From positions 1 through 64,000 of the forward strand of contig NZ_ALVZ01000221.1 in assembly GCF_000332055.1 (NCBI RefSeq): DNA of 64,000 nt. Reading direction: 5' to 3'. Shown here one piece after another: positions 1 through 64,000 of the stretch; position 1 is the first letter of the stretch, and each line of letters begins with the position of its first letter. The position numbers were made by a program, and so were the translations under genes. The notes beneath the pieces are model-generated. The model was not told where the DNA came from. It ran no database searches and worked only from the letters and a program-made list of their open reading frames with translations. Source of the DNA: Xenococcus sp. PCC 7305 (GTDB lineage Bacteria; Cyanobacteriota; Cyanobacteriia; Cyanobacteriales; Xenococcaceae).

Positions 1-187
1 TTTAATTGAAACAGTCAATGACCAACTCAAAAATATTTCTCAAATAGAGCATTCAAGACACAGGAGTATCTGGAATTTTCTGGTGAATCTTCTGGCTGGA
101 TTAGTAGCTTACTCTTATTTCCCGCAGAAACCTTCTCTTGATCTAGAGCCCAAAGCTTTATCGGCTCTCCCTCCTACTGTTTTTTAA
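1..187 (+). CDS. IS982-family transposase, C-terminal fragment (cut by window edge)
   Basis: The open frame beginning at base 2 ends at TAA 185-187 and gives the last 61 residues of a transposase. It contains the stretch [10 protein letters not shown] followed by IEHSRHRS and a hydrophobic [10 protein letters not shown] segment, which is the conserved end of IS982-family DDE transposases. The Glu of IETVND is expected to be the third catalytic acidic residue. The rest lies outside the window, so I cannot tell whether the element is complete. I did not find a convincing terminal inverted repeat after the stop codon. Confidence 0.75.
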
Positions 188-290
188 CCCTGATTCAGCA
201 GCTAGAAGATAGAGCCTAATCCATTTTAAATCTCATGACGCACAAAGCGCCAAGCTTTGCTGAGCGCAATTTATTTTTTAGCGATCGCGT

Positions 291-1100
291 ATGGTCTTGG
301 TTTCATCTTGTCGAACTCAGGTTGCTCAATGGCTTTTGGGAGAACCAGTTAGCTTATCTCAACTTAGTCCTCGGGAGTTATCCTTAGAGCCAATTCGAGC
401 TGATGCCCTAATTCTGCTGCAATCGTCAGAGTTGGTGCTACATATTGAATTTCAAACCGAACCCCAAGCAGAAATACCCTTTCGCATGGCGGACTATCGT
501 TTGCGAGTTTATCGTCGCTACCCCAATAAGCGAATGCATCAGGTAGTGATTTACCTCAAACCGACTAGTTCAGAATTGGCCTATCAAGAGAATTTTAGTG
601 TTCCTGGCACTCGGCATGAATTCCAAGTGATCAGATTGTGGGAACAACCAAAAGAAATCTTTTGGCAATCGACTGGCTTGTTACCCTTAGCAGTTTTGGG
701 TCAAACTAAGAGTAGAACAGAAACTTTAAGGGAGATAGCTCAAAGAATTGAACAAATTGAAGAACGTCGTCAACAAAGCAATATAGCAGCTTCAACGGCG
801 ATTCTGGCAGGATTAGTCTTAGAAAAGAAAGTTATTGAAGCATTATTGAGGAACAAACTTATGCGCGAATCAGTTATTTATCAAGAAATTAGAGCTGAAG
901 GTAAAGCTGAAGGTAAAGCTGAAGGTAAACAGGAAGGAGAAGTTTCTTTAGTGTTACGTCTTCTGAAAAAACGCATCGGGAAAGTTGCTCCAGATTTAGA
1001 GCGGCGGATTAAAAGTTTATCGATCGCGGAATTGGAGGATTTAGGCGAAGCTTTATTAGATTTTGCCACTATAGCGGACTTAGTAAATTGGCTGAATTGA
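291..1100 (+). CDS. Rpn-family PD-(D/E)XK nuclease-like protein with C-terminal DUF4351-type region
   Basis: This is a 269-residue protein of the recombination-promoting nuclease (Rpn)/transposase-like group that is abundant in cyanobacteria. Residues 38-55 carry the nuclease pattern: Asp38 in IRADALI, then Glu53 and Gln55 in HIEFQT. A YRLRVYRRYP segment follows. A short Gly-Lys-Ala-Glu repeat lies around residues 200-216, and the C-terminus (LRLLKKRIG...LEDLGEALLDF) looks like DUF4351. Family members usually have about 20 residues before the WLLG motif; here there are about 13 of unrelated sequence, and an upstream in-frame TAG at 279-281 blocks extension, so the N-terminus may be frameshifted. 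It sits next to a transposase end. The cellular role of this family in cyanobacteria is unclear. Confidence 0.75.
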   Translation: MVLVSSCRTQVAQWLLGEPVSLSQLSPRELSLEPIRADALILLQSSELVLHIEFQTEPQAEIPFRMADYRLRVYRRYPNKRMHQVVIYLKPTSSELAYQENFSVPGTRHEFQVIRLWEQPKEIFWQSTGLLPLAVLGQTKSRTETLREIAQRIEQIEERRQQSNIAASTAILAGLVLEKKVIEALLRNKLMRESVIYQEIRAEGKAEGKAEGKQEGEVSLVLRLLKKRIGKVAPDLERRIKSLSIAELEDLGEALLDFATIADLVNWLN

Positions 1101-1139
1101 TATTAGAGATCGCGCAAACTGTCCAATTCCATAAATTTA

Positions 1140-1160
1140 CTTTTGACTTTTGACTTTTGA
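1140..1160 (+). repeat. Short heptamer tandem repeat (CTTTTGA x3)
   Basis: Three copies of the seven-base unit CTTTTGA lie between the convergent Rpn-like gene and mutL, two bases before the mutL stop codon. This matches the short tandemly repeated heptamers known from cyanobacterial intergenic DNA. Confidence 0.7.
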
Positions 1161-1162
1161 TT

Positions 1163-2827
1163 TCAAATCCCATGACTTTTTCCAATCACCCAACTACGAC
1201 GAAAAAAGCGAGCTAAAGTAGATTCTTCGAGAGATAAATAAATCGGTCTTCCGTGGGGACAAGTACGAGGATTTCGGGTTATTTGCCAACGATCTACAAT
1301 TTCCTGCATCTTGGCTTTAGTTAAAGGTGTGCCATTGCGAATTGCACTACGACAAGCCGTGGCTACTTGCGCCGCCTCTAAGTCTCCTCCCCAGCTCAGC
1401 TCAATTAAAGCAGCCTGACAATCTTCTCTTGTTGCCAACATCGCAGGAGCATTACGAATTGCCCATAGTTCCTCACCAAAGGGTTCAATTTCTAGCCCTA
1501 ATATTTCCAGTTGTTGTAATTGAGATGGCCGAAGATTATTTAAGACAATGGGAGTGGCTAAAGACACAATTTCCCACTGGTCTTGTAATTGCTCGTATAA
1601 AATTCTTTCATGGGCAATATGTTGTTCGATAATCCATAAACCATGGGGATGCTCGGCGATGATATAGGTTTTATTAACCTGTGCGATCGCTTTTAATTTG
1701 AGCTGACTAATATCATGAGGTAGCTTGTCTGAGAGGGTTGTCTCCTCATTGAAATTGTAAATAGCTTTTGGTTCAGCAGCTTTGAGAACTTTTTTGATTC
1801 TGCGATCGCCCTCACCCTGAGGAGAATAATCATTATTGAGCCGTAAACTCTTTTCAATAGCATGACCAACTTTTTCTTGCCAATGGCCAAGAGAATGGAG
1901 ATAGATTTCCTCTTTGGCCGGATGACGATTCCAATCGATTTGATCTGGATTGACATGGAGATGCAAAAAAGCAATGGGAAAGCGATCGCGAGGTAAAGTT
2001 CTACTCATCCCCGAAATCATAGCTTGTTCTAATTCTTGATTGCGAATTACTCGGCCATTTACTGCCACTTTGACCCAATCTGGCTTGTAACGATGGGCGC
2101 GGTCTGGCAGGCCCAAAACCAGCTCCAGGCTTGATTCTCCATCTCCAAATTCGCGAAAATATCGTAAATCGCCTGTGGTAATTTTCCTCAGGAATTGCGG
2201 CAAAATATGCCGTGAATTGACCCCAGGACTGATATGGAACCAAGGCTGATTATTTTGTTTAACTTGCCAAGTAATAGTCGGATGAGCCAAAGCAATATAT
2301 TGAATTAATTTTTGAATTGCTTTGAGCTGTTGGTTAACTGGCGGTAAACCTCGACGACGTACCGGCAAAGAACTAAAGAGATTGGTTACTGTAACAATTG
2401 TTCCTGAGGCGATCGCGATCGCTTCTTCTTCAATAACCTTTCCTTTTTGATAACCAATCCGCCATCCCACAGCATCCAGCCTGCCCGACAAACGACTACA
2501 AATAGCGAGCTCCGATACTTGAGAAATACTATGAAGCGCTTCCCCACGAAAGCCTAAACTAGTTATATTCCACAAATCTTGGCTAGTGCAAATTTTGCTC
2601 GTACTATGGGGAGCGGCACAAACTCTTAGATCTTCTAGGGTCATCCCTTTGCCATTATCAGATACTTGGACTTGCCATAAACTCGGCAACAGAGAAACAC
2701 TGATTCTTGTCGCTCCTGCATCCAAGGCATTCTCCACCAATTCCCTAACTACAGCCGACAGAGAATCAATTACCTCCCCAGCAGCGATCAAATCAACTAC
2801 CTCAGCAGGTAAAACTTGAATACTCAT
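1163..2827 (-). CDS. mutL: DNA mismatch repair protein MutL
   Basis: MutL couples mismatch recognition by MutS to strand incision and repair. The 554-residue product has an N-terminal GHKL ATPase with ENALDAGATRI, DNGKGM and LGFRGEALHSIS, and a C-terminal dimerization domain. The usual endonuclease motif DQHA-X2-E-X4-E reads here EQHIAHERILYE, so the first Asp is Glu and the Ala is Ile, while the late CPHGRP metal-site motif is intact. I place the start at the ATG at 2827 (MSIQVLPAEV), because the longer open frame only translates a heptamer repeat. The gene lies downstream of the coiled-coil gene on the same strand. Confidence 0.93.
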   Translation of the reverse strand: MSIQVLPAEVVDLIAAGEVIDSLSAVVRELVENALDAGATRISVSLLPSLWQVQVSDNGKGMTLEDLRVCAAPHSTSKICTSQDLWNITSLGFRGEALHSISQVSELAICSRLSGRLDAVGWRIGYQKGKVIEEEAIAIASGTIVTVTNLFSSLPVRRRGLPPVNQQLKAIQKLIQYIALAHPTITWQVKQNNQPWFHISPGVNSRHILPQFLRKITTGDLRYFREFGDGESSLELVLGLPDRAHRYKPDWVKVAVNGRVIRNQELEQAMISGMSRTLPRDRFPIAFLHLHVNPDQIDWNRHPAKEEIYLHSLGHWQEKVGHAIEKSLRLNNDYSPQGEGDRRIKKVLKAAEPKAIYNFNEETTLSDKLPHDISQLKLKAIAQVNKTYIIAEHPHGLWIIEQHIAHERILYEQLQDQWEIVSLATPIVLNNLRPSQLQQLEILGLEIEPFGEELWAIRNAPAMLATREDCQAALIELSWGGDLEAAQVATACRSAIRNGTPLTKAKMQEIVDRWQITRNPRTCPHGRPIYLSLEESTLARFFRRSWVIGKSHGI

Positions 2828-2865
2828 GCAAAAAAAATTGAAAATTGCTTGCCCTCGAATGGGGG

Positions 2866-2900
2866 AAAATTGAAAATTGAAAATTGAAAATTGAAAGTTG
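2866..2900 (+). repeat. AAAATTG heptamer tandem repeat upstream of mutL
   Basis: About five tandem units of a seven-base AAAATTG/GAAAATT motif lie between the mutL start and the stop codon of the upstream coiled-coil gene. Read on the minus strand, they create a spurious 28-residue extension of MutL rich in Asn, Phe and Gln. The repeat is therefore evidence for the shorter MutL start. Confidence 0.8.
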
Positions 2901-2907
2901 TAATTAC

Positions 2908-3609
2908 TCAATGTTTAGTGGATTTTAAATATTCCTGAGAAATCTCCCATGCGGTATTAATCAGTTGCATTGATTGTTCTGATCCCTCTAAATCTGGATG
3001 GTGTTTACGACACATTTGGCGATAAGAATCTCGACCAAAAGCAATAAAAGCCACCGCGCACCAAACCAAATCTAGCCCGTCAACAATTATATTTTGATAG
3101 ATATGATACTGTTCTAAATAACTTGCCACCAATTTCTGATAGATTTTTTCCGCATTGGGTAATTCGGCTTTAACTTTGTCAATACTTAATTTCGACCCTT
3201 GATTAAGATCTTCTTCGACATTAATCACTGCATTTCCCTGTTGCATAGTCAATGTTGGGACAGTTTTTGGTTTTTCCTCAACTAGTACTTTGTTAGAAAC
3301 AGAAGAGTATAAAGTACTCAACAACTCTTGATTGTCCTGGCATTCTTCAGCCAATTCCTGAAAATTTTGAGCTAGATCGGCAATTTTGTTGAGCTTATTT
3401 AATTTTGTCTCCAATTTTTCTGACTGAGCACATAAATCTATGATTTCTTGATCTAATTTACTTTGGCGACCATATTGCTTTTGGAGACTATCTTCCAAGT
3501 CCTTAATCTTCTGGCTAATGATAGCTTGTTCTTTTTGGTTAGCTTCTTTCTTGGCGGAGATCTCTGTCAGTTGGGCTTCTATTTGAGGAATCATTTCCAT
3601 GAAGTTCAT
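2908..3609 (-). CDS. Coiled-coil protein with C-terminal partial J-domain
   Basis: The protein is about 233 residues from the ATG at 3609 (MNFMEMIPQI); the longer frame reads through intergenic sequence. The first ~110 residues are a charged Gln/Lys/Glu-rich coiled coil. The C-terminal ~40 residues resemble the second half of a DnaJ J-domain: YRQMCRKHHPDLEG, with the HPD tripeptide that stimulates DnaK, followed by INTAWEI in the position of helix III. Helix I is not recognisable. It could be a divergent DnaK co-factor. It lies beside groL and mutL, which gives no further hint. The function is inferred from the HPD motif alone. Confidence 0.7.
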   Translation of the reverse strand: MNFMEMIPQIEAQLTEISAKKEANQKEQAIISQKIKDLEDSLQKQYGRQSKLDQEIIDLCAQSEKLETKLNKLNKIADLAQNFQELAEECQDNQELLSTLYSSVSNKVLVEEKPKTVPTLTMQQGNAVINVEEDLNQGSKLSIDKVKAELPNAEKIYQKLVASYLEQYHIYQNIIVDGLDLVWCAVAFIAFGRDSYRQMCRKHHPDLEGSEQSMQLINTAWEISQEYLKSTKH

Positions 3610-3734
3610 CTTTATGATGGCAATATCATTAATGGATAATGGGCAACAGTCATTTGTCAAAAATCTATCTTAGTACTAGTAATCTTAATTTCTCAAGCTT
3701 ATTCTGTCGTTTAAATTTCAGAAAATTAAAAGAA

Positions 3735-3761
3735 TAGCTGTCTTCTCTAGGAAAACAGCTA
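3735..3761 (-). terminator. Probable terminator of the groS-groL operon
   Basis: A 7-bp stem (TAGCTGT / ACAGCTA, 3735-3741 and 3755-3761) follows the groL stop codon by about 50 bases. On the minus strand it is followed by a T-rich stretch (ATTCTTTTAATTTT). This fits a Rho-independent terminator of moderate strength. Confidence 0.55.
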
Positions 3762-3810
3762 AGATGCAATGATTATTGTTATTAAAAATGTGATTAGCTA
3801 TTAGCTAATT

Positions 3811-5433
3811 TTAGTAATCGAAGTCACCGCCAGGAGCAGCAGGAGCTTTTTCTTTCTCAGGTTTGTCTACTACGATACATTCGGTAGTTAAGACCATTCC
3901 CGCGATGGAAGCAGCATTTTGCAGTGCAGAGCGAGTAACTTTTGCCGGATCAACAATTCCAGCTTCAAACATATCAACGAACTCATTAGAAGCTGCGTTG
4001 TAACCAACATTAAAGTCTTTCTCTTTAACGCGCTCAGCAACAACTGCACCATTCTGGCCAGCGTTTTCGGCAATTCTTCTAAGAGGAGAAGCTAAAGCAC
4101 GGGATACGATCAAAGCACCAGTTAAAGCTTCGTCTTTAAGATTGGCAGTTGCCCATTCTTCTAATGTAGGAGTGAGGTGAGCCAGAGTAGTACCTCCACC
4201 AGGAACAATACCTTCTTCTACAGCTGCTTTAGTTGCGTTGATCGCATCTTCCAAGCGTAGTTTGCGGTCTTTCATTTCAGTTTCGGTAGCAGCACCAACT
4301 TTAACTACGGCAACACCACCACTAAGTTTTGCTAGGCGCTCTTGAAGTTTTTCTTGGTCGTAGGAAGATTCTGATTCTTCGATTTGACGACGTAGTAAGT
4401 CGCAACGAGTTTTCACTGCTGCTTCGTTACCTTCTGCAACGATAGTTGTGCTGTCTTTAGTGATATTAATGCGACGAGCAGTACCAAGCATTTCGATTTT
4501 GGCACTTTCGAGTTTTAGCCCTGCATCTTCAGAGATTACTTGTCCACCAGTGAGAACAGCAATATCTTCGAGCATTTGCTTGCGGCGATCGCCAAATCCA
4601 GGAGCTTTAACAGCAGCTACATTGAGAACACCACGAAGACGGTTAACTACCAAAGTAGCCAATGCTTCTTTTTCGATATCTTCAGCCAAGATGAGAAGAG
4701 TTTTACCTTGACGAGCTACCTGCTCAAGAATGGGTACTAGATCTTGTACTAGAGCAATTTTCTTGTCAGTAATTAGAATGAAGGGTTCTTCTAAATCTGC
4801 TTCCATGCGCTCAGTATCAGTTACGAAGTAAGGAGAAATATATCCTTTATCGAAACGCATCCCTTCGGTAATTTCTAATTCGGTAGTCATGGATTTACCT
4901 TCTTCGAGAGAGATAACTCCTTCCTTGCCGACCTTATCCATTGCTTCGGAGATCATTCTACCGACTTCTTCGTCGTTACCAGCAGAAATTGTTCCTACTT
5001 GAGCGATCGCTTTAGAATCAGCTACAGGCTGAGCATGATCTTTGATTTTATCGACCAAATAATCAGTTGCTTTGTCGATGCCGCGTTTGAGGGCGATCGG
5101 ATTTGCTCCAGCAGCTACGTTGCGCAAACCTTCTTTAACGATCGCGTGAGCTAGTACAGTTGCAGTGGTAGTACCATCACCGGCAACGTCGTTAGTTTTC
5201 GAAGCTGCTTGACGAATTAAGGATACACCAGTATTCTCGATATGATCTTCTAATTCAATTTCTTTGGCAATTGTCACCCCATCGTTGACAATTTGGGGTG
5301 CGCCAAATTTCTTCTCAAGAACTACATTACGTCCCTTGGGGCCTAGAGTAACGGCTACTGCTTCGGCTAAGAGATCAATTCCTTTTTCCAATGCACGACG
5401 GGCTTCGTCGTTATAAATAATAGATTTTGCCAT
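3811..5433 (-). CDS. groL: 60-kDa chaperonin GroEL1
   Basis: GroEL forms the double-ring folding chamber that works with GroES and ATP in the cytoplasm. The 540-residue product has the GroEL ATP-site [11 protein letters not shown] (about residue 86), the central apical domain, and [11 protein letters not shown] near residue 412. The C-terminus ends in [11 protein letters not shown] rather than a Gly-Gly-Met tail, which is common for the cyanobacterial GroEL paralogue that lies next to groS. It follows groS with a gap of about 105 bases and is probably co-transcribed from the CIRCE-controlled promoter. Confidence 0.97.
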
Positions 5434-5538
5434 TAAATTTGATCTTCCTTACTTAAAAATGGTGGACAAGAAATTACATTTCAACAGATTCACAGTCAAA
5501 AGCTAACTTCTCACTGGTCAATGTTCACTTATCAATGA

Positions 5539-5850
5539 CTAGGAGACTGCGGCAAGAATGTCTTTTTCGGAAAGTAGTACATACTCATCACCACCAAGTT
5601 TGATGTCAGTGCCAGCATATTTGGAGTAAAGAACTTTGTCGCCAACTTTTACTTCCAAAGCTGTAAAGCTACCGTCATCGTTGCGTTTGCCAGGGCCTAC
5701 TGCTGCAACTTCACCTACTTGGGGTTTTTCTTTTGCTGTATCGGGTAAATAAAGACCACCAGCGGTTTTTTCTTCAGATGCACTTACTTTGATGAAAACG
5801 CGATCGCCTAAAGGTTTTACAGTAGATACGTTAATGCTAATAGCTGCCAT
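5539..5850 (-). CDS. groS: 10-kDa chaperonin GroES
   Basis: GroES is the heptameric lid of the GroEL chamber. From the ATG at 5850 ([10 protein letters not shown]) the product is 103 residues, the normal cyanobacterial length; the longer frame adds 15 leader-derived residues and is unlikely. Family features are [11 protein letters not shown] at the N-terminus, the mobile-loop region around [11 protein letters not shown], and [11 protein letters not shown]. An AAGAGGATTTT ribosome-binding site precedes this ATG on the minus strand. It is the first gene of the groS-groL operon. Confidence 0.96.
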
Positions 5851-5931
5851 AGAAAATCCTCTTAAATGGAGAAATAAGTTTGAGTTTAATTTCAATTACT
5901 TAGGGAAGAATGCTTCCTGAATTTTCTAGGA

Positions 5932-5958
5932 TTAGCACTCTCCCCTTCCGAGTGCTAA
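5932..5958. promoter_or_regulatory. CIRCE operator (HrcA binding site) of groS-groL
   Basis: The site is a perfect 9-9-9 inverted repeat: TTAGCACTC, a nine-base spacer, then GAGTGCTAA. This is the canonical CIRCE element bound by the heat-shock repressor HrcA. It lies 81 bases upstream of the groS start codon, in the position expected for a chaperonin operator. It predicts heat induction of groS-groL by release of HrcA. Confidence 0.96.
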
Positions 5959-5986
5959 TTTAGCTAAATTTGCTACAATCTGGCAA
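5957..5986 (-). promoter_or_regulatory. Possible sigma-70 promoter of groS-groL overlapping CIRCE
   Basis: On the minus strand TTGCCA (5981-5986) and TAAATT (5957-5962) are separated by 18 bases. The downstream hexamer abuts and slightly overlaps CIRCE, as expected if HrcA blocks the polymerase. The hexamers are only partial matches to consensus, so this is tentative. Confidence 0.35.
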
Positions 5987-6016
5987 CTAGCTAGTCAGTG
6001 TGGTTTACCGTACTAG

Positions 6017-6112
6017 GAGGGCAGAGGGCAGAGGGCAGATGGGGGGAGTCAAGAGTCAAGAGTCAAAAGTCAAGAGTCAAAAGTCAAAAGTCAAGAGTCA
6101 AAAGTCAAAAGT
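6017..6112 (+). repeat. Two heptamer-type tandem repeat runs (GAGGGCA and AGTCAAG/AGTCAAA)
   Basis: Three GAGGGCA units at 6017-6037 are followed, from 6046 to 6112, by about nine units of AGTCAAG or AGTCAAA in mixed order. The block separates the groS control region from the accessory island that starts at 6.2 kb. The two units differ but both are seven bases long. Confidence 0.85.
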
Positions 6113-6206
6113 AATAGGGACGTGATATTCCGATCTGTTTACTGCTATTTCCACTGGAGAATTTGCCTGCAATTATTATAATAATTAAACTAGTGAAATT
6201 GAGAAA

Positions 6207-6632
6207 GTGATTGTGGAAAATATTTTTACGAAGGAAAAGATTGGTAACTTGTCGGCGGAGATTGATCGGCAAATTCAAGAGCTTGCTCAAGCATCTCCTG
6301 CTGAGAGCCAAAAAGGAGTGACAGAAGAGCAAGAGCAACTGCCTGCCAGACAAAGTCAAGCTATTGCCGAAATTACTAATGAAAATCCTACAACCTTTTT
6401 GCAGACTTTTCGGCATGTGGCCAAAAGTGATCTCTGTGAGGAAGGAGGAGTTCTTTATGGTTAGTGGCAAAAATGGTCAGATCTTAACAATGAGGATGTG
6501 ATCAACAGATTCACGGCAATTTTGGTAGGACTGGGATTTGCTGGTGGTGCTTTGGAAATTCTGTTGGTCTCGGTTGCTGTCATTGTGATTCATCTGGGAG
6601 TTAAAGCTTTTTGCGAACACTATTCCAATTAA
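6207..6632 (+). pseudogene. Small membrane protein gene interrupted by an in-frame TAG
   Basis: A GTG at 6207 opens a frame of 85 codons (MIVENIFTKEKI...) that ends at TAG 6462-6464. The same frame then continues without another stop to TAA 6630-6632, giving WQKWSDLNNEDVI and a strongly hydrophobic ~25-residue segment (ILLVSVAVIVIHLGV) near the end. Read through, the product would be 140 residues: an N-terminal helical part (EIDRQIQELAQASPAE) and a C-terminal membrane helix. The frame continuity suggests one gene with a single nonsense mutation. Two separate short genes, or leaky readthrough, cannot be excluded. It lies 53 bases before the CHAT gene and may have been its partner. I do not recognise a named family. 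Confidence 0.6.
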
Positions 6633-6685
6633 GCTACACTCAAATAAGCGTCCTCATCCTTCCCTAACTTAATTAGGAATCTGGC

Positions 6686-9600
6686 ATGGAATTAAACCTG
6701 CGTTTCCCAGAGATCGATCAAGTAATTGTTAAATTCGATGGCAACGAAACAAAAGCCCGAGAATTTATTTCTCCGATTAAGGGCGCAGCGCTCAAAGATA
6801 TTCAATGGTATCTAGAAACCTATGCCGCCCAATATACTGCTGATGTCGATGACCAAAGGGCGCAGCGGATTGCCGAGGAGTTGCCTCTATGGGGTGAGGC
6901 TTTGTTTGATGCTGTTTTCTGCGATCGCGCTGCCCAACGCTTGTTTAATGACTTTCAGGATCAAGATGAACCAGGTAAATTACTGACTATCAGCACTAGT
7001 CATCCTGCCGTCTTATCCTTGCCCTGGGAACTATTGCGGGATTCGGCAGGTACCTATTTGGTTAACGATAATCCTCGAATCTCAATCCGTCGTCGCTTTG
7101 CCGGGGCAGGTGGCGGCCGCAGATCTCTCAGGGTACAACCCAAAGATCGCTTGCACATGCTGTTTGTGATTAGTCGTCCCACAGATGCGGGTTTTATTAA
7201 TCCTCGCGGTGAGGCGATCGCAGTTTTGGAAGCTATAGAAAAAGAAGCCGCCGGCAAAATAGAAGTCGAGTTTCTCCGCCCAGCGACTTTGGATAATTTG
7301 GTAGAACGCCTAGAAGATCGGCGCCAACCTTCGGTGGATATTGTTCATTTTGATGGTCATGGTGTATTTGATCCTGATGGCAATTTGTACGAGCAAGCGA
7401 AGAAGAGCGATCGCAGACTGACGAAGGAAACCACCGCTGCTAATGCAGCCAATATGGGCTATCTGCTGTTTGAAGATCGCGAGGGCAAACAAGCCCTAAT
7501 TACAGCAGAAACCTTGGGGGATATGCTCAATCGTCAGAAGGTGGGGTTGATGGTGCTATCGGCCTGTCAATCGGCGAAAATGGCAGGAGAAGATGCCATG
7601 GGCAGTGTAGCAGCAAGATTAACCCATGCAGGCATTCCTTCGGTTTTGGCTATGACCCACTCGGTGCTGGTAACCACGGCACAGGAACTTTTTGCCAAAT
7701 TTTATCAGCGTTTGACTCGCGGGGAAGCCATGGGGGAAGCGCTGGACAATGCCCGACGACATTTGTATCTCAACCAAGAAAGGGGCGAGCGACAACGGGG
7801 CGAAACCAGAATCACTCTCAAATTGCAGGATTGGTTTTTACCTGCACTTTATCAAGCAGGAAGGGATACACCTTTGTTGACGGATAGTTTATCTGAAGCG
7901 ATAGAACCTGTCAAATGGGGCAATTTGCCGAAATTACAGGAAGCAGGCTTTTTTGGACGAAGTCGGGAATTATGGTTAATTGAAAGAGCCTTGGTAGGTA
8001 AAACCCGTCGTTTGACGATTTCTGGGTTTGGGGGGCAGGGCAAAACTTCTTTGGCCGTCGAAGCTGGGCGCTGGCTCTATCGCACGGGAATGTTCGAAAA
8101 AATCTGTTTTGTTGATTATACGGATTTTCAGAGCATCGACGCGGTAGGGTTGGCAGTTAGTATTTTGAGAACGGTTGTGGAGCAGAGTTTTATCGATGGG
8201 GATGCGGTCACGACCTATTTACAGAGGGATAAACTGCCACTGCTGATTATTTTGGATAATTTGGAAGTTCTAGAAAACGAAGGTTTGCAAGCATTGCTAG
8301 ATGTTGCCAAAAAATGGTCGGAAGCGGGTAATTGCCGAATTTTACTAACAACCAGAGCCGGAAATTTCAATCATCCAGATTACCCTACCGAAGGTAGTTT
8401 AATTCATCAGGCTTTGACTTTGCAGGGTTTGGGTTCTCCGAAATATCCAGAAGATGCCCTAGATTTTTTTCAAACCCTAATGAAATTTCCCCCGGCACCG
8501 AAATTCGATTTGCCCCAACGGAATGCGCTGATAAATTTATTCAAGCTGGTCGATTTTCATCCTCTGTCGATCAAGTTATTGGCAAGACAGTTAAAAGAAC
8601 GCCGTCCTGCGGACGTAGGGCAAGCTCTGGAGCGGTTGCTTGAGGAAACGGCTGAGGTAGAGGAAAAGGATAAAAGTTTAATTGCTTCTTTGAATTTGTC
8701 CCTAGAACGGCTCGACCCCGAAGCCCAGAAGTTTTTGCCGCGCTTGGGGATATTTCAGAGTGGAGCGATGGAAGATGTCTTGTTGAGAGTGACTGGGTTA
8801 GGGAAAACAGAGGAAGATCTTGAACTTGAAAAAGCTAAACAGTTAGCAGAAGCAATATTAAGCAACGATCCAATTCTTATTGGCCGTGCTCTCGGTTACG
8901 ATGTTCCTGACGGGGCTGAATTGACTCAAGAAGGGGTAGAGCAGCTACAACAATATGCCAGAGAAAATGTAGAGAATGCTAGAGAAGTAATTCAGATGCC
9001 CCAATCTGAATTGGCAGCAGGAGCCAACGAGGCAACTTGGGCAACCTTACGTCAAGCATTGGAAGCTACAGGGTTAATGCAGACAGAACGCCTACCAGGA
9101 GTTACTGCGCCCTATCTCAAGTTTCATCCCACCCTAGCTCCTGTGCTTCTCTCCCGTCTCACCCCGGAGGAACTAACCGCACTGACTATTCGTTATCAAG
9201 CGCAATATTATCAACTATCTCGCGATTTGTATGTCCAAGATAGAACCAATCCCCTAGATGCTCGTGCTGTAGCTCAGCGAGAATTGCCCAATTTGCTAGC
9301 TGCGGTGAACGGAGCTCTGGATGCAGGAGCAGAATCAGCAGTTGAGTTTGTTGATAAAGTAAACAAATTTCTCGACTTTTTTGGCCTCAATAAAGATCGC
9401 GCTGCCCTCACCCAACGCGCTCAAGACCTAGGTCAACCAGGTTCCTATGCCTGGTATCTCGCCCGCAGTAATAAAGGACAGCAATTGTTTAATGCTGGTC
9501 GCTACGAGGAAGCCAAGCAACTGTTTGCTGAGATATTAGCGGGATTGGGGGAAGAGGCGAGTTACGAGCGCTGCTTTACTTTGAACAGGCTAGGAAGATG

Positions 9601-10651
9601 CTTGATGGCTCAAGGTCGCTCAGCGGAAGCAGCAGAATGCTACCGTCAGGGAATCGCCACGGCAGAACAGTTACCAGTTTCTAACAGCGTGAAAAGACAG
9701 ATTGGGACATTCCAGACTGATTTGGGGGATGTGTTGACGGATATGGGTGATTACGGCCAGGCTAGAATTGCCTACCAGGAATCACTAGCGATCGCAAAAG
9801 AACTTGGTGACACCAGGCAAAAAGCAGTAGCAAACATACAACTGGGAACTCTAGCCCTAGTGCAAGGCAAATTAGCAGAAGCAGCAAAAGCCTATCAAGA
9901 AGCACTAAAGATATTCCAGGGACTCAATGAACCAGCATCCGAAGCAACAGTTTGGCATCAAATGGGTATGGTGCACGAAGAAGCCCAACAGTGGGAAGCG
10001 GCGGAACAAGCATACCGAGAATCGGCAAAAATTAAAGAATACCAAGGTAATCTAGAGGGTGCTGCCCAGACTTGGAATCAATTAGCTATGGTCAATGAAA
10101 ATGCTGGCAGACTGAAAGAAGCAGAGACCTGGTATCGCAAAACCTTAGAGCATTGTGAAGCTTTACCAGATAAAGGAGCTAAAGTATTCAACAACCTCGC
10201 TGATTTGCTACAAAACCAGCGCGATCGCCTGCCCGAAGCACGACAATTAGCAGAAGAAGGACTGGCGATCAAAAAAACCTTAGATCCGGCAGCGGCTGAG
10301 ATTTGGAAAACCTATGGACTTTTAGCAGCAATTGCAGATAAGCAGGGCGATACCGACCAAGCTAGAGAATATCGTCGTCTATCTCGCCAAGAATACAATC
10401 AGTTCGCGGGAATGCCCTATCAATTGCAGCAATACGAGAATTTGATTGCAGGAGTAGTTGCTGCGGTGGATGATGCAGAAGTGAGGCAACAGTTGGAAGA
10501 TGATATGGATCAATTACCAGAAGTTTGGGCCAGTCTGGTCACTGCGATCCGTGCCATCTTAGAGGGAGAACGAGATGAAGAACTGCTATGCGAACCTTTG
10601 GATTATAAGGATGCAGCGATTGTCGGTGCTATCCTGCGGAGGATTGGGTAG
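6686..10651 (+). CDS. CHAT protease - STAND (NB-ARC-like) NTPase - TPR signalling protein
   Basis: This 1321-residue multidomain protein joins three modules. Residues ~95-390 are a CHAT (caspase HetF-associated with TPRs) domain with the catalytic His in VHFDGHG (His225) and Cys in LSACQSAK (Cys294). Residues ~420-760 are a STAND/NB-ARC-like NTPase with Walker A GFGGQGKT (447-454), Walker B LLIILDN (Asp524) and a sensor-like RILLTTR (551-557). From about residue 930 to 1230 there are tetratricopeptide repeats (for example AECYRQGIATAEQL, AKAYQEALKIFQGL). Such proteins are thought to be ligand-triggered switches that oligomerize and activate the protease in defence or cell-death responses. That role is an inference here. 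A damaged membrane-protein gene precedes it and a degraded toxin-antitoxin pair follows it. Confidence 0.88.
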   Translation: MELNLRFPEIDQVIVKFDGNETKAREFISPIKGAALKDIQWYLETYAAQYTADVDDQRAQRIAEELPLWGEALFDAVFCDRAAQRLFNDFQDQDEPGKLLTISTSHPAVLSLPWELLRDSAGTYLVNDNPRISIRRRFAGAGGGRRSLRVQPKDRLHMLFVISRPTDAGFINPRGEAIAVLEAIEKEAAGKIEVEFLRPATLDNLVERLEDRRQPSVDIVHFDGHGVFDPDGNLYEQAKKSDRRLTKETTAANAANMGYLLFEDREGKQALITAETLGDMLNRQKVGLMVLSACQSAKMAGEDAMGSVAARLTHAGIPSVLAMTHSVLVTTAQELFAKFYQRLTRGEAMGEALDNARRHLYLNQERGERQRGETRITLKLQDWFLPALYQAGRDTPLLTDSLSEAIEPVKWGNLPKLQEAGFFGRSRELWLIERALVGKTRRLTISGFGGQGKTSLAVEAGRWLYRTGMFEKICFVDYTDFQSIDAVGLAVSILRTVVEQSFIDGDAVTTYLQRDKLPLLIILDNLEVLENEGLQALLDVAKKWSEAGNCRILLTTRAGNFNHPDYPTEGSLIHQALTLQGLGSPKYPEDALDFFQTLMKFPPAPKFDLPQRNALINLFKLVDFHPLSIKLLARQLKERRPADVGQALERLLEETAEVEEKDKSLIASLNLSLERLDPEAQKFLPRLGIFQSGAMEDVLLRVTGLGKTEEDLELEKAKQLAEAILSNDPILIGRALGYDVPDGAELTQEGVEQLQQYARENVENAREVIQMPQSELAAGANEATWATLRQALEATGLMQTERLPGVTAPYLKFHPTLAPVLLSRLTPEELTALTIRYQAQYYQLSRDLYVQDRTNPLDARAVAQRELPNLLAAVNGALDAGAESAVEFVDKVNKFLDFFGLNKDRAALTQRAQDLGQPGSYAWYLARSNKGQQLFNAGRYEEAKQLFAEILAGLGEEASYERCFTLNRLGRCLMAQGRSAEAAECYRQGIATAEQLPVSNSVKRQIGTFQTDLGDVLTDMGDYGQARIAYQESLAIAKELGDTRQKAVANIQLGTLALVQGKLAEAAKAYQEALKIFQGLNEPASEATVWHQMGMVHEEAQQWEAAEQAYRESAKIKEYQGNLEGAAQTWNQLAMVNENAGRLKEAETWYRKTLEHCEALPDKGAKVFNNLADLLQNQRDRLPEARQLAEEGLAIKKTLDPAAAEIWKTYGLLAAIADKQGDTDQAREYRRLSRQEYNQFAGMPYQLQQYENLIAGVVAAVDDAEVRQQLEDDMDQLPEVWASLVTAIRAILEGERDEELLCEPLDYKDAAIVGAILRRIG

Positions 10652-10748
10652 GGGCGATTCGCGAATCGCTCCTTATGATTTTTTTGAACCTAAAACCTAA
10701 CACCAATCTTGACGAGCAAATAAATTACCAAGTCGCGGAAATTCAACT

Positions 10749-10988
10749 ATGCAACCTGCCTTACATTTAACAACTAAAGTTTTACCAGGAAACAAAATCG
10801 AAATTGAAATTCCTGAAGGATCAATTGGCGACACAGTCGATGTATTTGTTGTGATGCCGGAAAAACCGCAACAGAAGAAGCAATCAGTCTTAGAATTAAT
10901 CGAAGAAAGCCGCAGTAAACATGCTCGTAGAAGTGCAGAAGATATAGATCGACAACTGCAAGAGGAACGGGATTCATGGGACAGCTAG
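10749..10988 (+). CDS. Putative antitoxin of a PIN-type toxin-antitoxin pair
   Basis: This 79-residue protein has an N-terminal beta-strand part (LHLTTKVLPGNKIEIEIPEG) and a charged helical C-terminus (IEESRSKHARRSAEDIDRQL). That pattern is frequent in small cyanobacterial antitoxins paired with PIN-domain toxins. The last 13 bases overlap the start of the PIN gene, which indicates translational coupling. The antitoxin role is inferred from size, composition and this overlap. It appears intact although its partner is truncated. Confidence 0.65.
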   Translation: MQPALHLTTKVLPGNKIEIEIPEGSIGDTVDVFVVMPEKPQQKKQSVLELIEESRSKHARRSAEDIDRQLQEERDSWDS

Positions 10989-11386
10989 TAATTCCATCTG
11001 GCAGCAAAGTTTATGTGGATACATCGGTTATCATCTACACTTTTGAGGAAAATATAGACTATTTTGACCTTCTAAGACCTTTATGGGAAAAATTTCAAGA
11101 GCAAGAGATCGAACTTATTAGCAGTGATTTAGTATTAATGGAAGTTTTAGTTTTGCCTTTGCGGAATAATAACAAGCCTTTAATTTCTGACTACGAACAA
11201 TTGTTGCTAAATTCAGCAATGCAGCTTGTTCCTATTAATCAATCTGTTTTACGACAAGCATCTAATCTACGGGCAAATACTAACCTCAAATCCCCGTTAC
11301 CCGTTTCCTGTTCCCTGTTCCCTATTCCCTGTTCCCTAAAGGAAGATCTTCTGTATCTCACTAATTCGAGAAGGGCTATAATGTGA
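10976..11386 (+). pseudogene. VapC-like PIN-domain toxin, C-terminally truncated by a heptamer repeat
   Basis: The first ~108 residues are a PIN-domain ribonuclease: YVDTSVIIYTFE carries the first catalytic Asp, and the SSDLVLMEVLVLPLR segment carries the conserved Glu. At LRANTNLKSP, where family members continue with a DAIHAA-type motif holding the third acidic residue, the frame runs into tandem TTCCCTG heptamers and then unrelated codons to residue 136. The catalytic C-terminal part is missing, so the toxin is probably inactive. It overlaps the antitoxin gene by 13 bases. I count it as a broken gene, although the remaining frame could still be translated. Confidence 0.7.
11304..11338 (+). 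repeat. TTCCCTG heptamer tandem repeat inside the PIN toxin frame
   Basis: Five tandem seven-base units (TTTCCTG, TTCCCTG, TTCCCTA, TTCCCTG, TTCCCTA) lie exactly where PIN-domain homology stops. Because 35 bases is not a multiple of three, the array shifts the frame. It marks the truncation point of the toxin gene. Confidence 0.85.
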
Positions 11387-11393
11387 TCAATCA

Positions 11394-14300
11394 TTACAAC
11401 TTAATACCCAACACCTGAGTATGAGCACCTCTAGCCTGAGTGACCCCAATAGTTCTTTCTGAAGCTTCAATCATCGGACGACGTAAACTAACCACAATAA
11501 ATTGGGCTTCTTGAGCTTGTTTTTTCACCATCCTCGACAATTTTTCCACATTGGCACCATCTAGGAACATATCAACCTCATCAAAAGCATAAAAAGGTGA
11601 AGGACGATATTTTTGTAACGAGAAAATAAAACTCAAAGCAGTCAAAGATTTCTCTCCCCCAGACATCGAACTCAATCTTTGAACAGGCTTGCCTTTGGGA
11701 TGGGCCACCAATAATAAACCACCATTAAAAGGATCATCAGGATCTTCTAACTGCAAATGACCATCACCTTCGGATAGTTCTGCGAAAATAATTTGAAAAT
11801 TTTCATCCACCGCATCATAAGCTTCTTTGAAGGCTCGAAAACGTAGGGTTGTAAATTTTTCGACCCGCAGCAATAATTCGGTTCGTTCTGCGGCGATCGT
11901 ATTTAATTTTTCCGATAATTCTTGTAATCTGGCTTCAGTTTTTTCATATTCTTCCAAAGCCAGCATATTTACTGGCTCCATTGCCTCTAATCTTTTTTCG
12001 CCATTACGGATTTGTTTTTGCAGTTGTTCGAGTTTCTCCTGCAAAATAGCATGGGTAATTTCGGGTAATTCTGACCCATCTTTTTGATTAAAAAGTTTTT
12101 GATAGAGTTGATTCCAGAGTAATTCTTTGTTACTAGCTGGCTCGGCTGCGATCGCATTGACCGGATCATCTTCTTCTAGGTTATGAGAATCACTTTCACT
12201 GGGCGAATGACCTTCATCCCGACCCATCAACTCATGTTCCCTTTCGGTGATTTGCTGTTGTAAATTACTTAAGGTCTTATTTCTCTCTTCTTGAGTAGTT
12301 TGTAATTTTTCTTTTTGCCAAGATTTTTGTTGCTGTTGAGTTTGGAGATTTTTAAGTTCATTCTCAACGCGATCGCGTTCTTCTTTGGTAGCTCCTAGCT
12401 GTTGGTTGAGCTGCTGTAATTGGATTTCGAGTTCGCTTATTTTGACGGCCAACTCTTGTAGTTGATTAGCAATAGTCTCCTGTTGATTAGTCATTGCCGC
12501 TTGTTCTGCCTGCAACTCCACTATCTGTTGTTGTGCTTCTAGGGTCTTCTCACTCAGACGTTGTTCCTGATTTGTCAGATCCTTGAGCTGGATTTCTGCT
12601 TGACGAAATTTTTCTTCTTTGGTTTGGAGATCTTGTTCGTGATTTCTAATGCCTGCTTGAACTTGTTGCCATTCGCTTTGGTCATGGGACTCTTCTAGCT
12701 CGTTGAGTCGCTGTTGGAGCTGTTGTAATTTAGTTTCTTGTTCGGGAATGGTGTCCGCGATAAATCGCGATCGCGACTGGATATCATCTCGTTCCTGACG
12801 ATGATTCGCTAGTTGCCCGGTAAGATATGCTTGCTGAGAAGTTAATTGCTGAATCTCCTTCTCCAATTGCTGTAAAACTAATTGCTTCTCCCGATGTAAT
12901 TGTTTGGCCTCGCTGAGACTTTCGGCTAATTTTTTGATTTGAGCTGACTGCTGAGATATTCTCAAATCATTATTGGTGAGGATAGATTCTATCTCTGATA
13001 GTCTTACTTTGAGAGCATCTACTTCGCGAGACTCATTAGTTGCCACCTTGCCAAAACGCAAACTAGAGCGAGCAGATTTACTACCTCCCGTCATTGCCCC
13101 ACTAACTTCTAAAATTTCCCCTTCTAAAGTGACAATGCGATGTTTTCCCAGGAGAGAACGGGCATTGTCCAAAGTATCGAAAACCACAGTCTGCCCGAAA
13201 ACATAAGCAAAGATATTGCGATATTGAGCTTCACAATCTACCAGATTAACAGCCAAATCGATAAAGCCGCGACCAAAGCGCATCGTTGCCATATTTGCTT
13301 GATGGGGCGCTCGAATCTTATTTAGCGGTAGAAAAGTTGCCCTGCCGGCCTTTTGTCTTTTTAATAATTCAATCCCCTCGGCGCCAACGCGATCGCTTTC
13401 CACAACAATATATCCCAGTCTGCCTCCAGCAGCCGTTTCCAAGGCTAGGTGATATCGTTTTTCCACTTGTCCCAACTGGACAACTAAACCGTGAACTCCT
13501 GGTAAATTGGCATTGAGAATTATCTTACTGGCATAGGTTCCTTGGGCTTCTTGTTGAGCAGTTTTAGTCGCTTCTAATTTATCTAATTCTCGTTGTTTAT
13601 TTCTTTGCTCGACTAGCAGTCTTTGTTGGGTTTCTCGTTGTAAATTGCGATCGCTTTCCAATTCAGCCAATTGCTGAGCAAGCTCTTGAATATTTTGCTC
13701 AGCGTCAATTACTTCTTGGGCTAAAAATTGCTGAGTGGCCTGCTTCGTAACTAATTCCGCTTCAACTTGAGATAAAGAGCCAATCTCTTCATTGATTTTT
13801 AGCTCTAGCTGGGACAATCTTTCGGTGAAAGTTGCTTGCTCTGTTCGTTGGGGATTGAGATTATTTTGGAGTGCCGAAATCTCACGGGTGAGGTTTGCTT
13901 GTTCCTGAACCCAAGCTTCACTGGCGATCGCGATCGCATCGGCAATTTCCCGTCTTTCTTTTAAAAGATTTTTTGCCTGGTGATACTGTTGCGATAACTG
14001 GGGGAGCGTCTTTCTTTCAAGAATTTCCCGATTATCGGTTAATTCTGCCAATTCTTCCTGATATTGCCAGAGATTTTGTTGGGTTTTCTCCAGCAATAAT
14101 GCTTTCTGTTCTACTGTCGTAGTGAGCTCTTCTTGTCGCTGTTGCAATTGATGTCGCTTAGCTTTTTGGGTTGCCAAGTCCGAAGCAACTGATAATTGTT
14201 GATCTTCGCCCAAAGCTTTGACTTGAGAGTTGAGTTCTGCGAGATTTTTTGAGTTTTCGGCGATATTGCGATCGAGACCAGTTAATATGTCTGTCAAAGA

Positions 14301-15278
14301 AGCAATCTTGCTATTTCCCGTGGTAATGGCAGTTTGCAACTCATCGCGTTTTTGAACCAGACTTCGCCAAAATAAAATAATTTCTTGTTGTTTCTTTTCC
14401 TGAACATCTTCTTTGAGTTTGCGATATTTTTCTGCCTTGACGCGATCGGCCGCCAAACGATCCCTAGCCCCAATTAATTCTTGCTCAATAATATGGTGAT
14501 GCTCTTCCCTTTCCCTTACTTTATCCAGAGTTTTCCTAGTTTGGTCAATTTTGCGGTCAAAAGCGGCTACTCCTGCCAATTCGTCGATAATTTCCCTTCT
14601 TTCGCGGGAATTCATACTAATAATTCGTGTAACATCCCCTTGCAGCACGATGTTATAACCTTCGGGATAAACTCTCAGTCTTTCTAGCTTTTCATGGATC
14701 TCCGTCGCCGTACAAACTTCCCCATCACTATAAAAAGTCGAAGAATAACTACCTTTCTTACTGACTCGCAATCTTCGAGTAACAGTCCATTCCTTCGGTT
14801 TTGCTTCCTGGTCTTCCTTCTCTCCCTGGCCTTCTCCACTCTGGTCAATCTGAGACTTACCATCCAAGAGATTAAATCTCAACACCTTGCGACCATCTAC
14901 TTCTCCATTTCCCCCATTTTCTATTCCCTGCTCATCCTTATTGTCTTCATCCTGCGAAGACTCGACAGATGGAGGTTTCTCAGACTCTTCTTCCTCAAAT
15001 TCCCCTTCCCAGTCAGACAAATCAAAAGTAACCGCAACCGTAGTTTCTGCGGCTTTACCATTAGTATTCTGTTTATGGTTGACCAAATCGGGTAGGCGAT
15101 CGGCACGCATTCCTTTAGAGCTAGCCAGGCCAAGACAAAATAGCAGTGCATCCAAGATATTAGACTTTCCGGAACCATTCGGCCCCGACACCACGGTAAA
15201 GCCTGGCAATATGGGAATTTTTGTTGTTCCACCAAAGGATTTGAAGTGAGATAATTCTACACGTTTGATATGAACCAT
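11394..15278 (-). CDS. smc: Chromosome segregation protein SMC
   Basis: SMC is the ATP-dependent condensin subunit that compacts and helps segregate the chromosome. The 1294-residue product has Walker A SGPNGSGKSN at residues 31-40, long coiled coils either side of a hinge (PGVHGLVVQLG...GGRLGYIVVE, about residues 600-640), the ABC signature LSSMSGGEKS and Walker B FYAFDEVDMF. An acidic low-complexity insert occupies about residues 91-130 and 139-160, and a second acidic stretch (SESDSHNLEEDDPV) precedes the C-terminal head. The start ATG at 15278 lies just inside a heptamer repeat. The gene is convergent with the toxin-antitoxin remnant. Confidence 0.95.
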   Translation of the reverse strand: MVHIKRVELSHFKSFGGTTKIPILPGFTVVSGPNGSGKSNILDALLFCLGLASSKGMRADRLPDLVNHKQNTNGKAAETTVAVTFDLSDWEGEFEEEESEKPPSVESSQDEDNKDEQGIENGGNGEVDGRKVLRFNLLDGKSQIDQSGEGQGEKEDQEAKPKEWTVTRRLRVSKKGSYSSTFYSDGEVCTATEIHEKLERLRVYPEGYNIVLQGDVTRIISMNSRERREIIDELAGVAAFDRKIDQTRKTLDKVREREEHHHIIEQELIGARDRLAADRVKAEKYRKLKEDVQEKKQQEIILFWRSLVQKRDELQTAITTGNSKIASLTDILTGLDRNIAENSKNLAELNSQVKALGEDQQLSVASDLATQKAKRHQLQQRQEELTTTVEQKALLLEKTQQNLWQYQEELAELTDNREILERKTLPQLSQQYHQAKNLLKERREIADAIAIASEAWVQEQANLTREISALQNNLNPQRTEQATFTERLSQLELKINEEIGSLSQVEAELVTKQATQQFLAQEVIDAEQNIQELAQQLAELESDRNLQRETQQRLLVEQRNKQRELDKLEATKTAQQEAQGTYASKIILNANLPGVHGLVVQLGQVEKRYHLALETAAGGRLGYIVVESDRVGAEGIELLKRQKAGRATFLPLNKIRAPHQANMATMRFGRGFIDLAVNLVDCEAQYRNIFAYVFGQTVVFDTLDNARSLLGKHRIVTLEGEILEVSGAMTGGSKSARSSLRFGKVATNESREVDALKVRLSEIESILTNNDLRISQQSAQIKKLAESLSEAKQLHREKQLVLQQLEKEIQQLTSQQAYLTGQLANHRQERDDIQSRSRFIADTIPEQETKLQQLQQRLNELEESHDQSEWQQVQAGIRNHEQDLQTKEEKFRQAEIQLKDLTNQEQRLSEKTLEAQQQIVELQAEQAAMTNQQETIANQLQELAVKISELEIQLQQLNQQLGATKEERDRVENELKNLQTQQQQKSWQKEKLQTTQEERNKTLSNLQQQITEREHELMGRDEGHSPSESDSHNLEEDDPVNAIAAEPASNKELLWNQLYQKLFNQKDGSELPEITHAILQEKLEQLQKQIRNGEKRLEAMEPVNMLALEEYEKTEARLQELSEKLNTIAAERTELLLRVEKFTTLRFRAFKEAYDAVDENFQIIFAELSEGDGHLQLEDPDDPFNGGLLLVAHPKGKPVQRLSSMSGGEKSLTALSFIFSLQKYRPSPFYAFDEVDMFLDGANVEKLSRMVKKQAQEAQFIVVSLRRPMIEASERTIGVTQARGAHTQVLGIKL

Positions 15279-15282
15279 AAAA

Positions 15283-15353
15283 GGGGAGGGATGAGGGATG
15301 AGGGATGAGGGATGAGGGATGAAGGATGAGGGATGAGGGATGAGGGATGAGGA
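15283..15353 (+). repeat. GGGATGA heptamer tandem repeat upstream of smc
   Basis: About ten tandem seven-base units of GGGATGA (one variant with AAGGATGA) fill the first 70 bases upstream of the smc start codon. The same unit recurs upstream of the DUF2993 gene at 27.2 kb. Any smc promoter on the minus strand must lie in or beyond this array. Confidence 0.9.
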
Positions 15354-15596
15354 AGTAAGGCAATTAGGAGTTTAGGTTCAATTTAAATATAGTGGGCATT
15401 GTAATAGCGCAAACATATTTCGTCTAGGGTGCGGACAACCGTAGCAAAAGTCATTTGTTACATATCTGTAGCGGTTATTGGGGGAAATCTTTGTGTTTTT
15501 TAACAGTTGTCAACATTTCGCCATAATCTAGCACGGCTTCTCTCATTTAACCTAGGATATCTAGAAACAATAAATATTGATCAAGGAAGAAATTAG

Positions 15597-16037
15597 ATGT
15601 CTAACGACCATGAGATCAAAGGTAGCTGTCTATGTGGGGCAGTAAAACTTTCTACAACAAGCATTAATAAACATATAGCAGCTTGTCACTGTAGTATGTG
15701 CCGCAAATGGGGTGGTGGGCCTTTCTTGGGCGCAGAATGCGAAAGTGAGATTAGTTTTTCTGGGCAAGAAAATATCGGAAGTTATCAATCTTCAGAATGG
15801 GCAGAACGAGGATTCTGTAAGAACTGTGGCACCCACCTGTTTTATAGACTAAAAGGTAAGAATCATTACTTCCTCCCCGCAGGTATTTTTGATAATAGCG
15901 AAGAGCTGGTTTTTGCTCAGCAGGTTTTCATCGACGAGAAACCAGAATATTATGCTTTTGCGAATAATACCGAGAACATGACAGGAGCGGAGTTATTTGC
16001 TCAGTTTACTCAAATGGCTTCATCGCAAGCGCAATAG
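15597..16037 (+). CDS. GFA-family (glutathione-dependent formaldehyde-activating enzyme-like) zinc protein
   Basis: The 146-residue protein has the zinc-site pattern of the GFA/Mss4-like fold: CLCGAVK at residues 11-17, CHCSMCRKWGG at 31-41, and GFCKNCGTHLFYR near residue 79. Known GFA enzymes promote the addition of formaldehyde to glutathione, but many members of this family have no proven activity, so the substrate is open. The gene stands alone, with no formaldehyde dehydrogenase nearby, and it is convergent with the peptidase gene at 16.06 kb. Confidence 0.85.
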   Translation: MSNDHEIKGSCLCGAVKLSTTSINKHIAACHCSMCRKWGGGPFLGAECESEISFSGQENIGSYQSSEWAERGFCKNCGTHLFYRLKGKNHYFLPAGIFDNSEELVFAQQVFIDEKPEYYAFANNTENMTGAELFAQFTQMASSQAQ

Positions 16038-16058
16038 GTTCTTACTAGAAATATCATT

Positions 16059-16901
16059 TTAGTTAGCTAAATCATAAATCCCTTTAATTAGGCCACGGCA
16101 AACATCAGTTAAAAATTCTCCATCAAGGGTCTCGATGGTATCACTAGACTTGTGATAATGAGGATTACGAAGAAAGGCTGTATCCGTGACCATCATGGCA
16201 CGGTACCCTTGCTCCCAAAAAGGACTATGATCGCTAAATCCTGTTCCAGATATCCATTTCCCATTATTCGGTACTGGTAACCATTGACAATCGAGATTAT
16301 GCTGACGCAAACTCTTGTGCAGTCGTATTGTGTCAGGAATAGTAATCAGGTTGCTGACTAGAGCGATAAAATCTCCTTTGCTCGGATAAAAATATTTGAT
16401 GATATCCGCGGGATATTGTTGTGAATTATCTTGAGTACTGCGATATCCCAACATTTCTAGGGACAACATTAAACGCAGAGCTTGTTTATTTTGCTTGAGA
16501 TAAGCAGCATAGGCTTTACTACCCAATAATCCGTATTCTTCCATATCAAAAGCTACGATCCGAATCGGGTATTTTAGTGGTTTCTCGGCAAAAGCAGCTG
16601 CTAATTCTAGTAACACCGCAACTCCTGTACCATTGTCATCTGCTCCGGGGGTTCCGGGAACCGCGTCATAATGAGCACCAATTAAAATTGGCGGCAATTG
16701 CTGTGGGGTTGCTGCGGGAAGATTGAGAATTAAATTTTGGTATTTTTGCCCTCTAACCTCAAATTCATGGGTTGTTACTTCTCCCCATTGAGATAATTGT
16801 TCCCTAATATATTGTTGAACAAAAAAATGCCCTTCCGAGGCCAGATAGGGATCTCGTTTCCGGACAATTTGGGCCAAATGTTTATATAGTCTATCTTTCA
16901 T
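16059..16901 (-). CDS. M28-family zinc aminopeptidase
   Basis: The 280-residue protein shows the M28 metallopeptidase core: IGAHYDAVPG gives the first zinc His and Asp, GADDNGTGVA the bridging Asp, DMEEYGLLGS the catalytic and metal Glu pair, and GFSDHSPFW with PHYHKSSDT the late metal His region. No clear signal peptide is visible, so it may act in the cytoplasm. Its ATG overlaps the TGA of the upstream methyltransferase gene (ATGA), which implies coupling. The peptide substrate is unknown. Confidence 0.87.
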   Translation of the reverse strand: MKDRLYKHLAQIVRKRDPYLASEGHFFVQQYIREQLSQWGEVTTHEFEVRGQKYQNLILNLPAATPQQLPPILIGAHYDAVPGTPGADDNGTGVAVLLELAAAFAEKPLKYPIRIVAFDMEEYGLLGSKAYAAYLKQNKQALRLMLSLEMLGYRSTQDNSQQYPADIIKYFYPSKGDFIALVSNLITIPDTIRLHKSLRQHNLDCQWLPVPNNGKWISGTGFSDHSPFWEQGYRAMMVTDTAFLRNPHYHKSSDTIETLDGEFLTDVCRGLIKGIYDLAN

Positions 16902-17542
16902 TGCTTGCGGAATATAACCGAAAGATTATTCGCTGGCATGGCAACAACTTCTTGCAATTCCAAATCTTCTGATTCTGCGATCGCGACCACATCTTCTAAA
17001 TTTCTCACTCCCCATTGAAAATTGCGACTGCGTAAAGAGCGATCAAACATTTCATTGCTAGGAGAAATGTGTTGCCCATTTCTTTTATAGGGGCCATAAA
17101 GATAGAGAATTCCCCCAGCTGATAAGAGCCGATTTGCCCCTGCCATGAGACCCAGACAGGCTTTCCAGGGAGAAATGTGAATCATATTAATATTTGCGAT
17201 CAGGCAAAAAGCCTGGCACTGTGTGATCGCATCGATCGAGATTTTTTCATTTTCGATCGCCCAACAGGAGGTCATCGCATCAATATCAAGCGGGTCGTGA
17301 AGATTGTCACTGGGGTGATGATTACGCCAGGCCGCTATGCTATCTCGGGATAACGGATCAGGATCTGAGGGATACCAATCATGATTAACTAATTCAGCAG
17401 CAAAAAATACGGCATGTTGGCCCGTACCACTAGAAATCTCTAGAATATTGCCTTCGGGGGGAAGTATTCTTTGTAATATTTCTAAAATTGGTTGACGGTT
17501 GCGTTGAGTAGCATCCGCATATCTCCTGGCATCTAAATTCAT
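16898..17542 (-). CDS. DUF938 class I SAM-dependent methyltransferase-like protein
   Basis: The 214-residue protein matches the DUF938 group: the start MNLDARRYADATQRN, the nucleotide-loop region ILEISSGTGQHAVFFA (SAM motif I) and GILYLYGPYKRNG are characteristic. The substrate of this group is unknown. The gene starts four bases after the TauE stop codon and overlaps the M28 peptidase start by four bases, so the three genes form one minus-strand operon. Confidence 0.85.
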   Translation of the reverse strand: MNLDARRYADATQRNRQPILEILQRILPPEGNILEISSGTGQHAVFFAAELVNHDWYPSDPDPLSRDSIAAWRNHHPSDNLHDPLDIDAMTSCWAIENEKISIDAITQCQAFCLIANINMIHISPWKACLGLMAGANRLLSAGGILYLYGPYKRNGQHISPSNEMFDRSLRSRNFQWGVRNLEDVVAIAESEDLELQEVVAMPANNLSVIFRKQ

Positions 17543-17546
17543 TTGG

Positions 17547-18392
17547 TTAATGATAACTTGTATAAGCTAAATACATAACATAAACAGATAGAATGGCGAG
17601 CAATGTATTAAAAGCGGTCGCAACTACATTACTAGAGAGCCTTAATAGAAAACGAGAACTTATTTGTGCACCGATTAAACCACCAAGTCCCAAAATAAAA
17701 CCTTCAAAAAACAGAATATTTCCTCGCAATCCATGACCCAAACAAGCAGAAAGGGAAGTAATCATAATCACGCCCAAGCTTGTTTGGATCGCGACGACAA
17801 TTGATTCCGATAATAATACCATCTGCAATGGAACCAAAATTACTCCGCCACCAATTCCATAAAAGCCCGCCAGAAATCCTGTTAATCCTCCAGTAAAAAT
17901 TCTAGCCAAGAACTTTTTCAGATCACCTTGCACGATTTTGGCGATCGCAGGAGAGAATCGGGCGATGTTATCGATTAATTTATGGTTTATTTTATGCTCT
18001 ATTTCCGATTCTAAATCTTGAGCAACTAACTTATTACGAAATTGAGACAAGAAAATATTAATAACTAAAAATAGACTAAAAGTCCCCAGCAAAATATAGT
18101 CAGGTATTTCGCTCGACAAAAATACGCCTAATTGCGCAGTGAACAGCGATGGCAAGCCCAATGAAATTACCCGTTTCAAATTCAGATTTCCCATCCGATA
18201 ATTATGAAAACTGGCAGAAATTGAAGTCATTACAATGGCCAAACTACTAGTAGCTACAGCTTGCACTGGGGAATAGCCCAAAGCTTGAATCAAAGGCACA
18301 AGCACGACTCCGCCCCCTAGTCCCATCACCCCAGCCAATAGACCCGAACCTAAACCTAAAGCAGCAAGGACTGCAATCCCATAAATATCCAT
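17547..18392 (-). CDS. TauE/SafE-family sulfite/anion exporter-like membrane protein
   Basis: The 281-residue integral membrane protein has two homologous halves. The first begins with LGLGSGLLAGVMGLGGGVVLVP and the second has GGLTGFLAGFYGIGGGVILVP. These glycine-rich signatures are typical of the TauE/SafE (DUF81) family, which exports sulfite, sulfoacetate or other organosulfur anions in characterised cases. The substrate here is not known. It is the first gene of the operon with the DUF938 and M28 genes. Confidence 0.87.
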   Translation of the reverse strand: MDIYGIAVLAALGLGSGLLAGVMGLGGGVVLVPLIQALGYSPVQAVATSSLAIVMTSISASFHNYRMGNLNLKRVISLGLPSLFTAQLGVFLSSEIPDYILLGTFSLFLVINIFLSQFRNKLVAQDLESEIEHKINHKLIDNIARFSPAIAKIVQGDLKKFLARIFTGGLTGFLAGFYGIGGGVILVPLQMVLLSESIVVAIQTSLGVIMITSLSACLGHGLRGNILFFEGFILGLGGLIGAQISSRFLLRLSSNVVATAFNTLLAILSVYVMYLAYTSYH

Positions 18393-18446
18393 AACTCAGT
18401 CATTATTTTCCATCATTCATCAAGTTAGTAACCAAGCAAAAACTTT

Positions 18447-18471
18447 TTACCCATTACCCATTACCCATTAC
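18447..18471 (+). repeat. TTACCCA heptamer tandem repeat at the end of a small gene
   Basis: Three full units of TTACCCA and a partial fourth lie at the 3' end of the small minus-strand gene. Its stop codon (18468-18470) is formed by the repeat itself. Confidence 0.75.
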
Positions 18472-18731
18472 TCGTCTTCTGCTTGTGCTTCGGCGATAAA
18501 CAATCTGGCCAATTTATCGTAAGTACCGGCACCGATAAACTGAGGGTATTTATGGGAACGACTATATATCCAAATCAACTCTTCACCAACGAAAATACGA
18601 ATATCCTGGAAGAGACTTTTACAATTGGGGATAAGAGATTTAGCATGATTGAGAGCATCAGTCCAACGGGCAAATTCGACATCGCAGTCTTGAGCGATGA
18701 CTCTAAACATATACTGATATTCTTGGGTCAT
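18468..18731 (-). CDS. Conserved small cyanobacterial protein of unknown function
   Basis: The 87-residue soluble protein starts MTQEYQYMFRVIAQDCDVEF. It is rich in aromatic residues, with FARWTDALNHAKSLI, a FVGEELIWIYSRS strand segment and an acidic end. There are no membrane segments or cofactor motifs that I recognise. The stop codon falls in a TTACCCA heptamer repeat, so the native C-terminus may have been altered. It is divergent from lpxD, with 25 bases between the two start codons. Confidence 0.7.
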   Translation of the reverse strand: MTQEYQYMFRVIAQDCDVEFARWTDALNHAKSLIPNCKSLFQDIRIFVGEELIWIYSRSHKYPQFIGAGTYDKLARLFIAEAQAEDE

Positions 18732-18756
18732 TTATAAATTTTGGGAGAAGACAGAG

Positions 18757-19806
18757 GTGAAATTTCAAGAAATTGTCAATCGATTAGGGGAGCTAGCATC
18801 AGAAAACAGTCTCGATCGCGATTCTGCTCTCAATCCAGACATCAAAAACGTTGCAGCTATAGACCAAGCCCAAGCCGAACATCTTAGTTACATCGAAGGT
18901 GAAAAATTTGCCCCGATGTTAGAAAAAACCCTTGCAACAGCTCTGATTCTACCTCAAAACGACGTTTTAAAACAGCAAGCCACCGACAGAAAAATTGCTT
19001 GGATTGCCACTACTCAACCTAGATTAGTTTTTGCTAAAGCGATCGCACTTTTCTATCATCCCTATCGCCCAAATCCTGGGATTCATCCTACTGCAATCAT
19101 TGCCTCTAATGTAAGCTTAGGGAAAGAAGTCTCTATCGGAGCCTATGTTGTCATTGAACAAGGAGTTGTCATTGGCGATCGCGTTTGTATTCATCCTCAA
19201 GTCACAATCTATCCCGATGCGATAATTGGCGATCACACAATTCTCCATGCCAACTGTACTATCCACGAAAGAAGTCAAATTGGCAGCAATTGTGTAATTC
19301 ACAGCGGCGCAGCAATTGGTTCTGAGGGATTTGGGTTTGTCCCTACAGAGCAAGGGTGGTATAAAATGGAACAGTCTGGAAAAACTGTCTTGGAAGATGG
19401 GGTTGAGATCGGTTGCAACACAGCAGTAGATCGACCTGCGGTGGGAGAAACCAGAATTAAGCAAAATACCAAGTTAGATAATTTAGTCCAAATAGGACAT
19501 GGGGTAACTGTTGGCCAAAATTGCGCCCTAGCTTCTCAAGTAGGCATAGCAGGCGGCTCGACAGTCGGCGATCGCGTTTTACTAGGAGGACAAGTGGGAG
19601 TAGCCAATCAAGTTACCATTGGCACAGGCACAATTGTGACAGCCCAATCTGGAGTAACCCATAACATTGCAGCCAATTCCTTAGTTTCAGGGACTCCAGC
19701 CTTTCCCAGCAAAGATTTTCGTAAGTCCTATGCAGTTTTTAAGCGCTTACCAGAAATTTATCAAACCATTAAACAAGTCAAGAAATCATTGCTCGGTCAA
19801 AAATAA
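18757..19806 (+). CDS. lpxD: UDP-3-O-acylglucosamine N-acyltransferase LpxD
   Basis: LpxD adds the second (N-linked) acyl chain in lipid A synthesis. The 349-residue product has the N-terminal uridine-binding region and then a long left-handed beta-helix of hexapeptide repeats (IASNVSLGKEVSIGAYVVIE and onward), with the active-site His region NLVQIGHGVTVG. The start is GTG 18757, preceded by a GGGAG ribosome-binding site. Cyanobacterial lpxD is often apart from lpxA/lpxB/lpxC/fabZ, and none of them is in this window. Confidence 0.93.
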   Translation: MKFQEIVNRLGELASENSLDRDSALNPDIKNVAAIDQAQAEHLSYIEGEKFAPMLEKTLATALILPQNDVLKQQATDRKIAWIATTQPRLVFAKAIALFYHPYRPNPGIHPTAIIASNVSLGKEVSIGAYVVIEQGVVIGDRVCIHPQVTIYPDAIIGDHTILHANCTIHERSQIGSNCVIHSGAAIGSEGFGFVPTEQGWYKMEQSGKTVLEDGVEIGCNTAVDRPAVGETRIKQNTKLDNLVQIGHGVTVGQNCALASQVGIAGGSTVGDRVLLGGQVGVANQVTIGTGTIVTAQSGVTHNIAANSLVSGTPAFPSKDFRKSYAVFKRLPEIYQTIKQVKKSLLGQK

Positions 19807-19868
19807 TTTAAGCTGATCATTAATATCACAAGTATCACATTTGCCCAGGGCAATTTTAACTAAAAACT

Positions 19869-20282
19869 ATGGAAAGAGGATTAATTTGGCTACCCCTACT
19901 AGGATTATTTATTTGGCTGGCCCGTAAAGGTTGGCAAGAATATCAAAAAGTAGAAGGCTATCGCATTTGGTCAGAAAAATTTGACAAAGCAAAATATGAC
20001 ATTTATGCCGTCATCGGCAAGAAAGACCGCAACTTAACTTGGGGAACCCCAACACCGAAAGGAATTTTGGATCTACAAACCTTTTCCCTCAATAACGTTG
20101 CCAGGATTAACTTATTGTTAGGAGATAGGGTGATTGATTTCAATGATATTCCGACCGAAAATATCAAAGCAATTCCTAGTTTGGAATTCCAACTAACAAA
20201 TCAAGAAAATTCTATTAAAATTCCCTTTACCGACCTTGAACTCGCGGCTAAATGGGCAAAATACCTTATCAACAGCCATTAA
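19869..20282 (+). CDS. Membrane-anchored protein of unknown function
   Basis: The 137-residue protein begins with a short hydrophobic segment (LIWLPLLGLFIWLARKGW, residues 4-21) and then a soluble domain with alternating strands (YDIYAVIGKKDRNLTWGTP, VARINLLLGDRVIDF). It looks like a single-pass protein with a small beta-rich cytoplasmic domain. I recognise no named family. It lies 62 bases after lpxD on the same strand and could be co-transcribed. Confidence 0.7.
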   Translation: MERGLIWLPLLGLFIWLARKGWQEYQKVEGYRIWSEKFDKAKYDIYAVIGKKDRNLTWGTPTPKGILDLQTFSLNNVARINLLLGDRVIDFNDIPTENIKAIPSLEFQLTNQENSIKIPFTDLELAAKWAKYLINSH

Positions 20283-20524
20283 AAGACTTTATTTATCCAA
20301 AATAGAAAAACATCATAAAATAAGGAAAATTCTTCCCAGAACAAGGATGTTATCCCATTTTATAGGGCAAATCTCTGCTGTCTTCGTTTAATTTTATTGC
20401 AGTACCTCAAACTGAGAGAAAAATCCCTATATAATTTAGTGAGCGCTATGAAAATATTAGGAACAAAAGGCTTCATATTGCAGTTCTGCTAACCTCGTCA
20501 CAGTTCATACTAGTTTTTAGTACG

Positions 20525-20728
20525 ATGATAAACAATAATAAGACAATAATAATGTACTCTCTGCTTGGTTTGAGTTTGGCTACTGGGCCTTTTCTCATCA
20601 GCATCTTGCTATTGCGGTTTTTAGCTGATGTCTTTCATAGTTTTGGTCAAATGGGCGAGGAGATATTTCGGGCTGAACAATTGCCACTGCTTTATTTAGC
20701 AAATTTTGAAGATAAGGCCGATTATTAG
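20525..20728 (+). CDS. Small membrane protein, unknown function
   Basis: The 67-residue frame has one strong membrane helix (LLGLSLATGPFLISILLLRFL) and an acidic soluble tail (MGEEIFRAEQLPLLYLANFEDKADY). An internal ATG at residue 10 is an alternative start. It lies 190 bases upstream of ppc on the same strand. The clean membrane-helix profile supports a real small gene, but no family is recognised. Confidence 0.55.
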   Translation: MINNNKTIIMYSLLGLSLATGPFLISILLLRFLADVFHSFGQMGEEIFRAEQLPLLYLANFEDKADY

Positions 20729-20917
20729 CCGATAATCAATAGATTATTCAAAGATCTGAAATTATCCTCAAAATCTCTTGAGTAGATCAGCGTGCCAAAA
20801 GATCGTAGGATTTTAAGCAATAGAGGTTTGTTCTTGGTAATTACTGTTGTTGCTAAGGTTGGCAAACACAGTTTATCAACAGTTTTAGAATATTTGCACT
20901 AATTTTTTGGGGTTTTT

Positions 20918-23900
20918 ATGAGTTCGTTGCTTCAAGTTTCATCATCAGAAGTTAGTCCTCTTTCTAGCTCTGGACTTCCTTTACGTCGTAGATTGAAATC
21001 CATTGAGCAATTATGGGAATCAGTATTGCGTTCTGAATGCGGGCAAGAAATGGTGGACTTGCTCCAGCAAATGCGGGCAATTTCTTCTCCTGAAGGGCAG
21101 GTTCAAGATCTTCCCGACTCCTCTGTCCCCAAACTAATTGAACAATTACCCATAGAAGATGCAATCCAGGCTGCTAGGGCTTTTGCACTCTATTTTCAAT
21201 TGATTAATATAGTTGAAAAACATTACGAGCAGCAAGAACAAAAACTATCTCTAGGCAAAACTAAAGTAGAAGCTAATTCTTCTAGCAATGGCAATGCCCA
21301 AAGTCTGGCACCAAAGCCTATAGAACCTTCCCGGGTACCTGGAGCTGACGGGCTGGAAGAAATTTGGCTTGAACAAAGCAGTCAAGTTCCTCGTGCAGAG
21401 TCGTTCCGTTGGTTATTTCCCCATCTCAAAGAAATTAACATGCCACCGCGAATTATTCAAAGGCTCTTGAATCAATTGGACATTCGCTTGGTCTTTACTG
21501 CCCATCCGACAGAAATTGTTCGCCATACAATTCGCAAAAAACAAAGGCGCATTTCCGATTTTCTGCGCAAACTAGACTTAGCAGAAGATTCTGGACAAGA
21601 AATGGGCTTAGCTAGTTCTTGGGAAACAGAAGAAGCAACAAATCAGTTAATGGAAGAAATTCGTCTTTGGTGGCGTACTGATGAGTTGCACCAGTTTAAA
21701 CCAAAAGTGATTGACGAAGTAGATTACGCGCTACATTATTTCCAGGAAGTTTTGTTTGATGTAATTCCCCAGCTATCTCATCGTCTCAAGCAATCTTTGA
21801 AAAGTTCTTTTCCTGATTTAGCAGCTCCTCCAAATGATTTTTGTTATTTTGGCTCCTGGGTTGGTGCCGATCGCGATGGCAATCCTTTTGTCACTCCCCA
21901 AGTCACCTGGGAAACGGCTTGCTATCAAAGAGGTATTGTTTTAGATAAGTATCTCAAGGCTGTTGATCAGTTGCGGGAACTTCTCAGTTTGTCATTACAT
22001 TGGAGTAATGTTCTACCAGAGTTATTAGATTCTCTCGAACAAGATCGACAACAAATGCCAGAAATCTACGAAAAATTGGCAATGCGTTATCGACAAGAAC
22101 CTTACCGCTTAAAAATCGCCTATATTGAAGAAAAATTACGAAATACTAAGAAGCGGAACCAAGTTTTAGCTGATGGTTCAGGCAAGCCCCAAATTGATAA
22201 CATTTATCATAATGAAACTGAATTTTTAAAAGATTTAACTTCCATTCAACAAAGTCTTGCAGCCACCAATCTAACTTGTCGTGATTTGGACAATATGATC
22301 TGTCAAGTAGAGGTTTTTGGCTTTGTTCTTACTCAATTGGATTTCCGCCAAGAATCTTCCCGCCATTCGGATGCGATCGCAGAGATTGCTGATTATCTAG
22401 GAGTCTTACCAAAATCCTACACTGAGCTAACCGAATCCGAAAAAACTGCTTGGCTCGTCAAGGAATTACAAACTCGTCGCCCGCTAATCCCTGCGGAAAT
22501 GCCTTTCTCGGAAAAAACCACCGAAATTATCGAAACATTTCAAATTCTACGTACGCTACAGCGGGAATTTGGTTTGGGGATTTGCAAAACCTATATCATC
22601 AGCATGACTAATCATGTTAGTGATGTCCTTGAGGTGATGCTCCTGGCTCAGGAAGTAGGATTGTATGACCCCGCAACGGGAAGTATTACGCTGCGGATTG
22701 TCCCTTTATTTGAAACGGTAGAAGATCTCAAACGAGCTCCATCCGTGATGCAGGAATTATTTGAGTTGCCATTGTATCGTGCGGCTTTAGCGGGGGGATA
22801 TGAACAAATAGAGCAAATAGAAGATGCCGAAATTGTCGAAACTGTCACACCAGCCTTAAATCCGACCAATCTTCAGGAAATCATGTTGGGTTATTCTGAT
22901 AGTAATAAAGATTCAGGATTTTTGAGTAGTAACTGGGAGATCCACAAAGCGCAAAAAGCGCTACAAGGAGTAGCTTCTGATTATGGCATTTCCTTAAGAC
23001 TTTTCCACGGCAGAGGTGGCTCCGTAGGCAGAGGTGGTGGCCCTGCTTATGCCGCGATTCTCGCCCAACCGACAGATACCATCAAAGGAAAAATTAAAAT
23101 CACCGAGCAAGGTGAAGTCCTAGCTTCTAAATATTCTTTTCCTGAGTTGGCTCTTTATAACTTAGAGACCATTACCACTGCTGTGATTCAATCTAGTTTA
23201 TTGGGCAGCGGCTTTGATCGGGTGGAACCTTGGAATGACATCATGGAGGAATTGGCAACGCGATCGCGATCAGTCTATCGTTCTTTAGTATACGAACAAC
23301 CAGATTTTGTCGACTTCTTTCTCTCTTCGACTCCTATAGATGTTATCAGTCAGTTACAGATTGGTTCTCGCCCTTCCAAACGCCCCGGAAAAAATAGCAA
23401 GCAGAAGAAAGATATTAGCAGTTTAAGAGCAATTCCCTGGGTTTTTAGTTGGACCCAAAGTCGTTTTTTACTTCCTGCCTGGTATGGAGTCGGTACAGCA
23501 TTGCAAGAGTTTCTGGAGCAAGAACCAGCAAAAAATCTTAATTTAATGCGTTATTTTTACATAAAATGGCCTTTCTTTAGAATGGTAATTTCTAAGGTTG
23601 AAATGACTTTGGCCAAAGCAGATATGCAAATAGCTGAACATTATGTTACTAGGTTGGCAAGTGCAGAGGATAAGGAACGTTTCCTCAATTTATTCGCTCA
23701 AATTAAGGAAGAATACAATCTCACGAAAAAATTAATTCTCACAATCACTAACCAGAAAAAACTTCTTGATGGAGATCCTGAATTACAAAGATCAGTGCAG
23801 TTGCGCAATGGCACAATTGTTCCCTTAGGATTTTTGCAAGTTGCACTAATTGAGAAATTGCGAGAATACAGTAAAGGCTCTCAACTAGTTCATTTTCGTC

Positions 23901-23980
23901 CTTCTAGCAAAGAGGAATTGCTGCGCGGCGCCATGCTAACAATTAATGGGATTGCTGCGGGCATGAGAAACACAGGATGA
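20918..23980 (+). CDS. ppc: Phosphoenolpyruvate carboxylase
   Basis: This enzyme carboxylates phosphoenolpyruvate with bicarbonate to oxaloacetate, the main anaplerotic step in cyanobacteria. The 1020-residue length is normal for the cyanobacterial enzyme. It carries the catalytic His motif [11 protein letters not shown] (His196), the substrate-binding loop [25 protein letters not shown], and the conserved C-terminal end AAGMRNTG. The GTTTTTATG context and the [11 protein letters not shown]-terminus support the chosen ATG. It is transcribed away from lpxD and is convergent with cpcG. Confidence 0.97.
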
Positions 23981-24358
23981 TATTTTTTAGTTAACAACTA
24001 GATATTTAGTTAACAACTAACAGTTGTCAGTTATCCCCATTCGTCCCGTCAAGCGGGATACGTGGTCAGTTAGTCATCATAGTTGAATTTGAGTTTGACA
24101 ATGAATAATAACTGACCGCAAAAAATGGCGACTGTTTGCTTCCAAACACTTACTGTACAAACAGCAAAGGGGGTCGCAAATTTACAAAGTAATTTAATTA
24201 AAAAACTAAACTACAAGGCAAATTCACAACTCCCCTAAGATGGAATTACGAATTCAATAAATCAAAACTAAACTAGTACAGACAACAGACAACAACAATC
24301 AAAAAGCTTACAAGCTTGATACCAAAAACCCTTGACTTTTGACTTCCGTGCAGTGGCA
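23981..24358. other. Intergenic region between convergent ppc and cpcG, with direct repeats and hairpins
   Basis: No gene is seen in this 378-base gap. It holds two identical 15-base copies of TTTAGTTAACAACTA (23986-24000 and 24005-24019), a TCCCG/CGGGA hairpin near 24050, and a longer inverted structure at 24128-24177 with nested stems GCGAC/GTCGC and CTGTTTG/CAAACAG. No clear T-run follows these stems, so they are not obvious terminators. Confidence 0.6.
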
Positions 24359-25114
24359 CTAGGCAGTTTTGCGATAAGGAACTTTACTCATATCAACATT
24401 GCTTGCAGATGTTGGAGAACCAGTAATGGCTCTTCTTCTCATGCTGCGAACCATGTCCATATATAGAGCGGGATCTCCGACTTTGGGCTTCTGATCTCCA
24501 GGAGTATAGCGACGAACCACACCAGTCCATGTACCAGAAGGGAACCCGAAGACTTTACGATAGTAAGCATCATAGCGAGGAGATTGGACATTAAAAGGAA
24601 CTTCTCCAATGTCCCGACCAGGTAATACCCGACGACGTTGATAAGGAACAGTATCAAACCCAAAATTATCGAGATACTCTTCACTATCGAGAAGGGCATC
24701 AATAAAGGCTTCCAATCCTTTAGAAGCTACGATAATAGACCAAGAGATCTTTTCTGCTTCACCGTAAACGTCTCTTCCCAAAACTCTTTGTACACATTGC
24801 TCAACAAAACGATAGTTACTGTTGAAACCGTAAAAAGTGCGTTTATAGGTATCTGAAAGTAATAATCCACGGATAAAATCCCTCACAGTAAGCTGACCAC
24901 TGCGAAGTTGAGACTCTAAAAATGGCTCACGATCTGATTTAAAAACATGAAAGAAAATTTGACGGTAGGCAGCTTCAATCAAGTTTCCCATGTCACCAGG
25001 GGAAAGCAAATTCTCTGCTGTAAAAATCTTAGGCTGATCGTCACTCCCGACCTCATATCCATCGATACGAGCGTTAATTGTCTTCGGTGCGTAGCCTAAA
25101 AGAGGAATAGACAA
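24359..25114 (-). CDS. cpcG: Phycobilisome rod-core linker polypeptide CpcG
   Basis: CpcG attaches phycocyanin rods to the allophycocyanin core. The 251-residue product begins [12 protein letters not shown] and contains one phycobilisome linker domain (residues ~20-180; [50 protein letters not shown]) followed by a basic C-terminal tail that binds the core. There is no C-terminal membrane helix, so this is the soluble CpcG1-like type rather than the CpcL type. It lies downstream of the cpcS-type lyase gene on the same strand and apart from cpcBA. Confidence 0.94.
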
Positions 25115-25271
25115 GTCAAGACCTCCCTAAATCTTGCGAAATATTAAAATTATTAACCTCAATAATACGTTAGAGAGGTGCCTTAAATTAACTATGGTTA
25201 CAAAATCTTACAGATTTTCCGCTTTAAGACTATCTGCCCACTCATAAATTTAAGATTTGTAACGCAAAACC

Positions 25272-25874
25272 TTACCAACCAGTAAGAGCATAATTGTTGT
25301 TTTGATTTTCTTCTGAGGTCTTTGGCGCGGTGATATTTTCTAAAACACGGGATTCGATACAAAAAGTAGCAGTATTAAATCCACCAAATCTTTTGACAGT
25401 ACTACTCCGTAGACGGCAATTGGGATTGGCAAACCAAAAACGCTCAATAATGCTCATGGTCTCGTATTCTGTGATCAGAACTAGACCGTCTTCTTCATCC
25501 ATCTCATATTGTCCTGCCACGGGAACTATTTCGGCATAACCTCTTTCCCGCAGTAGTTTACCTTTTCTCAGATTATCTGGTTCAGGAATTAAAGCAAAGA
25601 CAGTACTACCTTGATGATTTTCATTCTCTTTATCCCAAGCCATTGCGCCATCCCAAGTGACAAAAGCACCACCGATCGCAAGGTTGTGCTCCACATCATG
25701 CATCGTGCAAATTTCTTGAATTTTCGATTCTGCTGCTTCTAAAAATTCCACATTAATATCAGAGTTGCCACTTTCGGCTCTTCTAAAGGGAAGATGATGA
25801 GTGGTTCTTTGCGATCGCCACTGTCCAGCACTAAGTTGGAAAAATTCTTTGGCGTCTACGATTTTATCCATCAA
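25272..25874 (-). CDS. cpcS: Phycobiliprotein lyase, CpcS/CpeS family
   Basis: CpcS-type lyases attach phycocyanobilin to the Cys84-type site of allophycocyanin and phycocyanin subunits. The 200-residue product shows the lipocalin-like family pattern: MDKIVDAKEFFQLSAGQWRSQR at the start, LPFRRAESGNSDI, AMAWDKENENHQGSTVFALIP, and the conserved NPNCRLRSSTVKRFGGFN. It is 157 bases upstream of cpcG, and the two may be co-expressed. The exact subtype (CpcS-I or -III) cannot be fixed by eye. Confidence 0.87.
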   Translation of the reverse strand: MMDKIVDAKEFFQLSAGQWRSQRTTHHLPFRRAESGNSDINVEFLEAAESKIQEICTMHDVEHNLAIGGAFVTWDGAMAWDKENENHQGSTVFALIPEPDNLRKGKLLRERGYAEIVPVAGQYEMDEEDGLVLITEYETMSIIERFWFANPNCRLRSSTVKRFGGFNTATFCIESRVLENITAPKTSEENQNNNYALTGW

Positions 25875-26081
25875 AATATTTTAGTTATTAAATATGACCT
25901 TACTTTTAGAATAAAACAATAAATAAGTTATTTTCTAGATCTATAATTAATTAAAGCTTGATTCCTCAAATGTAAAGAATTTCAACTTTCAGACGACGAT
26001 CTCGTTGTGACAAAACTGATTCGGCAACCAATCAGTGTAGAATGAGTTACTGGTCTTTACTCATATTTTTTTCAGCTTCTT

Positions 26082-26642
26082 ATGATTTCTAGTAACGATT
26101 TTCGTACTGGCGTGACTATCGAGTTAGATGGTTCGGTATGGCGAGTGGTGGAATTTCTTCATGTTAAGCCAGGTAAGGGCTCAGCTTTTGTTCGCACTAA
26201 GCTCAAAAACGCTCAGACAGGAAATGTGGTAGAGCGAACTTTTCGTGCTGGGGAGACCGTTCCCCAAGCAAATATTGAAAAGCGTACGATGCAGCACACC
26301 TACAAAGACGGTGAAGAATATGTCTTTATGGATATGGAAACCTATGAAGAAACTCGGATTAACCCAACTAAAATAGGAGACCGTACGAAATATATTAAAG
26401 AAGAAATGGAAGTTAATGTTGTCTTCTGGAATGAGGAAGTTTTAGACGTCGATTTACCAACATCTGTAATTCTCGAAGTGACTGATACCGATCCTGGAGT
26501 CAAAGGCGACACGGCAACTGGAGGTTCTAAACCCGCAATTGTCGAAACTGGTGCCCAGGTAATGGTGCCGCTATTTATTTCCATTGGGGAAAAAATCAAA
26601 GTTGATACCCGTGATGGTTCTTATTTAGGTAGAGAAAATTAA
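26082..26642 (+). CDS. efp: Elongation factor P
   Basis: EF-P enters the ribosomal E site and relieves stalling at polyproline stretches. The 186-residue product has the three beta-barrel domains of the family: the N-terminal KOW-like part with [17 protein letters not shown] (the loop residue that is modified in some bacteria is Lys here), [14 protein letters not shown], and the C-terminal [16 protein letters not shown] signature. It is immediately upstream of accB, a conserved cyanobacterial arrangement. Confidence 0.97.
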
Positions 26643-26702
26643 TTCAGAATCTCTCTTTTCCTAACCGAGAAAATGTCAATTAATAGATAGGTTTATAATT
26701 CA

Positions 26703-27200
26703 GTGTCAGTAGATTTTCAAGAACTCCGAGAATTATTATCGGCAATCTCTAAAACCGATATTACCGAACTCACTCTCAAAAGTGATGATTTTGAACTTAC
26801 ATTACGCAAAGACTCAGCAGCTTATCCCGCCAAAAACGCAAATGTGATTGAGCAAGAAATGTTCTCTGCTGCCCCAGTAGTTACCAAAACTGCGACTAAT
26901 CTTGAGCCAACTGCAATAGCAACAGAACCAACTGCCTCTTCCCCAATAGATCAAAGTAAATTACTTGATGTGACTTCCCCGATGGTGGGGACTTTTTACC
27001 ATGCACCGGCACCGGATGATCCTCCTTTTGTGGCCATTGGCGATCGCATTTCTTCGGGGCAAACTGTCTGTATTATTGAAGCTATGAAGCTGATGAATGA
27101 ATTAGAATCAGAAGTCTCAGGTCAAATTGTCGAAATTTTGGCAAAGAATGGTGAACCGGTAGAATTTGGCCAGGTTTTAATGCGTGTCGATCCAGGATAA
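26703..27200 (+). CDS. accB: Biotin carboxyl carrier protein of acetyl-CoA carboxylase
   Basis: AccB carries the biotin used by acetyl-CoA carboxylase in fatty-acid synthesis. The 165-residue product has a Ser/Pro/Ala-rich linker followed by a biotinyl domain, with the attachment Lys in EAMKLMNE and the preceding SPMVGTFYHAPAPDDPPF. It starts at GTG 26703, 60 bases after efp. The two genes probably form an operon. Confidence 0.96.
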   Translation: MSVDFQELRELLSAISKTDITELTLKSDDFELTLRKDSAAYPAKNANVIEQEMFSAAPVVTKTATNLEPTAIATEPTASSPIDQSKLLDVTSPMVGTFYHAPAPDDPPFVAIGDRISSGQTVCIIEAMKLMNELESEVSGQIVEILAKNGEPVEFGQVLMRVDPG

Positions 27201-27208
27201 TGACAAGG

Positions 27209-27236
27209 ATGAGGGATGAGGGATAAGGGATGAGGA
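27209..27236 (+). repeat. GGGATGA heptamer tandem repeat between accB and the DUF2993 gene
   Basis: Four tandem units of the GATGAGG/GATAAGG heptamer lie just after the accB stop codon. The unit is the same as in the array upstream of smc at 15.3 kb, so the two loci share a repeat family. Confidence 0.8.
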
Positions 27237-27263
27237 AAATGTTCTTTGTCCTATCTCCTTAGA

Positions 27264-28115
27264 ATGGGAATTATGGAGTTGATTACAATTATTTTGTCAG
27301 GGGTATTATCGGCCCTAGCCAATGGGGGGTGGATCGCTGATGCGATCGCAAAAAATACTCTCAACTCGAATCTCGACTCCGTAGAGACATTGGAAGTGCG
27401 GATTGATAACCGTCCCAATTACCAGTTAATCAACGGCAAACTGGATAAGCTGCGAATTGCAACCAGAGGAATTCTAATTGAGCAAGGGTTGAGAATTGAT
27501 GTTTTAGAATTAGAAACCGATCCGATCTCTGTTGATGTTACAACACTTAGAAACAGTAACTTCAAAGATTTACCAAATTCTTTTCGGCAACCACTACAAG
27601 CTGCCGCGAGGATTGTAATCACCGAAGCCGATTTGACTACAGCCTTACAATCAGAAACCGTAGTTCAACAATTACAAGAAACGATTAATGGTTTAGTTGC
27701 TCAAAGAGCAGGTAATTCTACTCGTAGCTATGAATTATCGGCACTTCAAATAGATTTGCTTCCGGAGAATAGAATCAAATTAGAGCTACAATTAAGCCGT
27801 TTAGGAACTGATAAAAAGCAAAATCGAGAACTAGCTCTTGCTCTAGAATTGGGCTTTGAGGTCATTGCTGGGGTCAAAGTAAATCTTGTAGAGCCCCAAG
27901 GAACTGTCAATGGACGTCCGATGTCAGAAAGATTATTGGGGGGATTTGCCCAGGGAATTAGCGATCGCTTAGACTTAACTAATCTAGAAAGTTTGGGAAT
28001 ATTAGCTCGTCTCTTACAATTAGAAATAACAGAAGACAAAATAGAGTTAGTCGCTTTCACCCGAATCGAACCCCAATCGGCCAAGACAAACTTATCAGAA
28101 CAAGTTAAACCGTAA
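27264..28115 (+). CDS. DUF2993 domain protein (LmeA-like phospholipid-binding)
   Basis: The ~283-residue protein begins with a hydrophobic leader (MELITIILSGVLSALANGGWI) and then shows the DUF2993 pattern VETLEVRIDNRPNYQLINGKLDKLRIATRGI. Family members are thought to bind lipids at or in the cell envelope. An upstream TTG frame exists, but the ATGs at 27264 or 27273 fit the family N-terminus much better. It is on the same strand as efp-accB, after a heptamer repeat. Confidence 0.82.
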   Translation: MGIMELITIILSGVLSALANGGWIADAIAKNTLNSNLDSVETLEVRIDNRPNYQLINGKLDKLRIATRGILIEQGLRIDVLELETDPISVDVTTLRNSNFKDLPNSFRQPLQAAARIVITEADLTTALQSETVVQQLQETINGLVAQRAGNSTRSYELSALQIDLLPENRIKLELQLSRLGTDKKQNRELALALELGFEVIAGVKVNLVEPQGTVNGRPMSERLLGGFAQGISDRLDLTNLESLGILARLLQLEITEDKIELVAFTRIEPQSAKTNLSEQVKP

Positions 28116-28146
28116 ATAGTCTTCTCTAACCTTAGGAGAATCATCC

Positions 28147-28767
28147 ATGCAAAATGGCAAGCAACATAATCGTTTTCCTCGTATTTGGTTCGCTGGAATA
28201 GCAGGGGTAATTTTTGCTCTTGGTGGCGTGGCTTGGTGGGCAAAATACTCTTGGGAGAATGCCAAGCAGCCCTCTAATCCCGCAACTATCCAAGAAACTC
28301 CCTCTAACAGCCAAAAAGAGCCGATCGCTCAGATACAAGAACAAGTGGCAATCTGCTGGCTCAATCCCACAGAAAATACGATCGAGTTAGTGCAGAAAAC
28401 CCTCAGTTTTCCGAGCTCGGTAACTTCCGACACCATTCTCGAATCAGCTTTCTCTCAGTTATTATCAGGTCCCAGTAAGTCTGCTGATTATACAACCACT
28501 ATTCCCGAGGGAACCAGGTTGTTAGCTCTAGCTACCACAGAAGAAGGAGTCAAAGTAGATCTTTCGCAAGAATTTGTGGTTGGTGGGGGTAGTGCGTCAA
28601 TGACGAGTCGGCTTGCTCAGATAGTTTATACTGCTACTAGTTTAGACTCCGATAGCAAGGTTTGGATTAGTGTCGAAGGAGAGCCTTTAGCTATTTTGGG
28701 AGGAGAAGGTATTACGGTAAGTCAGCCAATGACCCGCCAAGAATTCCAAGAGCATTTTACTTTGTAA
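28147..28767 (+). CDS. GerMN-domain membrane-anchored protein
   Basis: The 206-residue protein has an N-terminal membrane segment (IWFAGIAGVIFALGGVAWWAKY, residues ~14-36) and a Pro/Gln-rich linker. A C-terminal GerMN domain follows: AICWLNPTENTIELVQKTL, LESAFSQLLSGPSKSADYTTTIPEGTRLLAL, VKVDLSQEFVVGGGSASM. GerMN domains occur in spore germination and envelope proteins; the role in cyanobacteria is unknown. It starts 31 bases after the DUF2993 gene and is probably co-transcribed with it. Confidence 0.85.
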   Translation: MQNGKQHNRFPRIWFAGIAGVIFALGGVAWWAKYSWENAKQPSNPATIQETPSNSQKEPIAQIQEQVAICWLNPTENTIELVQKTLSFPSSVTSDTILESAFSQLLSGPSKSADYTTTIPEGTRLLALATTEEGVKVDLSQEFVVGGGSASMTSRLAQIVYTATSLDSDSKVWISVEGEPLAILGGEGITVSQPMTRQEFQEHFTL

Positions 28768-28807
28768 GAGATTGTGATTTTTTCTAGAAGTATTTTTAAA
28801 TTATTCC

Positions 28808-29641
28808 TTATTTCTTGTTGCGATATTTATCGACAATTTTGTCGAAATACCAATTTAATAATCCGCCAATTATACTATGTAATTTATTTAAAATGGCCAT
28901 TTCCCAGCCAGGAGCGATCGCAAACTTTTCTTGAATCATTCCTCTAATAATTTCTTGAGCAATAGCATTCGCACTCCATAGTTGAGCAGTTTCCGTCATC
29001 AGCTTAGTTTCCGGTGGCTTAATCTTATTTTCAGCTGCTAATTGGGGTGTGTCCGTATCGGGGGGATAGACTATGGAAACTTTAATGTGATGAGGCTTGA
29101 GTTCTCCTCGCAGAGATTCGGCTAATCCTCTAAGGGCAAATTTAGAAGAGCTATAGGCTGTATAGCCATACAGACCAATTAAACCTGCTCCAGAAGAAAT
29201 TAAGACAACATGTCCTTGTTTAGCAGCGATCATTCCCGGCAGTACCGCTTTGATGGCATACAAAGAACCAAAGTAATTGACCGCCATTGTTTGGTGAAAG
29301 GTTTCTATTGATAACTCTGGAAAATACCCAGGAACGGCAATTCCTGCTGAGGTAATGAGAATTTGCGGATGGCCTAAATCTGCGATCGCCTTTTTTAGTG
29401 CGAATTCTAAAGCTTCCTGTTTAGAGACATCTGCGGTGACTGCCAAAATCCTTTGTTGAGGATTAATCACCAAGGAGGAGATTTCCTGTTTAGCAGTTTC
29501 CAGTTTAGCGGAGTCCCGAGCAATTATTGAGATATTTGCCCCTTGTTGAGCTAACAATTTTGCGATCGCTTTGCCAATACCACTAGAGCCTCCAGTAATT
29601 ACAGCATGTTGCCCAACAAATTTTGCTTGAGATTTTGACAC
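28808..29641 (-). CDS. SDR-family oxidoreductase (3-ketodihydrosphingosine reductase-like)
   Basis: The 277-residue NAD(P)-dependent short-chain dehydrogenase has the cofactor loop TGGSSGIGKAIA, the catalytic Ser in VVLISSGAGLIG and the YTAYSSSKFALRG motif (Tyr-X3-Lys). The region PPDTDTPQLAAENKIKPPET and the hydrophobic C-terminus resemble 3-ketodihydrosphingosine reductase-like members. The substrate is not established. It is convergent with the GerMN gene. Confidence 0.85.
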   Translation of the reverse strand: MSKSQAKFVGQHAVITGGSSGIGKAIAKLLAQQGANISIIARDSAKLETAKQEISSLVINPQQRILAVTADVSKQEALEFALKKAIADLGHPQILITSAGIAVPGYFPELSIETFHQTMAVNYFGSLYAIKAVLPGMIAAKQGHVVLISSGAGLIGLYGYTAYSSSKFALRGLAESLRGELKPHHIKVSIVYPPDTDTPQLAAENKIKPPETKLMTETAQLWSANAIAQEIIRGMIQEKFAIAPGWEMAILNKLHSIIGGLLNWYFDKIVDKYRNKK

Positions 29642-29815
29642 TTATATTTCTTACCTAAATTGTTAAGTAATTAAATACAAAAACTGTCAAGATTACAATA
29701 ACTTTAAGTTATCTTAACAAAATCGATAAGATGTAGCCTAATTAACAGTAAGATTATTTCTATTTGTTAGAGTGGGGATGAGCCTCGTAAATAAATAGTA
29801 AAGTTTTTTAAGGTC

Positions 29816-30037
29816 ATGAATAATTGTCCCTGTTGTTCCAATCTTTTATTAAAACATTGGAAACAAGGTAAAACTTATTGGTATTGTGGCAGTTGCCGCC
29901 AGGAAATGCCTAACCTAAATCTAATTAATTTAGTTAGTAGCTATCAAAAAGAAGGGCTGAGAATACTAAGTCAAATATCCAGTTCTACGCCAAACCTGTC
30001 AACGGTACCAGATTATTCCTTAAACAATGAGCAGTAA
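29816..30037 (+). CDS. Small zinc-ribbon protein
   Basis: The 73-residue protein starts MNNCPCCSNLLLKHWKQGKTYWYCGSCRQEMP. The two Cys-X2-Cys knuckles form a four-cysteine zinc ribbon in the first 30 residues. The remaining helical tail has no known motif. The partner or target is unknown. It lies 230 bases upstream of dnaK on the same strand. Confidence 0.75.
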   Translation: MNNCPCCSNLLLKHWKQGKTYWYCGSCRQEMPNLNLINLVSSYQKEGLRILSQISSSTPNLSTVPDYSLNNEQ

Positions 30038-30267
30038 TTAATTAATTAACCAATTTACTGTTAGCCAAAAATGCTTTGTTATTTAACGCTCAACACTAAA
30101 GGTTCGGAAAACTACACTACCAAAGATAGATTCTTCGTTTCAGTATAGAGAGTAAGGACGCACCCACTGAGGAGAGATTATTCAGCTGATCCCACTCAGG
30201 ACAGTGTATGTAGTAAACCATAAAAAAACTTTTAGTTTTGTAGTTAAATTTTGGAGCATTCTTTTAT

Positions 30268-32199
30268 ATGGCAAAAGTTGTTGGTATAGATTTGGGAACT
30301 ACGAACTCTTGCGTCGCAGTTATGGAAGGAGGGAAACCCACCGTAATTGCCAATGCAGAAGGATTTAGAACCACTCCCTCAGTTGTCGCTTACGCTAAAA
30401 ACGGCGATCGCCTTGTAGGGCAAATTGCGAAGCGGCAAGGTGTTATGAACCCAGAAAACACCTTCTATTCCGTGAAACGTTTCATGGGGAGAAAGTTTGA
30501 TGAAGTCACCAACGAATCAAAAGAAGTCGCTTACAAAGTCGCCCGAGATGGCAATGGTAACGTTAAGCTAGAATCTTCTGCCCAAGATAAACAATTTGCT
30601 CCCGAGGAAATATCGGCTCAAGTTCTTCGTAAACTAGTTGAAGATGCTAGTAAGTATCTAGGAGAAACCGTCACTCAAGCAGTAATTACCGTTCCTGCTT
30701 ATTTCAACGACTCCCAACGTCAAGCAACCAAAGATGCAGGTAAAATCGCAGGGATCGAAGTCCAAAGGATTATCAACGAACCGACAGCAGCATCCTTGGC
30801 CTACGGCTTAGATAAGAAAAGTAATGAAACCATTCTCGTTTTTGACCTTGGTGGTGGTACTTTCGATGTTTCTATCCTAGAAGTAGGAGATGGTGTATTT
30901 GAAGTACTAGCAACTTCTGGGGATACCCATCTTGGTGGTGATGACTTCGATAAAAAAATTGTTGACTACTTAGCAGAAGAATTCCAACGCAACGAAGGAA
31001 TTGATCTTAGAAAGGATAATCAAGCATTACAACGTCTGACTGAAGCTGCCGAAAAAGCTAAAATTGAGCTTTCTAGCACTACTCAATCAGATATCAACCT
31101 ACCTTTCATCACAGCAACTCAAGATGGCCCAAAACATTTAGATATTTCTTTGACCAGAGTCAAATTTGAAGAGCTCTGTTCTGATCTGATTGATCGTTGT
31201 GCTATTCCTGTCAGACAAGCTGTTAAAGACGCGAAGATTAGTAATGATGCGATCGATGAAGTTGTAATGGTGGGAGGTTCGACACGAATTCCCGCAATTG
31301 TTGATCTTGTAAAAAGAGTTCTTGACAAATCTCCTAACCAAACAGTTAATCCTGACGAGGTAGTTGCGGTTGGGGCAGCGATTCAAGCTGGAGTACTAGC
31401 AGGAGAAGTCAAGGACATCCTACTTCTTGACGTAACTCCTCTATCCCTTGGAGTAGAAACCTTAGGTGGGGTAATGACTAAAATTATTCCCCGTAACACG
31501 ACTATTCCTACCAAAAAATCCGAGACTTTCTCCACAGCTGTAGATGGTCAAACTAATGTAGAAATTCATGTTCTGCAAGGGGAAAGAGAATTTGCTAAAG
31601 ACAATAAGAGTCTAGGGACTTTCCGTCTTGATGGCATTCCTCCTGCACCTCGTGGTGTACCTCAAATCGAGGTTACCTTTGATATTGATGCTAACGGAAT
31701 CTTAAATGTAGCCGCTAAAGATAAGGGTACAGGAAAAGAACAGTCAATTAGCATTACTGGAGCTTCTACTTTGCCTGATGAGGAAGTTGATCGGATGGTC
31801 AACGAAGCTGAAGCAAATGCGGATGCCGACAAAGAACGTCGTGATGCCATTGATCGTAAAAACCAAGCTGATTCTTTGGTTTATCAAGCAGAAAAACAAA
31901 TCAATGAATTGGGAGACAAAGTCCCCGAGGCGGACAAAACTAAGGCAGAAGGCTTAATTAAAGATCTCAAAGATGCTCTTGCAGCAGAAGATGATGAGAA
32001 GATTAAGACTCTAATGCCGGAATTACAGCAGGTTCTCTACACTATTGGCAGCAGTGTCTATCAACAAGCAGGGGCAGATGCACCGGCTGGAGCTGAAGCG
32101 ACCGGGACAGATGCGGCCAGTGAAGATGCTGGCGCGGGTGCCGAAGCTAGTGCCAGCGGAGATGATGTTATTGATGCCGAGTTCTCCGAGACGAAATAA
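30268..32199 (+). CDS. dnaK: Chaperone protein DnaK (Hsp70)
   Basis: DnaK is the ATP-driven Hsp70 that binds unfolded segments with DnaJ and GrpE. The 643-residue product has [18 protein letters not shown] at the N-terminus, the phosphate loop [22 protein letters not shown], the substrate-binding domain, and an Ala/Gly/Asp-rich tail ending [13 protein letters not shown]. Length and sequence fit the housekeeping cyanobacterial DnaK2 type. dnaJ and grpE are not adjacent. A strong terminator follows at 32233. Confidence 0.97.
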
Positions 32200-32232
32200 G
32201 TGTCTAATTAAAAATTAATGAATTTATATATG

Positions 32233-32267
32233 CAGGATAGTAAGTTTTACTACCCTGTATTTTTTTG
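32233..32267 (+). terminator. Rho-independent terminator of dnaK
   Basis: An 11-bp stem with one mismatch (CAGGATAGTAA / TTACTACCCTG, 32233-32243 and 32247-32257) and a 3-base loop is followed by a run of T (TATTTTTTT). It lies 34 bases after the dnaK stop codon. The hairpin does not read as a terminator for the convergent rubredoxin gene. Confidence 0.9.
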
Positions 32268-32315
32268 CTGCCGGTTCAGATTACCACTAGATCAAGATGG
32301 TTAGAAAAAGTTCAA

Positions 32316-32477
32316 CTAAATATTGGGCTCAAAATCTTCTTTTTCTACTCCGCAAACAGGGCAAACCCAATCATCGGGTAAGTCTTCAAAAGAAGTGCCA
32401 GGGGCTATTCCATTATCTGGATCGCCGATATCTGGATCGTATTCGTACTGGCATACCGAACAAATATGCGTCGTCAT
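32316..32477 (-). CDS. Rubredoxin (soluble, short)
   Basis: This 53-residue gene reads [20 protein letters not shown] and ends in [12 protein letters not shown]. It carries both iron-binding knuckles (CSVC near residue 6, CPVC near residue 40) and the family core [22 protein letters not shown]. Rubredoxins are one-electron carriers with a single Fe(Cys)4 centre. The C-terminus has no membrane helix, unlike the RubA protein of photosystem II assembly. An in-frame ATG at 32483 is an alternative start, but the 32477 start matches the family spacing. It is convergent with dnaK. Confidence 0.92.
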
Positions 32478-32690
32478 AGTCATAAATAATCAACATTGCA
32501 ATAATTTCTTATTTAACCAAGTTTCATCAATAGGTTAACGAAAAATATAAATTACTTAACTGATCTTGAGCTGGTTCTGCTTTTGGAGCGTTTTTTCTTG
32601 ATTGTCAATGATCTAGATCACACCAGACCAAATTAATTTAAGCCAGACTTGGGGAAAACACTATATTCGATAATTCATTCTATTCTGTAT

Positions 32691-34205
32691 ATGAAATTTT
32701 TATTGCTGAGGGTACTGCTACTTTCCCGCAGGAAAGATCGAGGTTTTACCTTGCCGATGGTTATTGGGATTGGACTGATTATGGTTTTATTGAGCTCAAT
32801 CAGTCTAGTTCAGTCTAGTGAGGAAAATCTAATTGCCATCTCAAAAGTGCAATCATCCACTTCTGTAGCAATGGCAGAATTGGGAATAGCAAGATATCGG
32901 GAATTACTTAATAATAATCGAGTTTTAGCAGTTAACAGTTTGAATAATTGGGTTAACGTAAATGACGAGACTTGTAATGTGATAACTGACGCTGCGAACG
33001 ACGATGATGGGTGGGCAAATACGGATGACTGGAGACCTGTTACCATCGATGAAACTGCGCTTATTCCCCCGACTGACCTTAACAACGATGGAAATATCAC
33101 AAATAATCTGGCAATAGGTAGTTATAGAATAGTTGACTACAGATTTCAGAATGACAATGATCCGAGTGACGACGATAAGCGTGATGATGACGGCAACTAT
33201 GAGGATCTGGGGGAAGACGGGATATTTGATCAAACTAGTGATGCTGCCAATCCATTTGGGCCAAGAGGAATTTTAGCTGTTCAAGGACAGGATATTAATG
33301 GTAGTGTGGCTCAAATCCAGGTCACAATACCAATAGGGGTAAATACAGAGGATTTAGATTCCCTAGATCCGGGAATTTGGATTCATCAAAGTGCCGAGCC
33401 CAACCTAGGAACCATCAATAGAGTTGATAATTCATTGGTCATTAACGATTTAGGAAACTTGGTATTCTACAGAACAACGACAGGAGACAATATGTGCACT
33501 GACGTTGCTGGTCCTGAAGATGCTAGAGAACCTCGTGATTTGCCTCCTTTGGCAGTTCTGCCTGCTGTTGTCAATAATATTGCAGCTGATATTACCGGTG
33601 ATGGTGCTTTTGATATTGTTGACAATGAGTTGATTCTTGGACAACCTTCAGGTGCTTCTGCCGCAAATCCTAATTTAGATGCTGATGGTATTGAGCGTTA
33701 TTACTATCAAATCCCTGTTGGCGGAAATTTGAATGTGACAGCGGGAGAAAGCTTGTTGTCTGACGGTAATGCAAGGGTAGTTATAGTCGTTAATGGAAAT
33801 TTAGATATCGATGGTGCTGCTGGTAATGTGCATGTTGGCAATACCAGCGACAAGATATTTATTGGTAATATCAACGACGGTAACCTTGTGGCAAACCCTT
33901 TTTACGCTAAATCTAATTATCTAGAAATCCATGTCAATGGAGACGTCAATTTAAGTGGTGATGGTGACTTATATATCAATGGATTAATTAGGGCGACGGG
34001 GACTGTTAATATTACCGGTAGTCCGAACATTAATCTTCGTGGTTCAATCTGGGCTGAAGATTGGGACAATGGTGGCGGGACTGTCAATCTTATTAGAGAG
34101 GCTGATTATGATGACTACAAATTCTACAGTATTGTCCCCCAAAGAACTCCAAGACCATTAACATTTGCTCCTACTGGATGGGAACAACAACAGGTAACTA
34201 ATTAA
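32691..34205 (+). CDS. Pseudopilin-like secreted protein (prepilin N-terminus, Asp/Asn-rich)
   Basis: The protein is about 504 residues from ATG 32691; the longer frame uses TTG. The basic leader SRRKDRG is followed by FTLPMVIGIGLIMVLLSSISLV, a type IV prepilin-like cleavage site and helix. The usual Glu at position 5 after cleavage is replaced (FTLPM). The passenger is rich in Asp, Asn and Gly (DNDPSDDDKRDDDGN), which suggests calcium binding. It resembles the HpsA / minor-pilin-like proteins of cyanobacteria linked to polysaccharide secretion, but it is shorter than HpsA. It pairs with the pseudopilin at 34.2 kb. Confidence 0.72.
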   Translation: MKFLLLRVLLLSRRKDRGFTLPMVIGIGLIMVLLSSISLVQSSEENLIAISKVQSSTSVAMAELGIARYRELLNNNRVLAVNSLNNWVNVNDETCNVITDAANDDDGWANTDDWRPVTIDETALIPPTDLNNDGNITNNLAIGSYRIVDYRFQNDNDPSDDDKRDDDGNYEDLGEDGIFDQTSDAANPFGPRGILAVQGQDINGSVAQIQVTIPIGVNTEDLDSLDPGIWIHQSAEPNLGTINRVDNSLVINDLGNLVFYRTTTGDNMCTDVAGPEDAREPRDLPPLAVLPAVVNNIAADITGDGAFDIVDNELILGQPSGASAANPNLDADGIERYYYQIPVGGNLNVTAGESLLSDGNARVVIVVNGNLDIDGAAGNVHVGNTSDKIFIGNINDGNLVANPFYAKSNYLEIHVNGDVNLSGDGDLYINGLIRATGTVNITGSPNINLRGSIWAEDWDNGGGTVNLIREADYDDYKFYSIVPQRTPRPLTFAPTGWEQQQVTN

Positions 34206-34238
34206 GGATAAGTAACTAATTAACAGGAGGGTAACTAA

Positions 34239-34811
34239 ATGATGTGGCAAAAAATAATTTTACAATCTAAGAAGAATTCATCTGATAAGGGTTTTCTGAC
34301 CATAGAAATTATCGTTGCAACTCTTGTTGCTTTCTTTTTTCTGATGTTTTCTCTTCAAGCTTTAGCAGCAGCTATGCTGATGAAATTTCAGGCACAGCAA
34401 GATCAAAGAGCCGACAATTTAATTCAAGAAGATATTGAAAGACTTGGTGGTTTAAGTAGATCATTGACCTTGGGTCTTGATGCTCAATTAGCAGCTGATT
34501 TGCCGACTGCTTGCAATGTTGATATTTTTGCAAACGGTTATGCTTTTGCTCTGCTTAATTCTATTCCAGCAGAATTTGCTAATGGCGCACCTGCGCTAGA
34601 TACTCCATTATTAGATGATGTTGTGGGCGGAGTAGAATTAAGATTATCTCGAACTGCATTAGGTGGTAATAGTGTTGCGCCTCATCAGACTTTGGGAATT
34701 TATTATCGAGTCATAAGTAGTAATAATAATGTTTTTGATGATGGCGACGATGTTGAGGTTGCTAATCGCTACGTAGAGATAATTCCCGATGAAGCATTAA
34801 GATGCCCATAA
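34239..34811 (+). CDS. Type IV pilin-like minor pseudopilin (HpsB-like)
   Basis: The 190-residue protein has the prepilin signature KKNSSDKGFLTIEIIVATLVAFFFLMFSL: cleavage after Gly and the conserved Glu at position 5, then a long hydrophobic helix. The remaining domain is globular with two Cys residues (PTACNVD and LRCP at the end). A strong AGGAGG ribosome-binding site precedes the ATG. It starts 33 bases after the larger pseudopilin gene, so the two are co-transcribed. It looks like a minor pseudopilin of a type IV pilus or polysaccharide-secretion apparatus. No assembly ATPase or prepilin peptidase gene lies nearby. Confidence 0.75.
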   Translation: MMWQKIILQSKKNSSDKGFLTIEIIVATLVAFFFLMFSLQALAAAMLMKFQAQQDQRADNLIQEDIERLGGLSRSLTLGLDAQLAADLPTACNVDIFANGYAFALLNSIPAEFANGAPALDTPLLDDVVGGVELRLSRTALGGNSVAPHQTLGIYYRVISSNNNVFDDGDDVEVANRYVEIIPDEALRCP

Positions 34812-34938
34812 TGGTTTTGTTTCAAAAGATAAGATGGGAATTATAGATCTCTGAGGGGAAGACTAGGCGCTCAGACCAAGCTTGACAATAGGCGATCGCC
34901 TAAGTCACCCAATCATTTCCCATAATTATAATTATCAA

Positions 34939-36198
34939 TTATCGGCTAATCCTTAATATATAAGCACCTTTTCCGCCTTGATCATAAGCATTAACAATTA
35001 AACGATAAGTCCCAGCATTAGGAATCGTCACCTGTAACTGAGAATTGCTATTATTTTCATTAATATCGTCATTTTGCTCTAATATATTGCCTTCTTCATC
35101 CATAATTGCTAAAAATGTGTCAAAATCTACACTCTCTAAGCTAATTACAAAGGATTCTCCTGCTTTGACGGCTAAAGGGTAAGAGTCATAGAAGCTTCCG
35201 TCATTGGGAATGACTTTATCTCCTTCTTCTAAAAAACCTCTTTCTATTTTGTCAATTATAAGAGAATTACTTGGTTGCGAGTTCGATGCTAAAGGAGTAA
35301 CGTTTTCATCTTCAGTAGTATTGGGTTCTAGAATATTTTCTTCGATTGGCTGTTTTTCTGGAGCTACGCTGGTTGCTTGATTGGTTTCTTGACCCGCAGG
35401 TTCTGTGATGTCTGGAGCGATCTCTGCTACGGGATTCTCCACAATTGAGTTGGGAGTTTCCGCTCCTGGGTCAGGGGATGAATCCTCATTAACTACAAGC
35501 TCTTCGGTGGGGGAAATCTCTTCTTGATTTCCGGCGTAGGCGATCGCGCATATTTGCTGATACACGAGGTCTTCCCGACAAGATATGCCGACTTCTTGAT
35601 TGCGATCGCTAAAAATTGCCAACCGGTGGCGGCGATCGCGAAATCCATCATCGACCACTAGCTGCATAACTATAGCTTCGGCTGTTACTTTCCCATAACT
35701 AATATTCTGGGGGCGAGACTCTCGCCGATTTTCACTATTAGTATCCGCGATCGGGGTTAATTGCTCCTTGGCGGCAATCTCTACAACTTCCGAATAAGTT
35801 AAGGGACTCAAAGGAGTTTGCTGGCGCACAAAAGTAATTGCCTCCTCTAAAGCTTGCAATCCTTTATTAGTTCTGATGGGTTTTTCCCCTGGCAATTTCA
35901 ACATTATGCCGTCGTAATACTGTTTTTGTTCTTCCAACCAATCAGCATAATCACTTGGGCTTTCGCGAGCCCGATTGATTTGGGTAGTAATGTTATTTTC
36001 TAGAGTGGCTATAGACGCAGCTTCATTTTGGGCTATTCTTAAACCCTTGGGAGATAACAATATATTGCCTGTCATGGCATGAGAGGTTTCAACCTCGGCA
36101 ATCGCAGTATGACCAACATTGTTAAAACCACTTAAAAATATAATAGTGAGGAAAGATATTTTACTAAAAGTGTAATGAAAACTCATTTTATTCATCAA
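34939..36198 (-). CDS. Secreted CAP-domain protein with C-terminal PPC-type beta domain
   Basis: The 419-residue protein has a signal-peptide-like start (FSKISFLTIIFLSGFNNVGHTAIAE, residues ~10-35). A CAP/SCP-like domain follows (NRARESPSDYADWLEEQK, LSPLTYSEVVEIAAKEQL, FRDRRHRLAIFSDRNQEVGISC, YQQICAIAYAG). A long acidic Glu/Pro-rich linker leads to a C-terminal pre-peptidase-type beta domain (AGESFVISLESVDFDTFLAIMDEEGN...AGTYRLIVNAY). Such proteins are exported. The CAP family binds lipids or has unknown activity in bacteria. Its neighbours are the pseudopilin pair and rpoC2. Confidence 0.83.
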   Translation of the reverse strand: MMNKMSFHYTFSKISFLTIIFLSGFNNVGHTAIAEVETSHAMTGNILLSPKGLRIAQNEAASIATLENNITTQINRARESPSDYADWLEEQKQYYDGIMLKLPGEKPIRTNKGLQALEEAITFVRQQTPLSPLTYSEVVEIAAKEQLTPIADTNSENRRESRPQNISYGKVTAEAIVMQLVVDDGFRDRRHRLAIFSDRNQEVGISCREDLVYQQICAIAYAGNQEEISPTEELVVNEDSSPDPGAETPNSIVENPVAEIAPDITEPAGQETNQATSVAPEKQPIEENILEPNTTEDENVTPLASNSQPSNSLIIDKIERGFLEEGDKVIPNDGSFYDSYPLAVKAGESFVISLESVDFDTFLAIMDEEGNILEQNDDINENNSNSQLQVTIPNAGTYRLIVNAYDQGGKGAYILRISR

Positions 36199-36303
36199 TA
36201 ATTACTCCCGATTGACTAGGGAATGTTGGATTTACTAAACCTTGCCCCAAAAGTTTAATCTACATATTTATAATTTGCTAAATTTTGGTGGCATTGCAAA
36301 ACT

Positions 36304-36352
36304 CCAATAAAAAAGGTGACAGGAATCATAGTAAAAAATGTTCCCCATCACC
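36304..36352 (-). terminator. Probable terminator of the rpoB-rpoC1-rpoC2 operon
   Basis: On the minus strand, stem GGTGA/TCACC (36348-36352 and 36315-36319), an interior bulge and inner stem GGAA/TTCC lie about 30 bases after the rpoC2 stop codon. They are followed by TTTTTTATT. This fits a Rho-independent terminator. Confidence 0.6.
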
Positions 36353-36382
36353 ATCAATTATTCAATAATTATTAATTATTTA

Positions 36383-39300
36383 TCAACTCTCTTCCTGTTC
36401 CCAAGTTGGAACATTGCTATCAGAATCCGACTTCGAGCCATCTTCTTCAGGATTTAATCCAGTGTAAGCTCTAGCAGTCTGATCATCGAGAATAACATTC
36501 TCGTCATCCTTCAAATTATTATAAGGTCGCAAAGACGATGGTTCAGGGCTAACTGGATTGACAATTGTTTCTTCTCCTCCCACTCGATAGCTATCTAATT
36601 CTCCACCACCATAACCGTAGAGAGAACCGTTACGAGGTAGGGGATTCTCAATTTCTCCACCACCCCTGAAGACTCCTGGTTCTTCATGGGTATTGAAACC
36701 AGTTCCAGCAGGAATCAAGCGACCGATAATAACATTTTCCTTGAGTCCTCGAAGCCAATCAGATTTGCCTTCGATCGCCGCTTCAGTTAGTACACGAGTA
36801 GTTTCTTGGAAGGAAGCTGCTGAAATAAAGCTATCAGTATTCAAAGAAGCCTTGGTAATTCCCAAAAGCAATGGCGTATATTGAGCAGGAGCACCTCCTG
36901 TAATCGACATGGCATCATTCACCTGTTCGATTTCTCGTAAAGCAACTAATTCTCCAGGCAGCATAACGGTGTCTCCACCATCATCAATTCTTACTTTAGA
37001 GGTCATTTGACGGACAATCACCTCAATATGTTTATCAGAAATATCAATTCCTTGACTCTGGTACACAGATTGCACCCCAGTTACCAAGAAAATTTGAGCT
37101 TTTTGTAAGCCAATCAATGCGGCTTCATAACAACCTTTAGTCTCTAAATGGTAATTAAAGAACACTTCCAGAATCTGATGGGGATTAGCTGGCCCGTCAG
37201 TAAGCATTTCTCCGACTCCAACCTTTTGTCCATCCGCTACAAGCGCGTTTTGACTGGGGCTAACGGGATAATCGGTAATTGTCCCATCCTCTTCAATAAT
37301 TTTGATATCTACGGTTTCCCCTTCTTCGTAGACAACTTGACATTCTCCAGGACGGCGACTGAGAATACAACTTTCTTTGGGTTTACGGGCTTCTAGGAGT
37401 TCTTCAATTCGAGGCAGACCCTGAATAATATCCCCTGTTTTAGAGCGCTCAAAAACCAATAGTACTAAATTATCTCCTCTTTGTACCAAATCCCCATTGT
37501 CAATATGTAAAACCGCACCAGCGGATACTCGATAAGGACGGGCATGGCGAATGACTGCGGTGGTTTTTCCTGCGGCATTTTCCTTGAGTTCTAAGAGCTG
37601 CCCTGATTCTTCTAAAGAAAAGCCTGGGGCAATTTCACTTCCTGACACCAATAATGTCCCTTCGTCATGGATACATTCACTTTTGGGAATGTCGAGATCA
37701 TAGGAAACTTGATCCACCTCACGAACTACTAGAACCCGCCGGATGGCTTCCCCTGCTTCACGAATACCTCTAACCGTTCCTGATGAGCGACAAATAATTT
37801 CAGTACGAGCAATCGTTTCCCCTCTGGCAATTTCTTGTCCATCTGTCACTAAAACCCTAGTTTCAATATCGCCACTATGGGGATCAGCATCGGTATCTCT
37901 GCGTAATACCAGAGCTTCAATAATTACCATTTGCAATCTTTGAATCTCAGGATCTTCGGGGTCTGGTTTAAGCTCTATGTCAGCACTCAAATTAGGAATT
38001 ACGTCAATATCATCAGCCGAATCGATTTCCAGGGTCAATTGCGTACTCAACAAAGATACACCACTAACCGATTTAACCCTCTCTCCATCTTTATAGAATA
38101 TTCTTTGGAGCGATCGCAGTTCAATTTGACGACCATCTTGGTTATTAATCGAAGCTTGTGACGGCACAGCAGGCTTGTCAGCTACCTTAAATTCTTGCAC
38201 TGGGCGCAATAACAGGGCAGCTCCTTCTGTGGTGTCCACAATTTCGCCATATTGAAGTTCTTCTACTGTAACTCCAGGTAAAACTTCACTCCCAGGTTGA
38301 ACCAATTGCCCATCAAGTTTGGGATCAATCTCATCAAGCAGATGAACCGCTCCGGGTTTAATAATAATTTCTCGGAGAATATCATTTTTCTGAACAACTT
38401 CCACAACACCAGATGATTGAGCAAAGATATCCTTGACAACCTCGGTTCCTGCTTCCACAAATTCCCCATCTTCAACTATCAACAAGGAAATATCTTTGTT
38501 GACTTCGTGACTTTCCTCGGGAATCCAAAGTAAAGAACCACCTTTGGTAATTTCATAACCTTGTTTGCGCCCACCTTTACCGATTTCTAGGCCGCCATAT
38601 TTGAGGATGCCGCCAGTTTCTGTTTCATAGCGATCGTCAATTAATTCCGCTACTACCTGATGATTTTGAACCTTGGTTCCCGGTGTAGTTTTCAGTAAGA
38701 AATCTTGACCATCAGCAGTGCTAATAATATAGGATTCTCGACCACTATCACTTTCAACCTTGACTTCTGAGCTATCTAATAACACAGAAGCCGTAATAAC
38801 CTCAATTTCTCTGGTATTAGAAACCACCCGAACTACCCCACCATTGGAGGTAACAAGTTTAGTTTGAGCGAGAATATCCCCTGGATTAACTTGATCTCCG
38901 TTCTGAACAACAGGTTCGGCTCCCGGCAATAAATTATAGACTTCTCCAGATAATACCCAGAGTAAACCCGAATTTTTTGCTACTTTTGTCGTATTGCCTT
39001 GGCGATCAGTTTTTTCATCGGGAATTAAGTTCGCAAACAAAACTTCCCCTGCCAAATTAGAAGTTACGTCTTTGGTGGCTTTTTCCGTAGATTTCTTCAC
39101 CGATACCTTGGCGACTTCGACCAGCAATTGATCTTTTGTTACCAACTCTCCTTCCTTGACGTAGAGATAGGAACCGGCTGTCAAGGGATAGGAGATTTTC
39201 TTGCCTTTTTTGGGCGCGAGAACTAAATTACCAATAGTTTCGACTTGCTCTCTCTCATCTCCATGACGAGTCCGTACTTTACGAGTGCTTAAACCTTTAG

Positions 39301-40375
39301 CAAATTCTATGGTGCCATCTTTTTCAGCTTTAATTTGTCGAGCAACTTCTCCTGTAAAAACCCCTCCTGTGTGGAAAGTCCTCATGGTGAGCTGAGTTCC
39401 CGGCTCTCCAATAGATTGTGCGGCAATAATACCAACAGCTTCTCCCATATCAACGATTTTGCCATGGGCCAAACTCCAGCCATAGCAACATTGACAAACA
39501 GAACGAGCTGCCTCACAAGTTAAAGGCGAGCGGACAATTACTGAGCTACAGCGATCGCCAATCTCTTGGGCTAAATCACCGTCAATATTTTGATTGCGTT
39601 TGGCAACAACCTCTTTGGTTTCAGCATCGAGGGCATCTTCAGCCAATACCCGACCTAAAAGACGATTCTCCAGGGGAATCAACGTGCGATCGCCATCTTT
39701 CATGGCTTCGATAAAAATACCCCTGGGTGTTCCACAATCGACTTCGCGAACAATGACATCTTGAGACACATCTACTAGACGACGGGTCAAATATCCAGAA
39801 TCGGCGGTGCGTAAGGCCGTATCAACTAAACCCTTCCTGGCTCCATAAGAAGAAATAATATACTCCGTAACCGTTAACCCTTCACGGAAATTAGTTTTGA
39901 TTGGCAAATCGATAATTTCGCCTTGAGGATTGGCCATCAAACCACGCATGCCGACCAGCTGACGCACCTGAGATAGGTTACCCCGAGCCCCGCTGAACGC
40001 CATCATATAGACTGAATTCAGAGGATCAGTAGCTTTAAAGTTAGTGACCACTTCATCCTTAAGATTTTCAGAAGTACCATTCCAAGTATCAATAACCTTC
40101 TGAAAACGTTCTACTTCTGTGATTTCTCCCTTAGCATAACGAGCTTCGGTTTTTTTAATTTCCACTTCCGCAGCTTCTAGTAGCTGCTGTTTGATTGGGG
40201 GAATTTTGAGATCATCAACGCTGATTGACACTCCCGCTCGTGTTGCGTAACGGAAACCCATTTCTTTAAGCTCATCTGCCATGGTCGCGGACTTGGCTGA
40301 ACCATGATTGGTAAAGGCCCAGGCCATAAGTTTTTTGAGACGACCTTTATCAACAATGCGATTATAAAATTTCAT
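36383..40375 (-). CDS. rpoC2: DNA-directed RNA polymerase subunit beta' (rpoC2)
   Basis: In cyanobacteria and plastids the bacterial beta' subunit is split, and rpoC2 encodes the C-terminal part. From ATG 40375 ([15 protein letters not shown]) the product is about 1330 residues; the frame extends to a TTG at 40387, but this ATG has a GGGAG site upstream. It has the zinc-site cysteines [14 protein letters not shown], the trigger-loop region [24 protein letters not shown], the long cyanobacterial SI3 insertion in the middle, and the C-terminal bridge region. It is 58 bases after rpoC1. Confidence 0.97.
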
Positions 40376-40433
40376 TTTAACTCCCAATCTATGTTTCCCT
40401 AAATACTTAATCCTAATGAACTAAAAAATACCC

Positions 40434-42317
40434 CTAAGATACAGGCTCAAGTGCATCTTGAATAGTTTTGTTATAGATGATTCTTCCCATAGTAGTATTT
40501 ACATATTGAGATAATGGTTTCCCCTCAGCTGATTCTCTGACTAAGCGCTGACGATAATATTTTAGAATACTGCCATCTGCCAATTCTTCCTGTTCGACAA
40601 CCTCAGTGTCTGGTTGGGCAGTTTCTACTTCGCCTTCATAACGTACCCAGACAAAAGCATGCAAATCAATTTGACCTTGTTCAAAAGCTTTAACTGCATC
40701 TTCTAAACTGCCAAACTTCCTGCCTTCTCCCCGAGTTGCCTGAGGATTCTCAGCAGTTAGATAGTAGCAACCCAGTACCATATCCTGAGAAGGCGCGACA
40801 ATTGGCCTGCCAGTCGCTGGAGACAAAATATTATGACAAGCCAGCATCAATAATCGCGCTTCAGCTTGAGCCTCTAGAGACAAAGGAACATGAACTGCCA
40901 TTTGGTCGCCATCAAAGTCAGCATTGAATGCTGGACAAACCAGGGGATGGAGTTGAATTGCCCTACCTTCTACGATAATCGGCTCAAATGCCTGAATACC
41001 TAGGCGGTGCAATGTGGGTGCACGGTTGAGCATTACAGGGTGACCAGTAATAACTTCTTTTAAAACTTCAAAAACCTGGGGCTCCGACCGTTGGATCATT
41101 TTCTTGGCCGCCTTAATATTATTCACCATGCCACTTTGAATCAAGCGGTGAATTACAAAGGGTTGAAATAGCTCAATTGCCATTTCCCGCGGAAGCCCAC
41201 ATTGGTAAATCTTAAGTTTGGGCCCCACCACAATTACAGAACGGCCTGAATAATCAACCCGTTTTCCTAACAAGTTTTGACGAAAACGACCTTGTTTTCC
41301 TTCAATAATGTCAGAAAGGGATTTCAGCGGTCGATTATTAGCTCCCACAACAGTGCGTCCTCGACGACCATTATCAATGAGAGCATCCACTGCTTCTTGC
41401 AGCATTCGTTTTTCATTCCGCACAATAATTTCCGGAGCCAGAATCTCCTGCAATCTAGCCAAGCGATTATTGCGGTTAATCACCCGACGATAAAGATCAT
41501 TGAGATCGGAAGTTGCGAACCTGCCGCCGTCTAATTGCACCATAGGGCGCAAATCAGGTGGTATAACAGGAATTACATTAAGAACCATCCATTCTGGACG
41601 AGCCCCAGTGGCAATGAAATTATCAATTACCCGCAATCTTTTAATTAACTTGGCTCTTTTTTGGCCCTTAGCTTCGCTAATATTTTCTCGTAGTTGTTCA
41701 GCTTCTGTTTCCAATTCAACTTCTTCTAAAAGCCTTTGAATCGCCTCAGCTCCAATGCCAACCTCCACGCCAATCAGGTCAGAATCTTCGCTATAGAGTT
41801 GCTCCTCAATTTCGATCCACTGATCTTCAGTTAAAAGTTGCTTACAGGAAAGATTCTGCGCATTGCCTGGATCTAATACAACATAAGCATTGAAATAGAC
41901 AATCTGCTCAACATCTCGCAAGGGCATGTCAAGGATGATACTGAGATAGCTAGGAATCCCTTTGAGATACCAAACATGAGTCACAGGAGCCGCTAGCTTA
42001 ATATAACCCATGCGATGGCGGCGCACCCTAGATTCGGTAACCTCTACCCCGCAACGCTCACAAACAATTCCTCGATGGCGAACTCTTTTATACTTGCCAC
42101 AATGGCATTCCCAGTCCTTAGCGGGGCCAAAAATGCGCTCGCAAAACAAACCGTCCATTTCCGGTTTTAGAGTACGGTAATTAATTGTTTCGGGTTTGGT
42201 AACTTCTCCGACAATTTGTCCATTGGGCAGACTCCTCTCTCCCCATTGACGAATTCTTTCTGGAGAGGCAATGCCAATTTTGACGTAATCAAAGCGTTGT
42301 TCTTGTTGGTTTCTCAT
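40434..42317 (-). CDS. rpoC1: DNA-directed RNA polymerase subunit gamma (rpoC1)
   Basis: This 627-residue subunit is the N-terminal half of the split beta' chain. It has the zinc ribbon [20 protein letters not shown], the clamp region, and the catalytic magnesium motif [12 protein letters not shown]. It lies 141 bases after rpoB and 58 bases before rpoC2 on the minus strand, the usual cyanobacterial order. Confidence 0.98.
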
Positions 42318-42458
42318 TTTTGCAGAAGGTATCGGTTAGGAATCAAACAAAGGAAGTCTAGAAAGCAAGAGAGTCAGGAAAAAATAGCCATATTGTCCCT
42401 TAATGCTGGGAAGTTCCCTGGGAGATTAAAAATCTCACAATCGAGAAATTAATCATTT

Positions 42459-45400
42459 TCAAGCTTCTTCTTGTAAATCATCTTTGGTTAAAGATTCATA
42501 GGTTGGTCTATTGGGGGTACGGCGAGGAGTATCTGCCATCAAATTAACCTCGATATCACGACTATTGCCATCTTCTAAGTTTTCCAATTTATGCACCGCA
42601 ATATCTAATCCCAACGACTGCAACTCTCTCATCAGTACTTTGAAAGATTCAGGAGTCCCAGGACGAGGAATTGGTTTACCCTTTACGATCGCATTAAGGG
42701 CTTCATTTCTCCCTTGCATGTCGTCTGATTTGACGGTTAAAAGTTCCTGCAAAATATAAGCTGCGCCATAGGCTTCTAGGGCCCATACTTCCATTTCTCC
42801 AAACCTTTGACCACCTTGTTGTGCTTTACCGCCAAGAGGCTGTTGGGTTACCAAAGAATAAGGCCCCGTAGAACGAGCATGGATCTTATCATCCACAAGG
42901 TGAACTAGTTTCAACATATAGGCTTTGCCCACTGTCACAGGACGATCAAAAGCCTCCCCAGTACGACCATCAAATACTTTAATTTTTCCGGGGTTATTTT
43001 GGTCAAAAACCCATTTCTTCCCTGGTTTACGAGAGGATTCGGCAATTTTGCCATGCACTGTCGCCAAAGAAGTCTCTTTGCCATACATTTCATCAAAGGG
43101 CATTATTTTAAATCTCATCCCCAGATTTTCCCCTGCCCAGCCCAGAAGACATTCGTAAACTTGACCGACATTCATCCGTGATGGCACCCCAAGAGGATTG
43201 AGCACAATATCTACTGGACTACCATCCGGCAGATAAGGCATATCTTCAATTGGTAGGATACGAGAAATAATACCCTTATTGCCATGGCGACCGGCCATTT
43301 TATCCCCAACTTGAATCTTCCGCTTCTGGGCTACATAAATTCTGACGACCATATTGGCCCCAGGGGGTAGTTCATCTCCTTGTTCTCGGGTAAAGACCCT
43401 CACGTCAACAACGCGACCTTTTTCTCCATTGGGCACTCGTAGCGAATTATCTCGCACATCTCGGGCCTTTTCGCCAAAGATAGCTCGCAATAATTTCTCC
43501 TCAGGAGGCTGATCTGATTCTCCTTTAGGAGTAACCTTGCCGACCAGGATATCGCCTGCTTCCACCCAGGCCCCAATATGAATAATTCCCCGCTCATCGA
43601 GATTGCGAAGCGTATCTTCTCCTACATTGGGAATTTCTCTAGTAATTTCTTCAGGGCCTAATTTGGTTTGTCTGGCTTCAATTTCGTATTTTTCAACGTG
43701 AATACTGGTATAGTAATCCTCATAAACCAGTTTTTCACTTATGAGAATCGCGTCTTCATAGTTGTACCCTTCCCACGGCATATAGGCAACGGTGACATTC
43801 TGGCCTAGGGCAAGCTCCCCTCCTTCTGTGGAAGAACCATCTGCAAGTACTTGTCCAGGAACTACATCTTCACCAACATAAACTAAAGGACGTTGATTGA
43901 GACAAGTATCTTGATTAGAACGCTGATATTTTTGCAGTTTATAAATCATCTCCTGTCCTGGAGCTGGAGCATGAGGATCGTTCTCTCCCTCAGAAACTCT
44001 TACTCTGACAACTTCAGCATCAACATAACTCACAATGCCATAGGTACGAGATACTACGACCATTCCCGAATCTCGGGCAGCCTGTGCTTCTAATCCTGTG
44101 CCGACCAGAGGGCGTTCGGGACGCAACAGAGGAACTGCTTGACGCTGCATGTTAGAACCCATAAGAGCTCGGTTAGCATCATCATGTTCTAAGAAAGGAA
44201 TCATGCTAGTTGCTACTGAAACAATTTGCACAGGAGAAATAGCAACATAATCTACTTCTTGAGAACTGCAAGTAGAAAATTCCTGACGATAACGAATTGG
44301 AATGGTCTCACCTAAAATATAACCATCAGCGTCTGTGGGAATATCTCCAGGGGCGACCCGCAAATCATCTTCTTCATCAGCAGTTAGATAGACAGCATCT
44401 TGATCTCGCAAGACCTTACCATCTTTAACTGGATAATAAGGTGTGGCAATAAACCCATAGGGAGTTACTTTGGCATAAGTCGCTAAGGAGCCGATCAACC
44501 CGGCATTAGGTCCTTCGGGTGTCTCTACAGGACAAATTCGACCATAGTGAGAGGGATGAATATCCCGAACGGCAAATCCTGCTCTTTCTCTAGTTAATCC
44601 TCCTGGCCCTAAAGCAGACAAACGACGTTTATGGGTTAATTCTGCTAGGGGATTGGTTTGATCCATAAACTGGGATAGTTGGGACGAACCAAAGAATTCC
44701 TTAATGGCTGCGACTAAGGGTTTGGGGTTGACCAAAGCGGCTGGAGTCAGACTATCAGCCTCACTAACAGTCATTCGCTCACGAATGATTCTCTCTAAAC
44801 GGTTTAGACCCACTCTGACTTGGTTTTGTAACAACTCACCTACGGAGCGAACCCGACGATTACCTAAGTGATCGATATCGTCAGTATTTCCTGAGTCAAA
44901 TTCCAAGCCAATTAAATAATCGATCGCGGATAAAATATCGGTAGGAGTCAGGACACGTAAAGTGTCTGCGACAGTTAAGCGAAGTTTCTTGTTGAGTTTG
45001 TAACGACCAACTTTGCCTAAATCATAGCGTTTGGAATCAAAAAACCGCGATTCTAAAAGTTGCTGTCCGCCATTAACAGTTGGGGGTTCCCCAGGGCGCA
45101 ATTTCCGATATAGTTCGAGCAAAGCCTCTTCTTCACTGGGATTGCCTTCTTTATCTAGGGTTTTCTGATAAAAGTCGGGATGACGTAAACCATCCATGAT
45201 TTCGTTGTCACTTAACCCGATCGCCTTCAGCAATACTTGGGCTGACAATTTACGTGTTTTATCGATTCTGACCCAGACTAATCCATTTTTGTCAGTCTCG
45301 AATTTCAACCAAGCTCCTCGGTTAGGAATTAAAGAAGCAGAATAGGTTCGACGACCATTTTTATCAGTTTCTGCTTTGTAATAAACCCCAGGAGAGCGCA

Positions 45401-45770
45401 CGATCTGGTTGACAATTACCCGCTCTGCACCGTTAATAATGAAAGTCCCGCGATCGGTCATTAAAGGCAGATCCCCAATGAAAACTTCCATCTCATTGAT
45501 TTCACCGGTTTCTTTATTGATCAGACGAGTCGGGACGTACATTTGTACGTTATAAGTACTATCTCTTCGCTTAGCTTCGTCTACATGATATTTTGGCTCC
45601 TTGAGGCGATAATTTTCGCCCAAAAAATGTAACTCATATTTTCCGGTATAATCGGCGATTGGAGAAAAACTATTGAGCTCGTCTATCAATCCTTGTTCTA
45701 GAAACCAACGGAAGCTAGAACGTTGAATTTCAATCAAGTCGGGAAGAAGAGTATGAGATAGATTGGTCAT
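42459..45770 (-). CDS. rpoB: DNA-directed RNA polymerase subunit beta (rpoB)
   Basis: The 1103-residue beta subunit shows the rifampicin-binding region ([30 protein letters not shown]), the [15 protein letters not shown] segment, [13 protein letters not shown] and the C-terminal [15 protein letters not shown]. Length is typical of cyanobacteria. It is the first gene of the rpoB-rpoC1-rpoC2 operon; a 220-base gap separates it from tatD and probably holds the promoter. The initiation site [20 protein letters not shown] matches other cyanobacteria. Confidence 0.98.
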
Positions 45771-45992
45771 GGGGATTTTTGTGCTTTGGTTTTTGGCTTA
45801 TCTAGAATAGAGTTGCTAAAAGCTAGCAAGAATCTGACTGTGCTAGCTGATTAAGAATCTCTATGTTCTGAATTGTTAATTGAGTTTTAGTTAGAGATTT
45901 CAGCCAGTATCTGGAGTTTGAACCGAGAAAAACTTTTTACTACTGAAGTTGAGTAAGAACAACCTTGACAGTCATGAACAATTATAAAAATT

Positions 45993-46778
45993 TTAATTAA
46001 GTTTAATATCAAAAAGCTCACAGGCATTACTGGTGGTTTGATGAGCAATTATGTCAGAAGAAACCCCCCTTAAGTTTGCCAGACATTCGGCCACATAGGT
46101 AACATAGGCTGGTTGATTCGGCCTCTTGCCTCTTTTCGGTACAGGGGCTAAAAAGGGACAGTCGGTCTCGATGAGCAAGCGATTATCAGGGACTATTTTA
46201 GCGGACTCTTTAATTTGGTGAGCATTTTTAAAAGTCACTGTGCCGCTAAAACTAATATAAAACCCAAGATCTAAAAACCAGGAGGTTTCTTCTGGCGTTC
46301 CACCCCAACAATGCATTACTCCTTTAACAGTGCCGAACTCATCGACAAAAGCCTCAATTTGCTCTTTTAAACTTAGAGCAGCATCCCGGCAATGAATTAT
46401 TACTGGCTTATCTAGTTCTTGGGCAATTGACAGTTGGGTTTGTAATGCTAATTTTTGTTGTTGGGCATTGTCGGCCTTATAAAAATCCAAGCCAGTCTCT
46501 CCAATAGCAACCACCCGATCATCAGACCCAGCTAATTTTCTTATTTGTTGACCAGTTTGTTTGTCCCATTTATGAGCATCCAATGGGTGCAAACCAACTG
46601 CAAACGACAATTCAGGGAATTTATCTGCTAGAGATTGAATTCCCTGAAATTCACTTGGTTCTACACATGAATGTACTAAATGGACTACCCCTGCTTCTTG
46701 CCAACTCTTGCGGAACGAACTGAGATCTCCCTGGAAAACATCAAAGTTGATGTGAACATGGGTATCAATTAATTGCAT
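45993..46778 (-). CDS. tatD: TatD-family metal-dependent hydrolase
   Basis: The 261-residue product is a TIM-barrel hydrolase with HVHINFD at the N-terminus (first metal-binding His pair), GETGLDFY, a VIIHCRDA His and MHCWGGT His, and the final ETDCPFLAP Asp. TatD proteins act as 3'-5' DNA exonucleases in the family members tested. It lies between rpsT and rpoB on the same strand, a gene order often seen in cyanobacteria. Confidence 0.93.
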
Positions 46779-46885
46779 AAGCTCAGGTATTTATGTATTT
46801 TTAGACCTAAATCTAGCGCCTTCCAGTCTAGTCCTGGGAGTCGGGGGACTTCAATGCGATTGCAGATGAACTCCCAAAACCCGTT

Positions 46886-47188
<303 letters not shown>

Positions 47189-47276
47189 CTACAGAAGAAT
47201 CTTCTTTGTTAATAATTAGTAATTTTATCAATAAATCAGAATTCTCATCATAACAGAATTGAAGAATTTGCGTCAA

Positions 47277-49292
47277 TCAATTTTTCTTTTCGACCACCCT
47301 GGCCTGATAAACAGGTAAGTCGAACCAAAATGTGGTCCCAACCCCCACAGAACTCTCAATATGAACTCGACTATTATGCTTATCGATAATGTTTTTGACG
47401 ATCGAAAGACCTAGGCCAGTTCCTTCTAAAGTATGTACTCGATTCTCTACGCGAAAAAAACGCTCAAAAATTGCTTCTTTATCTTCTTTGGGAATCCCAA
47501 TTCCTGTGTCTGCAACCTCAATCCTTACTTGGGAAGCTTCTCCCTCATTTGGGGTCTGATAAGCACGAAGTGTTATTTGCCCTCCAGATTCTGTAAATTT
47601 AAGCGCGTTACCAACCAAGTTAGTAAATACCTGCAAAAGGAGATCGTAATGGCCTAAAACCTGGGGAACAGAGTCTTTGATATCCTTAATCAGCTCAATC
47701 CCTTTATCCTTAGCATTTAGTTGATGAGTCCTGATCGTTTGCTCTATGGGCTGCACTAAATCTACTGCTGTTAAATTATAGGTATGAGAAGATTCCAAGC
47801 GAGATAAATCGAGAACATCATTGACTAAGCGAGTCAGGCGGTCCGTCTCATGGTTTGCCGTGTCAAGAAATTCTTTTCGCTGTTCTGGAGAAAGATCTTC
47901 TCCATATTCTGACAAAGTCTCTATAAAAGATTTTATATTAAACAAAGGGGTTCTTAGTTCGTGAGATACATTGCTAATGAATTGGCTTTTGGCGTCATTC
48001 AGTTCAGCTTCACGGGTAATATCTTGCACCGTGATCGCAATTCCCCTGATATGTTCGCGATCGCGGGTTCCGATGGTCGCGCGATCGCGATCTAAAACCT
48101 GACTCAATAAGACTCTCACTGTGCGTTTTATGGGTTTATGCAGCGTAATGCGAAATTCATCACCTACAGGAAAATTCTCTTCGGAGCCCGAATTCGGCAA
48201 AACGAGAGGGCAATGGGACTCGCTGTTTGGCGCAATATTATTTTCCTGATTGTCCAAAATATAGCTATCTGCGACCATTTGATATAATGGCTTGGTTATT
48301 TTAATTGTTAATTCTGAAGGCAAATAATGCAGGACATTTTGCCTAATAACACTATTATCTTTCCAGCCAAAAATTTCCCTTGCTGTCGTGTTAGCCAAAA
48401 TAATTCTTAAGTTGGTATCAATTAAAACCGCCCCATCAGCTATCGTTGAAACTAAGGTCTCTAATTTGGCTTTTTCCGAGGTTAATTCTTCAATATTCTG
48501 CTCTTCATATTTTTCTAGTCGTTCGGCCATTAAATTAAAACTAGCAATCAATTCCCCCAACTCCCCTCTTAAGGGCAAATCAATCCTTTGCTTGAAGTTT
48601 TTGGCCGCAATATTCCTGACTCCTACCAAAAGCTCGGTAATCGGCCTGGTGATCATCAAGGCATTAAAGACATTGCCCAGGATGACCATGGCCCAGATAG
48701 TGATAAAAACTGAAATAGTGACATCACGAGTTAGATTGGAGGAGGCAACTATAGTGGGATTGGGATTAATGCCAATGGCGACTACCCCTAAATATCTACT
48801 ATCCTGATTTAGGGGGACAAAAACATCTGTAACTTCTCCTCCTGGGGTTAGATGCTGACGAATAAATGGCAGCGGGCTTTTTGGCTTGTAGTCATCGGGT
48901 AATTGAATACGACGTTCAATCGTGAGAGAATTCTTGACCTGCGCCCGGGAATAGGGGATCCCAAAAAAGATATGTCCTGTCTCATCGGCATACATAATAT
49001 AGCTGACGCTGGACGTGCTACGAAAAAACCTCCCAGAAAACTGCGCTAGACCCGAAAAGTCTTCTTCTGCAATCATAGGGGCAGCATTGCCGGCAATTAA
49101 CAGACCGAGGTCATTGCCAAAACGAGTATCATTAATTCGCGCATCTTCTTGGATTGTATTGACAGCCCAAAATGTCAGCCCACTCATGACTAGAGATACT
49201 ACAAGAGTGGCAGCTGCCATAAGCTTAGTTTGAAGGGTAAACTCGGCCCACCAACTAGAGATCGCTTCTTTGATTTGGGAAATAATGCTCAA
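47277..49292 (-). CDS. nblS: Sensor histidine kinase NblS (Hik33/DspA type)
   Basis: NblS is the essential cyanobacterial kinase for high-light, nutrient, cold and osmotic responses. The 671-residue product has an N-terminal membrane helix (~residues 24-46), a sensor domain, a second helix near residue 195, HAMP, a PAS-like region, HisKA with the phospho-acceptor His in FISNVSHELRTPLFNIKSF, and a HATPase with NLVGNALKFTESGG, VADTGIGIP and GTGLGLSIVKNII. The start MSIISQIKEAISSWWAEFTLQTKL matches the family. It follows purD, a conserved neighbour in cyanobacteria. It likely signals to RpaB-type regulators encoded elsewhere. Confidence 0.93.
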   Translation of the reverse strand: MSIISQIKEAISSWWAEFTLQTKLMAAATLVVSLVMSGLTFWAVNTIQEDARINDTRFGNDLGLLIAGNAAPMIAEEDFSGLAQFSGRFFRSTSSVSYIMYADETGHIFFGIPYSRAQVKNSLTIERRIQLPDDYKPKSPLPFIRQHLTPGGEVTDVFVPLNQDSRYLGVVAIGINPNPTIVASSNLTRDVTISVFITIWAMVILGNVFNALMITRPITELLVGVRNIAAKNFKQRIDLPLRGELGELIASFNLMAERLEKYEEQNIEELTSEKAKLETLVSTIADGAVLIDTNLRIILANTTAREIFGWKDNSVIRQNVLHYLPSELTIKITKPLYQMVADSYILDNQENNIAPNSESHCPLVLPNSGSEENFPVGDEFRITLHKPIKRTVRVLLSQVLDRDRATIGTRDREHIRGIAITVQDITREAELNDAKSQFISNVSHELRTPLFNIKSFIETLSEYGEDLSPEQRKEFLDTANHETDRLTRLVNDVLDLSRLESSHTYNLTAVDLVQPIEQTIRTHQLNAKDKGIELIKDIKDSVPQVLGHYDLLLQVFTNLVGNALKFTESGGQITLRAYQTPNEGEASQVRIEVADTGIGIPKEDKEAIFERFFRVENRVHTLEGTGLGLSIVKNIIDKHNSRVHIESSVGVGTTFWFDLPVYQARVVEKKN

Positions 49293-49399
49293 GAATTTGG
49301 CTATGCACTTTGACTAGAGACGTTTACAATATTACACATTGCACCTCCAGTTTACCAAGGACTATCCTAAAGATTTTCTGGAAAAGATTGCTATATTGA

Positions 49400-50656
49400 T
49401 TATTGCTTAAAGCGGTGTCCAATATCTCGACGATAATAGAGACCCTCGAAAGTAATCGCCGACACCGCGGAATAAACTTTTGCGATCGCAGACTCAAAGT
49501 CATCCCCAATCGCAGTAATACCCAGAACTCTACCTCCATTAGTCAGCAATTGTGAGTTTTCCAGCTTTGTCCCGGCATGGAAAATCATGGCCTCGCGAAT
49601 CGATTCGATCCCCGTGATCGCTTTGCCTTTCTCGTAGGCATCAGGATAACCACCAGATGAGGCCACGACACAAATAGCAATTCCTGGTTTCCAGGCCAAA
49701 GGAGGTTGCTCGGCCAATTTTTGTTGGGCGCAAGCGAGCATTAATTGCTCAAGGGGAGTCTCTAACAAGGGTAATACGGCTTGGGTTTCGGGATCGCCAA
49801 AACGACAGTTGAATTCAATAACTTTGGGTTCTCCCTGAGGCGTAATTATTAAACCCGCATATAAAATTCCTCGATAGTCAATACCTCGTTTGTTAAAAGC
49901 ATCAATCGTCGGTTGCAAGACTTCGGTTTGGATCCTCTGCATTATTTCAGGAGTTACTAAAGGAGCAGGAGCATAAGCACCCATGCCACCAGTATTTTTG
50001 CCTGTATCTCCTTCGCCAATTCTTTTATGATCCTGAGCTGGCAGTAGAGGGATAATTGTCTGGCCATCAGTCAGCGCCAGGACAGAGGCTTCTTCTCCCA
50101 CTAAAAAGTCTTCGATGACTAGGGTGTTAAAACCCTGGTTGAATAAGTCATCCACCGCAGCAATGGCAGATTCTAAATTCATCGCAACAATAACTCCTTT
50201 CCCAGCAGCTAAACTATCTGCTTTGACAACTATTGGTGCGCCTTCTTGCTTGATATAAGCTTTCGCTGCTTCTGCATCAGTAAAGGTTGCTGACTTGGCT
50301 GTGGGAATCCCTGCTTCTGCCATTAAATCTTTGGCCCAAGATTTACTAGCCTCAATTTGCGCCCCTGCCTTAACTGGGCCAAATACCAGAACATTGTTAG
50401 CTTGCAAATAATCGGTAATTCCTAAGGCCAAAGGGACTTCTGGCCCTACTACTACTAGGGAAATATCATATTCTTGTACGGCTTGAGCAATTGCTGGGAA
50501 ATCATCTACAGCTAAATCAAGATTCCGACAATTTGCCATTGTGGCTGTTCCCCCATTCCCCGGAGCACAAAATACCTGCTGAACATTAGGCGATCGCAAT
50601 AACGTACCAGCGATCGCATGTTCTCTACCGCCACTTCCCACAACTAATATATTCAT
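49400..50656 (-). CDS. purD: Phosphoribosylamine-glycine ligase (GARS)
   Basis: PurD catalyses the second step of de novo purine synthesis, joining phosphoribosylamine and glycine with ATP. The 418-residue product has MNILVVGSGGREHAIAGTLL at the start, the ATP-grasp loop GAPIVVKADSLAAGKGVIVA, EEASVLALTDG, and the metal-site VIEFNCRFGDPETQ. It is 38 bases downstream of the c-di-GMP gene and 107 bases before nblS, all on the minus strand. Confidence 0.96.
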   Translation of the reverse strand: MNILVVGSGGREHAIAGTLLRSPNVQQVFCAPGNGGTATMANCRNLDLAVDDFPAIAQAVQEYDISLVVVGPEVPLALGITDYLQANNVLVFGPVKAGAQIEASKSWAKDLMAEAGIPTAKSATFTDAEAAKAYIKQEGAPIVVKADSLAAGKGVIVAMNLESAIAAVDDLFNQGFNTLVIEDFLVGEEASVLALTDGQTIIPLLPAQDHKRIGEGDTGKNTGGMGAYAPAPLVTPEIMQRIQTEVLQPTIDAFNKRGIDYRGILYAGLIITPQGEPKVIEFNCRFGDPETQAVLPLLETPLEQLMLACAQQKLAEQPPLAWKPGIAICVVASSGGYPDAYEKGKAITGIESIREAMIFHAGTKLENSQLLTNGGRVLGITAIGDDFESAIAKVYSAVSAITFEGLYYRRDIGHRFKQ

Positions 50657-50694
50657 TTCCTGTTTTCCTGTTTCCTAAAAATACAAATTTTCAA

Positions 50695-52515
50695 TTAATT
50701 AAAAACCAGAGGCTGCGGTTTTTCAATGCCATAACCTTGAGCATAGTTAATTCCGATAGCCTGGATTTTTTGTAAAATTTCATCATTCTCAACAAATTCA
50801 GCTACTGTTTTAATATTCATAATCTGACTGATACTATTGAAACATTCTACGGTGGCATAATCTATGCGATCGCTTGCTATATTCTTGACAAAGCTACCAT
50901 CAATTTTTAAGTAATCTATCGGTAAATTTTTGAGATAACTCAACGAACTCATGCCACTGCCAAAATCATCCAAGGCGATCGAACAGCCTATTGATTTTAG
51001 TTCTTGAATGAAAATTGCCGCATGATTGAGATTAGAAATTGCAGCGGTTTCTGTGATTTCAAAACAAATTGTTTGGGGCGCGATAAGATGATACCGGGTA
51101 AATTGTGCTTGAAGAAATAGCCGGAACTCTTTACTGTTAATACTTGTACCTGAGATATTGATCGCATACAGTTCTTTTGCCGGATTTGACCTGTGATTAT
51201 TTTTTGATTGCAAATAGGCTTGGTAACTAGCTAAAAAATTACTAATCACCCAACGATCTATCATCGGCATAAGATTGTAGCGTTCCGCTGCAGGAATAAA
51301 AGCCTCAGGTGAAATTAACTTTCCTGATTCTCCTAGAAAACGCAGTAAAATTTCATGATGCTTGATCTGTACATCATCATCTAGCGCAATAATTTTTTGA
51401 GTATAAAGACAAAATCTGTTTTCCTGAATAGCGGAATTTAATCGGGCAATCCATTGTTTCTCTCGACGGCTTCTAGCTACTTCATGATCTTGCTGATGAT
51501 AAATATGTACATAATTACGACCTTTTTCCTTGGCAACATAACAAGCAGCATCGGCCAAGCCCATTAAGCTAGCCAAATCTTCTGTATTTGATTCTATGGC
51601 GACCACTCCAATGCTGACTCCGATCTTAAAAACTTGGTTATTCCAAGTAAACCGAAATTTTTTAATTAATTTTCGCAAGTCATTGGCAATCTTTGCGGCC
51701 ATTTCTAAAGAGCATTGGTGAAGCAACAGGCCAAATTTATCGCCCCTCAAACGGGCAAATACATCAGAATCGCGAATTCTCTGACTCAATAAGATTGTTA
51801 CTTGTCGCAGCAATTCGTCTCCCGCTTTATGTCCACAGGTATCATTAACAATTTTGAATTGATCTAAATCTAGACAACAGAGAATATGATTAGATTCTTG
51901 AGGGGTAAACTTGGCGATCGCCTCAGCTAATTTCTCTTCAAAGCTCTGCCTGTTATATAACCCGGTTAGGCTATCATAATTTGCTGGACAGGGTAGCTTA
52001 TCAACTGTTTTAGGAGACACACAAACATTTTGCTCTTCCAACAGGGTCAGTGATTTTTTTAAGGTCTTAATAGTTTCATATAGCCTTGGCAGGTTGAGAA
52101 TAATATTAATAGTTTCTTCTCGAATTATCCCGACCAATCTTTCATTATCATCAACTATGGGTAAATGTTGGATCTGATGTAGACGAAAAATAGATATTAC
52201 TTGATAAACGTCTTGAAAATCATCTCTTTTGAGAGTTATTAGCTGCGATGTCATAACTTCTGCCACTCTTGTCTGAGCTAAATCTATCTCGCATGAGACT
52301 AATTTCATAAGATCTTTTGCTGTTAAAATCCCGACCAAAACAACACTATCAATTACTAATATATAACTAGAATGAAATGCTTTATCCTGTTTTTTTTCAT
52401 TCATCCTAGAGATTGCATTAATAACAGATTTCTGAGGTGAGATAGTTAGGGGACTAGGTTCAATAATATCTTCTAACTTAGGCAAATCTACATAGTCAGT
52501 ATCTCTCATAAGCAA
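50695..52515 (-). CDS. CBS-GGDEF-EAL protein (degenerate GGDEF, probable c-di-GMP phosphodiesterase)
   Basis: The 606-residue protein has a CBS pair at residues ~1-135 (ILTAKDLMKL, GIIREETINI), a GGDEF domain at ~165-335 and an EAL domain at ~345-600. The GGDEF active-site loop reads RLRGDKFGLLL, so the GGDEF motif is RGDKF and cyclase activity is doubtful. The EAL domain keeps the main catalytic residues: HEILLRF (Glu), YAINISGTS (Asn), FEITETA (Glu), ALDDFGSG (Asp-Asp) and DYLKIDGSFV (Lys). It therefore probably degrades c-di-GMP, under control of a nucleotide bound by the CBS pair. There is no membrane segment. Confidence 0.86.
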   Translation of the reverse strand: MLMRDTDYVDLPKLEDIIEPSPLTISPQKSVINAISRMNEKKQDKAFHSSYILVIDSVVLVGILTAKDLMKLVSCEIDLAQTRVAEVMTSQLITLKRDDFQDVYQVISIFRLHQIQHLPIVDDNERLVGIIREETINIILNLPRLYETIKTLKKSLTLLEEQNVCVSPKTVDKLPCPANYDSLTGLYNRQSFEEKLAEAIAKFTPQESNHILCCLDLDQFKIVNDTCGHKAGDELLRQVTILLSQRIRDSDVFARLRGDKFGLLLHQCSLEMAAKIANDLRKLIKKFRFTWNNQVFKIGVSIGVVAIESNTEDLASLMGLADAACYVAKEKGRNYVHIYHQQDHEVARSRREKQWIARLNSAIQENRFCLYTQKIIALDDDVQIKHHEILLRFLGESGKLISPEAFIPAAERYNLMPMIDRWVISNFLASYQAYLQSKNNHRSNPAKELYAINISGTSINSKEFRLFLQAQFTRYHLIAPQTICFEITETAAISNLNHAAIFIQELKSIGCSIALDDFGSGMSSLSYLKNLPIDYLKIDGSFVKNIASDRIDYATVECFNSISQIMNIKTVAEFVENDEILQKIQAIGINYAQGYGIEKPQPLVFN

Positions 52516-53075
52516 AGCATTAAATTTTCTTTGTTAATTTTTTAAAAATACTTCTGCGAAACATTATAAAGATTTAGAAAAGATAGCAACTTTTCCTGAT
52601 TACCCCGTAAATACCGACAAACTAGCATTTAACAATAATTAAAAAGCTATAAATTAAGACTTATCGCCTATTGCTTATTACTATTAATTTGCAATATTCT
52701 TCCTGAGATATTTTTTTTGCTGACAACGCTTTTTACTTCTTTTGTTTAACGCAAATTATAGTCCAAATTCGTATAAAATAATAGCCTTAATCTTCAATTA
52801 CAAGAATTAGCACTATTGGCTATTTTTTGCACTCAAACAGCCACAAGGTATTAAGCTATTATTTTTTAGTTTAAAAGCATAAATTTTCTAGGCCCGAATA
52901 ATTATATTTTCAATTTTATTGGTGCTTGTTTAATAACATAAAATTAATTTTTAATAGTATATGAAGCGTTAAGATAGTAGCTCTTAGAAAGCTTGATTCC
53001 TGCATATTGTGAAATGAGCAATCGTAACTTAAAAGTAGAATTTCACTTTTCTCTATAGTTATGAGGTCTTGATCT
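52516..53075. other. AT-rich intergenic region without a recognised gene
   Basis: This 560-base gap lies between the divergent CBS-GGDEF-EAL gene and the small plus-strand gene at 53.08 kb. I see no codon-like open frame, tRNA or convincing hairpin. It is very AT-rich and presumably holds promoters for both divergent genes. Confidence 0.6.
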
Positions 53076-53339
53076 ATGGCTAGCAACAATCTGCCAACAC
53101 AACAGAGTTCTGGCAAAGTTAATACCCGTTTTAGTTTAGTTAACAGTCTCCTAGCTTATCCTGATCGCGTAACCACTATTTTGGAGGATCATGAGGAGAT
53201 GCTCGATTATGCCCTGGTTCAGTTACTAGAAAATATTTCTGAATACATGAAAATGCAAAATCGTTTTAACACAGCTCATTTTCTAAATACACTCACTAAT
53301 CAGATTCAGCAGAATTTGGATTGCCATAGACCAAATTGA
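53076..53339 (+). CDS. Small cyanobacterial protein of unknown function next to apcC
   Basis: The 87-residue protein starts MASNNLPTQQSSGKVNTRFS and is mainly helical (VTTILEDHEEMLDYALVQLLENISEYM, FNTAHFLNTLTNQIQQNL). It has no membrane segment and one Cys near the end. I do not recognise a family. It is convergent with apcC across a shared hairpin at 53350. Confidence 0.65.
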   Translation: MASNNLPTQQSSGKVNTRFSLVNSLLAYPDRVTTILEDHEEMLDYALVQLLENISEYMKMQNRFNTAHFLNTLTNQIQQNLDCHRPN

Positions 53340-53340
53340 C

Positions 53341-53367
53341 AAAAAAAACGAGGTCTTTTCAGACCTC
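53341..53367 (-). terminator. Rho-independent terminator of the apcABC transcript (probably bidirectional)
   Basis: A perfect 7-bp stem, GAGGTCT (53350-53356) and AGACCTC (53361-53367) with a 4-base loop, lies 37 bases past the apcC stop codon. On the minus strand it is followed by CGTTTTTTTT, a classic Rho-independent terminator for apcC. On the plus strand the downstream sequence is only moderately T-rich, so it may weakly serve the small gene at 53.08 kb. Confidence 0.92.
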
Positions 53368-53404
53368 AAACGAGTAAAATTTATTTTTTATATGATTGCT
53401 TAGC

Positions 53405-53608
53405 TTATGCCAAACCAGTATTAGTATTTTTTATGCCTGTAGCTAGTTCCACCTTAATAATTTTGCCACCCATTTTCATGATTCTTTGTTGTTCACGAAA
53501 CCAGTTATCAAAAGGAACTAGTTTGGTAAAGTAAGTATTCTGCAATTCCCGTTGAGTACGAATTCTTGTTTGACTGGGAACACAAGCTGTGACTTTAAAT
53601 AGACGCAT
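53405..53608 (-). CDS. apcC: Phycobilisome core linker ApcC (Lc 7.8)
   Basis: The 67-residue linker MRLFKVTACVPSQTRIRTQREL caps allophycocyanin trimers in the core cylinders. The length and the motifs KVTACVPSQ, ELQNTYFTKLVPFDNWF and RIMKMGGKIIKVEL are typical. It is the last gene of the apcE-apcA-apcB-apcC group, and a strong terminator follows. Confidence 0.97.
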   Translation of the reverse strand: MRLFKVTACVPSQTRIRTQRELQNTYFTKLVPFDNWFREQQRIMKMGGKIIKVELATGIKNTNTGLA

Positions 53609-53801
53609 AGATTGATTTCTCCTGAATATTAATTTTTGAAAACCAAAATTCGGGAGTCAAAAGTCAATACTAGATCATTAAAACTTTGTTTTTCTTTCGC
53701 GCCCGAAAGACTCAGCTCATAAGAACTAGCACTCACTCTAGACATCCCGAATTGGGTGTTTGCTTTTACCGCAAACTTATTGATTCTCTTGGGTTAAGCA
53801 A

Positions 53802-54287
53802 TTAGCTCAAGCCAGAGCAAATATAGTCAAGATAAACGCCCATCTCTTTACCAGCAGCATCACCAACTAAACCAGCGGTAACTTCTTTCATGGACTGGAT
53901 AGCCTGCACAGTAGTCCCGGCAGGAACACCTAAAGAACTATAAGTTTCCTTTAAGCCATTGAGTACACGCTCATCAAGAATGGAAGGATCGCCAGCTAGC
54001 ATAGCATAGGTTGCATAGCGAAGATAATAGTCCATATCACGAATACAAGCAGCATAACGACGAGTGGTATACATATTCCCACCAGGACGAGTGCTGTCAG
54101 TGTATAGCAAGGATTTAGCTACGGCATCTCTAACAATTGCAGCAGCATTAGCGCTAATAGCATTAGCAGCACGAACTCTGATTTCTCCAGTCTGGAAATA
54201 AGCTTTGAGCTTTTCCATAGCCGAGCCATCTAAATACTGACCTTGCACGTCAGCAGAGTTAATAACAGAAGTAATTGCGTCTTGCAT
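53802..54287 (-). CDS. apcB: Allophycocyanin beta subunit ApcB
   Basis: The 161-residue bilin protein begins [27 protein letters not shown]. The chromophore Cys lies in [25 protein letters not shown] and the C-terminus is conserved ([12 protein letters not shown]). With ApcA it forms the trimers of the phycobilisome core. It is 90 bases after apcA. Confidence 0.98.
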
Positions 54288-54377
54288 AATTTTGTTTCCT
54301 TAATCTTACCTAGTCTGAATATCTTTTAGTATCGAAGAAAATTGTGACATCTCTAGATGACTAAAGGATCTCTAATC

Positions 54378-54863
54378 CTAGAGTAATCCTCCGATAACAT
54401 AGTCAAAGTAAGAAGCAGCTTCACCTGCATCATCTCCAGACATCAAAGAAGAAGCTACATTCTTCATCTCACGAACACCTTGAGCTACCGCATCAATGGA
54501 AGTTCCTAGAGATTTGTACATTTCCTTAGCACCTACTAGCCCAATCTCTTCGATGGGAGTAACATCACCAGACACGATACCGTAGGTTACAAGTCTTAGA
54601 TAATAATCTAAGTCTCTTAGGCAAGTTGCGGTCATTTCCTCACCGTAAGCATTACCACCAGGAGAAACAACATCAGGACGTTTTTGGAATAAAGCGTCTC
54701 CTGCTTCTTTGATGATGCGCTCACGGGATTCTGTGAGAACTTGTGCAATACGTAAACGGCTATCGCCAGAAGACACGAATGCTTTAATTCTTTCTAATTC
54801 GCCAGGGCTCAAATAACGAGCTTCAGCATCAGCACTCACGATGGATTTCGTGACAATACTCAT
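54378..54863 (-). CDS. apcA: Allophycocyanin alpha subunit ApcA
   Basis: The 161-residue subunit starts [26 protein letters not shown] and has the bilin Cys in [23 protein letters not shown], ending FDYVIGGLL. It pairs with ApcB in core trimers. It lies 500 bases downstream of apcE on the same strand, so it probably has its own promoter in that gap. Confidence 0.98.
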
Positions 54864-55362
54864 CGATGGATTCCTCCAAAAAAAGTTAAATCAGTTTTTT
54901 AGGGACTAATCACCTCTTAATCAAGAGGATCATATCTCCTTTATTATGGGAAAAAATCAGAGCCACCCTACTCTACTTTACAATGAGAAGTGCCTGTTAC
55001 TACTAATTGGTCAGATGTTAAATCTGGCATCAGTACTATTTTTCTGATGAGCAAAACATTACTATCAAAAGTCGGGCGCTTGACAAGCTTAGGTTTTTGC
55101 TTGTCCAAGACATGTTCAGCAGAGAGATGCTCTATGTATCACTTGATTTTTATTCTCGAGCTACAGAATAGTATTGCAGCTTGTTAAACCAAGAATTACA
55201 AACCTAGGGGCTTATTTAACAAAGCTTTACAACAAAATTAATTTTGGCAAGACCTTGTAAGCGGCAATTCTGATTCTCTTGAGCTCAAAAGCGGTCGCGT
55301 TTTACCCGCATTTTGCTTGTCAAAAGCGATCGCTACATTCAAAAAAACCAAACAACTAACCC
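54864..55362 (-). promoter_or_regulatory. Long apcE-apcA intergenic leader (likely apcA promoter and 5' UTR)
   Basis: The 499-base gap has no gene. A GACAAGC/GCTTGTC hairpin (55082-55088 and 55099-55105, 10-base loop) and a pair of CAAAAGCG direct repeats, one in HIP1 form, lie in it. Such long leaders before apcA are known in other cyanobacteria. I could not fix the promoter hexamers by eye. Confidence 0.5.
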
Positions 55363-58017
<2,655 letters not shown>

Positions 58018-58152
58018 TTAAGTATGTTTTTACTTTATAGTTCAGCTCTTAGAGTAAAACTTTTCGGGCTTCTATAGGCAGTTTGTTAAGAAATGTATAA
58101 TTTATGGGAATTGTGGCATCATCTAATATAAGTTTGATTCCTTCTTGTAGTA

Positions 58153-59061
58153 TCAATCTTGTTGATGAGAAAATTGATAGGCGCCAATCCCCGAAAGTGT
58201 AATTGCGAAGCCCAGCAAAATAGGGATTGCATACCAAGGAAATTCTGACAGAGGCAAATAAGCTGAGGCTCTTAGACCACTGCTGGTATAAGTTAAGGGT
58301 AAAAGATAAACTACGGCTTTTAGTAAACCAGGTAAGTGAGCAGGATCAAAAAATGTTCCACCCAGGAAAGACATCGGGACAATTACAAAATTATTATATA
58401 AACCAACGCTCTCTAAAGACTTGACTCGCAGACCAATAATCACCCCTAAACCAGCAAAAACTGCACAGTTTAAAACTAGCAGCAAAATAAATAAAGGGTT
58501 GAGAAAGCTGACAATCTTGCCGGTAAAGAGAATCGACACCAAAATTACCGAAGCAGCGCTCATCATTCCCCTAACAATTCCTGCAAGCATTTTGCCAAGA
58601 TGTAATGCGAGGGGGTGAACAGGAAAAAGGAGTAGTTCTTCAAAGTTTTTATTAAACAGGCGATCGCCACAGATCGAAAATGTAGTGCCACCAAAACTAA
58701 TGGTCATCGAAGAGAGGGCGACCATTCCTGGCAAAATAAATTCTAAATAGTTATCCCCTGCTGTTGGTTGAATCGAGCTATCGATAGTGCTGCCCAATCC
58801 TAAACCAAAGGCAAAGATATAGATGAGAGGGGAAATGAGGCCAGTAGCGGCAATTTGCGTCAGTCTGGCACGTAAATCCAACCATTCTCCCCAGAAAATA
58901 GTCCAAGTATCTCGGGCAATTGCTAGGAATACTGAAGTCTGCGGGAATTTATTGGCAGATTGAAAGATCGTGCTAAGAGATTGGGATTTCACGCTTTGGC
59001 TAAATTGATTTTTATTAAGAAATATTGCAACTAAAGAAATCTTGACATAAAAACGCGGCAA
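58153..59061 (-). CDS. ABC-2 type transporter permease
   Basis: The 302-residue membrane protein has six hydrophobic segments after residue ~60, including TGLISPLIYIFAFGLGLGS and a C-terminal LLGFAITLSGIGAY. The pattern FILPGMVALSSMTISFGGTTFSICGDRLFNKNFEELL is typical of drug/daunorubicin-type ABC-2 permeases. The substrate is unknown, and no ATPase subunit gene is adjacent. The start may be internal, since the first ~40 residues are poorly family-like. It lies 48 bases after the TerB-like gene. Confidence 0.82.
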   Translation of the reverse strand: MPRFYVKISLVAIFLNKNQFSQSVKSQSLSTIFQSANKFPQTSVFLAIARDTWTIFWGEWLDLRARLTQIAATGLISPLIYIFAFGLGLGSTIDSSIQPTAGDNYLEFILPGMVALSSMTISFGGTTFSICGDRLFNKNFEELLLFPVHPLALHLGKMLAGIVRGMMSAASVILVSILFTGKIVSFLNPLFILLLVLNCAVFAGLGVIIGLRVKSLESVGLYNNFVIVPMSFLGGTFFDPAHLPGLLKAVVYLLPLTYTSSGLRASAYLPLSEFPWYAIPILLGFAITLSGIGAYQFSHQQD

Positions 59062-59109
59062 TTATTTAATTAATTCTTGACATTTATCAAAATTTTAGAG
59101 ACGAGAATG

Positions 59110-59544
59110 CTAATTATAAATTCTCTCCTGAACCACTTTTTGGTAAAACTTACGGATTCGCCTTAACATTCTCTCTAAAATCCAGTTCTGGGACTTATCC
59201 CTGGGGTCAAAGCTTTGTATTTTTTCGAGGATCCGAGTTTCTCTAATATCCACATCTCCATTGCCGTAGATGATGCCGCTGACTCTTTCTAGCAATTCGT
59301 GATAATTTTCCGCTCCAGGATATTCTTCTAAATACTCCTCCAGCCAGAGATAACATTCTGGGGGGTTAACTATTTTTAATTCCGACAACAAGATTTTAAT
59401 TTCTGGATCTTCACTCAGTTGGAATTCTTGAGCAATACGTCGCAAATAGATTCTTTCTTCTGGTTGCATCACGCCATCAATCCAGGCAGTACCAATAAGA
59501 ATCTTGAATAACTTTTTATTTTTTGTTTCTTGAGCGATCGCCAT
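59110..59544 (-). CDS. TerB-like protein (tellurite-resistance family fold)
   Basis: The 144-residue soluble protein is all-helical with the TerB-type metal-site pattern: IGTAWIDGVMQPEERIYLRRIAQEF and IYGNGDVDIRETRILEKI carry paired acidic residues. TerB-like domains are found in stress and phage-response proteins, but their activity is unclear. The gene lies between rsmB and the permease, 34 and 48 bases away, so it is likely co-transcribed with both. Confidence 0.8.
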   Translation of the reverse strand: MAIAQETKNKKLFKILIGTAWIDGVMQPEERIYLRRIAQEFQLSEDPEIKILLSELKIVNPPECYLWLEEYLEEYPGAENYHELLERVSGIIYGNGDVDIRETRILEKIQSFDPRDKSQNWILERMLRRIRKFYQKVVQERIYN

Positions 59545-59578
59545 AAACTAGTCTTGAATAGTTAACAGTGAACATTCT

Positions 59579-60970
59579 TCATTTTATTCGACCTGCGCTG
59601 TTTTTCCGAAATTTCACCAAGAAAAAACCGTCCATATTATACCGATGAGGGTAAACTTTAACCCAGCCACGGGCCATATCAAAATTATTGACGATTGATT
59701 CGGTGTCTGGAACAGCAATTGACCAATTGGGATGGGAACCGAGGAAGGATTCTACTACTTTTTCATTTTCTTGGGAATTAATACTACAGGTTGCGTAAAC
59801 CAAAACTCCTTGGGGCTTGACACGGGTTGCGGCTGCGGAGAGCAGCTCTTGTTGCAATAAACTAAGTTGCAAAATTTTCTCCGGAGTTTGCCGCCACCGA
59901 ATATCAGGTCTTTTGTGAAGCGTGCCCAATCCCGAACAAGGAACATCTAGCAACAGGCGATCGCACTGCCTCGGTAAATCAATTAAATCACGACTATCAC
60001 CCGCAGGCTGAATCTGAATCGAGTTTAATTGTAATCTTGCGGCATTAGCCCTAACTTTTTGTAATCTTTTTTTAGAGCGATCGCAAGCCCAAATCGTTCC
60101 GCGATCGCCAAGTAATTCCGCAATATGAGTTGTTTTTCCCCCTGGCGCGGCACAAGCATCGATGATACTTTCTCCCGGTTGAGGATCGAGGAAATGGGTT
60201 ACCAACTGAGCGCTACCATCTTGCACAGTCCACCAGCCCTCCCGATATCCAGGCAGTTGATCAATCGCACCATTACCACCCGTGAGTCTCAAGGCTTGAG
60301 GAAGATAGGGGATTCGAGATACAGCAATTCCTGCCTCTGCAAAAGCTGACTCTACTTCTTCTAGAGATTTTTTGAGAATATTAACTCGTAAATCTACGCT
60401 AGGAGTTTGATTAAACCAAGCGAGTAATTGCTCGGTCTCTTCGAGAGATAACTGTTGCAACCAAGTCTCCACTATCCAATCAGGAAAACTATATAGAACA
60501 CCCAGACGCTGAACTGGGTCTTTTGGCAGCTTGAGGATTGGGGAAGCTAAATGATTAGCTTTGGAGACTTGACGAATATAATTTCTCAATACTCCATTCA
60601 CAACGCCGGCAAGTTTGCTCAGCCCATTAGCTTTTGCTAACTCCACACTAGTATTGACCGCTGCTGAGTCGGGAATTTGATTGAGATATCCTAGTTGATA
60701 TAAACCAAGATAGAGAATAATGCGTAACTTAGGGGGTTGCTGCTGAGCCTTTTTTTTCCCAAAATTATCGATCAAGACATTTAGAGATCGCTTGTGACGC
60801 ACCACCCCGTAGACTAACTGAGAGATCAAGCCGCGATCTCTTGGAGAAATTTTCCGATTAGATAAAATCCGCGCTAAAGCAATATCAGTATAAGCTTGCC
60901 CCTGCTCAATTTTTTGTAGAGCCTCAAAAGCTAATTGACGAGAATCTATAACAAGTAAATTTTTGGACAT
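59579..60970 (-). CDS. rsmB: 16S rRNA m5C967 methyltransferase RsmB (Sun family)
   Basis: RsmB methylates cytosine 967 of 16S rRNA with SAM. From ATG 60970 (MSKNLLVIDSRQLAFEAL) the product is 463 residues: an N-terminal NusB-like RNA-binding domain (~1-140) and a C-terminal methyltransferase with motif I DACAAPGGKTTHIAEL, motif IV LLDVPCSGLGTLHKRPDIRW and motif VI YATCSINSQENE, both with catalytic Cys. A longer GTG frame to 61021 lacks family support. Confidence 0.93.
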   Translation of the reverse strand: MSKNLLVIDSRQLAFEALQKIEQGQAYTDIALARILSNRKISPRDRGLISQLVYGVVRHKRSLNVLIDNFGKKKAQQQPPKLRIILYLGLYQLGYLNQIPDSAAVNTSVELAKANGLSKLAGVVNGVLRNYIRQVSKANHLASPILKLPKDPVQRLGVLYSFPDWIVETWLQQLSLEETEQLLAWFNQTPSVDLRVNILKKSLEEVESAFAEAGIAVSRIPYLPQALRLTGGNGAIDQLPGYREGWWTVQDGSAQLVTHFLDPQPGESIIDACAAPGGKTTHIAELLGDRGTIWACDRSKKRLQKVRANAARLQLNSIQIQPAGDSRDLIDLPRQCDRLLLDVPCSGLGTLHKRPDIRWRQTPEKILQLSLLQQELLSAAATRVKPQGVLVYATCSINSQENEKVVESFLGSHPNWSIAVPDTESIVNNFDMARGWVKVYPHRYNMDGFFLVKFRKNSAGRIK

Positions 60971-61235
60971 GCAATCTTGATCAATTGGGTAGAGAAAACC
61001 AGTAATCACTAATCCTGACACGACTTGGCAATTTATTTAAAATAATCCCCCAGCTGCTTAGATTTTTTTTATGCTTAACTTTCGTATCCTACCTGTTTGT
61101 GAATTTCTCATCAAGAAATGAAAATTAAATTCATGAAAATTTCATTGAAAGTACAGTAAAAGCTCTTGTAAACACCTATGTAATTAATTAGTATACTTAT
61201 GTAATTATTGGTAATGATTAAAGGCATCTTATAAA

Positions 61236-62081
61236 ATGGCAGTCAAAAATTTATTGAAACAAGCACAAAATAAATTGCAGCAAGGAGATAAACTTAAGGA
61301 TAAAGGTCAAATTACAGCTTCAATCAAAAGCTACCAAGAAGCAGTGAAAGTTAAGCCAGATTATACTCAGCCTTTATTAAAATTGGCAGTAATCTATGAG
61401 GAGCAAGGAAATTGGCATGAAGCAGAAAAATGTTATCAAAAAGCAATTAGCTTAACTCCTGAAAATCCCCAATTGCAAATTAAATTAGCAAAATTATTGA
61501 AAAAACAAGATAAAATTTACGGGGCCTTAGCCAGCTACGAAAAGGCGATCGAGTTAAAAAAAGACTTGCCAGTTGAGGTTTATAAAGAATACGGAGATCT
61601 TTTATTGAAAGAGCAAGACCCCCTATCTAAAGCAATCTCAGCTTACCAAAAGGTGGCCAAGAAGCAGAAAAAATTACCCGCTAGCTTTTATAGTCAATAT
61701 GCTCGCTGCTTAGAAGCCAAAAACATGTTGACTCAAGCGGCTAATCTGTACAAAAAAGCCATTAAAATTAAGCCTGAGATGGCAGCCAACTATCTTAGTT
61801 TGGCAAAAATTAATCATAAGCAAGGTCAACTAAATGAAGCAATTGCTAACTATAGAAAAGCAATTGCCATCAATCCTAAAAATATTGGCAGTTATAGACA
61901 ACTTGGAGATACTTTGCAACAAAAAGGAAATTTGGATGGAGCCATAAAAAGTTACAACCAAGCTATTGGGATTGATCCCAAAAATCCTCAATCCTCGATG
62001 CTTAATCGCTTAATTGGTGACGTCCTAATGAAGAAAGGTCAGAAAATGCAAGCTATGGAATATTACAAAAAAGCTGCATAA
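61236..62081 (+). CDS. TPR-repeat protein
   Basis: The 281-residue protein is almost entirely tetratricopeptide repeats: about seven units such as ASIKSYQEAVKVKPDYTQP, EKCYQKAISLTPENPQL, QAANLYKKAIKIKPEMAA and GAIKSYNQAIGIDPKNPQ. It has no signal peptide or catalytic domain and is lysine-rich. It is likely a protein-interaction scaffold; the partner is unknown. It precedes a small membrane protein and a larger TPR gene on the same strand. Confidence 0.83.
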   Translation: MAVKNLLKQAQNKLQQGDKLKDKGQITASIKSYQEAVKVKPDYTQPLLKLAVIYEEQGNWHEAEKCYQKAISLTPENPQLQIKLAKLLKKQDKIYGALASYEKAIELKKDLPVEVYKEYGDLLLKEQDPLSKAISAYQKVAKKQKKLPASFYSQYARCLEAKNMLTQAANLYKKAIKIKPEMAANYLSLAKINHKQGQLNEAIANYRKAIAINPKNIGSYRQLGDTLQQKGNLDGAIKSYNQAIGIDPKNPQSSMLNRLIGDVLMKKGQKMQAMEYYKKAA

Positions 62082-62281
62082 AAATCAATTATACCGATGA
62101 TCAATAATGACGACTATTTTTCTCCGTATAATCACGAGTAAGCTTGACCATTTTTGGGATATTAAATAATTCGCAATTAGTGATATTACCGAATATCTTT
62201 AGTCAAGATATTCGTTTGTCCTAAAATCTAAAAAAATATTCCATACTAGAGCTAGTTTAATGCTAGTGGAGGAATATTTTC

Positions 62282-62569
62282 ATGCCAGATAAGAGTGATC
62301 CAATTGGCAAAGGCGGGAGCATGCCAACTGCTTCTGGCGGTTTCAATCCTAGGGGGGGCGGTGGTGTTGGTACCAATTGGAAAAACATCAAATGGACAAG
62401 AAACAAGTTAGTAATGACAACTATTGGTTTAGGATTGCCCTATCTAATAGCCGTCATTATTACTTGGATGGCAGGATTAGCTCTGATTACCTATATTCTG
62501 ATTAGTGTCGCTATGTTGGTCGGGTTTATATTCCTCATTGTCGGTTGGATAGATAGTGACGAATTTTAA
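62282..62569 (+). CDS. Small glycine-rich two-helix membrane protein
   Basis: The 95-residue protein has a Gly/Pro-rich N-terminus (GFNPRGGGGVGTNWKN) and two adjacent membrane helices (VMTTIGLGLPYLIAVIITWMAGL and LITYILISVAMLVGFIFLIVGWI), ending in DSDEF. The hydrophobic pattern supports a real gene, and a GGAGG site precedes the ATG. No family is recognised. It lies between two TPR genes on the same strand. Confidence 0.7.
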   Translation: MPDKSDPIGKGGSMPTASGGFNPRGGGGVGTNWKNIKWTRNKLVMTTIGLGLPYLIAVIITWMAGLALITYILISVAMLVGFIFLIVGWIDSDEF

Positions 62570-62639
62570 GATTGTGAATCACTAGTGCCACGATGTGGGA
62601 GTAATAAGTAGGAAGTAATAAGTCATAAGTGTTTTTGTC

Positions 62640-64000
62640 ATGTCTGATCAAAAGTCCCAAGAAAAACAGCAAGACATTAAAAGAATAGATTCTGTAGATT
62701 CTGTGGAAGAGCAAAAAAAGTTGGCTTTAGCTCTCAAAAAACAGGGCAGCTTAACAGAAGCAGTTACCTATTTAAGTAAGGTAACAGAACCCCCAAATTC
62801 TGTTGCTTCTGAGGGAGATTTGGCAAAAACTAAACCAGAATATTCGGCAATAAGGGCGAATCCTACTAAGATAGAGGTCTTACCCCAGGGGAGATTGCTC
62901 ACGCAGAAATCGTTAACTCTTGCCAATCAAGATAATTCCCATGCTCTTGATCTAGTTACTATTATCAATAATTTTCCAGGGTTTATTGATCCTTCTCAAT
63001 GGACAAGAGAGACTTTATCACCAGAAGAAAAAACAGCGGAAATAGTTCTACAAAAAGCGATTAACTATTTGGCAGAGAATAAATGGCAAGAGGCTTTAAC
63101 AGTTTGCGAAGAAGTCATTGCCGCAACACCAATCGCTCCAGCCTATAAAACTAAAGGAAATATCCTCCAAAAAATAGGGAAAATTGCCGAAGCGATCAGC
63201 TGCTATCACCAAGCTTTGGGGGTTGCACCTGAATTTGTCGAGGTTTATGCTAATTTGGGAGGAATCTATGCTCAACAACAAGAATGGTCAAAATCTGTAG
63301 ATGCTTATCAAAGAGCAATCGAGATCAAACCCAATTTTGCTGGAGCTTATCGTAATTTAGCAAAAGTTTGGTACAAACAAGGTCAAAAAGAAAAAGCGAT
63401 CGCCTGTACTTATCAAGCATTATCTTTAGAGCCAGAGAAGGCTAGCCCCCAAATCCATCATAATATTGGCGTGGAATTACTCCAATTGGGGCAGATTGAG
63501 GAGGCGAGTCAATGTTTTGAGAGAGCCGTAAAATTAGATCCCCAATTCATCGTCGCCTATCAAAAACTAGCAGAAACCCTGGAAGAGCAAGGAAAATGGC
63601 AACAAGCAGCTCTTTCCTATCGTCAAGCTTTGGTCTTAAGTCCTGAGCCGTCAGAGATTACGGCTGAACCGCCCGCAACTCCTAGTCATCAGGAAACGGA
63701 GGTTAATTTATTATCTCAGGGGACAGGTCAAGATAAAATTGTCCAAGCTATTGAGAGATATCAGCTTGCGATCGCAAAGGAGCCTGATTCGGCGGAGCAT
63801 TATGCCAATCTGGGCAGTCTCTATGCTCAAAAGCAACAGTGGGAAGAGGCCATTACTGTTTATCAACAAGCAATTAAAGTTGATCCAAATTTTGCTGGGG
63901 TGTATCGCAATTTAGCGCGAGTCTTAGAAAGATTGGAAAAATTTGCCGAAGCGAGCAAATACTGGTTTAAAGCCCTCTCTTTAGAGCCAGATCGAGCAAC
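62640..64000 (+). CDS. Large TPR protein (3' end outside the window)
   Basis: From ATG 62640 (MSDQKSQEKQQDIKRIDSVD) the frame stays open to the last base, giving 453 residues without a stop codon. After ~130 residues of charged, linker-like sequence there are at least five TPR units, for example VYANLGGIYAQQQEWSKSVD, GAYRNLAKVWYKQGQKEKAI and HYANLGSLYAQKQQWEEAIT. Units before and after residue ~345 are near-copies, which suggests internal duplication. In cyanobacteria such arrays are often fused to a glycosyl- or sulfotransferase or other catalytic domain further on; I cannot see the end. The length and any such domain remain unknown. Confidence 0.85.
   Translation, partial: MSDQKSQEKQQDIKRIDSVDSVEEQKKLALALKKQGSLTEAVTYLSKVTEPPNSVASEGDLAKTKPEYSAIRANPTKIEVLPQGRLLTQKSLTLANQDNSHALDLVTIINNFPGFIDPSQWTRETLSPEEKTAEIVLQKAINYLAENKWQEALTVCEEVIAATPIAPAYKTKGNILQKIGKIAEAISCYHQALGVAPEFVEVYANLGGIYAQQQEWSKSVDAYQRAIEIKPNFAGAYRNLAKVWYKQGQKEKAIACTYQALSLEPEKASPQIHHNIGVELLQLGQIEEASQCFERAVKLDPQFIVAYQKLAETLEEQGKWQQAALSYRQALVLSPEPSEITAEPPATPSHQETEVNLLSQGTGQDKIVQAIERYQLAIAKEPDSAEHYANLGSLYAQKQQWEEAITVYQQAIKVDPNFAGVYRNLARVLERLEKFAEASKYWFKALSLEPDRA

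What the first reader, a model, noticed from the sequence alone, without database searches (positions are those of the whole stretch)
6686..10651. Intact CHAT protease fused to a STAND NTPase and TPR repeats: candidate immune or suicide effector
The protein keeps both CHAT catalytic residues (His225 and Cys294), a complete Walker A (GFGGQGKT) and Walker B, and C-terminal TPRs. From established knowledge of STAND proteins, such a layout acts as a ligand-sensing switch that activates a protease. In cyanobacteria, CHAT and caspase-like proteins are linked to cell death and anti-phage responses. The ligand and the protease target are unknown. No adjacent intact substrate gene is visible, which makes this arrangement worth studying.
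Basis: partly seen in the sequence, partly recalled or inferred. Interest (0 to 1): 0.72.

Follow-up and report, generated by a model that had tools for sequence, protein, structure and literature searches.

The report
CHAT protease with broken membrane partner
A cyanobacterial gene encodes an intact caspase-like protease wired to an infection-sensor-type switch, and its cyanobacterial relatives are usually found beside an undescribed small, membrane-seeking protein that is probably what the protease acts on; in this genome that second gene is present but cut short by a premature stop.

Summary
Window 6686-10651 is an intact 1321-aa protein with CHAT protease (His225 and Cys294 invariant in relatives), STAND-type NTPase and TPR repeats. 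Directly upstream (about 6213-6632, same strand) lies a ~140-aa gene cut by one in-frame TAG (6462-6464), before its hydrophobic C-terminus. Intact homologues sit next to the CHAT gene in 20 of 35 close relatives, both operonic and convergent. In 389 other genomes of the class, 9 of 10 with a close CHAT relative also have the partner, within 1.2 kb. The window copy is the only one of the 14 found there with an internal stop. A second partner subfamily accompanies ~30%-identical CHAT-STAND-TPR proteins: 11 of 20 sampled loci, about 0.04 expected by chance, plus both copies found on plasmids. [quoted passage not shown] Pfam and NCBIfam do not know the partner. Best model: sensor-triggered CHAT cleavage releases or activates the partner's hydrophobic segment to damage the membrane. 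The pairing is well supported; cleavage, membrane damage and phage defence are inferred. Here the system looks disarmed: protease intact, partner truncated.

The parts
6686..10651 (+). CHAT-STAND-TPR protein, 1321 aa, intact
   Evidence: the ORF listing, Pfam, 20-sequence alignment A2
6899..7783 (+). CHAT protease domain (aa 72-366); catalytic His225 codon at 7358-7360, Cys294 codon at 7565-7567
   Evidence: Pfam PF12770 E 1.4e-31; both residues invariant in A2 and in divergent A6
7886..8800 (+). Linker plus STAND-type NTPase (aa 401-705); Walker A GFGGQGKT at 8024-8047, Walker B-like LLIILDNLE at about 8240-8266
   Evidence: PDB 6mfv match 407-685 E 5.5e-5; invariant G447, G449, G450, G452, K453, T454, D524; Pfam NB-ARC/NACHT below cut-off
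8801..9034 (+). Insertion (aa 706-783) present in few relatives (e.g. L011, L022, L042)
   Evidence: A2 alignment; 3 of 18 relatives cover it, mean identity 0.23
9476..10390 (+). TPR array (about aa 931-1235), probable sensor
   Evidence: Pfam TPR_12; PADLOC TPR PDLC01169 E 3.4e-12
6213..6632 (+). Broken partner gene (pseudogene-like); ends 53 bp before the CHAT start codon
   Evidence: Frame translation; tblastn to intact homologues beside CHAT genes in 20 loci; profile hit E 1.6e-55 with one internal TAG
6462..6464 (+). In-frame TAG stop, at a codon that is Gln in 24 of 24 intact homologues; removes the whole hydrophobic C-terminus
6465..6632 (+). 3' half of the partner, still readable in frame, with the C-terminal hydrophobic segment (GLGFAGGALEILLVSVAVIVIHLGVKAFCEHYSN)
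   Evidence: 87.9-bit match to the A1 profile; maximal 19-residue Kyte-Doolittle mean 2.45

Best explanation
This is the large gene of a two-gene protease-effector system. Shown by sequence: an N-terminal CHAT protease with intact His/Cys, a STAND-type NTPase switch and a TPR array, encoded next to a ~140-aa partner. The partner has an N-terminal helical part, a low-confidence (probably flexible) linker, a conserved Cys-containing helix and a C-terminal hydrophobic helix ending in FCE. Inferred: the TPRs sense an infection or stress cue; nucleotide exchange lets the protein oligomerise; the CHAT domain becomes active and cuts the partner, most likely in or near the linker; the freed C-terminal part then permeabilises the membrane and stops or kills the cell. 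In this genome the partner is truncated by a stop codon before its hydrophobic part, so the system is probably disarmed although the protease gene is intact.
For: Partner next to CHAT in 20 of 35 close-relative loci, both upstream on the same strand (gaps 2 to 665 bp) and convergent downstream. Independent genome sample: 9 of 10 other genomes with a CHAT at E<=1e-100 also carry the partner, always within 1.2 kb; partner in 13 of 389, Fisher p 1.4e-14, not corrected for phylogeny. CHAT and partner distances correlate, r 0.866, 0 of 5000 permutations. Divergent CHAT-STAND-TPRs carry a homologous partner subfamily B (hhalign probability 95.5%, E 1.6e-8): 11 of 20 sampled B loci, against about 0.04 expected, and both B copies found in 72,556 plasmid records. 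B also sits about 20 bp from a caspase gene (L153, Pfam E 2.8e-18) and matches PADLOC PDC-M35B (E 1.3e-5), whose companion model PDC-M35A hits HtrA/trypsin-like proteases. The same small family beside three unrelated protease types argues that it is a substrate or effector. C75, G129 and C134 are invariant in 60 partner sequences. Predicted fold: six helices, linker at pLDDT below 50, C-terminal helix 112-138, hydropathy up to 2.6.
Against: No proteolysis, membrane activity or phage phenotype is shown. A third, weakly related group (~130 aa, about one per genome in many cyanobacteria) has the same layout and no full CHAT neighbour in 10 sampled loci, so the fold need not be toxic. The gammaproteobacterial and planctomycete CHAT relatives lack an adjacent partner, apart from a remnant in L022. 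9 of 20 sampled B loci have no CHAT within reach. The partner model is of medium quality (pLDDT 75, pTM 0.48) and has no fold match.
Confidence: 0.5

Rival explanations
1. The partner is a membrane anchor or adaptor, not a toxin: its hydrophobic helix tethers the CHAT-STAND-TPR complex to a membrane where sensing or proteolysis of other targets occurs.
For: One C-terminal hydrophobic helix with a helical N-terminal part fits an anchor; a related, apparently core cyanobacterial group exists without CHAT neighbours.
Against: It pairs with CHAT, caspase and (via PDC-M35) trypsin-like proteases, which suits a shared substrate or effector at least as well as an anchor; the invariant Cys, Gly and Cys residues are more than a simple anchor needs.
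Confidence: 0.25
2. The partner is an inhibitor (antitoxin-like) that holds the protease inactive.
For: Small adjacent gene, often directly upstream on the same strand.
Against: In this genome the partner is truncated while the protease keeps all its catalytic residues, which would be harmful if the partner were the brake, unless the N-terminal fragment of about 83 residues still inhibits; STAND proteins normally autoinhibit (established knowledge).
Confidence: 0.1
3. The stop codon is a sequencing or assembly error, or is read through, and the system here is intact and functional. (This bears on the state of the window's copy, not on the mechanism, so its confidence is apart from the others.)
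For: A single codon is affected; the 3' half is at least as conserved as the 5' half.
Against: TAG also ends the CHAT gene itself, so it serves as a stop in this genome; no other assembly of the strain was available; a recent nonsense mutation predicts the same pattern; other partner copies elsewhere also carry stops.
Confidence: 0.25
4. The protein is a signalling or developmental protease like HetF rather than a defence or suicide effector.
For: HetF, a cyanobacterial CHAT protein, acts in cell division and heterocyst differentiation (PMC8406250, abstract); a different Nostoc CHAT gene, all2170, was tied to loss of nitrogen fixation in a phage-resistant strain (PMC10811720).
Against: Patchy distribution: no close copy in 59 relatives, only ~30% identical CHATs; two divergent pairs lie on a conjugative and a mobilizable plasmid.
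Confidence: 0.2

Closest known systems
Csx29 (TPR-CHAT) with Csx30, type III-E CRISPR (Craspase)
   Same: A TPR-coupled CHAT protease that cuts a protein encoded in the same locus once a sensor fires; His/Cys dyad (PMC10028731)
   Different: Csx29 is switched on by Cas7-11 and target RNA; here CHAT is N-terminal, the switch is a fused STAND NTPase, and no Cas7-11-like gene was seen in the window. The partner is a small hydrophobic-tailed protein, not Csx30.
Nuclease-protease pairs of AVAST/Hachiman and caspase-nuclease (canu) loci
   Same: A defence protease activates an effector encoded beside it; the same effector family is reused with different proteases (PMC12799240)
   Different: That effector is an MBL-type pro-nuclease; ours is a small helical protein with a hydrophobic C-terminus.
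EACC1-caspase two-gene conflict system (Kaur et al. 2020, System 4)
   Same: Small one-TM-helix protein gene 5' to a caspase-superfamily gene (PMC7159879)
   Different: The CHAT region reaches only 16.2 bits against a cut-off of 140 for NCBIfam caspase_w_EACC1; no partner sequence matched a named family; EACC1 systems are mainly actinobacterial.
PADLOC candidate PDC-M35
   Same: PDC-M35B is homologous to partner subfamily B (E 1.3e-5 and 3.9e-4)
   Different: PDC-M35A is a 216-position model that hits HtrA/trypsin-like proteases, not CHAT; the subfamily A partner tested (L041) does not match PDC-M35B.
Bacterial gasdermin systems
   Same: A protease with a neighbouring membrane-damaging substrate (idea only; from own knowledge)
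   Different: The partner is ~140 aa and predicted all-helical, with no gasdermin match in Pfam, NCBIfam or PDB.

Membership tests
CHAT protease family (PF12770) | Profile match above curated cut-off | tested here: met
   110.4 bits against 24
CHAT protease family (PF12770) | Catalytic His and Cys | tested here: met
   H225 and C294 invariant in 20 and 16 sequences
CHAT protease family (PF12770) | Proteolytic activity | not testable with these tools
   needs biochemistry
STAND NTPase | Walker A and Walker B | tested here: met
   GFGGQGKT 447-454, LLIILDNLE 519-527, conserved in A2
STAND NTPase | Match to a STAND family or structure | tested here: inconclusive
   Pfam NB-ARC/NACHT below cut-off; phmmer to TPR-sensor NTPase 6mfv E 5.5e-5
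TPR protein | TPR profile above cut-off | tested here: met
   TPR_12 109.5 bits against 30.1
Csx29/Craspase | Encoded with Cas7-11 and Csx30 | tested here: not met
   no ORF of that kind or size among the window's ORFs, read by eye
EACC1-caspase system | EACC1-associated caspase profile | tested here: not met
   16.2 bits against cut-off 140
PDC-M35 (PADLOC) | PDC-M35B match of the small gene | tested here: inconclusive
   met for subfamily B (E 1.3e-5, 3.9e-4); no match for the subfamily A relative L041, the window's kind
PDC-M35 (PADLOC) | Trypsin-like PDC-M35A as partner | tested here: not met
   the partner here is a CHAT-STAND-TPR with no PDC-M35A match
Anti-phage defence system | Protects against phage | not testable with these tools
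   needs infection assays

The most novel reading that the evidence does not exclude
The small partner defines an undescribed family of protease-activated membrane effectors, reused by CHAT-STAND-TPR, caspase and trypsin-type systems, and so a bacterial counterpart in kind (not in fold) of the caspase-gasdermin pair.
Probability: 0.35. Interest if true: 0.85.

Novelty: new variant of a known kind. Interest (0 to 1): 0.62.

Why it matters
CHAT-STAND-TPR proteins are found in many cyanobacteria, and I found no report of what they cut. A conserved neighbouring gene gives them a specific candidate substrate or effector that can be tested in one co-expression experiment. Reuse of the same small family with other protease types would make it a general module of bacterial cell death or defence. 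The window adds a natural case with the partner truncated and the protease kept, which bears on whether the partner is a brake or a weapon.

Tried and rejected
Partner in Pfam, NCBIfam, PHROGs and PDB by sequence: nothing significant; a Pyrin chain at E 0.73 was rejected as chance. First AlphaFold run on 20 close sequences: pLDDT 53, not used. Fold comparison of the better model: best Foldseek E 8.2 and best VIA Z 4.3, no usable match. Viral contigs: no relative of the partner. Plasmids with subfamily A: none. Phages with subfamily B: none. Upstream small genes beside two other plasmid-borne CHAT genes (L185, L186) are not partner homologues. Partner in the window's own 59 relatives: no match to the 3' half. 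No close paralogue of the CHAT protein in the own genome. The literature library gave no description of this pair or of PDC-M35; most subscription papers and bioRxiv are not held.

Full report
1. Observation. The ORF at 6686-10651 is intact and 1321 aa long. Pfam places CHAT at 72-366 and TPRs at about 925-1230, both far above the curated cut-offs; NB-ARC and NACHT are seen only below cut-off. The NTPase part has GFGGQGKT, LLIILDNLE and a conserved HPLS motif, and matches the TPR-sensor NTPase PH0952 (6mfv) over 407-685 at E 5.5e-5. In a 20-member alignment at 31-66% identity His225, Cys294, the Walker A residues and Asp524 are invariant; His225 and Cys294 stay invariant in a more divergent set of 16.

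2. The neighbour. Frame translation of 6051-6686 shows, ending 53 bp before the CHAT start, an open frame interrupted by one TAG at 6462-6464. A scan of bacterial and archaeal genomes with CHAT+STAND returned 50 loci, 35 of them (L011-L045) close relatives. tblastn of the interrupted gene found intact homologues beside the CHAT gene in 20 of the 35, at 38-59% identity. In Leptolyngbya, Scytonema, Brasilonema, Tolypothrix campylonemoides, a Calothrix MAG and Pseudanabaena the partner is upstream on the same strand, with gaps from 2 to 665 bp; in the Nostoc-like loci it is downstream and convergent. A link that survives such rearrangement is unlikely to be passive.

3. Independent sample. In 389 other genomes of the class the partner profile hits 13, none with an internal stop, while the window's copy has one TAG. 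A strict CHAT search (E<=1e-100) hits 10 of the same 389; 9 of these have the partner, always within 1.2 kb. Fisher p is 1.4e-14, not corrected for phylogeny. Pairwise distances of CHAT and partner correlate at r 0.866. The stop lies at a codon that is Gln in 24 of 24 homologues, and the 3' half is at least as conserved as the 5' half, so the lesion is recent, an error, or read through.

4. A wider family. Relatives of the window's genome lack a close copy, but some carry CHAT-STAND-TPRs of about 30% identity. Six of nine such loci fetched, and L104 from another genome, hold a small gene with the same C-terminal signature, homologous to the first partner family by profile comparison. This subfamily B occurs in some 60 of 390 genomes at E below 1e-20. 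Of 20 B loci fetched across the list, 11 have a CHAT-STAND-TPR within 8 kb. The same genomes hold only 14 such CHAT genes in about 126 Mb, so about 0.04 would be expected by chance. One further B copy lies about 20 bp from a caspase gene, and one beside a TPR fragment at a contig end. A search of 72,556 plasmid records found two B copies, both beside a CHAT-STAND-TPR gene (split into two annotated genes in one case), on a conjugative and a mobilizable plasmid. B proteins match PADLOC's phage-defence candidate PDC-M35B; the companion model PDC-M35A hits HtrA-like proteases. That PDC-M35A is a trypsin-like protease is my reading of those hits.

5. What the partner looks like. Sixty sequences share three invariant positions, C75, G129 and C134. 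AlphaFold gives six helices, a low-confidence stretch at 30-39 and a long C-terminal helix 112-138 (pLDDT 75, pTM 0.48); hydropathy peaks at 2.6 there. No known fold or family was found. A third group of ~130-aa proteins, about one per genome in many cyanobacteria, is weakly related and had no full CHAT neighbour in 10 loci; this is the main reason not to call the family toxic outright.

6. Mechanism. From the anatomy: TPR sensing, STAND switching, CHAT activation, cleavage of the partner near its linker, membrane damage by the C-terminal part. Only the anatomy and the genetic linkage are shown; the rest is inference. Precedents for a defence protease that cuts a protein encoded beside it are Csx29-Csx30 (PMC10028731) and the nuclease-protease pairs (PMC12799240). 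The natural truncation of the partner with a kept protease speaks against a simple antitoxin role, with the caveat that an N-terminal fragment of about 83 residues may still be made.

7. Limits. The co-occurrence counts are not corrected for relatedness. Flanks in the first scan were 4 kb, and several loci are cut by contig ends, so 20 of 35 is a lower bound. Gammaproteobacterial and planctomycete relatives seem to lack an adjacent partner. Whether the TAG is real in the strain could not be checked.

Noticed in passing
window 10749-11386: A small VapB-like ORF (10749-10988) followed by a PIN-domain ORF (10976-11386, Pfam PIN 45 bits over positions 1-90 of 120) whose C-terminus runs into repeat-like sequence (SPLPVSCSLFPIPCSL); probably a truncated VapC-type toxin.
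   Followed up: partly
L167-L176, e.g. L168:8079-8465, L172:7504-7881: A ~130-aa protein of unknown function, about one per genome in many cyanobacteria, weakly homologous to the CHAT partner (invariant Cys/Gly/Cys), absent from Pfam and NCBIfam and not near full CHAT genes.
   Followed up: partly
L149:8805-11682, L150:11078-14153, L152:3665-6674: In three B-partner loci without CHAT, a two-gene pair lies nearby: a ~447-aa P-loop NTPase and a 524-589-aa protein (TPR-containing in L152). Possible further partner system.
   Followed up: no
G381, G422, G092, G343, G190, G238: Several B-partner copies in other genomes contain one or more stop codons, so loss of the partner seems to recur.
   Followed up: no
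window 6051-6120: Short tandem repeats (translated as KSQESKVKSQKSKVKSQ) just upstream of the broken partner gene.
   Followed up: no
L035:65-682, L038:3086-3772, L045:1853-2482: Three gammaproteobacterial CHAT relatives without the partner share a different ~205-aa upstream neighbour of unknown function.
   Followed up: no
G030:C51:1417-1878 (L184): A PDC-M35B-like small protein (Cys plus hydrophobic C-terminus, E 1.8e-4) in a cyanobacterium, with no CHAT, caspase or trypsin-like gene recognised beside it by eye.
   Followed up: partly
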